Assembly: GCA_021234155.1 (NCBI GenBank)
Contig: JAJEKV010000011.1
Span: 11,695,255-11,759,254 of the forward strand
Length of the DNA: 64,000 nt
Direction: 5' to 3'
DNA from: Isoetes taiwanensis
Taxonomy: Eukaryota; Streptophyta; Lycopodiopsida; Isoetales; Isoetaceae
Shown: one piece after another, positions 1 to 64,000 of the stretch
How positions within the stretch are numbered: position 1 is the stretch's first letter
Layout of the letters: the number at the start of each line of letters is the position of its first letter
The notes under the pieces: generated by a model
The model's database searches: none
Told to the model about the DNA's origin: nothing
Seen by the model: the letters and a program-made list of their open reading frames with translations, nothing else
Made by a program: the position numbers and the translations under genes

Positions 1-290
1 TCAGGTCTTGGATATTTTCAGGTCTCGGATATCAGCAGTTCACTTTTGCAGGCTACAGCATTGGTGCTCATGCCCACTGGATCATCCTTGACTTCTAAAG
101 TTACTAATGGCTGAGATTTTAATGCTCTATACTACTCTGCAGCGGGAGATACACTTTGTCTTCAGTATTTTATATGCACTTTCTTCTTACATTTTTAGTT
201 CTATTGCAATGCTTTTGCATTGACAATAAGCTTTATTATCTTTTTTCAATAATTAATGGAAAAAACTCTCATTCTCTCTCAAAAAAAAGA
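1..290. other. Unassigned AT-rich sequence
   Basis: No convincing ORF or RNA. The first 35 bases hold an imperfect doublet of a TTCAGGTCT-GATAT motif. The stretch ends in an A-rich run just before the broken GH28 exon. It could be the downstream part of a gene or element lying outside the window. Confidence 0.3.
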
Positions 291-293
291 AAA

Positions 294-377
294 AAGTTAC
301 ATTGGAAATTACTACTTCGTCGCCATTTATAAGCCTCAAAAGATGAGGTCTTGTATGATTTAACAAACCCTCTGCCA
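294..377 (-). pseudogene. Polygalacturonase (GH28) exon 3 fragment
   Basis: On the minus strand this is a near copy of part of exon 3 of the intact GH28 gene (about 17280-17350). It keeps the block around EGLLNHTRPHLL and VVISN with a few substitutions. No other exons flank it. On the side that should hold exons 1 and 2 it joins directly to a copy of the sequence lying upstream of the intact gene's start (see 381-1990). Exons 1 and 2 have therefore been lost by deletion or rearrangement. It is a dead fragment, but it shows that this GH28 family was copied together with its upstream region. Confidence 0.75.
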
Positions 378-380
378 AAG

Positions 381-1990
381 TAGTGGGCCTGTTTTTGGTG
401 CCCTAGCCCTCCTGCAACCAGCAAAGCAATGCATGAATTGGAGCCCAATTTTTTAGATTTATTGTTCTTATTTCTTCATTTTAGTGATGATTGAATCATT
501 GAGCAAGCTTTTACCACATTGATCAAAGCTTGTTTTACTAGACTTTCTCACATTAGAATAGCTAGTTGTTCCTATCCAATGTTACAATTCTCGCTGTATT
601 TTTGGCACATTTGAAGTGATTAGAGATGTGCTTTAGAATATTCAATTTAGATTCTTACAAAACTTGGATTTATTTTGGCTTTTCAAAAGTTTAGATGGAT
701 CTAGCTAAGAGCATCTCTCAAACAATTCACATGATTGGTTAAGTAAGGCATCAAGATCAGGTTTTAGGAAACTACAACAATGCCAATTCTGGTTGTGAAC
801 TGTCTAATGCTGCGACATCTTATATAAGCTATGACCATTCAAGCTAACGCATAGCGCATATAGTATCTTTGAAGTTTTTACAAATGCGCTTTACAATGCT
901 CAATTTAGATGCTTACAAACTTGGATTTGACTTTGGCATTTCAAAAGTTTGGATGGATCTTAGCTAAAAGCATTTCTCGAACAATCTAGATCACGATCGC
1001 TTTTGTAGGGTATCAAGATCAAGTTTCAGAAAACTACGGGAACGACAGTTCTTATCGCGAACTATCTAACGCTAAGGCATCTTATAAGCTAAATTTATTC
1101 AAGTTAAAGCATAGAGCAAACATTTTTTTTGCATTGGCCGAAGGGAAAAAATTTGTTTCATCATAAACATTATTGTATGATGATAGTATTTATTTTCCTG
1201 ATAGTAAATTGTGTACTGCAATATGCACCTACTATTTGGCATTTATTGCTACACATTGCATTGTCCTATACACCAACTGATTTCCGAGGACGTTGAAAAC
1301 CCAATTCAATTTTTAGTGCATGTGATGCACTTAAAACAATAGGGTAGGGCCTTAGATTCATACCTTGGCCAATTAGTTTGGACTGAGAAATTGGACGGCT
1401 TTACATAGTAAATGCAACTTGGAAAGTTCTAGTATCCTTAAATGGGATTTTGGAGCCAAGATTATGCAAAGCATAACCTAAGATCACAATGTGATCCGAA
1501 ACTACAAAATTACGGATGTTATATCTAGGACTTGAGCAGTCTAGAAGCTTTGGTAATCAAGCTTGTGATATTCGACAGTCATTGTGGTATAAGATGCAAT
1601 TCTCCCTGTGATTATGACGGAAGGATTATGTTGGGTATAATCAAAGATTACATGAGGTGTGATCTAAGTATGCAATGAGACTAGCATAGTTAAGGATTAT
1701 TTTGAGCAAGACCAGAACAATTCTATTAGTTTCTGCCATGGTTGAAATAGGACAAAGCATATAATATATTTCAAGACACGATAATTATATCTGTACATTG
1801 GATATTACTATAATGTTCATATAAGATTTAGTGGCTTCAGAAATGACTTTCAATCATTCTAAGGAGTAGTGTTTTCCTACATGAGTCGACAAATCCTTTT
1901 GTGCATGCAAATGGATGGTTCAATATGAACTATAATATGATTAGTTCTATCAAACAATGAATTGATTCATGACTCTAACGGGGGTTCTTC
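381..1990. repeat. Dispersed repeat D1, copy 1
   Basis: This stretch recurs, diverged, at 24110-24337 plus 25958-26845. Its first 400-500 bases also recur at 18071-18560 and 30955-31400. Shared landmarks include GAATCATTGAGCAAGCTTTT, CTTTCTCACA and TTTGGATGGATC; farther in, TTGAGCAGTCTAGAAGCTTT. No protein is visible. Because copy 2 lies directly upstream of the intact GH28 gene, part of D1 may be ancient GH28 upstream DNA carried along by duplication. Alternatively it is a non-autonomous element of unknown class. Confidence 0.65.
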
Positions 1991-2099
1991 GAGTGAAGAT
2001 GTATGGTTCATGAGTAAATCAAGCAAATTGATTTTAGCTTTAAACCAAGGAGTTGTGCAAAAGCTAGGTAATTAGAGTTGTCCATATTATTGGTTTGCT

Positions 2100-2235
2100 T
2101 CCGAGCATGGTTTAATGGTATTACTGTAAACCTACCACACTCGAGATCATGGGTTCGAGTATGATCAACATCAGTCTCATAATGGAGACTTAAAAATCCA
2201 TTGCCCTGAAGCCACAGATTCAAGATTGACTATAT
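2100..2235 (+). repeat. tRNA-derived SINE candidate
   Basis: An A-box-like run (ATGGTTTAATGGTATTA, from about 2107) is followed some 45 bases later by a B-box-like GGGTTCGAGTAT (about 2150-2162). That is the spacing of an internal RNA polymerase III promoter. The cloverleaf cannot be closed, so this is not a functional tRNA. Similarity to a named SINE family was not tested. Confidence 0.4.
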
Positions 2236-2552
2236 GTAATATGCAATCACATGAAGCAACTCCTTGCATATGATATCACGGCCTGGAGTAGATTCATGTA
2301 TGCATAGAGATGTATGTGATGAATAAACAATAATTGTCTACGCTATCAAATGTTTTTATAACAACTGATATACCTTGTGCATTCAACATCCCTCTTCGTC
2401 AATTGTAAAATCAAGTCTCCTATTGTATTCATGATGCGTATAATCTCAGGGAAGAATCGCCATCCTCAAAGATATACTTTGGTCTAAAGTAAATGTTATG
2501 ATGTTGGATATAGCTTTGTTTGTTACAAATTCTAAATAGGCACCTCTCCTTT

Positions 2553-2765
2553 CGCTTATGGTCATTTATAATTGGGGGCGCCTAAGATTTTGAAATATGA
2601 AATACGAGTTTGCCTAAAATTTTGATGGAGTATCGAGCCTCTATATGGCTTCGTCAAAGGTTTTAGAATATGAAATACAAGGGCTCGAACCTCTACCAAA
2701 ATAGCTCAATGTTTTAATAAGACTACTTTGACTAACAGAACCATGAGCTAACATGAACATTTTTT
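2553..2765 (-). repeat. tRNA-like SINE family 2, copy 1
   Basis: Diverged copy of 34985-35180. On the minus strand a tRNA-like head with B box GGTTCGAGCCC is followed by two internal tandem units. Each unit carries GTATTTCATATT and a TAGGC-like end. Homology with the other copy continues to about 2905. Read on the plus strand it contributes nothing coding. Confidence 0.5.
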
Positions 2766-2904
2766 TATCTTAAATCTATTTTTATTTTTAATAACAACCC
2801 ATTCAATGGTTCTAGGGATATGGTCTATGGTTTCAAGAATTGTCATTCTTACATCCATATCAAATCCCTCTAGAACCCCCTGTTATTGTGCTACATATTC
2901 ATGC

Positions 2905-4055
2905 TTGGTGAAAGAGGTTGAGCAATGTTACTCATATGGGCTCAAATGCTGTTGAATAAGTGGTTCTTCACGAGGATAAGATGAAATAAGGTTGTGCATT
3001 ATGTGTCAGTGAAAATTAAAGAAACTAGGTATTAGGAACTTCCATTGCAATTCAAACTAATTTATAAATCGATACGCTTGGGCAGGTGGTTCTTCGTAAG
3101 GATAGGAAGAAATAGAGGACACATAAAAGTGTCAATAGAAATTAAATAGAATAAAAATTAGGAACATTCGTTGCAATATCAAATTTATTCATAAATACAT
3201 GCGCGTTATGTTTGTAGTAAGGCCTGATTATTGGCATTGTCTAATTTAATAGTCCAATGTGATCCATATTCCAACAAAATGGATTGGTAGGGCATGCACA
3301 AGAGAATAGTCACCCAGCTTCCCATGAATAAGGCTAAGGTATCTTTTTACATTGCATTCCTTGACCTTCTGTGTTATTCAGAGAAGAATCGGTCTGATAT
3401 AATGATATAGTGTTGGATATAGTTTTGTTTGTTACAAATTTTGAAGTAGTTAAAATCATATATCACATATTACAGAGGGTTATTTCACTTGCCTGAGTTC
3501 ACATTAACGGTTTCAAATGCTTACTCATGCTTGGTAAAACAAGTTGAGCCACGTTGGTCATATGGACTCAAAGGTTGTTGAGCAAGTGGTTCTTTGCGAT
3601 GATAAGATGAAATAAGTTTGACGATACATGATGACCGCTTAAATGTGTCGGTGGAAAAAAACTAGAAAATAAGACCCATTGCAATATCAAAGTATCTCAT
3701 TTATCCATGCGCTTGGCCAAGTGGTTCTTTGAGAAGATAAGAAGATATAATTGAGGGCAAATAAAAGTGTCGGTGGAAACTAAAGAACCTAGAAATGAGG
3801 AACTTCCATTGCAGTATCAAATTTATTCATAACCCCATGTGCTCTATGTTTGTATTAAAGTTTGATTATTAGCATTGTCTAATTTAATACTCCAGCAATA
3901 AGTTCAATACCTATTTGCCATTGTAGGGCATGCACAATAGTCTCCCATATTCCAACAAGATGGATTGGTAAGCCATGCACCATAGAATAGTCACCCATAT
4001 TCCCATGAAATAAAGCTAAGTATCTTTTCCCATTGCATTCCATGACCTATTATGT
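2905..4055. repeat. Satellite-like tandem repeat, about 610-bp period
   Basis: Two imperfect copies start near 2909 (CATGCTTGGTGAAAGAGG) and 3527 (CATGCTTGGTAAAACAAG) and run in parallel to about 3370 and 4050. Each holds two related sub-units marked by GTGGTTCTT followed by an AGGATA- or AAGATAAGA-like segment and a CATAAAAGTGTC-like segment (near 2960, 3083, 3590 and 3720). No ORF of note. Origin unknown. Confidence 0.6.
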
Positions 4056-4410
4056 AGTTCAAGCATTTGAGACTCAATTTATTCACAACCATCAAGACGT
4101 AATCAAAATAAAATCATGAGTAATGCTAAAGACCATTACCTCCCTCTAAAACAAAGATGGACATACACAACTTCAGCTATTACATTGTTGCTTTCATATT
4201 GCAACATAACTTTCAATAGTTCCTAAAGCCTACCAATGTGTCAGCATAAAATCATTTCATTAGAAGTATCATATATACAAAGACAACATACTACAACATT
4301 TCTACAGGTCAACATTTAAGATTAAATCCATAATTTCATACACAAATAGTTTCTTATCTTTATCAATGAATCCTAAAAGCTTGCTCTATATACCCGTGCC
4401 CCCTCCAAGC

Positions 4411-4525
4411 CACATTGTTTATTATTGTTTCTCGAGGCAGGGGTTTTTTAATCCTAGTAGTAATGATTGTACTAGCCCATTGTATGGGTCCCATGACCTA
4501 TTGGTCTCCGTGGACGTTAAAAAAA
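4411..4525 (+). mobile_element. 5'-truncated LINE, 3' UTR only
   Basis: This matches the 3' ends of LINE-A (46690-46815) and LINE-B (19240-19370, minus). It carries the GGCAGGGGTTTTTTAA segment, GGGTCCCAT, a CCTATTGGTCT block and the terminal GTGGACGTTAAAAA. All coding sequence is missing, as expected from incomplete target-primed reverse transcription. It runs straight into the CTATT array. Confidence 0.65.
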
Positions 4526-4595
4526 CTATTCTATTCTATTCTATTCTATTCTATTCTATTCTATTCTATTCTATTCTATTCTATTCTATTCTATT
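4526..4595. repeat. (CTATT)14 microsatellite
   Basis: Fourteen perfect CTATT units directly abut the conserved LINE 3' terminus. The position suggests the array is the element's tail, not an independent microsatellite. Confidence 0.95.
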
Positions 4596-4641
4596 CTTCA
4601 AATTGTTACTAAATCCCGGCAATGCCGGACACCATAACTAG
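4596..4641 (+). mobile_element. Helitron-like 3' terminus
   Basis: A short hairpin (CCGGC/GCCGG, loop AAT, 4616-4628) lies nine bases before CTAG (4638-4641), and the next base is T. A subterminal hairpin, a CTRR end and a T at the 3' flank are the classic plant Helitron 3' features. Two other sites here (35325-35353 minus, 59984-60011 plus) have the same layout with different stem bases. The 5' TC end was not located. Confidence 0.55.
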
Positions 4642-5149
4642 TTTTAAGCTTCTAAATTAATTATTATAAGCAGACACAAAGATAAGAGTGTATTAGCTAA
4701 GACAATCATGAACTTCTGGAAAAGAAAATGGGAATCAAGAAGCCCTTTGGCTTGGAATTTTTTTGAAGATGATGTGATTTGATTCTAAAGGGACAACAAG
4801 AAGCCACATTACTACATCTTTTTACATACTTTGCATCTCATTTGAAATAAACTCTATAAACTTCTATTAGGGTGGAACTGCAATATTCTCGTTTTATACA
4901 TACAAGGTCCAATCAATGCCATACCTAAAGTGCCATGTTGCAACTATAGTTGCGATCTTAATGTATAATATGAATTTAAGCCATGAAACAAGAGGAAGGT
5001 GAATGAGAAGTATGTCGAACAGCCGGAAAGATAATTTCTAGGCTATTTCGAGTAGAAGGAGATAGCTGGATTGGTTTGTTGAAGTCTTACATCTACATGC
5101 ATAAACAAAGTGTTGATGCATCAAGCCAAAAATGTGAATGTTTTGATGT
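4642..5149. other. Unassigned intergenic sequence
   Basis: AT-rich, no ORF above about 60 codons with recognisable features, no clear repeat. Confidence 0.4.
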
Positions 5150-5600
5150 GGACTTGGGTATGAGATAAGTTACTTCATCCTAAAGTGGTTGTACTTTGGT
5201 GATGCTCTTCATAGTTATCTTTGGGTTAATGTTCTTGTCCACAGGTTTGACCCTAGAATATCAGGTCTGTGTCTAGTATGTAAGCAGAGGTCTGAGACCA
5301 TTGAGCATTGCTTTTTCATTAGCACCAGGTTGTTTGCTTTGGACTATTTGAAAAAAGGTATGGCTATGGCAGATGACAGTGTTATCCAATATGCTCAAGT
5401 TAATATAGTTAGATCTTATCATTGTTCTTCATTGCACCTCATAAGAGGCACTTGATCTTTGAGGTGTTTTTGGACGTGTGCTCTTATGCATAGACAAGTT
5501 GCTTCACTCAGTGCGTTTCCATGCTTACTCTCTGAAATTTTATTCCTATCTTTGCATCTTTACTTGTATTTGACTTTTGGTTAAATAAAGATTGACGTCC
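5150..5600 (+). mobile_element. LINE C-terminal fragment (zf-RVT domain)
   Basis: An 88-codon frame at 5189-5455 includes the metal-binding spacing LCLVCKQRSETIEHCFF (C-x2-C then H-x-C-type), as in the zf-RVT domain that ends plant L1-type reverse transcriptases. Residues before it (SYLWVNVLVHRF) also fit. The frame ends at a stop, and a TTAAATAAAG-like end occurs near 5582. Upstream RT is absent. Related tail: 25690-25860. Confidence 0.55.
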
Positions 5601-7142
5601 TTCAACAAATGGTTTGTGAAAACAACCGATGGATTCAACAATGAAAAAAGAACATGTGGGAAGGGAAGGTCTAGACATGCCTTGAGGGAAGGAAGGGCGG
5701 GCAATTCATTGTCTGTCTATATTTTTAACCCGGCATTTATTATTAAAATCTTTCAATCGAGCACAACTCCAAATACTCTCTCCTCAACCAAAGTACTTTT
5801 CAACAAACAATAAGATGAATTCATTTTGGTTTGATGCAAGAATAGTTACCGAAGTGGTCATAAGATCATGATGTTGAATTTGAAGGGTTTTTTCTTTTCT
5901 TTTTCTTTTTGAAGGTCATTCGATCAAGAAATATGGGATCTAAGGCACGTTCCTATGGAGGTGACCGGCTTCAAAAATTTGAAGCTCAAGTCAAAGCCAA
6001 AGTTTTCCCTGCAACAACTCTAGATCTACCTTCAAAGGCAACTTCGAGCGTTCTAGAAATTAGATGGGATTTCTGGCCATTTCTAGGAACTCCAGTTTAA
6101 TACCCCTGTCCAAGTACGATCACTCATGGGAATCGCTGAACCTGAGAGCCATTTTCCATTGACGTACTGATTTGGAGAGACTCAATTTTTTAATCTAATT
6201 TCGAAGTATTCTCCTCTTCTTAACACTCAAGTCTACACCTCTCTTTGTCTTCTTGTGTGGCTTCATTTATCTTCTTGTAGCTTTCTTTTTGTCTTCCTAT
6301 AGGTCTAATTGTCTGTGACATCTTAAGAACAGAGGATAACTGATGATGAGGGTTGAGATCCATGGGAACGGAGCAAATCTGGGGTCGAGGTAGACCTCAC
6401 CACAATCTTGAGGAAATTTAAGATTCTATGCCTCATGCGAAGCCGGCCTGATCTCGACCAATTGAAGTTGGGTTTGCTCCATGAGAACGTATCCTAAGGG
6501 ATGAGGCTAGGCCATGTTGATCTTTGGATGACGTGTCAGACAGGTTGATAGAAGGAATTATTGTACCTCGAGGTAGGTAAGCCTGCTAATGAATGCATAT
6601 TTGGTTAGAAGGATGTTGAGGGCAAAATTTAAGACCTGAGACTTTGAGAGAGTTGAGATTCTATAGAAGATATTGCTTTGAAGAGGGGGTACATTGGGTG
6701 AAATGCATACATATAGAGATGTCTTTGGCGGGATACCTCATGACACGCTGTAAATGGGGTTATAAGGGAGGAAGGCCAGAGAAGAGACCCAGGAAACTTG
6801 TGAGCAGACTCTCTATATAGAAATTTGAAGCAGAACCAATGCGTTTTGTGTTTTCTGTTGCGAGGTGGCAATTTTTTATTGGCCTAGGACAACTTGGATC
6901 GAGGTCAACGTTATGAAACTAGAGGGGGCAACATTTTCCATGCGGGTAGACCATAGATTGAGGGAAAACCAAATGAATTGAACTGAATTGAATTGAATTA
7001 AATTGAGGGAATGCTTGTTGAGAGGTTGGAGATTGTAGAGGAGAAAATAGGTTGAGATTCTACACTAAATTGTCAAGTTGTGGGCCACAAGTCCTCCAAC
7101 AAGGAGCACGTGTGAAGATCACAACCATCCCAAACACGAGGC
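5601..7142. other. Intergenic region upstream of GH9 gene
   Basis: No supported gene. A 63-codon plus-strand frame at 5909-6100 has no recognisable motif. Near 6966-7010 there is a short degenerate GAATT repeat. The last 150 bases are presumably GH9 promoter. Confidence 0.4.
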
Positions 7143-7151
7143 AATATATTT
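7143..7151 (+). promoter_or_regulatory. Possible TATA box of GH9 gene
   Basis: AATATATTT lies about 130 bases upstream of the GH9 start codon, leaving room for a roughly 100-base leader. It is chosen on position and composition only. Confidence 0.25.
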
Positions 7152-7278
7152 GCAATCCATCTTGGCATCCTCCGTTTAAAATCAAACGCAAATCCACAGC
7201 CTTGCTCTCCAAAATTCGTTATGCATAACCGGAATCATTCTTGGCGCAAGCTCTCATCGGATTAGAAATTTGAATCCG

Positions 7279-9699
7279 ATGGCAGCTTGCCCACAAAATT
7301 TTTCTTGGTTCTTCGTATTTTTTCTTCTGATTCATAACGGCTATGGAGACCCAATTCCGGTAGATTACCGTGAAGCATTGGCAAAATGCATTCGATTTTT
7401 TGAAGCACAGAGATCTGGTTATCTGCCCGATAATCAGAGAGTAACATGGCGAAGCCATTCTGGGCTTGACGACGGAAGCCAATTCAATGTAATGAGTTAA
7501 TTAAAAAAAGAGAATTCTGTTTGGAAGAAAAACATCCAGAGAATTCATAGAAATTGCATTTGATTGCGCTGATTTTGATCGGATCTGATGTCGATTTTTG
7601 TTTTTGCGGGCAGATTGATTTGGTTGGAGGGTACTACGATGCAGGGGATAATATTAAATTTGGGTTTCCGATGGCTTTTACGATCACGATGCTGGCATGG
7701 AGTAGCGTGGAATATGCAAATCAGATTTCTCAGTCCGGCGAATTTGATAATGTGGTTGATGCTATCAGATGGGGCACGGATTATCTTCTCAAAGCTAACT
7801 CTGGACCAACTGAGCTATGGGTTCAGGCAATGATCTCTTCTAAGATTTTAATTTCATCAACGGAGCCCCAAAATTCCCAAATTAAACTAATTCATCTACT
7901 CTCTCTCTCTCTCAGAAATTTCAGATCAGATTATTTGAGTGATTTTCTTTCGTAATGGGTCTAAGAAGCAAAAATTTTGATTCGTCTACCATCAGATTTA
8001 AATCGATACGAAGTTATAATTGCTTCAAATTCTGAGATTAATTTTTCTCTTTGATTGTTCAATTCATCAGAGCAGAATGTGCTCCATTTCGTTCGAAATA
8101 AACCAATAACTTATTCAATTTTTAGGTTGGAGATCCTACAGCAGATCACCATTGCTGGGAAAGGCCGGAGGATATGGACACCCCTCGAAAGCTTTACAAA
8201 ATTGACCAAAATAATCCCGGCACAGAAATTGCAGCAGAAACTGCAGCAGCCCTTGCATCTTCTTCCATAATCTTTGCAAATATTGACCCAGATTACTCCT
8301 TTCGATTACTCCAGTCTGCCATAAATGTAACTTAATCTAATCCCTAATCAGAGTTTGTGTTCCGTTTTTTTTCCTTATTCTAACTAAGAATGCCCAATAT
8401 CTGCAGCTCTTTGATTTTGCTGATGGATATAGAGGGTCGTTCAAAGGCGAGTGTCCTTTTTATTGCTCATACAATGGATACCATGTAAGTGTTTTAGAAA
8501 TCTAAGCATTTTTTTTTTTTTTGCGCTTGATTTAAGTAATTCAGATTAGAATCTAAATATAACGCTCGAATTTTATACCAGGATGAACTTCTGTGGGCAG
8601 CTGCATGGCTTTATAAGGCGAGTTCTTCAAACAAGTATTTGGATTACGTTCTCCAAAACCAATATTTAAGCACTTCTTCGAACGAATTTAGCTGGGATAA
8701 CAAGTTCCCAGGATTGCAAGTTTTATTATCAAACGTAAAAGCAGTTTTTCAATTCATAAAAACCAGAAATTTCAGAGCTTTTTAATCGATCTCGTCCTTT
8801 CCACAGTTTTATTTTTCAGGCAACACTGAGTTTGAGCAATTCAAAAATCAAGCAGATCAATATTTCTGCTCAATTATTCCATCCAGTTCGCAAAATCAAG
8901 TTCCGACCACTCCAGGTGAGAATAAAAACTAAAATCGACCATTAAATCTGCAGAAGGAAGAATCAAAGATAGAATTTTGAACAGAAAAAAAAAACCCAGG
9001 AAGCTGGTAAAATCATCTGATCGATATAATTTGATGGGAAAAAATGCCGGATTTGAATTTCAGGGGGTTTGATTTATGTGCGGGAAGGAGCAAATACTCA
9101 GTATGTAACAAGTGCAGCATTTTTAGCTATAGTATATGCAGATTACGTTACTTCATCGCCGGATCAAACGCTAATGTGTGGAAGCTCAGCGATGGCGCCG
9201 GATTCGCTAACGCTTTTTGCTCTGGACCAGGTAGACATTCTGCCCGTAAAATCCACCCCTTGTTTTTTATTTTCCTCAATAAATTCCTCGCCTTTATTTT
9301 CCATAATCATAAAAACTTCCTAACCTTTATTTCTCGGAATAACCTCCCCCCTTCTTTATGCAGACTAACTACATCCTTGGCCAAAACCCCCTTGGCATCT
9401 CCTACATGGTTGGCTATGGCGATTTTTACCCCCTCCAAGCTCACCACCGCGGCGCTTCCATCATCTCCGTCCATGACTACCTCGACAAGATCACTTGCGT
9501 CGAGGGTTTCATGAAATGGTTCTCCAACTTCGCCCCCAACCCTAATGTTCTTGAGGGTGCTATTGTTGGCGGACCTAATCGTTTCGATGGGTTTATTGAC
9601 TTGAGATCTAACTCTGCTCAGCTCGAGCCTGCCACTTATATCAATGCTCCATTTGTTGGTGTCCTCGCTCGTCTATGGAGCACATACCAATCAAGATAA
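7279..9699 (+). CDS. Endo-1,4-beta-glucanase, GH9 class B (secreted cellulase-like)
   Basis: Predicted exons: 7279-7488, 7614-7826, 8126-8326, 8407-8484, 8582-8734, 8807-8915, 9064-9230 and 9364-9699. Joined they give 488 aa without a stop. GH9 enzymes hydrolyse beta-1,4-glucan in the plant wall. The N-terminus is a signal peptide (hydrophobic core [11 protein letters not shown], likely cut near GYG), with no membrane anchor or C-terminal CBM49, which makes it class B. Family marks: YYDAGDN with Asp79 and Asp82 (catalytic base region), SYMVGYG then HHRGAS with His405/Arg406, and FIDLRSN with [11 protein letters not shown], where Glu465 is the expected proton donor. Length matches the family's usual 480-500. 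The ATG at 7279 heads the signal peptide; an upstream in-frame codon is TTG. Intron 2 appears to use a GC donor (after 7826). The family usually has NY where this has NS (460-461), a minor change. I see no disabling lesion. Confidence 0.9.
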
Positions 9700-9966
9700 A
9701 GAAGTTTAACGTATACACAAATATATTCCTCGTTTATTGAAAGAGGCAAATAGGGCCAACTTTACCCAAATGGTAAAGATGTTACTAAATCTGTACCAAA
9801 TGTTGTCCATATCACTGGGACAGAGTTTATACAAGTGAAAAACATGACATCAAAGTTTTGATGTCAACTTTACCATACTGAGTCCAAAATACAAGGATGA
9901 AAAATAGAAGGAAGATAACTCCACACAAGGTCTTTGTGTTGGCAACATAAGTTCGTTGCTTTGTCC

Positions 9967-10044
9967 TATGCATCATAAAGGTCAAAAAATGCCAAGAATG
10001 CCAACATGCATCATAAACGTCAAGGAATGCCAAGAATGCCAACA
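9967..10044. repeat. Short tandem duplication
   Basis: Two units of about 45 bases, each containing ATGCATCATAAA-like sequence, GTCAA and AATGCCAAGAATGCCAACAT. Confidence 0.7.
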
Positions 10045-10287
10045 TTTGTTGAGACTATGTATCACATTTGACTGTGACCATGTATAAATTTTGTCAAATT
10101 TGAGCCTTGTCATCACTTATTTTGGAACTTCATACAAACATTGAGCATTTTCTAATAATTACAAGATCCATTCAATTCATTCTCAAGAATAGTAGTAAAA
10201 ACACATTTTAGGGAACATCCTCTACCATGGCCTCAATTAAGTAGACAAGCTTGAAAACACTAAATACTGCACTTGGAAAATTGGAAA

Positions 10288-10402
10288 TTAACGGTTTTTT
10301 CTTTTTTCCCTTTTTTTTATGTATGATTAATTTTGTTTCTTGAATTAACGGTTTTTTCTTTTTCCCTTTTTTTTTTATGTATGATTAATTTTGTTTCTTG
10401 AA
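10288..10402. repeat. 57-bp tandem duplication
   Basis: Two nearly identical units beginning TTAACGGTTTTTTC and ending ATTAATTTTGTTTCTTGA. They differ only in homopolymer length, consistent with slippage and a recent duplication. Confidence 0.85.
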
Positions 10403-10829
10403 CATTGACTTTTATACGGGAAACATTGGAGAAATATTTGTTTAACAAAAGATATAGCACTAGCATGCCAAATTATTCCAAAATGGTATTTGTGGAGACT
10501 TGGTATTTTTCAAAATGGTGCCAAAACGGTGAACCTTTTTTGACATAGAAAGGTATGATTAATTGTATATGCACTTGGATATACAGAAGGGCACAAAATT
10601 ATTGCGCATCATATACTTGATTTAAAAGTGCAAAAATTAATTGCAAGCTGTAAATGGATGCGTTATTTACTTTTTGGGCCTAAGTAATAAGAAATTTGGG
10701 GCATTTCACGATATGCCTTTAGGGTTTGCACCCAAGAATATGCCCTCGATAGGGACTCCTTCCAGGTGTTCATGTTCGAGATATTCTGGCACAGATCCAA
10801 GCATTGGAGGAAGAGCAAATCTAGCAGGC

Positions 10830-12810
10830 AAAGCCGAAGGCAGGTCTGCAGTGGTTTCGTGATGGAGGCCGTTGTACAGGCTTTCTTTTCTGTGCGGCTA
10901 AGACGCGTCTCATGACGTCAACCATGTCCTCGTTGCTTTTGCCAGATGGCTCGGTGCTAACAGAGCCAACAGAACTCAAACAACATTTGCATAACCACTT
11001 CCAGACTTTTTTCGCTGAGAAACTCTTCCCTTTCAATCAGAAATGCGAGATGCTATTTTGTCTAGGATTTCCCCCATCATCTCTGACGAGCAACGCACGT
11101 CAATAGAGACGGCTATGACAGCTCTGAAAAGAGGCAAATGCCCAAGTTTAGATGGTTTGCCAATTGAGTTCCTCCATGAGTATTGGGAATGCTGGAGGTA
11201 GATGTGTATGATGCTTTCTGTGACTTTCGGCGGTCCATTGCTTTGGATAGAATTCCAAACACAGGTGCCATCTCACTCATCCCTAAGGTAAAAAATCCTC
11301 AGACTATTTCAGACTGGCGGCCCATCAACCTATTGCCATCTGTATATAAGATCTTCGCCAAGGCTTTTGCAGAGCAGGTGAAGCACATCTTGGTAGAGTC
11401 CATCTTCTAAAACGATGCATTCTAAACAATATTGTTGCTGCTTACGAGGGAATCTATTGAGCACGTAAGCAAAACCTTCCAGTTGTATACCTTAAGCTTG
11501 ATTTTGCGAAGGCTTATGATAGTGTTAGCTGGGAATTCATGCGTCGATGTATGCTAAGGCTGGGATTTAGGGAACAATTCACATCAGACATTATGAAGCT
11601 GCATGTTTCGACTTGGGCGACTGTTATGTTCCATTGCCGTCAGATGCTTTCTCACTCGGTCGTAGTATTCGCCAGGGATGCCCTTTGGCACCACTGCTCT
11701 TCACAATTGTCCCAAAGGCTTTGTCATAATTATTCACCGCTGCGACCACAGAGGAACTTCTTCATAGTCTTGCAATGGAGGATGGCACACAAGGCATTTG
11801 CAATCAATATGTAGACGACGCGTTCCTCTTCCTGGGTTGCTAATGCTGATAATCTAGCAGTTGCCAAATTACTCTTAGACACTTTCTCACTGGCTTCCAG
11901 TGTCCTTGTGGGGTGGCAGAAGTGTACAGCTTTATGGACATTGGATACTCCGACACCGGCATGTGTTTATAATTATCCATGGAAGTTACTTGCGCATGGA
12001 CAGGCCATCAAATTGTTGGGGATTCCAGTTGGCATCCATGTTACTATTAGAGCTACATGGGAGGAGATCATTAAGGGTTTGGAGAAGCACTTTTATGGTG
12101 GTCCATCCCGAAGTTGTCTCTTGCAGGTCGCATTACAGTGGCCAAGTCAGTCCTTAGTAGTACCCATGTTTATATGGCATCCTTATTGTTAGCCCCACAG
12201 ATCAAAGTATGTGAGCTCATTGCAATAGTTCGGAACTTTATATGGCCGGGTACTGAGGAAGGTGCTGTGATTAAGGTAGCTTGGTCGAAGTGCATCCTTC
12301 TAAAATGGGGAGGTGGTCTGGGTATGATGGACATTTTATTGCAGAGCAAAGTCCTTATTTCAAAGTTCATTTGGAGACTCCTGAATAGTGAAGATGACTC
12401 TTATGATTTATGTCCTCTTAGACCAGCTCTTGGTCACTGTATCCCTCTAGGCAAGAAGGATGTTAAAGTAGTCCTACCTTGGGCATTATTTCAGCCTTTG
12501 TAGCCTTTTCCAAGCGCTTCTCCATTTCTGCATGGATTGTTGACAGCATGGGAGGTAGTCAAACATCTTTTGTAGCCAAGCCCCTCCATCCACACCCTAT
12601 TGGAGACTCCATGATGGTGGGCACCACTGCCTCCAGACCCCTTAGCACCTCCACTGGCAGCATCAGTTCATCCCCTTACACAGAGACGGTGGGTTCTTGC
12701 AGGTGTTGTCTCTATTCAACATGGTATGAAGTGGGTCGCCTACTGTCTTTGCCTGAATTTCAGGCAAAGTTCCTGTTCCTGCTCTCTCGTTCGGATGTGT
12801 CTCTATAAGA
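10830..12810 (+). pseudogene. Degenerate L1-type LINE, ORF2 reverse transcriptase
   Basis: Fragments in shifting plus-strand frames follow the order of a plant L1 reverse transcriptase. First comes a pre-RT segment (LLLPDGSVLTEPTELKQH, about 10930), then AISLIPKVKNPQTISDWRPI (about 11265). The RT core follows: LDFAKAYDSVSWEFM (about 11500), a CPLAPLLFTIV block readable after a frameshift (about 11680), and NQYVDDAFLFL, the active-site YVDD (about 11805). The thumb LLGIPVGIHVTI (about 12015) and the C-terminal WGGGLGMMDILLQSKVLISK (about 12310) complete it. At least four frameshifts and several stops make it dead. Endonuclease, ORF1 and tail are not recognisable. The fragment at 24338-25957 is from the same general lineage. 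Confidence 0.8.
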
Positions 12811-13868
12811 AAAGGTCGCAAAAAAATTACGTCTTATAGTGCAAGTTGGTATTATTGAATGGGTGCCATGGGACTGTCATGAAAATATTCACAAAGGCAA
12901 GTTGATACGTAGATGGATCTAGCTCATCCATAGATAGATTTGTCTGTAGATGGATTTATTTCAGACTTTGATATTTCTGAAGACCTCTTTCATTTCTTAG
13001 ACGAGCATTCCGGAGCTCTGAACCTCGAATAGGGTAACTTTTTTATTGACCTACCCAGTTTTTTGACCATCACAGCACATATAAGCACCTTCACCAAATA
13101 ATTTATGTCATCGTCATTTGCATCACTAATATGCTCATTATATCCTTTATATAATAGAAAAAACTCATGATTTTTTGAAGGGCAATGAAGGGCTATGGAA
13201 GGGCAATGAAGGGCCCTGTGCCTTATCATTTTTAGTTGCTTGACTTGCAAGAAGAGCTTTCAAGCTCTTAAAAGCTCTTGTGATATGCCGATTTATTGAT
13301 CAAGGAAGATAAGAGAAATAGCATATTAGAGATGCTGGTATTTACAACAGGAACAAGCAGTAGGCATGACACAGGTATAGCCAATTTGTTCCAGCAGTAC
13401 CATTTGTAAACGTGTCTACCCCTTAGCAAGACGTATTTAAGGTAACTCGAACCAATATTTGTTAAAGACATTCCCTCATGTGTTTCTCATATGCGGGGTT
13501 GTTTCCAAGAGGTTCTAGAATATTCTAGAACCTACATGCATGCGCGACACTTGGCATGATCTCATCCATTGGAGTGGCGTGATCCTGACCATTGGCCTGC
13601 ATATATAAGGAGGCATCTCCTTCTTGTCGAACTATTCTAGTTCAACGCCAGTCTTGAGCCTTCTAGGCATCTGTCTCGTATTCCTGCTTGCCTTCGGGCC
13701 ATTGTACTCTTGATTCATGTTCATGTATTAGATTCTTTGCCGATCTTGGCATATTTCTTCCGTATTTCTTGCGTATTTTCCACGTATTTTTCTTGTTTTC
13801 GCATAGGTTCATGACACCGGGTTGCATCTCCGCAGTCCGATGAGGTAGAAAGGGCCCCTTCCCGAGGA
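12811..13868. other. Unassigned; possible solo LTR
   Basis: No ORF of note. From about 13278 (TGATATGCCG) to about 13818 (TTCATGACA) the stretch has an LTR-like look: TG start, CA end and a strong TATA box (CATATATAAGG, about 13601-13611) followed by a T-rich leader. I found no target-site duplication and no partner LTR. Confidence 0.3.
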
Positions 13869-14718
13869 TTGATACACAATACAATTCATTGCCATGTTTA
13901 GAGCAATTCAATACATGGCAGCGAGATTTTTGCTATATGTATTTTAAGTTTGTGTACAACTTCATCATTGGTTACATTAGACCCTTTGATGGGCACTCGT
14001 TACTAGTTTCTTTTAAAAACAACTTTGTACAACTAGATTTATATCTTGAAAAATGTCCTTGACATAATGGTTGGTGGTAGGTAGCCAACAAACAATTAGG
14101 TTATGAGATGAATTTATTTGTCCTCAAGCTAGAATTTGATGCATCTCGATTGTCCAGAATCCGTCTACCAGTCTCTCTCACCAAAGACTAGTTGTGTGGC
14201 GTCGATTCAATCCGAATTCTAGAGATGACGGAGGGACGTGGAGATGATTGATGAGCTAAACTGCTCAAAAGATGCTGAGGAGGGTGATGAGGATGGAGAG
14301 GGAGAGGGCGGATAGTCATTTGGGTTGAGCAGGGCACCAGGAGTGGACGACGAGGAAATCGGAGCAGGCATCGACATTGATGCTACTATGGTTAAGGAGG
14401 GGGGAGCAGATGGGGGGGTAAACGGAGGAAGAAAAACCCTCTACATCACTACATTTCCAGGAACCCAAACCGCCTTCAACCCTAACTTCACTAATGCAAA
14501 TATCTCTAAAAGGCTGCTGTGCCAAACCAAGAAGCCTTCCCGGCCGGTCCAAAATGTTGCCGGAAACATTTCTCACCACGATTCTGCGCACCACCGGAAT
14601 CGCATTTCCGTCGAAATTCGAATCCGGATGGTCGCCGGACATCCCTGTCATGGCTATGGCTACTCCGACGTTGAACAGCGCTACATTTCTCACAAAAATG
14701 TTTCTCATATACCCCCCT
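13869..14718. repeat. Segmental duplication, partner of 15829-16675
   Basis: About 850 bases matching 15829-16675 at high identity, in direct orientation, about 1.96 kb apart. It covers the 3' flank and the last part of exon 5 of the GH28 gene. Homology stops at 14718, where the 36-bp tandem repeat begins. Confidence 0.9.
14316..14718 (-). pseudogene. Truncated GH28 polygalacturonase, C-terminal third
   Basis: It encodes the last 130 or so residues of the neighbouring GH28 protein, from GGYMRNIFVRNV to the same stop, with very few changes. The catalytic NTD and DD segments are absent. Upstream on the minus strand the frame enters a 36-bp repeat instead of GH28 sequence. The near identity to the intact copy points to a recent duplication. 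A fusion transcript cannot be excluded, but no promoter or signal peptide is apparent. Confidence 0.85.
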
Positions 14719-14719
14719 C

Positions 14720-14816
14720 TGCATGAACAGGGTCGTAGGCACAGCCGCCAAGATCTGCATGAACAGGGTCGTAGGCACAGCCGGAAGATCTGCATGAACA
14801 GGCTCGAATCGTGACG
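14720..14816. repeat. 36-bp tandem repeat, 2.7 units
   Basis: Units start at 14720, 14756 and 14791 with TGCATGAACAGG; the first two continue GTCGTAGGCACAGCC. It sits exactly at the breakpoint of the GH28 duplication. Confidence 0.9.
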
Positions 14817-14819
14817 AGG

Positions 14820-15828
14820 AAGTACCGAGATGAGCGAGAATTCGTGAATGCCAATCTGTAAGAATTTCTAGAGAACAAAACAAAAACATTAAAAGGACAA
14901 GTGAGACACATAGTGATGCTATAGAAATTGGCAGAGCAAGCCTGGCTGGAACCGGCCAGCGAAGACGATGCGAAAAACAACTGCAACAGGTCAACCAGAT
15001 CGATGCGAAACCCTTTGCAGAAGATGGCAAAAACGCCGTTTGGAGCCGTGAACAATAGAACTATGAAATTTGGCAAGCACAACAACAACTTGACAAATAC
15101 CAAAGAGTACTGAGAAGTCCCACTGCTCATAATCTATACATTTGCATGCACAAGTACTACAAAGCCTAATTGACAAAACAATCACCACACAACCCAAGTC
15201 CATAATCAAAGGCTCATCAACCAAAAACAATTCTGCTAAATCAACAATAAGAGCAGCCATAACCAATTGATAGCGGAATCAAACATAAAAAGCTCTCGCC
15301 ACCCCTAGTAAGGAATCATCGTGCCTGAGATAGGAGCAGAAGCTTACCTGGGAAAAGATGGTGGTAAAGATGAAGAAGATGCCAGAAGATGAAGAGGAGA
15401 AAGATGATGAGGAGAGGAAGCCACGAGAGGAGAAGAAGAGCTGCTGTGAGAAGACGCCGATAACCGAGCCAAAATGGAAATGGCCTAATATAGGCGCTCG
15501 TCCCTTCCCAGAATGGCGATCCGATGGCTCGGATCGATGGGATACAAGAACCATTGAATAAAGCATTACCCATTTGCAAAACAAAAATATTGAATGCATA
15601 TCTTTCTACAAAAACATGTATGATACAAAGCCCTATTGGATCATTGAATGGTCAAAAAATATAGTCCAAACATCAATTTGGGACTTTAGAACTTTGGTAA
15701 TACATCTAAATGCCAGTAGTAGGTTGTATATGCCATTGTCATTTGAAATCTATACTAAGTGTCGTTTGCAATCCAGGCAATGCTCCCCCTCATATAATAA
15801 CTACCACCAAAGTAGTTGATATTTCTAA
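14820..15828. other. Unassigned; possible minus-strand 5' leader
   Basis: On the minus strand, TATA-like CCTATATTAGG (about 15484-15494) is followed by a CT-rich stretch and a good donor, CCAG/GTAAGCTT, near 15350. This resembles a leader exon that could feed the truncated GH28 frame. A perfect 8-bp inverted repeat (CGATCCGA, loop TGGC) lies at 15517-15536. The frames between 14700 and 15600 have no family resemblance. Confidence 0.3.
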
Positions 15829-16272
15829 ATTGATATACAATACAATTCATTGCCATGTTAAGAGCAATTCAATACATGGCATCAAGATTTTTGCTATATG
15901 TATTTTAAGTATGTGTACAGCTTCATCGTTGGTTACATTAGACCCTTTGATGGGCACTCGTTACCAGTTTCTTTTGAAAACAACTTTGTACAACTACTAT
16001 CTTGAAAAATGTCCTTGACATAATGGTTGGTGGTAGGTAGCCAACAAACAATTAGGTTAAGAGATGAATTTATTTGTCCTCAAGCTAGCAATGTGATGCA
16101 TCTCGATTGTCCAGAATCCGTCTACCAGTCTCTCTCACCAAAGGCTGGTTGTGCGGCGTCGATTCAATCCGAATTCTAGAGATGACGGAGGGACGTGGAG
16201 ATGATTGATGAGCTAAACTGCTCAAAAGATGCTGAGGAGGGTGATGAGGATGGAGAGGGAGAGGGCGGATAG

Positions 16273-18033
16273 TCATTTGGGTTGAGCAGGGCACCAGGAG
16301 TGGACGACGAGAAAATCAGAGCAGGCATCGACATTGATGCTACTGTGGTTAAGGAGGGGGGAGCAGATGGGGGGGTAAACTGAGGAAGAAAAACCCTCTA
16401 CATCACTACATTTCCAGGAACCCAAACCGCCTTCAACCCTAACTTCACTAATGCAAATATCTCTAAAAGGAAGCTGTGCTAAACCAAGAAGCCTTCCCGG
16501 CCGGTCCAAAATGTTGCCGGAAACATTTCTCACCACGATTCTGCGCACCACCGGAATCGCATTTCCGTCGAAATTCGAATCCGGATGGTCGCCGGACATC
16601 CCTGTCATGGCTATGGCTACTCCGACGTTGAACAGCGCTACATTTCTCACAAAAATATTTCTCATATATCCCCCCCTGCCCGCCCCTGTTCTTAGCGATA
16701 CCCCTGTTTTTGAATTCAGTACTTTTATGTCTTCTGCATAAATTTCTGATATTCCTCCTGAACTCTCACTCCCGAATGCAATTCCGGCCGATCTCGTTGT
16801 CTGCCCTGTGATTCTTCTTATGAAAATATTATTGCTTGGTTGCCCATATGAAATCCCGTATTCATCCCACCCGCTTTTGATCGCTATCACATCGTCTCCG
16901 TTCCTAATGTAGCAGTCTTGTATGCACACATTTGTGCACGAATCTGTGATAAAAAAGCTTAGAAATTTGTAAGAAAAGTGCAGAATCTGAATACAAATTT
17001 TGGGCTTTATTTAATTCGTTAGCGCAAATCTTGTGAATCTACCTACCTGGGTCGATTCCGTCGGTGTTGGGCGCATTTTCTGGTGCTAATATTGTCAGCC
17101 TTTCAATGAATATATTTCTGATAAAAAACTGTTTTTAGTTTAGCCTCTGATACAAACCTTTTAGCTTAGAAATTGAAAAACGGAATTGAAGAAGGAAAAC
17201 GAACGGAATTGATGGAATTAAAAGCTTCGGTTACCTAGAATACACGGGATGTATGTTCCAGAAGGGCGAATTTATGAAAGTTATATTGGAAATTACTACT
17301 CCGTCGCAGTTTATAAGCTCCAAAAGATGAGGCCTTGTATGATTTAACAGACCCTCTGCAGACCATTTCCACCAGGCAGAGCCTTGCCCATCGATTGTTC
17401 CGTTATTTCCTGTTCAATTTCTATGTATCAGCAGAAGAATTTAAAGCAAAACATGACCCAATTGTAAAAAACGATGGAAAAACTCGTAATTCTACCAGTT
17501 ATTACAACGTCTGTGAGATTTGTTCCATGAATCAGACTGATATGCCTGCCTCCAGGATACTCTCTGCCTCTTCCATACGACGGCAATGGAGAAATTACAG
17601 GCCACAACTCAATTTCCTGCAGATTAGAAGAATCAATAACTAATTTCAAGTTTATTTCCACTTTCAAAAAGGGAGCTTTTACCTGCGCACCAAGAATTGA
17701 GGCGCCATTCTCCAGAAATAATGTGATGTGATCTGTAAGATTGAATGATCCGGTAAGCCATTTACCTGCCGGAACATACAATTTAACACCGCCACGGCCT
17801 GCGAAAGAGCTCGCGTACAGAATTGCATTCTTAAACGCTTGGGTATTCAGAAAAATTCCATCTCCCTTGGCCCCGAAATCGGAAATTGAGACAGTATGGG
17901 ACCTCTGTATCAGAGATTGAGATTTCCATAAACTGTGGCAGCCGACGTCGGATCCAAAACCAATTGGGTTCTGGATGCTGCACAGTGCCGGAATTGAAAC
18001 TAAGATTAAGAAGAAAAAATGGAAGCTCTTCAT
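16273..18033 (-). CDS. Probable polygalacturonase / GH28 pectin hydrolase
   Basis: Predicted exons on the complement: 18033-17683, 17616-17496, 17409-17235, 17117-17047 and 16943-16273. Joined they give 462 aa with all introns GT-AG and phases consistent. GH28 enzymes cleave pectic polygalacturonan or rhamnogalacturonan in the wall. The first 19 residues form a signal peptide. Seen in order: VSISDFGAKGDG near residue 50, GRHISLIHGTNLTDVVITG near 140-158, NGTIDGQGSAWW, then NTDGIDP (Asn233-Asp235), GDD (Asp256/257) and SAGIAFGSESSGG at 291-303. The last replaces the GHG of classical polygalacturonases. This belongs with the plant 'probable polygalacturonase' clade that also has GRGGY (about 330). 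The family's usual length is 430-490. The substrate is unproven. Two broken relatives lie at 14316 and 294. The upstream flank is a D1 repeat copy. Confidence 0.88.
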
Positions 18034-18070
18034 CCTTAGTTGGTCGCTTGCTTTAGAAAGAAAGAAGAAA

Positions 18071-18560
18071 GGAAAAAAGGGGCCTATTTTTGGTGTCCTA
18101 GCCTTTCTGGAACCAGCAAAGCAATGCTTGAATTGGGGCCCAATTTTTAGAATTATTGTCCCTTATTTCTTCATTTTAGTGATGAATGAATCATTGAGCA
18201 AGCTTTTACCACATTTATCATAGCTTGTTTTCCTAGGCTTTCTCACAATTACTTATTGGGGGGTAACAATAGGTTGTTGTTCCCTTTGATTGTCATCCTG
18301 CTATATTCTTGGTAACTGTGCTTTAGAATTTTCAATTTAGATTCTTACAAAATAGATATTATTTTCGCTTTTCAAAAAGGTTGGATGGATCTTAGCTAAG
18401 AGCATCTCTCAAGCAATCCAGATCATGGGCATCAAGACTAAGTTTCAAGAAACTACAACAATAATAGTTCTAGTATCTAACGCTATGGCATCTTTTAAGC
18501 CATGGAGATTCAAGTTAAAACATCGGGTAAATAGTATTTTTGGATTGTTCGAAGGGCGAA
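18071..18560. repeat. Dispersed repeat D1, copy 2 (GH28 upstream flank)
   Basis: It matches 381-800 and 30955-31400, including the CAAAGCAATGC and CCCAATTTTTAGA stretches shared with copy 1. It begins about 40 bases upstream of the GH28 ATG, so it holds most or all of that gene's promoter. Confidence 0.7.
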
Positions 18561-18602
18561 CCCCTTTGGAGGTGAATACTCTACAATATTGCATGAATGT
18601 TC

Positions 18603-19150
18603 TGTAATGTTCCTTAACCACCTTGGCCTAACCAACTGTTATTCAGATGTTTATGGGAAGCCCATCCCACCCTCTTATAGTAGAATTTGGAAATGCCACA
18701 CCAAGATCTACTCGAGCAGTCTTTCATGGGTTCAATACACTCTCTCCCACTAGAACTATGCGTCTTTGAGCATCACAATAGACCACACCACCCTATGGTG
18801 TCCAACACCATATCGTCCAATGTTATCCAAATCATACATGCCCCCATGGATGCTGGAATTCGAGCTTTACTCTGATACCAAATATAACGTTCCTTAATCA
18901 CTCCCAGTCTAACGAACTGGCCAAGATAGAAATCCATCCCACCCTCTTATGATGGTACCAGGAAATGCCACATTAAGATCTACTCAAGCAGTCACCCATA
19001 GGTTTGTAACAATCTAATGTAACCACCACGGCCTAACCAACTAGCCAAAACGTTCGGATATTTATGGGAAATCCATCCACCCTATTATGGGGTATCAGGA
19101 AATGCCCCACCAAGATCTACTAGAATAGTCTACCATGGGTCTGTTACAAG
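18603..19150 (-). repeat. Three tandem copies of a short repeat with 5S-rRNA-like core
   Basis: Copies at about 18603-18760, 18886-19006 and 19010-19150; others at 31410-31580 and within LINE-A at 46251-46400. On the minus strand each contains a segment resembling the 3' part of plant 5S rRNA (box C and beyond): ATGGGTGACTGC, then AGTAGATCTT and GTGGCATTTCC, close to ATGGGTGACC...AGTCCTCGTGTTGCAT in 5S. Known 5S-carrying plant elements are Cassandra TRIMs and SINE3-type SINEs. The rest of the 5S gene is absent, so this is not a 5S gene. Confidence 0.5.
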
Positions 19151-19446
19151 TCTTAGAATGATGTTTTTTGTGTGTATCATTACCAAATGTTTTTTTTTTC
19201 TTTTTTTTTCTTTTGGTCTTTCGTGAGGAAGGAAGAAGGAAGGTATTTTTATCGTCCATGGAGACCAATCGGTCTATGGGAAAAGCGCAGCAAGCGGATT
19301 ACTACCTGGATTAAAAAACCCCCGCCCCGAAGGGTTTTCGAGGGAAAAACCGTGGCAGCAATCAGCCTGCTGACAAACTGTTCCAATATACGAAATGCAA
19401 AAACACACAAGTATATACACTCATGTACCGTACCCATAGTCCCTGA

Positions 19447-22400
19447 TCAGCGAGCAGCCAGGCGGGGGCAAAGGTGGGCTCGCAGATCCAGCACCTCCTG
19501 AATGTACGACCCGAGTACGCGTCTTGGCGGTGTGTTCATCAAGAAATGTAGGGGCAAGTCCGCCGCATTAAGGGAACGTGATCCGCCCGGATCGGTGAAT
19601 CTTTGGGCAACTCTCGAAAGTGTGAGACTCATCCTCAATGACACCCGTTTGACAAAGACCGACAGAGCCCCTGCCCCGCGGGTCTCCCCCCAATCCACCT
19701 CGCCCGCCTCGATCGCGGAGATGGTGGGCACCTGTGCGCGAATGGAGGCAATGAGTCTCAAGGCTTTTCGGGGCAGCCGGGAACACAGGAAGGGCTGCGG
19801 GCCCCGCCACCGCTGGGTTGATGTGCTCCTTGTAATGGGCCGTTTTGACTCGCTATAGAGCTGCCGGGGGTCCCGTGAGCTTGCCAAGGAAGCAAGCGTC
19901 CGTGTATTCCCATAAACCGCCACGATCGGCCTCGTGGTCCACCGCGACGACGTGCTCTGCCGACGCCCATCTGGCGAACCATCGATCTCTCATACCCCTC
20001 CAACCGGCCTTGAGCCGCAAGGGCCCATTGCCACAAGCCAGAAGTCAAAAGGGAGCCGAGCATCACCCATATTAACCACTTTCTCAAAATAGACGATGTA
20101 TCTATCAAGGGCTGCCACCGGCGTAAAGAATCCAATTTCCCGCAGCAGAATCGATAGGGGATCAAGGTTTCACCCCAAGTGCACGCGCCAAAATGCCTTT
20201 TGCACTGCCTAAGTCATTTCAGGTCGCCAAAGAGACGATCGGGCCCCAAACCTCGACCCCGCATGAAGGACAGGGCTCACCCGGTGCCCAAAAAAGATGT
20301 GGACCGATGGCCCCAATCATAGAGCTCACCTGGTGATCAAGTTACGCTCGCATGGCATAAAGCGCTTTCCAGCCTTTGCCACTCGCAGCGGCATGGACGC
20401 CTCCCAACAGAGCAAGGAGGGGAACTCCACCCCTAAGTACTTGTAGGTGGGCGGACCTCCACATGCCGCCCCTCGATATGTGAGTGCAGGAGGCGTGCCA
20501 CGTCTTGGCCAGATTCACGCCGCATGTCCGTAGCCCGCAAAATGTGTCTAGGGCATCCGGATGAGACCGCATAGCTTCGGGTGTGGGCCGGAGGTCAACA
20601 TCGTCGCATAGATGAGCCGGGCAGATGACCTAGTGCAAAAGTCGATGCCATCCCCCATGCTCGCAAGCCGCTGTCAGAATGGCGGTCAATGTAGAGGCCA
20701 AAAGTGTTGGCGAGGGGGCAGCCATGACGCCGATACTACTGGTGAATGCTTGGCCCGTTGGCTGCATCCCCGCCAAAACAACCGGCCATACAACCAGATA
20801 TGGCATTCTCGCCGCATGTGCGCCAGCGCACCCATTGACGCAGCCTAGCCCACGCCTTTTTCCGGGACCGTATCAAAAGCCTTCGCAAAAAGTCCACAAA
20901 GCGGCAATACAAGTCCCGGCCGATGGTTTCTACTGCCTTCAATCGCCCGCAGTGTAAAGATATGGTCAATCGCTGAGTGGCGTGGTCTAAAGCCCCGCTT
21001 GTGTGAGCTTCGCACATCTCACGCCGCCTCTGCCAGGGTCAACTGCCGCCGAGAATGCCGCCAACAGCTTTGGCAAATACTGAATCGACCATGATCGTCC
21101 CCACCAGCCGGACAAAGGTGGGTCGCCCCCCTCGCCAGGGTCCATTGTCGGGGAAACCTTCCCGCAATGCTCGCTGAACAGTAGTGAGGATCGGGCACCA
21201 CGGGCGCCTCCCCCGCCCATTTGAGTAACTCCTACCTGCATATCGCCGAGGTCATCTGGCCTTCCCATTAGCCGCCGCTGTGCCCTCCACAACATCCTCC
21301 TCCACGAACCAATGGGGGCCATCCCGCGGGGGTATGGGCGTCTGGCTGCCCCTGGCGGGTCGAGAGCCGCCGCAAGCACCGCTACCACCGCCGGTGTGAT
21401 GTCCCCCTAGGGTCGGGCTGGCCTTCGGGCACTTCTCAAGGCCAAAGGTTCGAGGATGAGTGTCCAAGCAGTCGAACATCTCCCCGGTGCTCGGCAAGAT
21501 ACCACGCCTTTGTCTCCTTCGGATGGGCGCCAGATGCGGTGGTGGCCTCGCAAGCGGGTACCCCGGATCCGATCGTGACGGAGTGGCGCTTATGTTCTTT
21601 ACACTCGCATCAAACCACGGTTATGCGGAAAGGTTGCTGTCCCCGAGCGACTTCTACGCGAGGGGAGGGACTTAAAACACCCGTCCGGGCGTGATCCCGT
21701 AATAGCTCGATCAAACCGGTTCTGCCGCTCTAGTGTGGGGTCCGCACTGCCGGGCAGTGGCGTCCATGAGCATCTTGGCGTAGTCCTCTCGCTCGCTCAT
21801 AATCCGATGAATCGAGGATGGCGAGGGGCTGGCATAGTGGGGGTTCTGGCGGCTTGCCAAGCCATGTCCAAATAAAGTGGGAGGTGATCTGAGTCGACCT
21901 CCTCATCCCGACTGTCGGTGCCCACCCGGAAACGACTGATGAGATGCATATCTTGCGCAACTACGAGCACATAGTCCACCACACTAGACCCTCCCCCCTG
22001 ATTGTCCTGTCTGCAGGTGCACTTGTGAGAAGCGGGCCACCGTGGATGTGCCATTGCAAATTATCAAGTCAAAAAATACCGCATAGCGAGGAGCAATCGC
22101 TCACAAAGCGGTGACCCTGCTATCATCCGATCCTCGCCGTTACCTCTGCAGGCGAGGCTGCAGACATCGCCGGCGAGGGGTCAAGTCTCATGGGCTGCTC
22201 TACTCCCGTCAGGCATTGAAATCCCCAAGAAGGACGACCCTACCCAATCGCTTGGCTTTGCCATGTCATCATATAGATCGACATAAGGGTCCATCCTATC
22301 CGCATCGGAGTGGCTGCGATAGAAGGTGCTCTCTGCATGAGGGAAATAATAGGCGGCCAGAAAAAGAGGGTTGCCACTGGTATTATGCACATGAACCCAC

Positions 22401-22680
22401 AAGTACCGATTGTGTTTGTCTATCTTCCGGAGGGTAACCGAATGTGCCAAGGTTGTCCAAGAGTAGCAAGCAACCCCACCATGACCCTCCGTCTGTCTGC
22501 ATGTGTATTGAAGACCGAGAAATGTTGGTAACCCGCCAGACGTAGCTTGTGCCCTGCGATGCTCCCATGTCTCCATGAGAAAGATGAGATCCATATCGGC
22601 CGCCACCGAAAGTTGAGACCGCCCCCTTCACCAAGGGAAGCCTCGACAATTCCATGAGACCACCCGGAGGCACAATTCCT
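19447..22680 (-). pseudogene. LINE-B ORF2 (endonuclease + reverse transcriptase), broken
   Basis: The endonuclease is readable as AADMDLIFLMETWEHRRAQ (about 22595) and YLWVHVHN...LFLAAYYFPHAEST (about 22370). A GGGSSVVDYVLVVAQDMHLI block (about 21980) and DSDHLPLYLDMAW (about 21890) follow. RT parts include RDLYCRFVDFLRR (about 20910), the YADD box at about 20605 (hit by a one-base deletion), and VNLAKTWHASC (about 20500). The C-terminal VLGSYIQEVLDLRAHLCPRLAAR ends at 19447. More than eight frameshifts are needed to follow it. LINE-A supplies the template for this reading. Confidence 0.7.
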
Positions 22681-22689
22681 ATTTGTCGC

Positions 22690-23805
22690 CAGCAGCAGGT
22701 ATCGCGCAGCCAGAGTCAGCTGGGAGGACGGGAAGCAGAGGCCGAAAGGAGAAGTAGATGGAGCCGGAGGCAAAGATGTGGGCTTTGAGAGGGCGCTGGT
22801 CGTGGAGGGCGAGGGCCGGGCCTGTGGCCGGGTGATGGTGGTGGTGGCCGGGATGGCGGGGTGGCTTGAGGCTGGGCGCGCCAGCGCGTGGGTCCCCGGC
22901 CGCCGGGTGCAGTCAGGCATACCGGGGTTAAGTGGGTAGCAGGCCTCGAGCCGCCCCTCGCCCCGCGGAAGTCGGAGCTCAGCTCTTGCGGACTTGCCGC
23001 CGCTTGGCCATCTCATGTCTCGGTGACCGGCCGCAAAATGACTATGAACCTCCTGGGAGACCCCCCCCCTGTTTATGGATGGCTGCCATAACCCCTCGGA
23101 GCTCCGTGCTCGAGTAGCGAGGGCGTGCTCGGTGCCCCAAAGACACGGGCGCCCGTAGCTGGGCTTGCTGCCCAACGCATCAAGAACCCGGCCGGTTCCG
23201 GGCCGTGCGCAAGAGCGCCTGCGCCCCTCGTGCCATGGTGGTGGCTTCCTCAAGCTCTGACTGAAGACGAGACACGGTGACCATCATCTCGTGCATTGCC
23301 CGCTCCCTCTCCTGAGTCATGGTGTCCAGAGTGATGAACACAGTCTGGGGCGGGCCCGCATGTCGGGCCGAAGCCCTGCCGGCCCTCGCTGCCGCTCGGG
23401 GTGTGCCGTGCCAAGGCCATCTTCTACGTGTTGTGTGCGGGTCTCTAGGCCTGTGGTGCGGTTCTTCTCGACCACCAGTTGCCTTCTGAGCACATGGGGT
23501 GCCGAGGACTCCATCTCCACTGCCATGCCAGCCAGGCGGGCACTGTTAGCCTCAATGCGGGCAGTGTTAGCCTCCACGCCCGCTTTGACGTGGCTCTAAT
23601 TCTCTGCCGAGGCAGGAGTTCCTGTGTGGTCTTAGCAATCAATCCCTTCCGGCCGGGCTGGCCGCTCTGAGGGGGCCTTAGCCTTAGTCCGAGCCTCTTT
23701 CTTCATGGAGGATGACTCTCCCTTATCCATGATGGTTGATCGGGACCGTTTCCGTGGCGGCCCCTCGCCTTGGTTTTCCCAGGCTGGCCCATCTTCTGTG
23801 GCCAT
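22690..23805 (-). pseudogene. LINE-B ORF1 (coiled-coil RNA-binding protein), broken
   Basis: The start is taken at the minus-strand ATG at 23805, which gives MATEDGP followed by a basic region (PPRKRSRS). Further in is a heptad-rich coiled coil (VEANTARIEANSARLAG, near 23540) and SSAPHVLRRQLVVEKNR, which aligns with KLLKRQLAIEKQR in LINE-A. The C-terminal RRM-like and CTD parts are frameshifted. By analogy with L1 ORF1p it would coat the element RNA. Confidence 0.6.
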
Positions 23806-24109
23806 GGCACGTCAAGCAAGGTTTAGGCTATGGCAGGGGCTAGACAGGTTATGGCAGGGCTGTGGCCAGGCTAGGCAAGGCCAAGAGGCAGTTGGTTGGA
23901 CTATGGCAATGTCAGGCAAATGTTGGAGCCTAGCTCAACATTATTCTGTGCGCTGACTTCCAAAGGCTATGGGGTCTCTGGCTGTAAAAAGCGTGCTCAG
24001 AATCCAATTTGGGGATCCAAAATCGCAGTCAGAGCACCTTTTGGGGATTTGGGGGGGTTAGACCTTTATGTTTTGTTGTGTTTATTATTTTCTCTCTTTT
24101 ATAGACGCA

Positions 24110-24337
24110 TGTTTTTGACTTGTTAAACCTTTGGTTTCACCTGCATGAATGAATAATTGAATAAGCTTTTACCACATTGAGCATAGCATGTTTTACTAGG
24201 CTTTCTCACATTTACTTATTGCGAGTAACAATAGGTAGTTGTTCCTACCCATTGTTACTTCCCGCTATATTCTTGGTACCTTTAAAGTTTTTATAGATGT
24301 GCTCTAGAATATCCAATTTAGATTCGTACAAAACTTC
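24110..24337. repeat. Dispersed repeat D1, copy 3, left part
   Basis: It matches 465-675. It stops at TACAAAACTT (about 24337) and resumes at GGATTTTATTTTGGC (about 25960), so the LINE fragment between them is an insertion. Confidence 0.75.
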
Positions 24338-25957
24338 ATAGATGGATATATTCACTCGGCATGCACCTCAATGTTACTCAACGGGGAATCCTCTCCCATA
24401 TATGCAATCGGAAGAGGCATTAGACAGGGCTGTCCATTAGCCCCGTTTTTAATTAATATAGTAGCAGAAGCATTCTTACAGCTGTGGCCTCAAGAGATGG
24501 TTTGCTAGAAGGCCTTCGCGTGGGGGATTGATCTCAATAGATATGTAACCAGTATGCGAACAACTATTTTCAATTTCTAGTAGCAGAGAAGAGCAATTTA
24601 AAAACTGCTAGTCAGTTGTTAGATACTGGCGTCAGAGTGCCTCATTATCTGGAAAAAAATGTTCGGCACAATGGGCCAGGGAAGGGCCGCATCCTAGTTG
24701 TTTACAGCGCCTCCTGTAGAAATCAAACCAGAAGGAGAGTATTCTAATCTTCTGGGAATCCCAGTGGGAATTAATGTACCCACAACAAAAGTGTGGGATG
24801 AGATGATTTTAGGATTAGAAAAGCATCTCAATTGGTGGAAAGTGGCAAAATTATCAATGGCTGAAATGATCATAATTGCAAAGCACGTATTGTGCAGCAA
24901 TATCATCTACGTTTCGTCTCCTTATAGCTCCATCAGAGAAAGTAAACGAAATGAAAGGGGCAATCAAGAATTTTGTATGGGGCGGGAACAAAAGAGCACT
25001 AGTGAAAAAGCATGGTGGAAATGTAAAAGAGGTAAGGAAGAAGGAGGAATAGACATGATTGATTTTGCCTTAGAAAGCAAAATACTAGTAGCTAAATTCA
25101 TGTGAAATATTCTAGAGAAGAAAACAAAGTCATCAGGCCTTCAACTCATAGTACAAACCATAATGTTTTGCTCCAAGCACTCTAAGGTATCAGCACAGGT
25201 ATCTCTTCTATGGTCTCTCTTTTATAGCCTTAAACCAAGTATTGAGGCTTCCCCATTTCTGAGAGGACTTATCTTCGCATGGAATGTGGCAGAAAAGCTA
25301 TGCGAGTAGCACTCCGCCATGGTGGATCGCAGTCAATTACCGCAACAAGAATGGAGCGCTGGCTATGTTAGTTGACGTTAGAGTGGTAAGAAGGTGGATC
25401 AATTGTGGCATAGATTCATGTGCAGCATGGTATGATGGCAGCCAATTAATGTAATGAATAGTCTTCAAGCAGCATTTTGGCCTTCAGAGCAAGGACAAGG
25501 TAAGTGTACCAGACCACATTAATTGCACAAGCAACAAACCTTGAAGCCCTGACCAGTCTTTATAGGTGGGGTTATTTGTGAAATCAGCATACAAACCTTT
25601 AAAGATAGAAGGCATTATATTGTTACCAGCACAATGGAATGTGCAAATCTGACATACTGCTGAAAGGAATCTAGAGGTACGTGGATGAAACTTCTACCTC
25701 CCCGAGTGAATTCGTTATTATGGCAAGTGGTACACAAGTCCCCTATGATAAACAATATAGTGTCCAAATTCAAGCATGATGTGAGCCCACTCTGTCCACT
25801 ATGCAAGACTGAAGAAGAATCTTTAAAACATTGCCTAGTATAGTGCACTGACTTGCAAGTTGTGTGGGTATGGTGTATGGATATGTTAACAGTGCATTGG
25901 GAACTAGGAACCTTCTCCTAGCTATGTATACAGCAGAGTGGTCAGTCCCAAAACGCA
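24338..25957 (+). pseudogene. L1-type LINE fragment inserted in repeat D1
   Basis: Decayed RT C-terminal half. Readable parts are RQGCPLAPFLINIVAEAFLQ (about 24430), LLGIPVGINVPTTKVW (about 24750), a SMAEMIIIAKHVLCSN block (about 24860) and GGIDMIDFALESKILVAKFM to 25105. A zf-RVT domain, LPPRVNSLLWQVVH...SPLCPLCKTEEESLKHCLV, lies at about 25695-25840. Stops and frameshifts break it. ORF1, endonuclease and the RT palm N-terminal half are missing. It interrupts a D1 copy cleanly, giving a relative age younger than D1. No target-site duplication was identified. Confidence 0.75.
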
Positions 25958-26845
25958 TTGGATTTTATTTTGGCATTTCAAAAGTTTGGATGGATCTTAG
26001 CTAAAAGCATCTCTCGAAAATTCTAGATCATGATCGCTTAAGTAGGGCAAGAAGATCATGTTTTCAAAAACTACAACGACAGTCCTTATTGCGAACTATC
26101 TAATGTTAAGGCATCTTATAAGCTATGTTTATTCAAGTTAAAGCATAGAGCAAATAGTAATTTTGCATTGCCCAAAGGGAAAAACCTCATTTCATCATAA
26201 ACATTATTGTATGATGGCAGTATATATAAATTGTGTACTGCTATGTGCACCTACTATTGGCATTTATTGCTACATATTGCATTGTCCTTCAGACCAAATG
26301 ATCTTCGGGGACGTTAAAATCCAATTCAACTTTTAGTGCCTGTGGTGCATTTAAAACAATAGGGCAGGGCCTTAGCTTCGTCCCTTGGCCAATTACTTTG
26401 GACTAAGAGATTGGGGGGTGATTAAACTGCTTTACATAGTGAATACAACTCAGAGAGTTTTGGTATCCTTAAATGGGATTTTGGAGCCAAGATTGTGCAA
26501 AGCATAATCTAGGATCACACTGTGATCCGAAACTACAAAATCAGAGATGTTATATCAAGAACTTGAGCAGTCTAGAAGCTTTAATAGCAGATTATCGATT
26601 ATGTTGGGTAAAATCAAATATTACATGTGGTGTGATCTAAGTATGCAACGAGAATGGCATAGTTAAGGGTTATTCTGAGCAAGGCCAGAACAATTCTATT
26701 AGTTTTTGCAATGATTGAAATAGGTCAAAGCGTATAATCTATTTCAAGACATGATAATTATACCTGTATCTTGGATATTACTATAACATTCATCTCTTAG
26801 AGATTTAGTGGCTTTATAATTGACTTTCAATCATTTAAAGAGTAG
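25958..26845. repeat. Dispersed repeat D1, copy 3, right part
   Basis: It parallels 910-1880, with shared segments such as CTACTATTGGCATTTATTGC and GGATTTTGGAGCCAAGATT. Homology fades near 26845, shortly before the Rep-like locus. Confidence 0.75.
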
Positions 26846-26962
26846 TTTTTTCCTGCATGCAGTATAGTTTGTTGTTTCATGGAACCATACATTTATTACA
26901 TAAGTTTTAGATGGTTCATGCCAGGTATTGTATTTTTTTTTTTAATATGGAAATAGGGCAAA

Positions 26963-27238
26963 ATGGAATCTTTGTTTCATGTATTCATGGACGGATTTGT
27001 GCGCCCTTGGAGTGCCCGACCATGCCTAGAATGCAGCTGGATCAATTTAGAAGGTAAGATTTGCTTGGTTTGGATTCAGAAATCCCTTTACATGGCGATT
27101 CGGGGCCTGTGTCAATATGAAGTTGGAGATTGGAGGCGTCTGCTCAGCATCGAAGGTGAGATCTGCCACTTTCTTTCTCTGTTGCGTTTTGCTTGTTCAG
27201 GGTTAATTCCTTTGTGTCTGTTTACCATCTGCCTATGA
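26963..27238 (+). CDS. Possible N-terminal exon or upstream ORF of Rep-like locus
   Basis: A 91-codon plus-strand ORF with no recognised domain. Around 27155 it meets a plausible donor (GAAG/GTGAGATC), and an acceptor-like CCCAG lies at about 27278-27282. It may therefore be an upstream exon of the Rep-like gene or a chance frame. Its second half turns hydrophobic after the putative donor, as intron sequence might. Confidence 0.25.
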   Translation: MESLFHVFMDGFVRPWSARPCLECSWINLEGKICLVWIQKSLYMAIRGLCQYEVGDWRRLLSIEGEICHFLSLLRFACSGLIPLCLFTICL

Positions 27239-27313
27239 TGAGGGAAGCTAGGAGGGGGGGTTGAGATGCCAGAAATGCCCAGGCAGGTTCCTTCTCTGGG
27301 ACTTCGGGTCTAG

Positions 27314-28222
27314 ATGCAGCCAGGCATGTGGTTGAGAATGAGGGAACTGGCCTTATTTAGTGTGACCTTGGGAATGGCTGGTATGGATACTCCTCCTGAG
27401 TATTATGATATGCTAGTTAAATTTTGTGAGATGGACTGTATTGCAGGGGCTGTAGCAGCAGAGAAGAGGAGTGATCTTTATCACTTACATTTTCAGTGTG
27501 TTTTTAGACTATCCCTGGAGCCTCCCAGACTTGTGAACTTGGCCATAAAGAGACGATTTGGGTGGGGATCCACGAAGCCTGTTAGGGTGGTTCTTGTGTG
27601 CAAAGCACTGAAGAACACTAGACTCCATTGCTTTGAGGGCTTACTTGGATACTGCATGAAAGACATGGGTAAGCCACACTTCAGGCTGCACACCAAGAAC
27701 ATTTCAAAAAGGCTGTTGGAGATGGGAAAAGATTTGTATTTGTTGTATGATTTTGGAGACGTAAAGCATGTAGTTGTTCTAGACAACAAGAACATCTTGG
27801 TAAGGGCATTTCATTTCGTGAACTATCACGGAGGAAGACAGCTTACTGCAAGCCTAGTTTACACCATTACGAGACTGCTCAGAACTGGCAAATTCATCCT
27901 CTCCACTAGTTGGATACTGCCTTCAAACACCGCATTCATATCTGAACATAGGGTTAAGGCTACTTGGCACCTCACCTTAAATCCGAGGGTTGCACTGCCT
28001 AGTGATGTAAGGTGTGTTCTACATGGAATCCCAGCTGGGATGGAACCCATTCAGAGGCTTAAGGGCGCAAATGTTACTGGGATGAGGCTGGGACGCCTGA
28101 GGACATGGATGAGAACTTTGTTGAGGGGCAAGATGATGAGTATAGGCCAATTGTTGATATGCATGGGACCTCTTACATTCCTTTGGATACAACAGACTAT
28201 GGAATGGCAGTTGGATGAGTGA
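27314..28222 (+). CDS. HUH (rolling-circle) Rep endonuclease-like protein of a mobile element
   Basis: A 302-codon ORF. Three Rep motifs occur in the right order and spacing: motif I ALFSVTLG (residues 13-20), motif II HLHFQ (His57, His59, Gln61) and motif III GYCMKD with catalytic-type Tyr113 and Lys116. HUH enzymes nick one DNA strand, stay bound through tyrosine and drive rolling-circle replication or transposition. About 190 further residues show no Walker A box, so no helicase is fused. Upstream in frame is a TAG immediately before the ATG at 27314, so the true start may lie in an upstream exon. From about 28055 another frame gives a more protein-like acidic continuation, hinting at a frameshift or splicing near the C-terminus. 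Replitron transposons encode such single-domain HUH proteins, and that is my favoured reading. An integrated CRESS-virus Rep is less likely, since there is no helicase or capsid gene. Confidence 0.65.
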   Translation: MQPGMWLRMRELALFSVTLGMAGMDTPPEYYDMLVKFCEMDCIAGAVAAEKRSDLYHLHFQCVFRLSLEPPRLVNLAIKRRFGWGSTKPVRVVLVCKALKNTRLHCFEGLLGYCMKDMGKPHFRLHTKNISKRLLEMGKDLYLLYDFGDVKHVVVLDNKNILVRAFHFVNYHGGRQLTASLVYTITRLLRTGKFILSTSWILPSNTAFISEHRVKATWHLTLNPRVALPSDVRCVLHGIPAGMEPIQRLKGANVTGMRLGRLRTWMRTLLRGKMMSIGQLLICMGPLTFLWIQQTMEWQLDE

Positions 28223-28293
28223 AAGCAATTTTGGCCTGTTGTAAATAATTTTTCTTTGATTGATCATGTTTCTTTGTTTGCAGTTCTTTGACA

Positions 28294-28845
28294 ATGCCTG
28301 GTTTAGAGATGGAGATTGGTAATGGGAGCGGGGAGCGTGGTTGGGGCTGTTGTTGGGGGCCGGCCTGGGGCTTCCGATGTCATAAGCCTTGTGGGTGTTG
28401 TAGGGGGTGGTGCAGCCATGGTAATGAGGTAATTGATCTTACTAGTGATGAGGATGCCTCGCCATCACCTCCTGTGAGGCCTCCTGCGCCCGAGCCAAGT
28501 ATTCATGATGTCATACATAATGCCATGCCCTCTCCCCTTGTTTTCTCTCCAAATGGGGAAAGAGTGCAGGTGGCCTTGAAGGTGGTCCAATCTATTGTGA
28601 ACATCAATACGTTGGCCGACTCTGTGGCAGCCTCTGTTCGTTTAATCAGGATGCAACTCGGGCGTTTGTTTGCAGCTTTAGAGGATGCAGTTGCACACAT
28701 GGAGTGGGAGGAGGTGGAGGTAATCCAAGTTGAGCGCCAGCATATGTGGGCACATATGAAGTTGGTAAGGGCTCTTCTGATTAGGGAGTTGAGGCGCATT
28801 GATGCAATGGCGAGGCGGCATAATGCTGTCATGAATAACAATTAG
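28294..28845 (+). CDS. Unrecognised ORF with SUMO-interaction-like motif and helical C-terminus
   Basis: 183 codons from the ATG at 28294, just past an acceptor-like TTTGTTTGCAG (28273-28283). The N-terminus is Gly/Cys-rich, with eight cysteines between residues 19 and 40. Next come NEVIDLTSDED (46-54; VIDLT plus acidic residues is a textbook SUMO-interaction motif), a Pro-rich linker, and roughly 100 residues predicted by eye to be helical (SIVNINTLADSVAASVRLI, then VRALLIRELRRIDAMARRH). It has no homologue I recognise. The position after the Rep-like ORF, on the same strand, suggests a second protein or alternative C-terminus of the same element. The Cys-rich part could be a frame artefact. 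Confidence 0.4.
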   Translation: MPGLEMEIGNGSGERGWGCCWGPAWGFRCHKPCGCCRGWCSHGNEVIDLTSDEDASPSPPVRPPAPEPSIHDVIHNAMPSPLVFSPNGERVQVALKVVQSIVNINTLADSVAASVRLIRMQLGRLFAALEDAVAHMEWEEVEVIQVERQHMWAHMKLVRALLIRELRRIDAMARRHNAVMNNN

Positions 28846-28997
28846 GTATTGTTTTCTTTTATTGCTTTCTTGTGTTGAATCTTTCTTGAGTTATTTATAT
28901 GAAGGTCTGTTGCATTATGTGAAGAAAAAAAAGTATGAAATCTGAAAAATATGCCTTTAAGCTGTTTGTGTATTTGAAAATTCAAAAGAAAATGCCA

Positions 28998-29025
28998 CGG
29001 TTCTATTGCGATAGCAATAGAACCG
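28998..29025. repeat. Perfect 12-bp inverted repeat (hairpin) after Rep-like locus
   Basis: Arms 28998-29009 (CGGTTCTATTGC) and 29014-29025 are perfectly complementary around a GATA loop. It lies about 150 bases past the last ORF of the locus. HUH elements typically carry such hairpins at origins or termini. Confidence 0.9.
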
Positions 29026-29456
29026 ACATTCCTTGGATGGGGACGTCCTACTTGCACCTCCTATTTATACCGCCTCCTTCCTTATTTCCAGTCATCGGCA
29101 TTCTCTTGAGCTTATTTTCCTTATTGTTCTTTTCTAGCTCCACAAGCTTCCCGCCCCCCTCTCCCTTTATCATATCCGAGCTTGTTGGTCATTTCTTCAT
29201 TCGTTTTCCCATTTTCTCATTTCATGTTCCATCGTTGAAGTTGCTTCGTTTCCTGTTAGTCAGTCGGTTATCTGTATTTGTCTATTTGTCTATACTTCTC
29301 GGGTCGCTCTGCAGCACCTGTTTTCCTCCATGTTTGGCAAGAAATCCTTCTTCTCTATCCTATCAGTTTCCCTCACCCTCCCTCCCTTGATGGTTTTTCA
29401 TTTGATCGTGTTCGTTATTTCCTTTTCTATGTCCTTTAAATTTGCATTCTTTATTT
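29026..29456. other. Pyrimidine-rich sequence, no supported gene
   Basis: A 151-codon open frame crosses this stretch (28935-29390). It is Phe/Leu/Ser/Pro-rich because the DNA is CT-rich, and it reads through the hairpin. I do not regard it as coding. Confidence 0.45.
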
Positions 29457-29773
29457 CCTCAGCGTGGCTTTGTAGCCTCTGAGGCATACTTATTGGTTTA
29501 CTCTTTCTCGGCATTTCACTAGTATTTTATTTATTCATTCATGTTTTCTCTCGGTGTAGCATTGTAGCCTCTGAGTCAATATTTATTATTCATGGTTTCT
29601 CTCGGCGTGGCGCTGTTGCCTCCGAGATCATATTTATTGTTTTTTCTCGGCGTGGCGCTGTAGCCTCCGAGGCAGCACTAATCGGTTGTTTTTTCTCGCG
29701 ATGGTCATTCCGCGGACGGTTTCCGATTGGTCGGCTGTTGTTTCTTTCTCGGCGTGGCCCTGGAGCCTCCGAG
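29457..29773 (+). repeat. Array of five spaced stem-loops with covarying stems
   Basis: Units at 29457-29484, 29550-29575, 29600-29627, 29646-29671 and 29747-29773. Consensus parts: CTCGG, GTGGCGCTGTAGCCT, CCGAG. The outer stem CTCGG/CCGAG changes to CTCAG/CTGAG in unit 1 (a paired change) and to CTCGG/CTGAG in unit 2 (a G.U pair). The inner GGC/GCC stem is kept in four units; unit 2 has AGC/GCC. Start-to-start spacings are about 93, 50, 46 and 102. Half units occur at about 29507 and 29695. Confidence 0.85.
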
Positions 29774-30385
29774 TCTTCTTGCCTATGGCATCTAATTCAT
29801 TGACGGGTTATTTTTCTTTCAGCCTTGATTTCTTCATGATTGTTAGGGTCTTGTGGTTGCCATAGTGCGTGGGGTCGTGCTTTAACTATTTGCTTGGGTT
29901 TCCTCAAAAACCTAAGAAGGCGTGATTCTTCTTCCCGATGAGGAGCAGTCACCGAGTCTTCTCACCTTTGCATCGACCAAGTGGCGGATAAAACCATCTT
30001 TCATGTTGTATTCTTCAGTTTCATCATGCTCTCGATGATTGTCTAGTTTCGGAGCATTTAAAGTTCATATTTCCAAATTTATCTATACCTAGTGAGGGGT
30101 CCATTTGTACCAATGTTTTTACAAAGCTCAATGAGAACACCATTTTTGGCCAATTTTTCTTTCGTTTCACTTTTTGCCTTTTATTTCTTTGTCGTCTTGG
30201 TTTGCTCCATTCCTTTGTAGATTCCTCTTCTATCGGCCAACTAGTTGTATCATAGGACCCATCCTAGGAAAGCTTTGTTTGTTTGAAAAAAGAAAGGATT
30301 GGATGTCTGATTGGCTTTCATTGCTTGCATTGCTTGCATGAGAATAGTGATTTGAAAAAAAAAGAAAAAAAAAAAAGGAGGGAGA
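29774..30385. other. Unassigned sequence
   Basis: T-rich, no supported gene; poly-A rich near 30350-30380. Confidence 0.35.
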
Positions 30386-30404
30386 ATGGCTGTATGTATG
30401 CATG

Positions 30405-30500
30405 TGCACTTGCATGGGATTAGCCCCTGCCCTTTAAGGGCGGCCAGACTATTTGGATCTGCGCAATGTCCAGGGGGTTCAAATCCCCAAGCCTGTGTAT
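30405..30500 (+). repeat. tRNA-like SINE candidate
   Basis: A perfect B box GGTTCAAATCC (30476-30486) sits in a T-arm-like stem (GGGG...CCCC). A GGATTAGCCCC stretch lies upstream as a weak A box. No complete cloverleaf forms. Confidence 0.35.
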
Positions 30501-30575
30501 TGCTTTCTATTCATATGACCTGCAGATGGAGTGTTGATATTGTGGCAAAGTCGACTGTATGGGAATGATGGCGCT

Positions 30576-30660
30576 GGTGTAGAGTGCAGACTGTTTGGGC
30601 ATGATCCATAAGCTCTTAATATAGACTGGAGACTTTTTGGGCGTGATCCACAAGCTGTGG
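30576..30660. repeat. Imperfect 42-bp tandem duplication
   Basis: Two units share AGACTG-like sequence, TTTGGGC, TGATCCA and AAGCT. Confidence 0.65.
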
Positions 30661-30954
30661 CAACCTATATAGAATTGGCTTTATGTGGCATCTCCTTATG
30701 ATTGGGGATTGAATTGCCAAATTAGCATGTTGCTAGTTTCGATCAAGGCATATGAAATACGTTCTTCAATGGTTGTCAAACGCCCTTAGGAATAGGGCCA
30801 CATAAGCGTTTGACCCCAGCCCTTGTGGAGGTGTACGCATGGTATGCTCCTAGAGGGAATATTCCTTGGTATATTCCCCCATCCAACGCTTGGGGAATTG
30901 CTACAGGTTCCATCAACCATAATTATCATAATGCATGTTACACTTGTACAATAC

Positions 30955-31400
30955 ATGCAATTATTTAGAATTATTATCCCTTATTTCTTCATTTTAGTGA
31001 TGAATGAACCACATTTATCGTAGCTTGTTTTCCTAGGCTTTCTCACAATTACTTATTGGGGGTAACAATAGGTAGTTATTCCCGTTGATTGTCATCCTGC
31101 TATATTCTTCGTAAATGTGCTTTAGAATTTTCAATTTAAATTCTTGCAAAATAGATATCATTTTCGCTTTTCAAAAGGCTGGATGGATCTTAGCTAACAG
31201 CATCTCTCGAACAATCCAGATCATGATCGAAGGGCATCAATACTGAGTTTCGAGAAACTACAACAATAATAGTTCTGGTTGCAAACCACCTAAGGTTAGG
31301 ACATCTTTTAAGCTATGGGAATTCATGTTAAGGCATAGGGTAAATAGTATTTTTTGGATTTCCCAAAGGGAAAACCCCTAAATCATTTGTTGGGGGTGAA
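30955..31400. repeat. Dispersed repeat D1, copy 4
   Basis: It matches 18140-18560 closely (TTAGTGATGAATGAA, TTTTCCTAGGCTTTCTCACA, GGTAACAATAGG). As at 18.6 kb it is followed directly by a copy of the 5S-like short repeat, so the two units were duplicated together. Confidence 0.75.
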
Positions 31401-31409
31401 AAATTCTAC

Positions 31410-31580
31410 AATATTGCATGAATGTTTCTTAACCACCCCGGCCTAACCAACTGGTATCCGAATGTTTATGGGGAATCCATCCCATCCTCCTATGGTGGTA
31501 TCAGGAAATGCCACACCAAGATCTACTCGAGCAGTCCCCCATGGGTTCGTTACACTCTCTCCCACTAGAACTATGCTTGT
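31410..31580 (-). repeat. 5S-like short repeat, single copy
   Basis: Same family as 18603-19150. The minus strand reads CCCATGGGGGACTGC, then AGTAGATCTTGGTGTGGCAT. Confidence 0.55.
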
Positions 31581-31624
31581 CTTTGAGAATTACAATAGAT
31601 GTCCAACACCATATCATCTAATGG

Positions 31625-33105
31625 TGTGACGTCCCCCACTCATATACGGTGCACTCACCATATACAAACAGGAGTTCATCCCCCGTACCAGCTCCATGCT
31701 GATACAAGGCCCTCCACGTGTCACTGCAACCTTGACGAGTTCCAGTGGGAAGAATGAAGGGGTCATTTTACCCTGTCTCCCTCAGGGCCTACCTAGCTCC
31801 CATGACCATCACGAAGGATGGTTCACCACATATCTGCATAGACAAAGATCAGCACATCACATATGGAGATCCTACCCAAGGCTCGGACTCAAGGGGGGTG
31901 ACTGACGGCTTGGACCTCCAGAAGTCATTGCAGACAGAATTCATGGCAAATGGATTTGGCTGGCATAAGAACATGGCTTAGGGTAGTCCACTCCATCCGC
32001 CCCTCCTGTGCACACTTTGCAGAGTAGGTTGAAAAGTCTTGGGACCTGACTGTAGCCCGCCGGATGCATAGCCAGAGGGGCTACTCCTGGGTTGCATCTC
32101 CCCAGTTCTAATGGGGCAGGTAGGGATTACTCCCACCAGAGGTTGGCATGCTGACTCAAGGTGACTAGAGGGCTACTGCCCGTACTCGATTGAACTCCAT
32201 GGAAGGTGTACACCACCCCAAGAGTGTCGAACCCATGCAAAGCCCGCACGCAGTGGTAGAGCATTAGGTCTAGTGCACTATAGTCCCCGATAGGCTTTAC
32301 TACCAGAGGGACGTGATCATGAGTTAGGACATGAGCCTCCTTGTAAGCCAGTCTGGCCCCTCCACCCACAACCAGGTGTGGCTCTTGTACACAGGCCGAA
32401 TTTAATAGTGCATTAAAGAGGACTAGCTAGGAGCATCAACTACTAGGCTTTTAGGGCCTCTATCCCCCTTCCCAATACAATGATTCCACAGAGATCATTA
32501 TCACATACATATCATAGAAGAACTAAAGAATAAGATTTTAATCTAAATCACAAAAGTTAGGTTCTTTAGTTATGACTTGATATCTAGAGGTCTAGGTGGC
32601 TGCTATAGGCAATTCAATAGGCTAAACCTACTTACTCTATGCCTGGGAGGCGGATTAGACTATTGAATTGGCAAAATACCTGATCCGTGGCTTGCTCCTC
32701 CTGCTCTGAACGTGTCCATGTTGCTGAATTGCTTGAAGATGAAGTCGAAAAGGAAAGCTGATGAGCTAGGATGCTCAGACAGATTTTGGGAGTCAAGATT
32801 GGCTCTTGGAGCAAGCGAAACGGAGCTCTAGAAGGCTATGGACGGAAATGGAAAGTTAGGGTTTTGATACCTTATATAGGCTATAAGTTAGTGCAAGGGT
32901 TTCCAACGACCCTTGAGATACCCACTTATTATTCAAGTGGGTTAAAGTGCACACATGAATAAATGTGCACACACTTGCAAATTGCCCCCTAGGGCGCTAC
33001 TTGCTTAGCTACACGTCGGCATACACGTCAGTTAGGATGGCGTGTACGCATGACGATGCAGTACAGTATACGTCTTGGGACCGTATACTGTGATGGAACG
33101 TCACA
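31625..33105 (-). repeat. 3' LTR of Ty3 chromovirus remnant A
   Basis: The ends form TGTGACGT...ACGTCACA, an inverted pair expected of LTR termini. On the minus strand the base before the LTR follows a purine-rich tract (AAGGTGGGGAGAA), a good polypurine tract. A minus-strand TATA box (CTATATAAGG, about 32870-32880) lies inside. The length is 1,481 bases. The partner 5' LTR is not in the window. Confidence 0.7.
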
Positions 33106-34032
33106 TTCTCCCCACCTTGAAATGATGCTGTCCGCGGCATTGTGGGTCTCCCCACCCTGGGGGTCTTCCTGTCCTGCAAGCATTATTATTATAAAATACA
33201 TACATATTTATTAGAGTTACTCTAAGGTAATATTTTTAAAACATTCCTATGACATTTCATTATGCAAATAACTTATCAATTTATGCCTCACTTAATATGA
33301 CATTTGAGTTTATCAAAATTTATCAAATTCATATAAGATTATCTTTCTAGGTACCCTTCATTCCTTGCAACACATTTCAACAACTTGTGTTGCAAGTCTT
33401 CGTAGCTCGACCTCCTTGCCCTCCGGAGTGCTCTATTGGCCTGCAGGTCGATACTACGTTAGTACCATTTTAATTATTAATAAAATTATGGTTATAAGAG
33501 GACCACCCATCTAATTAACTAAATGAATGCATGACTAATCTCCCGGCGTAGGAAGAGGATGCTTCTTCCATCGTGGCCGTGGAGACAGCGCCCTATAATG
33601 CCTATACCATGCACTCGATCATGGCCCGTGAGGGTTTAAGCGTAAGGGTCGTTTAAGACGATCCTATCATAGCCCATGATTGGGTGCTACCTTATGCATG
33701 ACCTCCCTGATCATGCATATCCCAGTGCAGCATGGCCCAAAGGGTTTAAGCTAGAGAACATCCTTGATGATCTCATCCTCGCCCATGTTAACTTCTACCT
33801 TTAATCGCATGTCCTTCCCCTATGGACATGCTTACATTACGGTGCAACATTGCGCATGTTCACCATTTGCCTAACTAATTCAAGCAAAACCGCGGTCATG
33901 CCTACAATGACATTACATCACGTCCTAGAGATCACCGTAGTGGTCCCATCATCAGTAATTACGCATGCAACCCATACTTAGCATAGGCTGCATGCGTAGA
34001 TTAATCTTAACTACACATGAAATTAATCCATC
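33106..34032. other. Untranslated part between pol and 3' LTR of Ty3 remnant A
   Basis: No ORF; it lies between the predicted pol stop (34033) and the polypurine tract beside the LTR. Confidence 0.5.
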
Positions 34033-34985
34033 TCAATTCGACATGCCTGAGCCGATTACTTCGGAGATGACTTTGCCGTCCCATTTCTCCATAAACTGCA
34101 GGTACTGCCTTATCAGGTCCTATTTAAGTACCCACGTTGCGTCTTCCACTGGCAAGTGTTTCCACTTGATCAAATATTGGAGAAACTCTGATCTCCTTGT
34201 CTTCTTGATCGCCTTATCAAGGATCAAGTCTGGGACTATCTCTAGCTGCTCTTCTGTCATTTCCCACAATGTTAGCATGTCTAAGAATTCTTCTGGGTTT
34301 GGAGTGTGCTTCTTCAGCAAACTCACGTGGAAGACTTTATGAATTTTCAAGTGTGCTGGCAGCTCTAACTTGTAGGACTGGTTACCTACTCTCTTGGCTA
34401 TTCTGAAGGAAGCTTCTTACAATTTTCGATGCTGGGCTTTGTCTGCTTCACTTTGATCTTGAGCCCAGACGTTGTCGGCAACTTGGAACTCTCTGACCGT
34501 CCGGTGCTTGTCGGCGACGCTCTTTTGTCGACTCCTCGCTGCAAGAAGATATCCTCGGACCTCTTCTACCAGCTGCTGCATGTCGGCCAACATTTGCTGC
34601 GAAACCTCTACCTTTGACACAGGATTGTGCCAAGTGTCTGGAGTCAGACATTGGTAGCCGTAGTTGATCATGAACGGCGACATCTGGGATGATTCTTGCT
34701 TCGTGCTATTATAAGCGAACTCAACCAAGTGAATGTAATCTTCCCACTTACTCTGCTTGTTCCAGACATAGTTTCTTAGCATATCTTCCAAGATTCTGTT
34801 GGTCCGTTCTGTTTGCCCATCTGTCTGAGGATGATAGGCCGTGCTCATGGACAGCTTCGTCTGGATCGTCGCAAAAAGGTCCTGCCAAAAGGCACTCATG
34901 AACTTCGGGTCTCTAGTCGTCGGATTCGTCGATCCTACGACCCAGATCGTATGTTGGGGCCTGTGAGCACCTCGCGTTTTGCTTA
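34033..34985 (-). pseudogene. Ty3/gypsy chromovirus integrase with chromodomain, truncated
   Basis: The minus-strand frame runs without frameshift. It covers the second half of the integrase core (DPKFMSAFWQDL, then TAYHPQTDGQTERTN with the catalytic Glu), the integrase C-terminal segment (FHVSLLKKHTP) and a chromodomain (EFLQYLIKWKHLPVEDATW) reading through to a stop at 34033-34035. Two in-frame stops (TAA at 34417-34419, TAG at 34120-34122) disable it. The 5' side breaks off at about 34985, where a SINE-like repeat begins. Gag, protease, RT and RNase H are therefore missing. Chromodomains target integration to heterochromatin in this lineage. Confidence 0.85.
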
Positions 34986-35324
34986 TACTCATTTATGATT
35001 GGAGGCGCCTATGATTTTGAAATATGAAATACGATTTCGCCTAAGGTTTTGAGAGAATATCGAACCTCTATACGGCTTTGCCTAAGATTTTAGAATATGA
35101 AATACGGGGGCTCGAACCTCTACCAAAATAACTCAATATTCTAATAAGACTACTTTAACCAATATACCCAGTGAGCGAATGTGATTATTTTTTATCTTGA
35201 ATCTGTGTTTTTTTTTAACAACCCATTCAATTGTTTTAGGGATATATGGACTATGGTTTCAGGAATTGTTATTTTTTACATCCATATAAAATCTCCCTAG
35301 AACCCCCTGTTATTTTGCTACATA
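34985..35324 (-). repeat. tRNA-like SINE family 2, copy 2
   Basis: On the minus strand a tRNA-like head has an A-box-like TGGGTATATTGGTTA and a perfect B box GGTTCGAGCCC. A body of two tandem sub-units with GTATTTCATATT follows. It matches 2553-2905 throughout. It abuts the broken integrase on one side and is interrupted by a Helitron-like end at 35325. Confidence 0.5.
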
Positions 35325-35353
35325 CTAGAAACGTGAGCCCGGCGATGCCGGGC
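35325..35353 (-). mobile_element. Helitron-like 3' terminus (minus strand)
   Basis: Perfect 7-bp hairpin GCCCGGC/GCCGGGC (loop GAT, 35337-35353). On the minus strand it is followed by eight bases, CTAG, and a T outside the element. Comparison with repeat copy 1 (near 2900) shows the insertion splits the family-2 repeat next to an A, as Helitrons do (between A and T). The element would extend rightwards; its 5' end was not found. Confidence 0.6.
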
Positions 35354-35391
35354 ATTAGTCCGGACGTGTGGAATTAGTCCGGACGTGTGGA
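35354..35391. repeat. 19-bp tandem duplication
   Basis: ATTAGTCCGGACGTGTGGA is present twice in succession, just inside the Helitron-like end. Confidence 0.9.
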
Positions 35392-36939
35392 ATGGATAGA
35401 TGTAAAGAGTTATAGATGTGGTTTTATACATAAAAGTAATGGAGTGTCAACGGTTTAGAGATGTCAGACATTAACCATGGAGTGGGTAGGAATAGTGGAA
35501 TGCATAGAATGGGTAGATATGGAATGCATGGATGGCATTGGATTACATAGAGTTGGCATTACTTGGTATTTGTCAGATTCTAAATCGCATATCCAATGTG
35601 TAATAAACACAATTGCAATTGGAGTGTAAAGAAAAAACTATTAGCATTTAGACACATCCAATTGTAGGCATGTGGTGCAGAAGATGTGTGTTTGGGTATA
35701 ACAATTGCAGTTGTGGTGTAAGAAAAAACTATTAGCATTTTAGAAACCCTTATTGTAGTAGGCATGTGACGCAGAAGATGTGTGTTGGATATGCCTATAT
35801 GTGTGGATAAAAGCATAAGATGTGTGTGTTGGGTATGTTTATGTGTGTGGATAAAAGCATGCCGAGGTGTGGATTGAGTTGTGGGACTCAAATTATGGGT
35901 ACTTGGACCTTTGAGTCATTATAATTGGATCTTTACGTCATTTATGGTTTGAGTTTGATACGTTTGCCAAATTGGTAATTATCATCATGATAAAGGGAAA
36001 ATGGATAGGGAGAACAAATAGTTAACAAAAGCTATGTGTTGGTGAACTTGTAAAAGTTAATCATAACCATTGCATATTCTTTAGGGTTAACACGTGTTAA
36101 ATATAGACATAACAATTAGGATTGCAATATGGTCTCAAATTACAATACTCTTCTAAAAATAAATGAAGTACATGGCTATATATTCTTCTTGTGTTGTAAC
36201 AAAACTTGATAAAGTGTCTTCGTCTAAACATTTCTTCTAAACAATCCATTAGATGTTACTTTGCCATTTGTGCATGTGATACAATCCAATTTGCAAGGCT
36301 ATATATCCACAATATTTTTCATTTAAGTTTTGTGATGACCGCAAAACAATGAGATCTTGAATTGACATCTGAAAAACTTGGAAGTTCAATACAGAATTCA
36401 AACTAATACAGGAAAAACTATATCAAATTGACTTGCCCTACATCACATCTTAGAACTGTATATATCCTTCACATTTTTCCTTTCTATTCATCCTACAAAC
36501 AGAAAATCAAGCATTCCTCACATGAAGCTTCTAGACATGCACAACGTAGAAAATATATTAATGCAGTATTACCATGAACCTATTTTTCCTAAACTCATAT
36601 TGCTCTCCTCTATAACCCAAAAGGAGCAATACAAAATTGTATAAGAATAAAATGCAAAGCCTTAAGAAAATGCAAATTGTGGAGTAGCTGTCTGTAATAA
36701 CTCACGAAATGCTCTAATCCAAGAAGAAAAGCAGTACAGACAAAAGCCAGAAAATGTTTAGTGTGCAAGAAAAGATATAGCAAGAAAGAAATATCTAGGC
36801 CCCCTCTTTATTACATTCATGAGAAAGCATATTGACACCGATCAAATTTAAAAAATCACTGTAGGCATACTCTGTAACTATTTCATAAAGTATCTAATAA
36901 TCATCACCAATCCTTGGCATAAGAAGACATCAAACTCAC
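35392..36939. other. Unassigned AT-rich sequence
   Basis: The first part should be Helitron interior. Around 35580-35870 are repeated GTGTGTTGGGTAT- and AAGATGTGTG-type segments. No supported gene. Confidence 0.4.
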
Positions 36940-38844
36940 CAAATGTGATCAGACCTGCCTGGCTCTTAAGCATGTAAAAGGTTTTGATATTCATGTTGAA
37001 GAACAATGTCACAACGCACAGTACAAAGCATCCTTTGTCTTGCAAGAATATGCCAAAGAAAGTGTTGTACTTTATCTTATATTGGCAGCGTAGCTTACAG
37101 CTGAAACACTTATATTCTGCTGCATGGATAAAATGTGTTGGATAAATTCTAGGAACGAAATATTATTTGACATGCTTACCAAGGTCCACAGCAGGTCCTT
37201 CAAAATATTGTATAAGCGATACTAAAGCCCCTACTCTGCAAAATTGCAGAACAGAAAGAAAAACAATAGTAAGCATATTGTGCAATGTTTTAATCATGCA
37301 AGAAAGGAGTTCAAAATATGTGGAAAACCATATAGCAAACTATTCATAACTTTTTATTCTTCTGATGCATGTAAAAATTTCAGAACCTGAACCTATACAC
37401 TTATCCTTATGTAATGATTTTCATTAATCTGATCATCGGACAAATGCTTATGGTTTTAATTATCTATGACAAAGGCTTTGATTATCTATGGCAAAGAGAT
37501 TACCTTAGATGCAAGGGTTTGTGCTTCAACGTATTTGACATCCTAGGCGAACTGTGTCAAGCTTTGTCCTGATTCAGCATGGGTTACATCAGAAAACAAT
37601 GGATAGTGAATACCTTTGGTTGCTCTATACAACCAAATGGCAACTCAAAGGAGCTCACCTGTGCATTGCACAACTTCTCCCCCTTGTGAGAACTAATCCA
37701 TCGTTTACATGCTTAAGATAATAAGTCTATTCTTACCACATAACCGCTTCTAGAATTATTAGAATTTACCTAAGGGACTTGTTGGATGGCAACTCTTTAA
37801 CCAAGACTGCAAGGTTGGATGCTGCAAGTATACCAAGAATAGTGGATGCAAGTCATATGTGGACTTTGGAGGAGGAAACTATACCAATCAGAAAGGAGCT
37901 GCTACTCCTTAACAAATAATGTTGATGAAGAGTACAAGACCACAAACATACACCAGCATGAAATGTGGAGGACGGAGTCGCTTTTCTAGAAGTCTTGATA
38001 GATCTTAAAGCAGATAACATCTTCCCTGCTATTGAATATGCAGATGTTAAAATTCAAACCACAATAATTCTGATAGTGAGCATGCAAAAATCAAACAGTG
38101 ATTATAAGGTTGCAGTTGTAAAGCGTTTCAGGTTTGTCCCTTGGTAATCAATCCATTGGGTAAAAAATATCTTTAGAGCATGGGGGGCTCCTGTTAATGC
38201 ATCCACTAAAAAATTCTAATAGCACAGTCCCATAATCACAAACATTCTCCATTACTAAACTTTCTACAACCATTCTGTTATATAACATGGAACCATGGTG
38301 GCAATAGTATTTCATGCAGAATTATGTATCTAGCATTGTTTTCGGGTTCATGTTTCTGAATGGAGGAATTAATGTCTTTCTATGATGGTAAAGCCCATAA
38401 CTTAAAAGAGGACGATAGCGCACTCATTGAATTTACTCCAATATATGCTTGATTCCTTGGTGAGCAATGCCTAAGGAGGAAAATACCAATAAGTAGCACA
38501 CGGAGGACAATAGCTCAACTTGTTGTTAAATGAGGACTTCAAAAATATACCGTCTAAGGCAAGGTTTCCTAATATATGTTATCATGCCAAAATACTACAG
38601 AAGTGGCCTTGAAGCTTCAGAATATCATAATTCTTCTGCAGAATTTATCTTCCTATTCTAGGAGTGACCAATTCAATGTACTGGGCATGAGGTTCCTAAA
38701 CTTAATAGTGGTCAAACTATTCTTCCATGACAAAAGAAAAGCATCATACCTGCTATTGAGGTTGCAGCAAAAAAAAAGGCCCATATAAAACTCTTCAGCA
38801 GGCATGACAAAATTCCAAAATTCAGTAGGATCCTGCATGGCCAT
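36940..38844 (-). other. Possible multi-exon gene, unrecognised
   Basis: Minus strand. A candidate first exon is 38750-38844: MAMQDPTEFWNFVMPAEEFY onward, donor GTATGA, 31 codons plus two bases. A candidate exon at 37180-37235 is flanked by a consensus acceptor and GTAAGC donor. It reads VGALVSLIQYFEGPAVDL and would join the first exon in frame. A possible 15-base micro-exon at 36940-36954 continues in phase (GLITFG). I do not recognise the protein; the first exon looks like the start of a membrane or small soluble protein. Exons in the 1.5-kb gap may be missed. A TIR element lies about 80 bases upstream. Confidence 0.3.
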
Positions 38845-38925
38845 CGTTGTCTCGGCCGTGAGACTGAAGCGCCACTGTAGTTGGTCTCGGCTTTGAGAGA
38901 CGGGAAGAGGAGGCTTGAATAAAAA

Positions 38926-39732
38926 ATTTAGGGAAAATTTTAAAAATGCCCTTATATTTAAGGGTATTTGTCAAAATGCCCTTGTATTTCAAGGAATTGT
39001 CAAATTGCCCTTATTATTTTCGGGCTACATTCTGATAAGATAAAGGCAACAACGAAGGCAACACAGCTCGATCTTCGGCAATCCTTCCTTTTTGTAGCCC
39101 AAGCTTGGAAAGAACGCAAAGCCAAATTTGCTTTTCTTTTGAATATCAAGCAATCAGATGCTTGGGTGAAGATCTGCTGCAAAACCTGACGCCCAATTTT
39201 CTTAGAACCCACAAGGGCAAAATCTGTAATCAGATATATCAGGGTTATATCACCTATCTTCGGTCGAATAAAGTCGGATCACACAAAGAATCCCCCATAT
39301 TTACAGACAAATCCTGAAAATACAAGGAAGAAGGCACAGAGAGAAGGCTTATTACAGATTGCAGAGGCTTATTATAGAGAATCCCGAAAATACAGAAGCG
39401 ACGGAGATGCTTATTACTTTAGAAAGCAGAGTTAGAGATCTGCACTGGAGTTCCTCATCCTTGTAAAATCTAATCGTGCTCATGATGATTCCTGCTAAAT
39501 TCTGCACCATATAAGGCAGTTTTTGGGTTCAAGCAGCATTAAATTTTGATTCTTTTCAATGATCAAATTCTTAGTAAAGTGTCGTTTTGTTGCACTGGCC
39601 AATGCTCGGATTCCTGCATGCTCGATTCTGCTACCCCAAGTTTGGGGCATTTTTATAATTTTGGAAAATATCGGGGCATTTTAGCAAATATATAACAAAA
39701 GTGGGACATTTTTAAAATTTTCCCTAAAATTT
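38926..39732. mobile_element. TIR DNA element (about 0.8 kb, non-autonomous)
   Basis: Terminal inverted repeats: GGGAAAATTTTAAAAATG on the left and its inverse, with one or two changes, ending TTTTCCCT near 39724 on the right. The flanks AAAATTTA are similar on both sides, suggesting a target duplication of about 8-9 bp in AT-rich DNA. No transposase. The interior near 39000-39200 is open on both strands but unrecognised. Confidence 0.55.
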
Positions 39733-41160
39733 AAAATTTGCATATCGAATCTTGATAGCGTCCCGCAAGGAAACGCAAACCGGAGAGGGAACGCCGCGTG
39801 CGTCTGCACAGCGGCGTTCCAGGCACAAATACCAAGGCCCTCTCATTTTAATAAAGAAGATTGGCATCCTAAATGCAGAAATGAAAGTCATGAAGCACCG
39901 GTGCATTAATCCTAGGGTATGTTGTATAAAATGACATGCCATAGTAAAAGAATATGCCATGCCATTGATACTTCTTTCAAAATTCAAGCGTCATAACTAA
40001 GCAGTTCTAGTCAACTCAACAGATATTCCGCCCAATTATTTGTTACATCGTATTTGCCACCATTGTGGGGCAAACATTTACACAAAGATGACTAACAATA
40101 TAAACAGGGAGTCAGAACAACAGTCTAGTAGAAAGAACATTACAAACAATGGAGGCCATACCTCCAAGCTCCCCAAGAACCGTAAAGTGCTCAGCATTAT
40201 TGAAATGCAATCAGTTCAGTTAAGGACACATTGGCCAATGTCGTCACAAGCTCAATACAATGCAAAACCTCATGATCACAAGCGTCACCCCCGCACGGGG
40301 AGAGGGGGAGGGGGGGTCTCCTTCTTTATGCAGGACATGCCATCTGCATGCATAGGCTGGCCAAAAGAACCACTAATTTATATGTTTTTGATAGGCAAAT
40401 GTAACCCTTTTTATATAGTTTTATAACTAGAATAGCATCCAAAAGTCTCTATGATCCTTATTATGCATATGTAAAAAGGTAAAAGAAAACCACCCCCTTC
40501 TATTCATCCACGTGATTTTGACAGGTTCCATAAGGTGAAGCCCCCTTGGCAACCAAGCCACCCAGCCAGATAGCCACCCCAACCTCTGTACTTCAGCTAT
40601 TGCAGTACGCAATGCTCTGATTGTCCCAGTTAGACAGACAGAGGTGTTGCAATCAATATTATGACTAATGAACTACGTCAAACATTGAGTTTTAGACGTC
40701 TATACCCCTGCAATTTGATGTCAAGATGGCTAACCAATCCTTGATCCCAGTTTGTGGCTTTCTCATATCTATTTCATATCTATTTCTCTGTGACTCGGTT
40801 TCTCACGAAATTTATATCTTTGGAAAGCTGTCTCAGAGTTATTTCAAAGATATTTTATGTTGCTGATCTTTGGACAAGATTTCAGAGCGAAAACAACAGA
40901 TTTTCAGTGCTGGATTTAGAGTTTCCATTGTTCTATTTTTCAGCACTTTTCTTCATATCTATTGATCTGCATCTCTGTTTTGGGAGCAATGCATATCATT
41001 AGAATGCTTGTTCTGTGATGATTCTAAAGACATATGGTTTGTCCATATTTGCTTAAGATCTAAGAGGAGAATACAACAAGTTTTTGCAACATGATTTTAA
41101 GGTGGGATTCAGAGGGTGTGATACCATCCAATCACCTTGGATTAAAGCATTTACATGCTA
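39733..41160. other. Unassigned; part duplicated at 47.2-47.7 kb
   Basis: A 128-codon plus frame at 40040-40426 has no recognisable motif. The stretch 40497-40775 is a diverged copy of 47190-47660 (TCAAGATGGCTAACCAATCC, CGCAATGCTCTGATT). The two copies flank LINE-A at a distance, so the LINE may have landed in a duplicated region. Confidence 0.45.
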
Positions 41161-41168
41161 AAGCCTTG

Positions 41169-41422
41169 CAGACGGGCGTCTGTAAGGGGGAAAACCATTG
41201 CTTATTTTCATTTCAGACAAGCGTCTGTAAGGTGGCAGAGGTTGCACTTGAGGCTGTGCTTGATTTATGCACTTGAACACTTTCAGAAAGAGCCTGCACT
41301 TGCTTCTTGCACTTGGAAGCCTGCACCTGCTTCTGACATGTGGAAGCTTTCAGACGGGCGTCCGTAAAGGGGCGGAGGTTGTGCGTGATCAAAGTGCTTG
41401 GAGGCTTTCAGACAAGCGTCTG
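41169..41422 (+). repeat. Four palindromic motifs in LINE-A 5' leader
   Basis: CAGACGGGCGTCTG at 41169-41182, CAGACAAGCGTCTG at 41214-41227, CAGACGGGCGTCCG at 41351-41364 and CAGACAAGCGTCTG at 41409-41422. Each is followed by GTA and a G-rich run. They lie within larger repeated segments rich in GCACTTG. Iterated leader units act as promoters in some LINEs. Confidence 0.8.
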
Positions 41423-41440
41423 TAGGGTGACACCCTATTC

Positions 41441-43180
41441 ATGGCAACTCCAGTGATAGAAGAGTCAGACGAGCCCTGTGTCGCTTCATCCAACCCCACA
41501 GATATGCATGTGGATGGTGCTGATACGCAGTCCCCTCTACCTAGCGCAGACATGGCAGCAAAACTTCTTCTGGGAGAGTACATAGATGACATCCCCAATC
41601 GCAGACCAGATGACACTGGCAAAATTGATAGGTGCACACTGAAAAGAGAAGCGCGGGCAAAGTCTCGTGCAACAAGCGTAGCTCGATAGGCCTATGACAG
41701 ATACTCTAGCCTAACGGCAAGCCGTATCCGGGCTTCACCACCACCAAACCAGGCAGTTGAGGAGCACTGGAAACAGGTTCAAGCAATGGCAGAGGGCAAC
41801 AAAGCTCGAATTGCTTGCTTGGCAGAGGACATGCAGGTTTTCGCACCCAAATTGCTCAAGAGGCAGCTGGCTATTGAAAAACAGCGTGTTTCCAGCATGG
41901 AGACCCGCATACAGCACCTAGAAGATGGCCTTTGCCTAGTGCACTCTGAAAGGCAGAAGGACAAGAAGAGTCTTGCTGACATGCAGGCCCGCATGGATTC
42001 CATGTCCACCACCATTGAAACCATGACACAGGACAAGCAACGTGTTGAGCAAGAGACAATGGCAACCATCTCCTGCCTTCAATCAGAGGCTGAAGAGGCT
42101 GCTAATGTGATGCGAAAAGTCCAGGTCGCTTTTGAAGAGAACTAGTCACAATTGAGAGCCCTTCAAACTAGGGTTGAGACACAAGAAGTGGCCTCATCTG
42201 CAATGAACCCTATGCTGGACTCTCGCTTGCAGAATTTGGAGCATAGCTCCGCAGCTCGAGATCGGAAGGTGCAGGAGCTGAGGGTAGCCATCGCTGAACA
42301 AGACAAGGGCCTCAATGCAGAGGCGCATGAGCAATTGCAGCGGTGCATGCGTGAATTGACAAGGCAGCAACAATTTCAACAGGAGCTAAGCTCCCGGCTT
42401 CAGAAAGGAGAGACCACTATACCTGCCACGGCAGTCCCACCTGCCCAAGAGTATGCAAGGCGTCAGCCAGGGCCGTCTGTTACTGCACCTCCAAGCCGCT
42501 CCATGCCACCCCCGCCCCAACGTAGGCCACAGCCTATGCCCCGCCGACAACAAACAACTCCTGTTGTGCCAGGCAGAATTGACCCAACAATCAGAGAGTT
42601 CCAGGAGCTAAGGCGGAGAAGCCACAATGTGGTGGTACGTGGCCTGACAGAAGAGGCAAGGGAGGACCTCATTAACCGGCTCCAAATGTTGATTCTTGCT
42701 CGAATGACATTCCCCACGCCAGTACACATTATTAGGGCGAGACGCCATGACGTCCAGCGCCCAGACCGCCCACCGGTAGTCACATTCACAGTACGAGATG
42801 CGCAAGTGAAAGCAGCCATCCTGCGCCAGGGTAGGCAGCTGAAGGGAACTGCCTTGTATGTTGACCGAGACCTGACCCCGGCCCAATAAGAAGACCGCAG
42901 GCACGAGTTGGCCAAAGTTAAAAGCATTCGCAGACAGGGAGGAGCTGTAGGACTGATTCGGGGCAAGATGCAAATTTTCAGGCCGCCAAATGCTGCAGCG
43001 AATCCTGCTAACCCTCTAGCAGCCCCTGACCATGCCACTGCTTTGCTTGCTACAGCCGCATGCCCTGCTCAAGTTGCCTCACCTTCTGTTGCTCGCACAT
43101 CTCAGGCTGCTTCTACTTCTGCCATCCCCCCTTCTGATGCCGCCACTAAATCCTCAACTGCCGCCCCTGCCAACAAATAG
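41441..43180 (+). pseudogene. LINE-A ORF1 (L1 ORF1p-like), three nonsense codons
   Basis: One frame of 579 codons plus stop, interrupted only by TAG (41687-41689), TAG (42143-42145) and TAA (42887-42889). Domains: an acidic N-terminus; a long coiled coil (about residues 115-320, with KARIACLAEDMQVFAPKLL and RMDSMSTTIETM); a Pro/Arg linker; an RRM-like domain (RRSHNVVVRGLTEEAREDLI, then VVTFTVRDAQVKAAILRQG, about 385-470); and a C-terminal domain ending GAVGLIRGKMQIFRP. This is the ORF1p layout (trimeric coiled coil, RRM, CTD) that binds element RNA. The start is the first ATG after the leader repeats. All three stops are one C-to-T change from a Gln codon. Confidence 0.75.
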
Positions 43181-43185
43181 GAATT

Positions 43186-46100
43186 GTGCCTCTGCATGGT
43201 CTCCTGGAATTGTCGGGGTTTCCCATGGCAGAAGGGACATAGTCTCAACTCTGTTGCCGCAGACATGGATCTCATCTTCATTATGGAAACATGGGAGCAT
43301 GCAGGACACAGGATACCCGCCTTGCCAGAATACTAGCGCTACTCAATCTTCAATGATTGCACAGGAAAGCAGGGGCATGGGAGGGTTGCCTGCCACTATC
43401 GAACGACCTTGGCACAGTCAATCTCCTTGTTCAAGACAGACAAGGACAACCGGTACTTGTGGGTGCGTGTGCAAAACTGCAGTAGCAGACCCCTCTTTGT
43501 GGCAGCCTGCTACTTTCCACATGCAGAAAGCAACTTCTATCACACCCACTTGGATGTGGATAGGCTGGACCCCTATGTCGATCTATATGATGACATACAG
43601 CAGCATAAGTAGTTGGGCAGTGTCATACTCCTTGGAGACTTCAATGCGCGCACGGGGGTAGAACAACCCATGAGATTTGATCCCTTGACTGATGATATAT
43701 TGCAGTTGTGTCCTGCAGAAGGAGCTTGGCCACGGACATCAGATGACAATCAAGTCACGCGCTATGGTAGACAGTTGCTTTTGCTCTGTGGTATCTTTGA
43801 CCTAGTAATCTGCAATGGATTGGCACAGTGGCCGTCCACCCGCAAGAGCACTTATAGACAGGAAAACCAGGGGGGAGGATCTAGTGTGGTGGACTATGTG
43901 CTGGTGCCTGAGCAGGATATGCATGTCATCAAGCACTTCTAGGTGGGAACAGCTAATAGGGATGAAGAGATCGACTCAAACCACTTACCACTTTACTTGA
44001 AGTTGGCTTGGCAGGTTGTGCGAACCCCCTGTGCAACAACTCCTCACATGCCTCAGCTGCGATTGGATTATGAACATGCAGGGGCTTATGCCCACCTGGC
44101 AGAAATTTTGCAAGATCCTACACTAGAGCAAATGCATGACCGGACGGACCGATGTGCTTAGGATCATGACGAGGAGAGATGCTTTGGGATAAGCCGCCCG
44201 CGACGGACCTCCAGGAACACAACCTTCCCACGTAATCAATGGTTTGATGCAGAGTGCAAGGAACACAAACGCTGGCTCCGCCAAGTCACAGATCCTGCTT
44301 TACGCCCACATGCAGTCAGACAGTACCGCATCTTCCTTAAAGCTAAGAAAGCTAGGTCCATTGCAGTGCATCAAAGGGAAATGTTTTACCTCTTGGAACG
44401 TCACCCCAGGACCTTCTGGCGAAGGGTTTTTAGAAAGCCAGTACAACCCACAGAGAACATCACTCCCGAGCAGTGGAGGCAATACTTGCAACAGCTTCTC
44501 TGACCCTCAAGGTGCGGATCAAAGATTACACCGCAAGAAGGCCCAAAGCTGGAAATCACGATTTGGACTTGGAACAAGGCTCACAAATACCTTGCCAATG
44601 GGAAAGCCCCTGACTGGATGGTATGCATGCGACTTGCTTAAGTGGGCCGGGGCCGTCCATAGTACCGATCTTGACCGCCTTGTTCAACAAGGCATTACAG
44701 GAAGGCTTCCCGCTGCAGTGGACTAATAGCAGAGTTGTTCCCATCTATAAGGCAGGTGACCCGCACTGTCCAACCAATTACGGAACAATCATGGTCAGTT
44801 CGGTGTTTGCAAAATTGCTTGCTGGGATTCTCGAGCAGCAGTTAATGGGCTGGGCAGAGGCAGCAGAGACACCGGCCCTCACCCAGGCAGGATTCAGACC
44901 CCAGCACTCAACCATTGACCACATCTTCACATTGCGAACTTTGGTTGAAGACAGCAGGAACCGCCGTCAGAATCTATATTGTTGCTTTGTGGATTTTGCA
45001 AAGGCATTTGACACTGTGCCTCGGGAAAAACTATGGGCAAGATTGCGACAGCTGGGGGTTCCTGTAGATTTGCAGAATGCAGTGTAAAGGCTATATGAAA
45101 GATGCTCGGGTCGATTGCAACCGACAAGCCAACCATTTGATAGTAATATCGGGGTTCGTCAGGGATGCCCTCTCTCCCCAACATTATTTGGGCTTTACAT
45201 TGATCAATTGGAGAGCTGGCTTGCTGATAATGGGGGCGACGAGGCTCACCTTCTCTACCAGATCATCAAGCAGTTAATATATGCTGATGATGTGGACCTC
45301 CTAGCTTACACACCAGCAGACATGCAACGACATCTCGATTCCCTGAACACATTTTGCCAAGCGACTGATATGCGCGTCAACTTGGCCAAGACTAAGGTGG
45401 TTTTCATATCATCTTCACGTCAGCCGAGGATCCCTCCTTCAGTTACCGAGGGCAGAATGTGGAAGTAGCATCCACATACAAATATTTGGGAGTGGAGTTT
45501 CCTTCTACTATGCACTGGGACACATCCATATGGCTACGAGTTATGGCGGGCTGGAAGGCACTATATGCAATGCAAAACAATAGTCATAGAGCGGAGTTGT
45601 ATGATTGGGCCCATCAGTCACACCTGTTCAGGTTCTTAGTGGAGCCTGTCCTTTTATATGGGGTTGAAGTATGGGGCCCAGTAGTATCCCTCGCTACTTG
45701 GAATGACTTGGAGCAGGTGCAGAAAGCCTTCTTGGTACGGGCACTAGGGGTGAAGTCCATAGTCTCATATCAAATTCTACTGCAGGAGATAGGATTCTTG
45801 CCTCTTCAGAGGGCGGCCCTTGATCGCCACATTGTCTATTTTCTGAAGGTGGTCAATATGGACGATGCTCGGTCTCCCTAAACTAGCTTATATCATGGCA
45901 ATGGGGCCACATCGCCTCAAGGCCTGCTAGAGGGAAAAGAGAGCTCAATGGTTGGCTAGATGGAATGTGCAGGAGCACAGGTGCATACATGTGCAAACAG
46001 AGGCAGATCGCCATAGCTTGAGGCAATATCTTGACGCTTGCTTCCTCAGCAAGCTTTGGGATGCCAGCGCCCTTGAACAGGTCAAGACAAAGACACTACC

Positions 46101-46603
46101 AAATACCACATAAATCCCACATTGGAACGAGGCCGCAATGCTACCTGCGCACCCACTTGCCCATGAAAAGACCTTGAGACTCATTGCCTCCATTCGCGAC
46201 GGGGCACATCATCTTGAATTGAGACATGCGGATGGATTGGTGAGCCAAGCTGTAGCGTTCTAACCGACATGCCCTTAGCCAATCGGGCAAAACCGTCTAA
46301 GACATTTATGAGTAGTCGCTTCTACCCATTTATGCCGGTGTCTTTAGAACGCATACGGGCACATTCAAGGTTCGAATACTCGAGCGGTCTACCATGGGCC
46401 CAGTCAGGACAGGCTCAGTCAATGCTGCCAAATGGGAGTCATTGAGGATGAATCTCATACCCTTCAAAGTTGCCCAAAGATATGATCAAATCCGGACGCA
46501 GCTATCTTTGAGTTGGTCGGGGCGCCAGCCGCTACATGTGACATTGAGCACGTCATCCGTACGAGTGCTAGGATCATACCTTCAGGAGGTAATGGACAAG
46601 TGA
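43186..46603 (+). pseudogene. LINE-A ORF2 (APE endonuclease + reverse transcriptase), broken
   Basis: The endonuclease starts at SWNCRGFPWQKG (about 43200), with AADMDLIFIMETWEH, VILLGDFNART (about 43625) and DEEIDSNHLPLYL (about 43955). It runs in one frame to about 44600 with several nonsense codons. A frameshift there leads to the RT: KALQEGFPLQWTNSRVVPIY (about 44690), QAGFRPQHSTIDHIF, CCFVDFAKAFDTVPREKLW (about 44985), GVRQGCPLSPTLF (about 45150) and catalytic YADD (about 45280). After another shift near 45462 it reads ASTYKYLGVEFPST. The C-terminus ends VLGSYLQEVMDK. Function would be target nicking and reverse transcription; as it stands it is inactive. Confidence 0.8.
46251..46400 (-). 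repeat. 5S-like short repeat inserted in LINE-A
   Basis: This stretch has no counterpart in LINE-B at the same place. It aligns with the short repeat family at 18.6-19.15 kb: TAGCGTTCTAACC against TAACGTTCCTTAA at one end, ACTCGAGCGGTCTACCATGGG at the other. It postdates LINE-A. Confidence 0.55.
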
Positions 46604-46689
46604 GATCAGCTATGTCCTCGGGCATGCACTTGACATGTATATATACATTTATTTCATGATAATGTATACTTGTACAGTTTAACAACATT

Positions 46690-46815
46690 CTTATTACTGC
46701 CACGGTTTTTCCCTCGAAAACCCTTCGGGGCAGGGTTTTTTAACCCGGACAGTAATAAGTTTGCTGCGCTCCTTCTGGGTCCCATAGGCCGATTGGTCTT
46801 AGTGGACGATAAAAA
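46690..46815 (+). other. LINE-A conserved 3' UTR structure
   Basis: It includes a perfect 8-bp inverted repeat AAAACCCT/AGGGTTTT around TCGGGGC, a GGGTCCCATAGGCCGATTGG block and GTGGACGATAAAAA. The same blocks recur at 4411-4525, 19240-19370 and 59543-59585, so this is the likely reverse-transcriptase recognition end. Confidence 0.6.
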
Positions 46816-46854
46816 ACTATTCGTATTCTTATTCTTCTCAAAGAGTCGAATAGA

Positions 46855-47035
46855 CCGTTCTAATATTGTGATTAAACAAGATTTGTTGTGATCAAAGACA
46901 GTAATAGTTACAAAAAAAGGGCACACATATATTACAGATGATGAGACTTCCACGCAATGAATTTTGAATCTAAGTGGAGCCCAAAGGTCTAACCACTAGG
47001 CCATTAGCACAATGGATGACATATGACGATCATTG
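46855..47035 (-). repeat. tRNA-derived SINE family 3, copy 1
   Basis: On the minus strand an A box TGGCCTAGTGGTTA (perfect fit to the consensus, 46990-47003) precedes B-box-like GATTCAAAATTC by about 33 bases. A body follows that ends in TTTGATCACAACAAATCTTG. A second copy lies at 47655-47890. Confidence 0.55.
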
Positions 47036-47654
47036 CAATAGATGTTGCAGAGCCTCTCTTTTATGAATACAAACCATGGAATGAGTACATACGGGCATTC
47101 AATAGTTTCTAAGCCATAGTATCTATGTTGAGATAGATGGAAAGATTCTACTTGTAGACTCTTTATCCACACCTCAACACGTGTCTACCACAAGGTGAAG
47201 CCCCTTTGGCAAGCAAGCCACAAGTCGTTTCAAGTGACTCTCAAGAAGCAAAAGTAGTTTTAAGGTAGATCTGTTTTCATGACTTTGATGAAGAACAAGA
47301 AACCACCAGAGCTACCTAGAGCATGTTACAGGAAGAACCATCATCATCTAACACAATGGCTACATTATTGGAGCTGTTGGATGAACTCCAACAATGTGTT
47401 GAGTTGTAGTACATCTTAGTGGCTTTCCAACTTAAATATACTTGCATGCGCCAGCTCCCAGCAGGACAGCCACCCCAACTTGTCTGTACTTCAACTGTCC
47501 AGCACGCAATGCTCTGATTATCTCAGTTAGACAAAGGTGTTGCAATCAATATTGTGACCAATCAACTGCATCAAACATTGAGTTTCAGATGTCTATATCC
47601 CTGCAATTTGATGTCAAGATGGCTAACCAATCCCAGTTTGTAGCTTTCTCCGAG
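47036..47654. other. Duplicated flanking sequence
   Basis: 47045-47185 recurs at about 47945-48090 (AGTTTCTAAGCCATAGTA, TGTAGACTCTTTATCCAC). 47190-47654 recurs at 40497-40775. No gene. Confidence 0.55.
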
Positions 47655-47890
47655 ACGTCGAATCCACAGTTCCAATACTGTGATTAAGCAAGATTTGTTG
47701 TGATCAAAGACAGTAATAGTAAAGTAAAAGGGCAAACGCATATACCATAGATGATGAGACTTGCACTCATCCACTCCACTTATTCCACCCAATGAATTTT
47801 GAATCTAAGTAGAAGACATCCAAACCCAATGGGCCACTAGCACAATGGATGACATATGACGATCATTGCGTTAGATGTTGTAGAGCCTCT
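47655..47890 (-). repeat. tRNA-derived SINE family 3, copy 2
   Basis: Diverged copy of 46855-47035 with a degraded A box (TGGCCCATTGGGTTTGG) and an extra roughly 25-base segment. Confidence 0.5.
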
Positions 47891-48773
47891 CTTTCCAGAC
47901 GAGGAACATGGCAACGAAACCATCTGTAACATGAACAACCTTTGATCCTTCTTTATGAATATAAACTATGAAATGAGTACATAAGGTCATTCAATAGTTT
48001 CTAAGCCATAGTAGTATCTATGTTGAGATAGATAGAAAGATTCTATTTGTAGACTCTTTATCCACGCCTCAACACATGTCTAATACAGCACCAACCCCAA
48101 GCCCACTTTTCAAAGCATAGCATGAGAATGTATATGGCATAGGCAAGTTTTAGTTTCATAAATTTATAAGCTTTATTCATATTTAACTGTTTAAGAGAAA
48201 CTAGGCAATATCTAGAGAATCTTAAAGGAATATGAAGGAAAGTCTAAGAATTTGCATGAAATCTAAGGGAATCTTAAGAAGTATTAGGTAATCTTTCTAT
48301 CATTCACACTGGGTATTTTTCACATTGAATGTCTCTCACAATAAACATCTGCGAGATAAATTCCTTATTACAATTTTGTCCCAAATAAAATAGAAATATA
48401 TTACAACACAAAAACTCTATATGAATATTTTCCTTTTTTCCGGCAAATGGGCACGTAGAAACTTCTTATAAGAATAGAATAGAATAGTTTATAAGTTGCT
48501 TGGTACATGTTTAACGATGTCTACGTTGATTTTAGACTTTTCTAATCAACCATTTCAATTTTTAGGAAATAAGTGATTTATTTTTACACAATAAGAGCGT
48601 ATATTTTAGCGTCAACTTCTGAATTAAATGTTTAGTGTCAACTCAATTCTTTAGTTACTCAATAGTTACTCAGATGTAATCTTCACATGAGCAAAATCCA
48701 TCACTAAAATGATGTATTCGATAAGCATCTCTTATTATGATTTCCCTATGCTCAATTTTGGAAGTGAATTTGG
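47891..48773. other. Unassigned sequence
   Basis: The start duplicates 47060-47185; the rest is AT-rich without a supported gene. Confidence 0.4.
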
Positions 48774-49118
48774 TCACATTATGGCAATCCATGCACATTC
48801 TAAGGTTCTTTGCAGCTCGTATACTTGTACCCGAAGTAGTCGAAAATATGCAGGAATTGCCACAACAATGGTAAAGCCAAGCATGACGTTGGGTATGATA
48901 GCAGACAAGAATGTAACAAAGGAATTGCCTGCCCAGAAAGATGCCCAGATAATCAAGTAGAAGAATAAGAACTCAGAAGCCCCACCATTCAATCCTACAG
49001 CCCACCAGATTGTAACTGCAAAAGCAATTGAAAGCATAGCAAGAAATGGAATGTAAATGATGGCATTGATGACATATTCAACAAAACTTAGACTTATTTT
49101 GCGAGCATCGGTAAGCAA
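48774..49118 (-). pseudogene. ABCG (white-brown) transporter transmembrane exon fragment
   Basis: A 114-codon minus frame with two to three hydrophobic helices: VINAIIYIPFLAMLSIAF, then FLFFYLIIWASFWAGNSFV and TFLSAIIPNVMLGFTIVVA. The order and the NSFV...APN-like NSFV...IPNVMLG block fit the ABC-2 membrane domain of plant half-size ABCG transporters. After IVVAIPAYF the frame departs from the family, and a neighbouring frame gives FDYFGYKYT, like the usual FxYxSxxKY, so a frameshift is likely. No nucleotide-binding domain is nearby. It is a single-exon remnant. Confidence 0.6.
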
Positions 49119-50158
49119 TGCTTGGATTTGTAGGTCATGTCTTATTCAAATCTAATAGATATCCTTCAAGGATGTCATGATAAGATTATATGTATTTTTA
49201 ACTCTTGTTGATTTTTATAAAATTTTCAGTTTAACTTCAGATAAAAAGTATGATAGTTATCAATGTTTAAAATTTTTTTCTACACTAATTTTTAATTTAA
49301 TCTATTTAAAATTAATTTTTTCATCTATGATGAACTCTATATGATTAAAATATTATTATTTTTAAACATTTAAAGAAAGTTTAGACGAAATGTATCAAAC
49401 GATTACGTTTAAGTTTTAATTAAAAAATAATTGAATTGTTTAGTTCTAATAAATTTTCAATATATATTTTTCAATATTTGTTATTAAACATAAACTTTAT
49501 ATTTTAATTAATATTAATCTAACACTTTTTTAAAGTATTTTTAAAGTATTAAGAGTTTGTAAATTGTGAAATTCTCATATAATTTTAAGTCACTCACTTA
49601 TCAAACTATTATATTTTATTTACGAATTATCCTATTTGCCAAATTTTATCTTTGTTAAGATCTAGTTGAAAATTAAATTTTTATATTCTCAAAATGTGTA
49701 ATTCTAAATAGATTCACATGAAAATTAATTTAGAAAGCAATTGTTTATGTTTCTATAACAATTATACTTTAAATTTAAAGATAAAGTTATATAATTAGAA
49801 CTTGTAAAAATTATAAGTATCAAGGAAAATTAAACATGACATGTAATCTTAAAATGATACCCAGTCTATTATATCTGAATAAGTCTAAGTTTTGTTGAAT
49901 ATGTCATATAGCTGGAATACTAGCAGAGATGACGAGTCATTAATTCTCACCACCAACCTTATGCTTGTTTAAGTGGAGGAGGTGGAGGTGCCCTAGAATC
50001 AAGGGCGAGAATCGAGTGGCGGTATAGGTATAGTGGACTATGATTGGCTGAAAGCATGATATAATCAAGTGCTAATGCAATGTGGATTGCCTTTGAATCT
50101 GTGTTGTAGTTGGAAGTGTGTTGACCGACTAAAAGCCCTATTGTTCCTATTAATTTCA
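49119..50158. other. Very AT-rich unassigned sequence
   Basis: Roughly 49140-49900 is extremely AT-rich, with no ORF and no clear repeat. It could be old intron or scaffold-attachment-like DNA. Nothing else seen. Confidence 0.4.
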
Positions 50159-50362
50159 AGGGAAAAACTCCAAAATACCCTTATGTCTTTGTTAAAATTG
50201 TCAAAAAGCCCTTAGTTTTCGGGGTATTTTGATGGAAAATAACTAACATTTTTGCAATGGTCCAAATGGGAATGTGTGTTTCAGATGCATCAAAATATCC
50301 TCAAAACTAAGGGCGTTTGGGAAAATTTAGCAAAGCATAAGGGTATTTTAGAGCTTTTCCCT
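50159..50362. mobile_element. Foldback MITE, 204 bp
   Basis: The two halves are near-perfect inverse copies. Ends are AGGGAAAAACTC on the left and, inverted, AGGGAAAAGCTC on the right; both continue AAAATACCCTTATG. Inner arms are CTTAGTTTTCGGGG and CTTAGTTTTGAGGA. Flanks AATTTCA and AATTACA suggest a 7-bp target duplication with one change. Confidence 0.75.
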
Positions 50363-51342
50363 AATTACAATTGTTTGTATTATTTTGAGATTGCGTTTGT
50401 TGGTGTAGCTCATGTTTATTAGGTTGAAGTTACTACGCGGATATTCTTATGGAGGTCTAAGACACTTGTGGTGCATAGAATGATGCAAGCTACAAATGTG
50501 AAGAGGTCGAAACACATCGGATCATTAGTGGGGAATTTTTTGGCGTGTATAGATTGTGCAAGAGTGTTTAAGGATAGGAAGTAGGGCTAACCCTCATGTT
50601 AGAAATTATCAAGCTTATATTAGTATGAAGGTTGCCTTTCAGCAATTTGTTCTAGGTTAATTTCAATGACTGTGTGGTACTTATGCAGGAGGGGCGTAAT
50701 GGATATTGCGGAGAATGTGTGCATATGTATGGTTAGGGTGCAGCTTTTATAAGAGGCAGTGTGTGAGGGGGTTTTTGATTATGAAGAGGATGTAAATGAA
50801 CACACAACTTTTAGTGCGCTTTGGAGATCCAACATTCAACGCAATAGCTTCTCATTTGCACTCACAATATAGACCTCACAAAGGTTCAATCTCATTATCA
50901 TTACACAGTTATATCTTAAAACAGTTTAAACTAACCTATTGAATAAGGCCAGAACCAAACCATCGAGTGAGTAAAACATGCTACAAAATCCATCAAGGCT
51001 CTTGTTCATTTTTGCCCATGTTAAATTTTAGATTGTTTGGTTAAATCCTGGTTGTCGAGGCTCTTGTCCATCTTTGCATATTAACTTTTTGTTCTTTAAA
51101 ACTCTGGTTAAATCCTAGTTATCATTTTACAAGGGTATTTTTTCTTTCCAACTTGCAAAGATAGGCCACAAATTTCCAACCATACAAAATTGTCCAATTT
51201 CAATAACTAGGCACCACAATATCCTCAAGAAAAAAGAAAAAATTTGCCCATGCTAAACCAAACCGAACCATATAAGATATGTTACGAATGTAAGCTATGC
51301 AAAACATAACTGTTTTGAGCAATGCCAGCTTGATATATCTTC
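50363..51342. other. Unassigned sequence
   Basis: No supported gene. Near 50990-51130 there is a loose duplication of AGGCTCTTGT(T/C)CAT and GTTAAATCCT. Confidence 0.4.
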
Positions 51343-53081
51343 TGTTACGAACCAAAATTTTAGTACCAAAAATTTCGATTTGTATTCACATCAAACCATC
51401 AGAGTATACAGAACAGGTACTACCTCCCACGAGGCTATATACATGAAAACCACGTATACAGATAACAATTCGACAACACAAGATAACTAAATGCACACGT
51501 ACACTCCGCCAGCTATCAAACAGTCTGCACAAGCTTCCACGTCTTAGTAACATGCATAAGAGTTATCTGGTAGTATCAACATGAAGCAATGACCGACGGA
51601 CTGCAAGTACACACATCTGGAATCCACCACATGCACCATAGCATCCGCCATGCAGACACACCCCACCATATCTAGACAGTACGTCGTCTAGAACCCCTGC
51701 GCTGGTGGATCCAGAGGGAGGGAGAAACTGCAAGCAACCTAAGACCCTAGGCTGTTAGACTGCTGGTTCCACCCGTCACCGTCCCATACCAGAGACGATG
51801 TTCACCTCATCAACACTGGTGGTCCTTATCCCATAAGTCACGCTTATCTACGCCATTGCTATGCATACAACTCCCACAGATAGATACTTGAGGCACCTAT
51901 CCTCATATCACCGGAACGCATTCACAGAATCCTTGCTTTCACTAGACTGTTGATGTTAATATAGTGTCGTCCCATACCAACACCATATCACATCGCACTA
52001 GCACTCACAAGATCCCTTTAAGGCGAGCATTACACTATGGCAACACTCACAGATGGTATTCAAAGGAGAAGTTTTAGCAGCTTTAAAATAACTGCAATGA
52101 CAAGCAGCGCCCTCACGGTTGCTATTGCAACCAACTGCTTCGTCACCACAGGGTAAGGCCCTAAGCTGCCTCGGATTCAATACCGGATTTCCAGAAAGGG
52201 GACGGTTAAGCAATTCTTAGGATAGGGGACGAGTTCCTGGCGTTTCCAGACTCTTACTGTTCCAGTTTATCATGGAGCTTATAAATCACTAGTAGTTCTT
52301 ACTCTACTATAATCCCTGTAGCATATTTGCCCAAGGGCAATACCGGAATGCATCCAGCTCAGGCTTACCAGGTATAAGCTCCCTGCCGCAATTCCAGTAC
52401 GGCAACGTCTCCACCAGAACTCTCCTTTCGAATTGCCCCCACCTTTACTCTTAATTCCGACCTCTTCCTTTCGATCTGCTCTAGTTGCTTCCTTCTGCAA
52501 CAAAATCCGGCAGCTGTAGTCTTCCCCTGGCTTGTTGCTTGGTTCTATGACCAATCCGGCGTCCTTTTATCTGTAACAGACCGCCCTCCAATTCTGTGAC
52601 AAATCCGGCTTCCTGCTCCTTAATCTAATCTGCTGCCAATGTGGCAAGGCCACGTGGCGACCACCCGTCGGTGGGTTTGCCGGATAGCGGTGGTCCGACA
52701 CCGCCAAGGCCGTTCAGTCGCTGTTGACAAAGGGTGGCATCCCCGATTTAAGGGGTGCTCACCCTTTTAAAAGCAATGGTTTATAAAACCATTAAAGGTA
52801 TTTCTTACCTTAGCTTAATGTAGTACCATATATATTGCCTTGTTGTTATTTATTCCAAATAGATAAACTCTTGATGGCCAAGATTATTCCCATAGCCATG
52901 GAACAAGGCAACCGAGTCCCCTAGTCTATCCGGCCATGGCGTACCACAACAACTTAGACTAGGCGACATGCGACCATTACCCGTCTATGGCCCAAATACT
53001 ATAGAACATTCCATTATGCCAGACATTAATATGCATGCACAATATATAACAATGGTCTGTAAAAATATTTTAGGCATAACA
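51343..53081 (-). repeat. 3' LTR of Ty3 chromovirus remnant B
   Basis: The termini TGTTACG...CATAACA form an inverted TGTTA/TAACA pair. On the minus strand the LTR follows a G-rich polypurine tract (CCAGGGGGGGAG, about 53085-53096). Length 1,739 bases. The 5' LTR is missing. Confidence 0.65.
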
Positions 53082-53107
53082 TTACTCCCCCCCTGGGATT
53101 CTTGTCC

Positions 53108-53903
53108 TCAAGAATCGGCTCCAGACCATTGAGCCATAACATCCGGATATTGAGTCATGAAACGACGACTCTCCCACGTCGCTTCTGAGACAGGTCTATG
53201 CTTCCATTTCACCAGAAATTCCATCTGGTCTCTTTGGCGGATCCGCATTATCCAGGAATTCAATATTCTTTCAGGGGTAGGGATTCTATCCAACTCCACC
53301 ATGTGTTCCTGTGAAGGCACAACATTCGCAGCTTTCCCTAGAGCTGGTCGCAACTGGCTCACATAGAAAACTGGATGAATGTCTACATTCGGTGGAAGTT
53401 GCAACTTGAAGGCAACATCACTATATTTCTTCAAAATTTTATAAGGACCACTGTATCTTGGGGAGAGCTTTGGTTTCTTTCCTGCAAGCAATGGCAATAT
53501 TGCTTTTCTTTTCAGATTTGCAGGGAAGACCACACGAAGGTACACCATCTGACCCTCATGTAGCTCGATCGGGACTCTTGACAAATTGGCATGTGCCCTT
53601 GCCCCATCTTGGGCCTGTCTCATATACAATTGACACAACCCAAGTGTCACATCCATGCCGTCAAGCATACTTATAGCAGCATCAGTTTTCAGCCCACCAA
53701 AACCAAGCGATACAGGTCCTCTGGGATTTCTCCCAAACATATCCACAAACGGGCTCGTCTTGATGCTCTGTTGGAACCCATTATTGTAAGCAAGCTCCAC
53801 AATTGGCAAATAGTCCTCCCATCTGGATTGCCAAGTGGCCACATACGATCTCAACATGTCCTCCAGAATTTGATTCATGCCTAGTGGCGTGACGTTAAAA
53901 CTA

Positions 53904-53940
<37 letters not shown>

Positions 53941-55078
53941 AGTTTGCCCATTCGTTTCTAGATGATCTCCACTAGAGAACTGAAGAGTGCATTTTAATGC
54001 AGAGAACAATTCACGCCAGAAATTCCCAATGAATTTCACATCACGATCGCTTACAATAGCTTTGGGTAATCTAAAAATAGGAAATACATGCTGCAAACAA
54101 GCCTTGGCCACCGCAAAGCCATCAGCATTCTTTGTCAGAGGTATAAAGCGTGCATATTTCGTCAACCTATCCACAATAACAAGTATCTGGGTATAGTAAT
54201 GCACAATACGAGGCAACTTCACAATGAAATCCATAGAGATTTCACTCCATCTCTCCTCTGGCATAGGCAGAGGTTGCAGAAGTCCTGGAGTCTTGCCTCG
54301 ACCCGCTTTAACCTGCTGACAAGTCTCACAAACTTTTACGTATTCCTGCACATCCTCTTTCAAACTAGGCCAGTAAAACATTCTTTTGAGCGATTCATAT
54401 GTTTTCCACTCACCTCCATGCCCAGCATAAGGTGCATCATGAATTTCGCTCAATAATTGCTTTCTCAAAGTGTCCACATCAGGAACATAAATACGTCCCT
54501 TATGATACCAGAGTCCATTCTGGATATCCCAAGCATCCGGTAACTTGGATAGATGCTGCATATATAGGCATCCAAGTCATATGCTTGCTTAATCTGTGAC
54601 ACCAATACAATTTCACATTGAACCATCAGATTTACTTCCCGAACCCTAGAAAGAGCATCAGCAACAGGATTCTTTTTCCCGGGAAGGTGTTCAACAAGAA
54701 AATGGAATTGAGAAAGAAAGTCCAATCATCTTGCTTGCCTTGGACTTACCTCGGCCTGGCTTTGCAGGAATTTCAAGGGTTTATGATCAGTATAGACCAC
54801 AAACTCAGACATATTGTGGAGATAATATTTCCAGACTTTGAGCGCATGAACCATTGCCAGTAACTCCTGCTCATAGGTGGAATAGTTCTTCTCCGCAGCA
54901 TTGAGTTGGCGACTTTCATACGCCATTACTCTACCATCCTGCATGAGAACAACACCAATGACATAACCACAAGCATCCGTGCAAACCTCATAAGGTTTAC
55001 TCATGTCTGGAATCAACAGAATAGGCGCTGAGGTCATCAACCTCTTCAGCATATCCATTGCCTCACAAGGCTCCCAAA
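53108..55078 (-). pseudogene. Ty3/gypsy chromovirus pol (RNase H, integrase, chromodomain), broken
   Basis: On the minus strand RNase H comes first (CTDACGYVIGVVL, YEQELLAMVHAL, YTDHKPLKFL; 55058-54726), then a TGA replacing the usual Trp codon. The linker DFLSQFHFLVEHLPGKKNP leads to the integrase. There are HHCC zinc ligands (HDAPYAGH, CETCQ), the core Asp in SMDFIVKL and in VSDRDVKFIG, and Glu in NGQTER (about 53937). The core is split by a microsatellite insertion and resumes at MNQILEDMLRSYV. It ends with HPVFYVSQLRP and a chromodomain (MEFLVKWKHRPVSEATWE) stopping at 53108. A frameshift lies near 54560. RT, protease and gag are absent because the element breaks off at about 55078. Confidence 0.88.
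53882..53937 (+). mobile_element. Tiny insertion in integrase: LINE-end-like core plus (TATC)n
   Basis: Between the codons for GQTER and MNQ sits CTAGTGGCGTGACGTTAAAA followed by about eight TATC-type units. The first part resembles the LINE family terminus (TTAGTGGACGATAAAAA). It is read as an extremely 5'-truncated LINE insertion with a microsatellite tail. Confidence 0.5.
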
Positions 55079-57205
55079 AATAAGCTATTATCAGTTTTTC
55101 ACAACAACTTTTTTACAAAACTACTATATCAAACTAATGTTACTAAGTGGGTTAATGTGTTGAATAACCACAATTAGTTATATGGCATGGTTCTTGCTTG
55201 TGGTTTATTATTCGATTTTGTTATCATGGTTCACCATCATAGTTCCTTATAATAGTTTACTTGTTTGGTTTAATACTATGTTCATAAATAGTATAGACCA
55301 TAAATCACTATTGATTTTGGTTGTGATTGTTTGTAAAACTTAAAGTGGTTTTTTTTATGAAGTTGCCTACTGGAAAAGAAGCAATGTTGTATGATCCACT
55401 AAAATGCGTCAACTTCTTATAAAAAATGTTAATGTCTTTTTCACCAAGATAGTTAACAGTTGCATCTTTAACCTGTTTTGTATTTGGAGCCAACCTTGGT
55501 GTGTCGGACGATGGAGTTGATATTAATTTCAAAACCATAACAAGACACATAATGTTCTAATTATTTTGTTTAGTATTTGGGGAGGGTATCTCACCGATGG
55601 TTTGGCCTAGATTTTGGGGCGGTATGTATGCAAAATCGTATCTGTGTAGTATTTTTTGGAGAAGTTCGAGCTGCTTGGCGGGAGGGAATTGGATGGAGCT
55701 GCTTGCTGGGGCCTGGATTTCTGAATGCATGGTTTATAGATAGAAGGATGAAATGCATGGTTTGAGAATGGAATGATTAGAATCCACGCCTCTTTCTTCT
55801 TTGGGCAGGGGCGGCCTTCCAGGCAAGGGTTCCGGCTGAAGCTGAGACGGCCATGGTGAATCGTGACAAATCATGCGATTGCAGGTCAGAAAAGGAAGAG
55901 TGATCCAAAAAGTTTCTTCTTGAGATCCCTGTTTGATCGGTGGCCTGCCTGCATCCTCCGGAAGAAGTCATTGTTAGTGGCTTTTGTGGTGGTTTCGAGG
56001 GAGCGAGAGCAGATTCGGGCGTGCTGAGCTCTGTTCCTGGAGCCACTGAATCCTCATGCTTGGCAGGCAATACAATGTTATATCAGTATTTGTTTCCTAG
56101 CTTTGGGCGATGGCAAAAACTAGGAAAGACAAAGAGAAACTCGATGGGTTCAAGAACGGCATGACCAAACAAAAAGATTAAAAAACAGAAGGAAATAGTG
56201 GATGCAGCAGCCTCTAATGCCGACTCTGTTGGCTGGGTCGAACACAGGGGCAAAAATAGGTGGATTCGAATCAGAAGAAACATGGTTTTTTCATCCAATA
56301 AAAGTAGGGGTTTCTCCTCTCAACATCGACCATGATCCAACACAGCAACTGCCTCCATCTACAGGGGTCTCCCATTCAAAAAAAACAGGGGTTTTCCCTT
56401 TCTCATTCAACACTGATTATGGTTTAATACAACAATTGCCTTCATTTCTTGGCGTGGCATAGAAGATGGGTTAAGATAACACGGATGCCTCCTACGTTTT
56501 GCCCACCTGTTACCTGGATTGAAGGGGCAAGGGTTGAAGGGGACTCGGATTGCAGGAGGGTTTTTTGACGGCAACAGAGTTTTGCATTTGCAGCAGCAAC
56601 TGGGTGTTTTGGGCCTTGTTGAGGGCTGGCCTTTCGATTTGTGCACAGATGCAAGCTGCACAGACCGGTTCAATCTGTATGTAGATTAGTCTTTGCAGAA
56701 CCCGGCCAAGGCAGACAGGTTTTGAGGTTGTTTGAGAGTCTGGTCACGCCACATAGTTTCTGATAGCGGCAGTTTTGAAGCTTATCTGATATCCACAATG
56801 TGATATTGAAGCTTCTCTGATAGTGTGAAGATGTGAATGCAAGCAGAAGGATTCCAGGGTTATCCCATGAAGCAAAGGAATTGTGATTGTAAGGAGGAGG
56901 CATATTTCTAAGTTTAGGGGTTCTGGTGAGGCCGGTATGGCCTGGAGGTTCGATTCCTCCAGCCCAGTTTTATTCTTTGGTTCTTTTTGTTCTTTTGGCG
57001 AGGCAGTTTCTTGCCTCAGGCTTCATCGATTGTGAGACCATGGTTTACAATTTTTGAATGTACCATGGGAAATGGCATGTGTTTTTCTTGGCAAAATGTT
57101 AGTGGTCGTGGATCTGGCACAATGCCACAAATATGCTACCCATCAATGGTCAGAATTAAAAGTTGAGAAAAAAACCGATAAAAAAGAAAAATAACGAATA
57201 ACGTA
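55079..57205. other. Unassigned sequence
   Basis: No supported gene. Near 56300-56455 a roughly 70-base imperfect tandem encodes (CAACTGCC, ACAGGGGT) in one open frame but shows no family resemblance. At 56942-56967 is a T-arm-like GGAGG/CCTCC around TTCGATT with a perfect B box, without the rest of a tRNA. Confidence 0.4.
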
Positions 57206-57242
57206 TATCCATCCATCCATCCATCCATCCATCCATCCATCC
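57206..57242. repeat. (ATCC)9 microsatellite
   Basis: Nine ATCC units preceded by AACGTAT. No clear LINE terminus abuts it. Confidence 0.95.
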
Positions 57243-57434
57243 TAAAATTATAGTGAATGTCTATTGTGAATGTCGCCCTAAATCGGACGGCTGAGATTAT
57301 TCGTGGCTTAGATCGGATGGTTTGTGTGAATTCTAACCCTAAAAAGCCCTTTTCTCTATCGTGTTTTCCACGATCATGCCTTGCATCAGTTCCGGTTAGG
57401 TAGAGGCGCCGAAATCAAACTTACACCCACCATT

Positions 57435-58101
57435 TCACATGGTGGCGGAGCTTTGCCATGGTCGCTGGAACTCCAGCAAATTGCTCCTTAGAGATGCGAT
57501 TTCTCAGATCAGAGAATGCCATTGTCGAGCTTTCCAGTAGAAACTGCTCTTTCTTAATCCAGGTGCACATTACTTGCTTAGATTAGACGTAGCTTCTTAA
57601 AACACAAAAAGCATTTGCGTACGCTCTGTTGTGCCGGAGCTGCTTAGAGCAAAGCAAAATCACCAGTTTGCCGGAGTTCTTTGTGGCCTCTTTTCATTCG
57701 AGTTCATGCTGATTATTGCTCATAGCCTTTCTGTTTTTGAGTTTTGATATCTTCATGGTGGATCCTTTTCACATGGTGGCGGAGCTTTGCCATGGTCGCT
57801 GGAACTCCAGCAAATTGCTCCTTAGAGATGCAATTTCTCAGATCAGAGAATGCCGTTGTCGAGCTTTCAAGTAGAAACTGCTCTTTCTTAATCCAGGTGC
57901 ACATTACTTGCTTAGATTAGACGTAGCTTCTTAAAACACAAAAAGCATTTGCGTACGCTCTGTTGTGCCGGAGCTGCTTAGGGCAAAGCAAAATCACCAG
58001 TTTGCCCGAGTTCTTTGTGGCCTCTTCTCATTCGAGTTCATGATGATTATTGCTCATAGCCTTTCTGTTTTTGAGTTTTGATATCTTCATGGTGGATCCT
58101 T
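57435..58101. repeat. 334-bp tandem duplication
   Basis: Units 57435-57768 and 57769-58101, about 97% identical by eye, each starting TCACATGGTGGCGGAGC. The DNA resembles a transcribed leader (GT-rich, with CAG/GTGCAC) but no ORF is kept. Confidence 0.9.
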
Positions 58102-58289
58102 GCTCTTTGTGACATACTTAAGTCTTTTATTAAAACCTCACATATCATTCGGGTTTTCAGGCCTCAGGTTCTTCTTGGCATCGAAGATCACATTGTGGCA
58201 TGTTTTTTGACGACTCTTCAGGTAAGGTGAAGCAAATCTAGCTGACCTTGATCATTTAGATCTTCATGTAATATTTTCAAACTGACAGA

Positions 58290-58925
58290 TTCCCAGTGAA
58301 CACATACTGGCCTACGTAAAGAAGGAATGAAATGCCGCAGATAAAACGACGAGTCAGAGCCAATAGATGGGCCCTATATTCTCATATTTCCTGAAGGTAC
58401 AACAACAAATGGACTGGCTTAATTTCATTTAACACTGGAGCATTTTCACCAGGTTTGCCAGCACAACTAATAATTTTGTGCTATCAAAATAGGGAGGAGG
58501 AGTTTAAGGTAAAGAGAAATCTGTAAGATTAGCCCAGCATGGGTTGACAAGGGGGCTTATGGTCCTATCCGTTTGCTGACCCAGTTCATCAAATTTGTGG
58601 AGGTGAATCTTTAACTCTTTTGCTTTTTGTTGTTCTTCATATTGTGTGCTAAGGATAGGACTATACTTGCATTAAAATTGTTTTTCAATTTTACTTGGAG
58701 TTGAAGGCAAAGCACAATGCGTTGAAGGTGGGTACATCCTTGCTTCATGGAGTTTTAAAGATGCAAGCACATACTATGAGTTTCTTCCTCGGTGAGTTTC
58801 TTCCTCAATGAAGTTTACAAGAACAATGTGTTATTTTGAAGATCAACCCAGCATGGGTTGATAAGGGACTTATGGTTCTATTCTGTTTGCTGATCCAGTT
58901 AGTCAATTATATGGAGATAAATCTT
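58290..58925 (+). pseudogene. LPEAT-like lysophospholipid acyltransferase, broken
   Basis: The acyltransferase signature IFPEGTTTNG is readable at 58384-58413. The preceding IKRRVRANRW is in another frame. LISFNTGAFSPGLPAQLIIL (about 58419) follows after a further shift. An exon resembling the SPAW...TQF...MEV block then appears twice: 58528-58602 (SPAWVDKG...LLTQFIKFVEV) and 58842-58916 (NPAWVDKG...LIQLVNYMEI). Plant LPEATs re-acylate lysophosphatidyl-ethanolamine at the ER. Here at least two frameshifts, no HxxxxD block and a duplicated exon show a dead copy. Confidence 0.6.
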
Positions 58926-59542
58926 TGTTATTCATGTTGCGCACTTGAAATTGTGTTTCAATTTTAATTGGAGTTTAAGATAAAGAGCAACGGCACAGCC
59001 TTGCTTCATGGAGTTCTAAAGAGGCAACCAACATTTTTGTCATGAGACAATTTCTTTGTTCAATAAAGTCTACAAGGACATTGTGTTGTTTTTTGTTTTC
59101 TAAATCACATAAGAAATTCAAAATATACAATCATTAAAATTGCTTAGTTTACTCTATTGGCTGTGTTTTGAAACTTCTAAACATGAGGACGAGCACAATG
59201 CAAAAAAAAAGTTAGAAAGGTGAGCATTGAGAGCACGAAATATAGTTGGCAACATTCTGCTATCAATATGGAGTTTATGTACACAATGTATAATATGAAG
59301 AATACTAAGAGAACACATCTCAAACATATATGGCATATTTGAATTTCATATTATGAAAGTTCTCCTTTGCTAGACATTATTCTTGCCAACAACTCAAGCT
59401 ATGTTTGTTAATGGGCTATGGCTTTCTAAAACAACTCAAGGTATGCCTGTTAATGGGCTATGATTGAGTTTTAAGGTAAAAAATTATGTTTACAAATGTT
59501 ACTCGATCATAAACATTGACTTATAGAAAGAAAGAAAGAGTG
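58926..59542. other. Unassigned sequence
   Basis: Some repetition of CAACTCAAG(C/G)TATG with GTTAATGGGCTATG (59390-59470). No gene. Confidence 0.4.
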
Positions 59543-59600
59543 ATTTTTATCGTCCACTGAGACCAATCGGCCTATGGGACCCAATTAAGGAATGTAGCAA
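59543..59600 (-). mobile_element. LINE 3'-end fragment
   Basis: On the minus strand GGGTCCCATAGGCCGATTGG, then TCTCAGTGGACGATAAAAA, is followed by ACTC and (TTTC)4. This is the same family terminus as LINE-A/B, with a short tetranucleotide tail (59527-59540). Confidence 0.65.
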
Positions 59601-59983
59601 ACAACACTAATAACGATGGGCCAAATAACTTTAACACATGCTCTTTATTTGCACATAAAAAGTACTTCAATCCAGACAACCTAACTAATGACATACTCAA
59701 TAGCCAATCACTTTTAGTAGATTCAACAGGTTTTATTGTTGGACAACTACATGGAGCATGCCACAAGCCTGTCTGGACGGTGAGCCTCTTTTGACGGTTT
59801 CTTATCCCAGTTGCAGCTATAGTTATTGATTTGATGGGGTATGCCATAAGGGTAATAGAATTGCTTCAGCTTCCAAAACTACATCTGCTTAGGACTCTCA
59901 AGTTACAAATATTTGGTCAGGATTGAAGGAAAGTTGCTTGGCTTTCATTTACAGGTTCCAAACATTTACATAAGCTAAACATT

Positions 59984-60011
59984 GCCCAGCAACGCTGGGC
60001 ACCATTTCTAG
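59984..60011 (+). mobile_element. Helitron-like 3' terminus
   Basis: Perfect 7-bp hairpin GCCCAGC/GCTGGGC (loop AAC, 59984-60000), seven bases, then CTAG (60008-60011) and T. Same design as 4596-4641 and 35325-35353 with different stem bases. Confidence 0.6.
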
Positions 60012-60941
60012 TCTATCTTTTAAATTTGGTTTTTCCGGTTTAGAGAAAAAAATTTTGGATTTTTTTTTAACCGATTTCCTAAGGTTTTGGGGCTTTCCAA
60101 TGCCGGAAAAAAAAACCCGATTATCCAAAAATCGAGAGAGAGCCCGAGATTTTTTTTTTCCATGCGATTTTTGGTTTTGGTTCCGATGTTTTCGATCTCT
60201 TCCTATTCTTATCCGATTCCACTTGGCGATTGATTGCATGTGACGATTGCTCAAAGCTCAAGGTTTCTCACCTCACAAAGACCTTTGTGCAAGATGATCT
60301 CCCAGTTTTCAGGGGTAGCATGTCGTTTTTCGAGTGTAAGTCGCCAATCTTTCTTAGCTTTGCGTTAAATCTTTCTTTTGTTTGATTGACAGATGCCTTC
60401 TTTAGATAGTTCAAATCTTCCACATTTTGGTCTGTTCTTTCTTTACCCCTTTATCAATTCAACGACAGAGGCATTTCTATCGTGAAGAGGATCTTGAGCT
60501 TGATTTATATGGCTCGACTTCACCAGTCTTTATCTGAACACAGGTGCGTTTTTGTATCCTTTAGTTCTTCTTTTCATAAATATTATCATTATCTAAGAGC
60601 TCTGTGTCTAGGCTTGACACAATGCAAGAGAACTTATTATGCAAGAACTGTTTTGTATAAATTTCTGAAATGGGTCCCGAGGATTTTGATGGCAGTTTCG
60701 ATGGGTCAGAGGATGGGTGGAATAAAATCATGTCTATTTGTCATGCGACCTGAAAATTGCAAGCATGGCAACCCTGGTGATGGTAACCCGTCCAACCCAA
60801 GCATCTCGATTTGTCTGTGATGAAATAAGTATGGCTCGCCCTCAAACTGCAATAATTGCTGGAGCTTGGTGGAATTGTTACTGTAGTATACTGCTGGCAA
60901 GCAAGCAGCTAAGATATCTAATCACTTCCGTTGGCACTCTT
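60012..60941. other. Unassigned; possible relic exons
   Basis: Plus-strand stretches near 60480-60545 (KRILSLIYMARLHQSLSEH, then a GTGCGT donor) look exon-like but belong to no family I recognise. Confidence 0.3.
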
Positions 60942-63376
60942 GGGCAAGCATTTCTTTCTCAAAATGATCAACGTTCATGCTCTTTTACAGGTTTTGAAGG
61001 TTTGTTTGTGGGCAAAGGTTTCCAGTCTGGGAGCTCCATGAATAGCAGAGGTATGTGGCTTGCCAGAAATCTAAGATACTTGAAATTTTGAGTAGGTTTA
61101 TGTCTTCCCGTTGCAACAAAGCATCTAGAATACATTTCTTCTCGGTTATTGTCTTGCTGCTCGCTTGGCTAATGATTATTATGCATTGCATGAAGCCAGA
61201 CATAAAAGCATGTCTTTGCACATGCAGAAATAGGACTACGGATATCAATCTTGGCTCTCTTAAGTTTTCCTTCTTTTCTCTATGGTTCTTTTTGCAAGTT
61301 GTTGCTGCTCGGGGAAACAACTACATCTTTTGCTGCCTTTTGGAGGTGCTTTATGTTTAATATTTGTTTGTTTAAGATCCTTGCATTTCACGTATAGTCT
61401 TATCAAGCTATCATAGAACCTCTAGAATAAACACTATTGTGGTCACTATGGTTGCCCGTGCAACTGTGTTTGATGCTTCAAATTTGATAGGGAGTGAGTA
61501 ATATTTTCTAGCTTACAGGTTAGGTTACAGGAACACAAGATCTTTGGCTACATTTGAGGACGAAGTACCAATCTTATTTGCATGTGCAGTTGTTTTAAGA
61601 AGCAAACTTCTGTCTTTATTCTGAATATATGATAATGGCCTTCTTTCCTTGGTACAAGATGAATCATCTCATGCCAACATGAAGGCATCTTAGTTTCAGA
61701 ATAGATGGCTCTTTTCTAAATTTTGTTCGCATGCAGGGACACATTAACTTCTTCTGACTTTATTGATATAAGCAACATTTCATTGCAATGCTTCTTTGAG
61801 CAATTGCACACCATCTATGTCTCTAGGTAAGCGTCTCAGCTTTCTGTCCATTGCTTTCCATTTTATGCAAATAAAAGCTTAAGGTTGCACTGCCATGGGA
61901 TCCTATTCCACAGTTGCATGAAGAGTTACCGTTTAGTAGATTGCATTGTCCAGGGCTAATGCTTTCTCTATTTCTTGGTTCTAGCTTATCAGAAAAGGGC
62001 AAATTTCTTTAGAATGCTATAAGTGGATCGTGTCTGTACATCTTTTTTATTACATCAAGTCGAGGGCTAACATATTAATTGATTGTAGGCCTATTGGCAG
62101 CAAGGAGCAGGTTGCTGCAAAATGCTATAAGTTGGGCCAAATAAGTATGCCTTTTATCAAAGTTGGGCAAGCATTTCTTTCTCAAAATGATCAACGTCCA
62201 TGCTCTTTTACAGGGTTTGAAGGTTTGTTTGTGGGCAAAGTTTTCCAGTCTGGGAACTCCATGAATAGCAGAGGTATGTGGCTTGCCAGAAATCTAAGAT
62301 ACTTGAAATTTTGAGTAGGTTTATGTCTTCCCGTTGCAACAAAGCATCTAGAATACATTTCTTCTCGGTTATTGTCTTGCTGCTCGCTTGGCTAATGATT
62401 ATTATGCATTGCATGAAGCTAGACATAAAAGCATGTCTTTGCACATGCAGAAATAGGACTACGGATATCAATCTTGGCTCTCTTAAGTTTTCCTTCTTTT
62501 CTCTATGGTTCTTTTTGCAAGTTGTTGCTGCTCGGGGAAACAACTACATCTTTTGCTGCCTTTTGGAGGTGCTTTATGTTTAATATTTGTTTGTTTAAGA
62601 TCCTTGCATTTCACGTATAGTCTTATCAAGCTATCATAGAACCTCTAGAATAAACACTATTGTGGTCACTATGGTTGCCCGTGCAACTGTGTTTGATGCT
62701 TCAAATTTGAGAGGGAGTGAGTAATATTTTCTAGCTTACAGGTTAGGTTACAGGAACACAAGATCTTTGGCTACATTTGAGGACGAAGTACCAATCTTAT
62801 TTGCATGTGCAGTTGTTTTAAGAAGCAAACTTCTGTCTTTATTCTGAATATATGATAATGGTCTTCTTTCCTTGGTACAAGATGAATCATCTCATGCCAA
62901 CATGAAGGCATCTTAGTTTCAGAATAGATGGCTCTTTTCTAAATTTTGTTCGCATGCAGGGACACATTAACTTCTTCTGACTTTATTGATATAAGCAACA
63001 TTTCATTGCAATGCTTCTTTGAGCAATTGCACACCATCTATGTCTCTAGGTAAGCATCTCAGCTTTCTGTCCATTGCTTTCCATTTTGTGCAAATAAAGC
63101 TTAAGGTTGCACTGCCATGGGATCATATTCCTCAGTTGCATGAAGAGTTACCGTTTAGTAGATTGCATTGTCCAGGGCTAATGCTTTCTCTATTTCTTGG
63201 TTCCAGCTTATCAGAAAAGGGCAAATTTCTTTAGAATGCTATAAGTGGATCGTGTCTGTACATCTTTTTTATTACATCAAGTCGAGGGCTAACACATTAA
63301 TTTATTGGCAGCAAGGCGCAGGTTGCTGCAAAATGCTATAAGTTGGGCCAAATAAGTATGCCTTTTATCAAAGTTG
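60942..63376. repeat. 1.2-kb tandem duplication
   Basis: Units about 60942-62163 and 62164-63376, nearly identical. The junction AAAGTTGGGCAAGCATTTC is visible at 62159-62177. Each unit contains an exon-like segment (about 61738-61827 and 62961-63050) with a GCAG acceptor, frame LTSSDFIDISNISLQCFFEQ and donor TAG/GTAAG. The gene is unrecognised. No mobile-element ends were seen. Confidence 0.9.
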
Positions 63377-63876
63377 CATTTGATTGTACATCATGAAATG
63401 TTCACAGTAACAAAATCCTGTTATGACATTATATTTTTCCCTGCCATAGTAGTCTTCTTCTATGCCTTTATTAATTAGGGTATAAAGGCTGTCCTAACAC
63501 CATGGATATATGGTATTTGGAGTTAGGGAGAAACAAGCCATGGATGGTATTTTTCTTTTTTGCAATAGCCATTTATTTTCATGTTTACGGTGCATATTCA
63601 TGACCAATCTTACGATCTTACGAGAGTATATATAATATACAGATCCAGATGATCTGACCTGGGAATAGAAACCTTAATCAAGAACATGGCGTCAAAGGTA
63701 TCATTCTGCATATTCTTTCCTTCCTTGAATTGAGCATCCTTAGTCACATGTTTTGAGTAGGGAACATAGGAAGGTTACCTGGAGTGTCTGTGGAATTTTA
63801 TAAGCAAGCCAGGAATAATTCATAGTGAGGATTTAGAGTATAACAAGAAAGATAACCCTATGTTACACGTGTCAAA
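63377..63876. other. Unassigned sequence
   Basis: AT-rich, no gene seen. Confidence 0.4.
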
Positions 63877-64000
63877 TTGCACTATATTCAAAGTATTAAC
63901 ACAATTTAACGACATTCTTTTGTGGAGATCCAAATTATTTTGCACTATATTCAAAGTATTAACACAATTTAACGACATTCTTTTGTGGAGATCCAAATTA
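63877..64000. repeat. 63-bp tandem repeat running off the window
   Basis: Two identical units beginning TTGCACTATATTCAAAGT at 63877 and 63940. The array may continue past the end. Confidence 0.9.

Follow-up and report, generated by a model that had tools for sequence, protein, structure and literature searches.

The window analysed here, a 64-kb stretch of DNA, contains an open reading frame (ORF) at 27314-28222 whose predicted product displays three Rep motifs in order, followed by a second ORF and a perfect hairpin and lying between two copies of a dispersed repeat. The features of this locus are the following:

27314..28222, + strand: ORF of the putative Replitron transposase, 302 aa, from ATG to TGA; HUH domain at about residues 22-142
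27356..27373, + strand: Rep motif I, FSVTLG, residues 15-20, placed from the translation; just outside the stretch matched by PF21859
27482..27496, + strand: Rep motif II, HLHFQ, residues 57-61, with the presumed metal-binding His57 and His59; within the PF21859 match
27647..27664, + strand: Rep motif III, GYCMKD, residues 112-117, with the presumed nucleophile Tyr113 and with Lys116; predicted single-tyrosine type
28081..28218, + strand: a different frame, closed by TGA, that probably encodes the true C-terminus (the evidence is modest and comes from a single small training set)
28288..28845, + strand: second ORF, 185 aa, a candidate member of the element; no family above cut-off
28998..29025, no strand assigned: perfect 12-bp hairpin with a GATA loop, a candidate for the element's 3' terminal structure or for one resembling an origin
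25958..26859, + strand: upstream copy of the dispersed repeat, probable left bound; 80% identical over 978 columns to 921-1883, the similarity stopping at 26859
30958..31623, + strand: downstream member of this repeat group and probable right bound; it shares 80% identity with 18141-18822 and resembles 25961-26186 in part

The 302-codon ORF is the longest stop-to-stop frame within the local 4.1 kb. No frame of at least 302 codons appeared when 500 first-order Markov sequences were simulated for this 4.1 kb (longest frame 270 codons), nor when 100 were simulated for the whole 64 kb (longest 241). An earlier note on this DNA had described an ORF with FSVTLG, HLHFQ and GYCMKD in this order, and both the translation and pattern counts confirm that description, with the patterns for motifs II and III each occurring once in the 302-aa protein. 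The three motifs in order were seen in none of 20000 shuffles of the protein, while a loose HUH...YxxK pattern alone was seen in 133 of 20000. Given that the three-motif pattern was composed after the protein had been seen, the profile match described below, for which no hand-made pattern was used, constitutes better evidence than this shuffle test.

Comparison of the ORF with Pfam-A recovered a significant hit to the family PF21859 (Replitron_HUH) with an E-value of 4.9e-13 and 50 bits (curated cut-off 28.5), in which residues 23-142 of the ORF are aligned with profile positions 8-127 of 128; this was the sole Pfam-A family obtained for the ORF up to E 1. Residues 8-150, taken by themselves, scored 52.3 bits against the same profile. 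When the protein was cut before Tyr113, residues 1-112 scored 13 bits (E 0.14) and residues 113-302 scored 20.7 bits (E 5.4e-4, below the cut-off), indicating that both halves of the domain contribute to the match and that neither suffices alone. The profile search proposed in the earlier note thus yielded a Replitron_HUH match well above the curated cut-off, and these scores support the Replitron-like transposon that had been suggested there. The other option raised at that time, a plant HUH element of an undescribed kind, becomes superfluous and is rejected, because PF21859 fits. That option presupposed that Replitrons had been recorded chiefly in algae and other eukaryotes, whereas the review PMC10741241 lists mosses, liverworts, lycophytes and ferns next to green algae, and hence non-seed land plants, among their hosts.

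Outside Pfam, the ORF gave no match up to E 1 in PHROGs and NCBIfam or in the PDB. Searches for protein relatives recovered none at E 0.001 among 806 candidates, and none at E 1 among 48 candidates when restricted to residues 12-150, the collections concerned being ones that may hold few plants. IMG/VR, which may likewise hold few plants, yielded no relative, as the two pattern-matching stretches found in it failed in tblastn, and neither tblastn nor blastn recovered further copies of the ORF within the 64-kb window. We consider it very probable that the ORF encodes the single-tyrosine HUH transposase of one Replitron copy, without a helicase.

The distribution of tyrosines bears on the catalytic type of this protein. 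They occur at positions 30, 31, 56, 113, 142, 145, 171 and 183, so that the next tyrosine after Tyr113 is Tyr142, 29 residues further on; as judged from the sequence, the active site is of the single-tyrosine type. Replitrons are defined by a single catalytic tyrosine and the lack of a fused helicase, and behind their HUH domain they possess a further one, which perhaps serves oligomerisation. In the present ORF about 110-160 residues follow the HUH domain, for which there is no Pfam profile match and a model of low confidence only; specifically, residues 151-302 showed no Pfam match, SF3 helicase included, up to E 10. Helicase matches were likewise absent from the second ORF, from the alternative frame of the tail and from the upstream ORF at 26957-27238 (E up to 0.01). 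Ten further ORFs located between 27496 and 30510, on either strand, gave none at E up to 0.1; five of these ten are among the 19 ORFs of at least 50 aa that overlap 29500-30957. The earlier statement that the locus has no SF3 helicase, Pif1-type helicase or capsid accordingly stands for the nearby ORFs tested, within E limits of 0.01 to 10.

Structure models were built from the single sequence, there being no relatives to align. The model of the whole ORF has a mean pLDDT of 35.0 and that of residues 8-150 a mean of 47.8, with the first six ten-residue blocks of the latter lying between 52 and 67 and the part that bears Tyr113 below 50. The order of elements in this low-confidence model is strand 5-15, helix 20-34, strands 37-45 and 48-58, helix 64-74, strand 84-90 and helix 98-109 (model numbering, to which 7 is added for ORF numbering), with strand 1 bearing motif I, strand 3 the pair His57 and His59, and helix 3 Tyr113. 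Rep domains display the same strand-helix-strand-strand-helix-strand-helix order, with their motifs placed in this manner. Fold searches with the low-confidence models returned nothing at E 0.001, and the predicted model may be regarded as compatible with an HUH fold, which is no proof of it.

The state of this copy was assessed with a codon test trained on 1042 codons from the Pfam-supported pieces of the window. The score of residues 23-142 is circular, since those residues are among the training pieces, and the test is a weak one, since residues 143-250 of the ORF score only 1.3 bits. At the 3' end, the frame at 28081-28218 scored 16.8 bits over 45 codons, as against 7.6 bits over 46 codons for the ORF's own tail, and it reads as an acidic, normal-looking protein end. 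These scores suggest, with moderate confidence, that the last 45 or so codons of the ORF are frame-shifted; with the end of the transposase frame thus apparently shifted, the Replitron copy is probably decayed or inactive. At the N-terminus the ORF's own frame scored 4.2 bits over 14 codons, as against 7.2 bits over 30 codons for an alternative frame, and as these values leave the choice undecided, the true start of the ORF may differ from the one given above. The idea that the upstream ORF at 26957-27238 might be a 5' exon or a captured fragment of a gene was dropped; with a score of -16.8 bits over 91 codons and no matches, this ORF was left out of the element.

The window as a whole is a plant-type nuclear region rich in retroelements. 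It contains pieces of a GH9 glycosyl hydrolase, a GH28 piece and an ABC transporter membrane piece, together with reverse transcriptase pieces (RVT_1), which we read as LINE-like, and integrase, chromodomain and RNase H pieces of Ty3/Gypsy-like appearance. Duplications and tandem repeats are present at several places: a direct tandem duplication of 1.2 kb with 97.9% identity (60940-62165 and 62163-63376), a direct duplication with 96.4% identity (13868-14722 and 15829-16679) whose second copy overlaps the GH28 piece at 16273-16929, a 334-bp unit present twice in tandem with 97% matches (57433-58101), and a 63-bp unit in two exact tandem copies at the edge of the window (63877-64000). The dispersed repeat group is represented by at least four diverged copies or parts of copies that are about 70-80% alike (446-1883, 18080-19148, 24145-26859 and 30958-31623); within the copy upstream of the transposase ORF, the segment 24337-25948 is without a counterpart in the copy at 487-871.

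Going by the positions of the two flanking copies of this repeat group, the element probably lies within 26860-30957 and would measure at most 4.1 kb; these bounds are no more than probable because the flanking repeats could themselves have inserted into the element. According to the review PMC10741241, Replitrons measure 0.9-4 kb and are delimited by terminal direct repeats of 5-11 bp and target-site duplications of 2-8 bp, and the room of at most 4.1 kb between the flanking repeats is compatible with the lengths given there. A scan for element ends, in which a direct repeat of at least 5 bases was combined with a target duplication of 4-8 bases (left end in 25800-27340, right end in 28846-29300), returned 10 candidates with a best score of 10. 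This does not rise above simulation: 100 simulated sequences gave a mean of 7.67 candidates, and when their top scores were sorted and printed in ten steps, nine of the steps stood at 10 or above. As the scan did no better than on simulated sequences, no element ends are claimed.

Downstream of the transposase, the second ORF is more coding-like from about position 28426 (21.5 bits over the 139 codons of 28426-28842). Its best matches, PBP_N in Pfam (E 0.55) and 1l0q_A in the PDB (E 0.076), are not significant. It contains the stretch VIDLTSDE, which we take to resemble a SUMO-interaction motif. Among perfect stems with loops of 3-15, that of the hairpin at 28998-29025 is the longest in the entire 64 kb; 30 simulated windows yielded 3 stems of at least 12 in total, and a stem of at least 12 with a loop of 3-8 arose only once when the 2.7 kb that follow the ORF were simulated 2000 times. 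Eleven bases of the hairpin arm, searched with zero mismatches, are found within the window only in its two arms, while the 261-base segment around the hairpin does not, in its entirety, fold better than shuffled versions do. As an end signal of the element the hairpin is a lead and not a result; were it truly a terminal signal, it would supply a substrate on which the nicking reaction could be tested directly.

Further along, at 29452-29773, a 32-nt unit recurs five times at irregular spacing, its copies showing 81-100% identity to the reference copy. Most of them have CTCGG near their start and CCGAG or CTGAG at their end, and they could represent iterons or a plain repeat array. It is conceivable, if rather unlikely, that the locus typifies a Replitron lineage with two genes, an HUH transposase followed by a small protein with a VIDLT SUMO-interaction-like motif, and with a terminal hairpin recognised by the transposase as in some other HUH transposons. 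To our knowledge, both the terminal hairpin and the accessory gene would be new for Replitrons.

For the transposase itself, a likely mechanism may be outlined by analogy with the HUH superfamily. His57 and His59 would hold a divalent metal, and Tyr113, with the assistance of Lys116, would attack the single-stranded DNA of one element end and remain bound to its 5' phosphate. A second transfer would then join the strand to the target, whereby a copy would be inserted and the donor would remain in place. Copy-and-paste insertion of an algal Replitron was reportedly described by Craig in 2023. PMC13231165 gives a covalent 5'-phosphotyrosine intermediate as part of HUH superfamily chemistry.

Three other origins of the ORF have to be weighed. 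It might derive from a CRESS-DNA virus, of geminivirus- or nanovirus-like kind, whose Rep gene was captured by the plant genome and endogenised. The Reps of these viruses and of related plasmids share with the ORF motif I, the HUH motif II and a single-tyrosine motif III with a lysine, in the same order, and the CRESS Rep A0A890UQY0 appeared in a viral fold search with the low-confidence model, at rank 39 with a non-significant E of 0.12. The CRESS-DNA virus Rep, however, has an SF3 helicase after its HUH domain, whereas residues 151-302 of the ORF gave no match to such a helicase even at E 10, and Pfam offered for the ORF the Replitron family and no viral Rep family up to E 1, all of which makes a viral origin very improbable. 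The chance that the ORF is a fragment of a Helitron Rep domain left after loss of the helicase is close to negligible: the Helitron Rep has a two-tyrosine domain fused to a Pif1-like helicase, whereas the ORF has Tyr113 and then no tyrosine until Tyr142, shows no helicase match and, up to E 1, retrieves Replitron_HUH in place of any Helitron model. What could speak for this origin is the general abundance of Helitrons in plant genomes and the presence of a hairpin downstream of the ORF, Helitrons carrying one near their 3' end according to the review PMC10741241. Helitrons, too, are eukaryotic HUH transposons.

A domesticated Replitron transposase, retained as a host gene, would be in keeping with a frame that has stayed open over 302 codons while the coding regions of the retroelements in the window break into several short ORFs. 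The apparently frame-shifted tail of the ORF argues against such retention, and we regard it as highly unlikely. The reading of the ORF as the transposase of a mobile Replitron, now probably decayed, is the one carried forward here.

Replitrons were reportedly described as late as 2023, by Craig in PNAS (doi 10.1073/pnas.2301424120), and with every clean copy their ends and mechanism can be defined better. According to the review PMC10741241 no software annotates them. A Replitron copy would be expected, and indeed ordinary, in a non-seed plant, while a seed plant or a hornwort as host would contradict the reported range. In the present locus terminal direct repeats and a target-site duplication above chance were not found in the stretch scanned, and downstream there are the second ORF and the 12-bp hairpin as candidate parts of the element. 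In common with Replitrons it possesses the PF21859 HUH domain, a predicted single catalytic tyrosine and no fused helicase among the matches obtained, and the probable room of at most 4.1 kb is compatible with their 0.9-4 kb. In conclusion, the element is very probably a further copy of the Replitron, a kind of transposon already reported.
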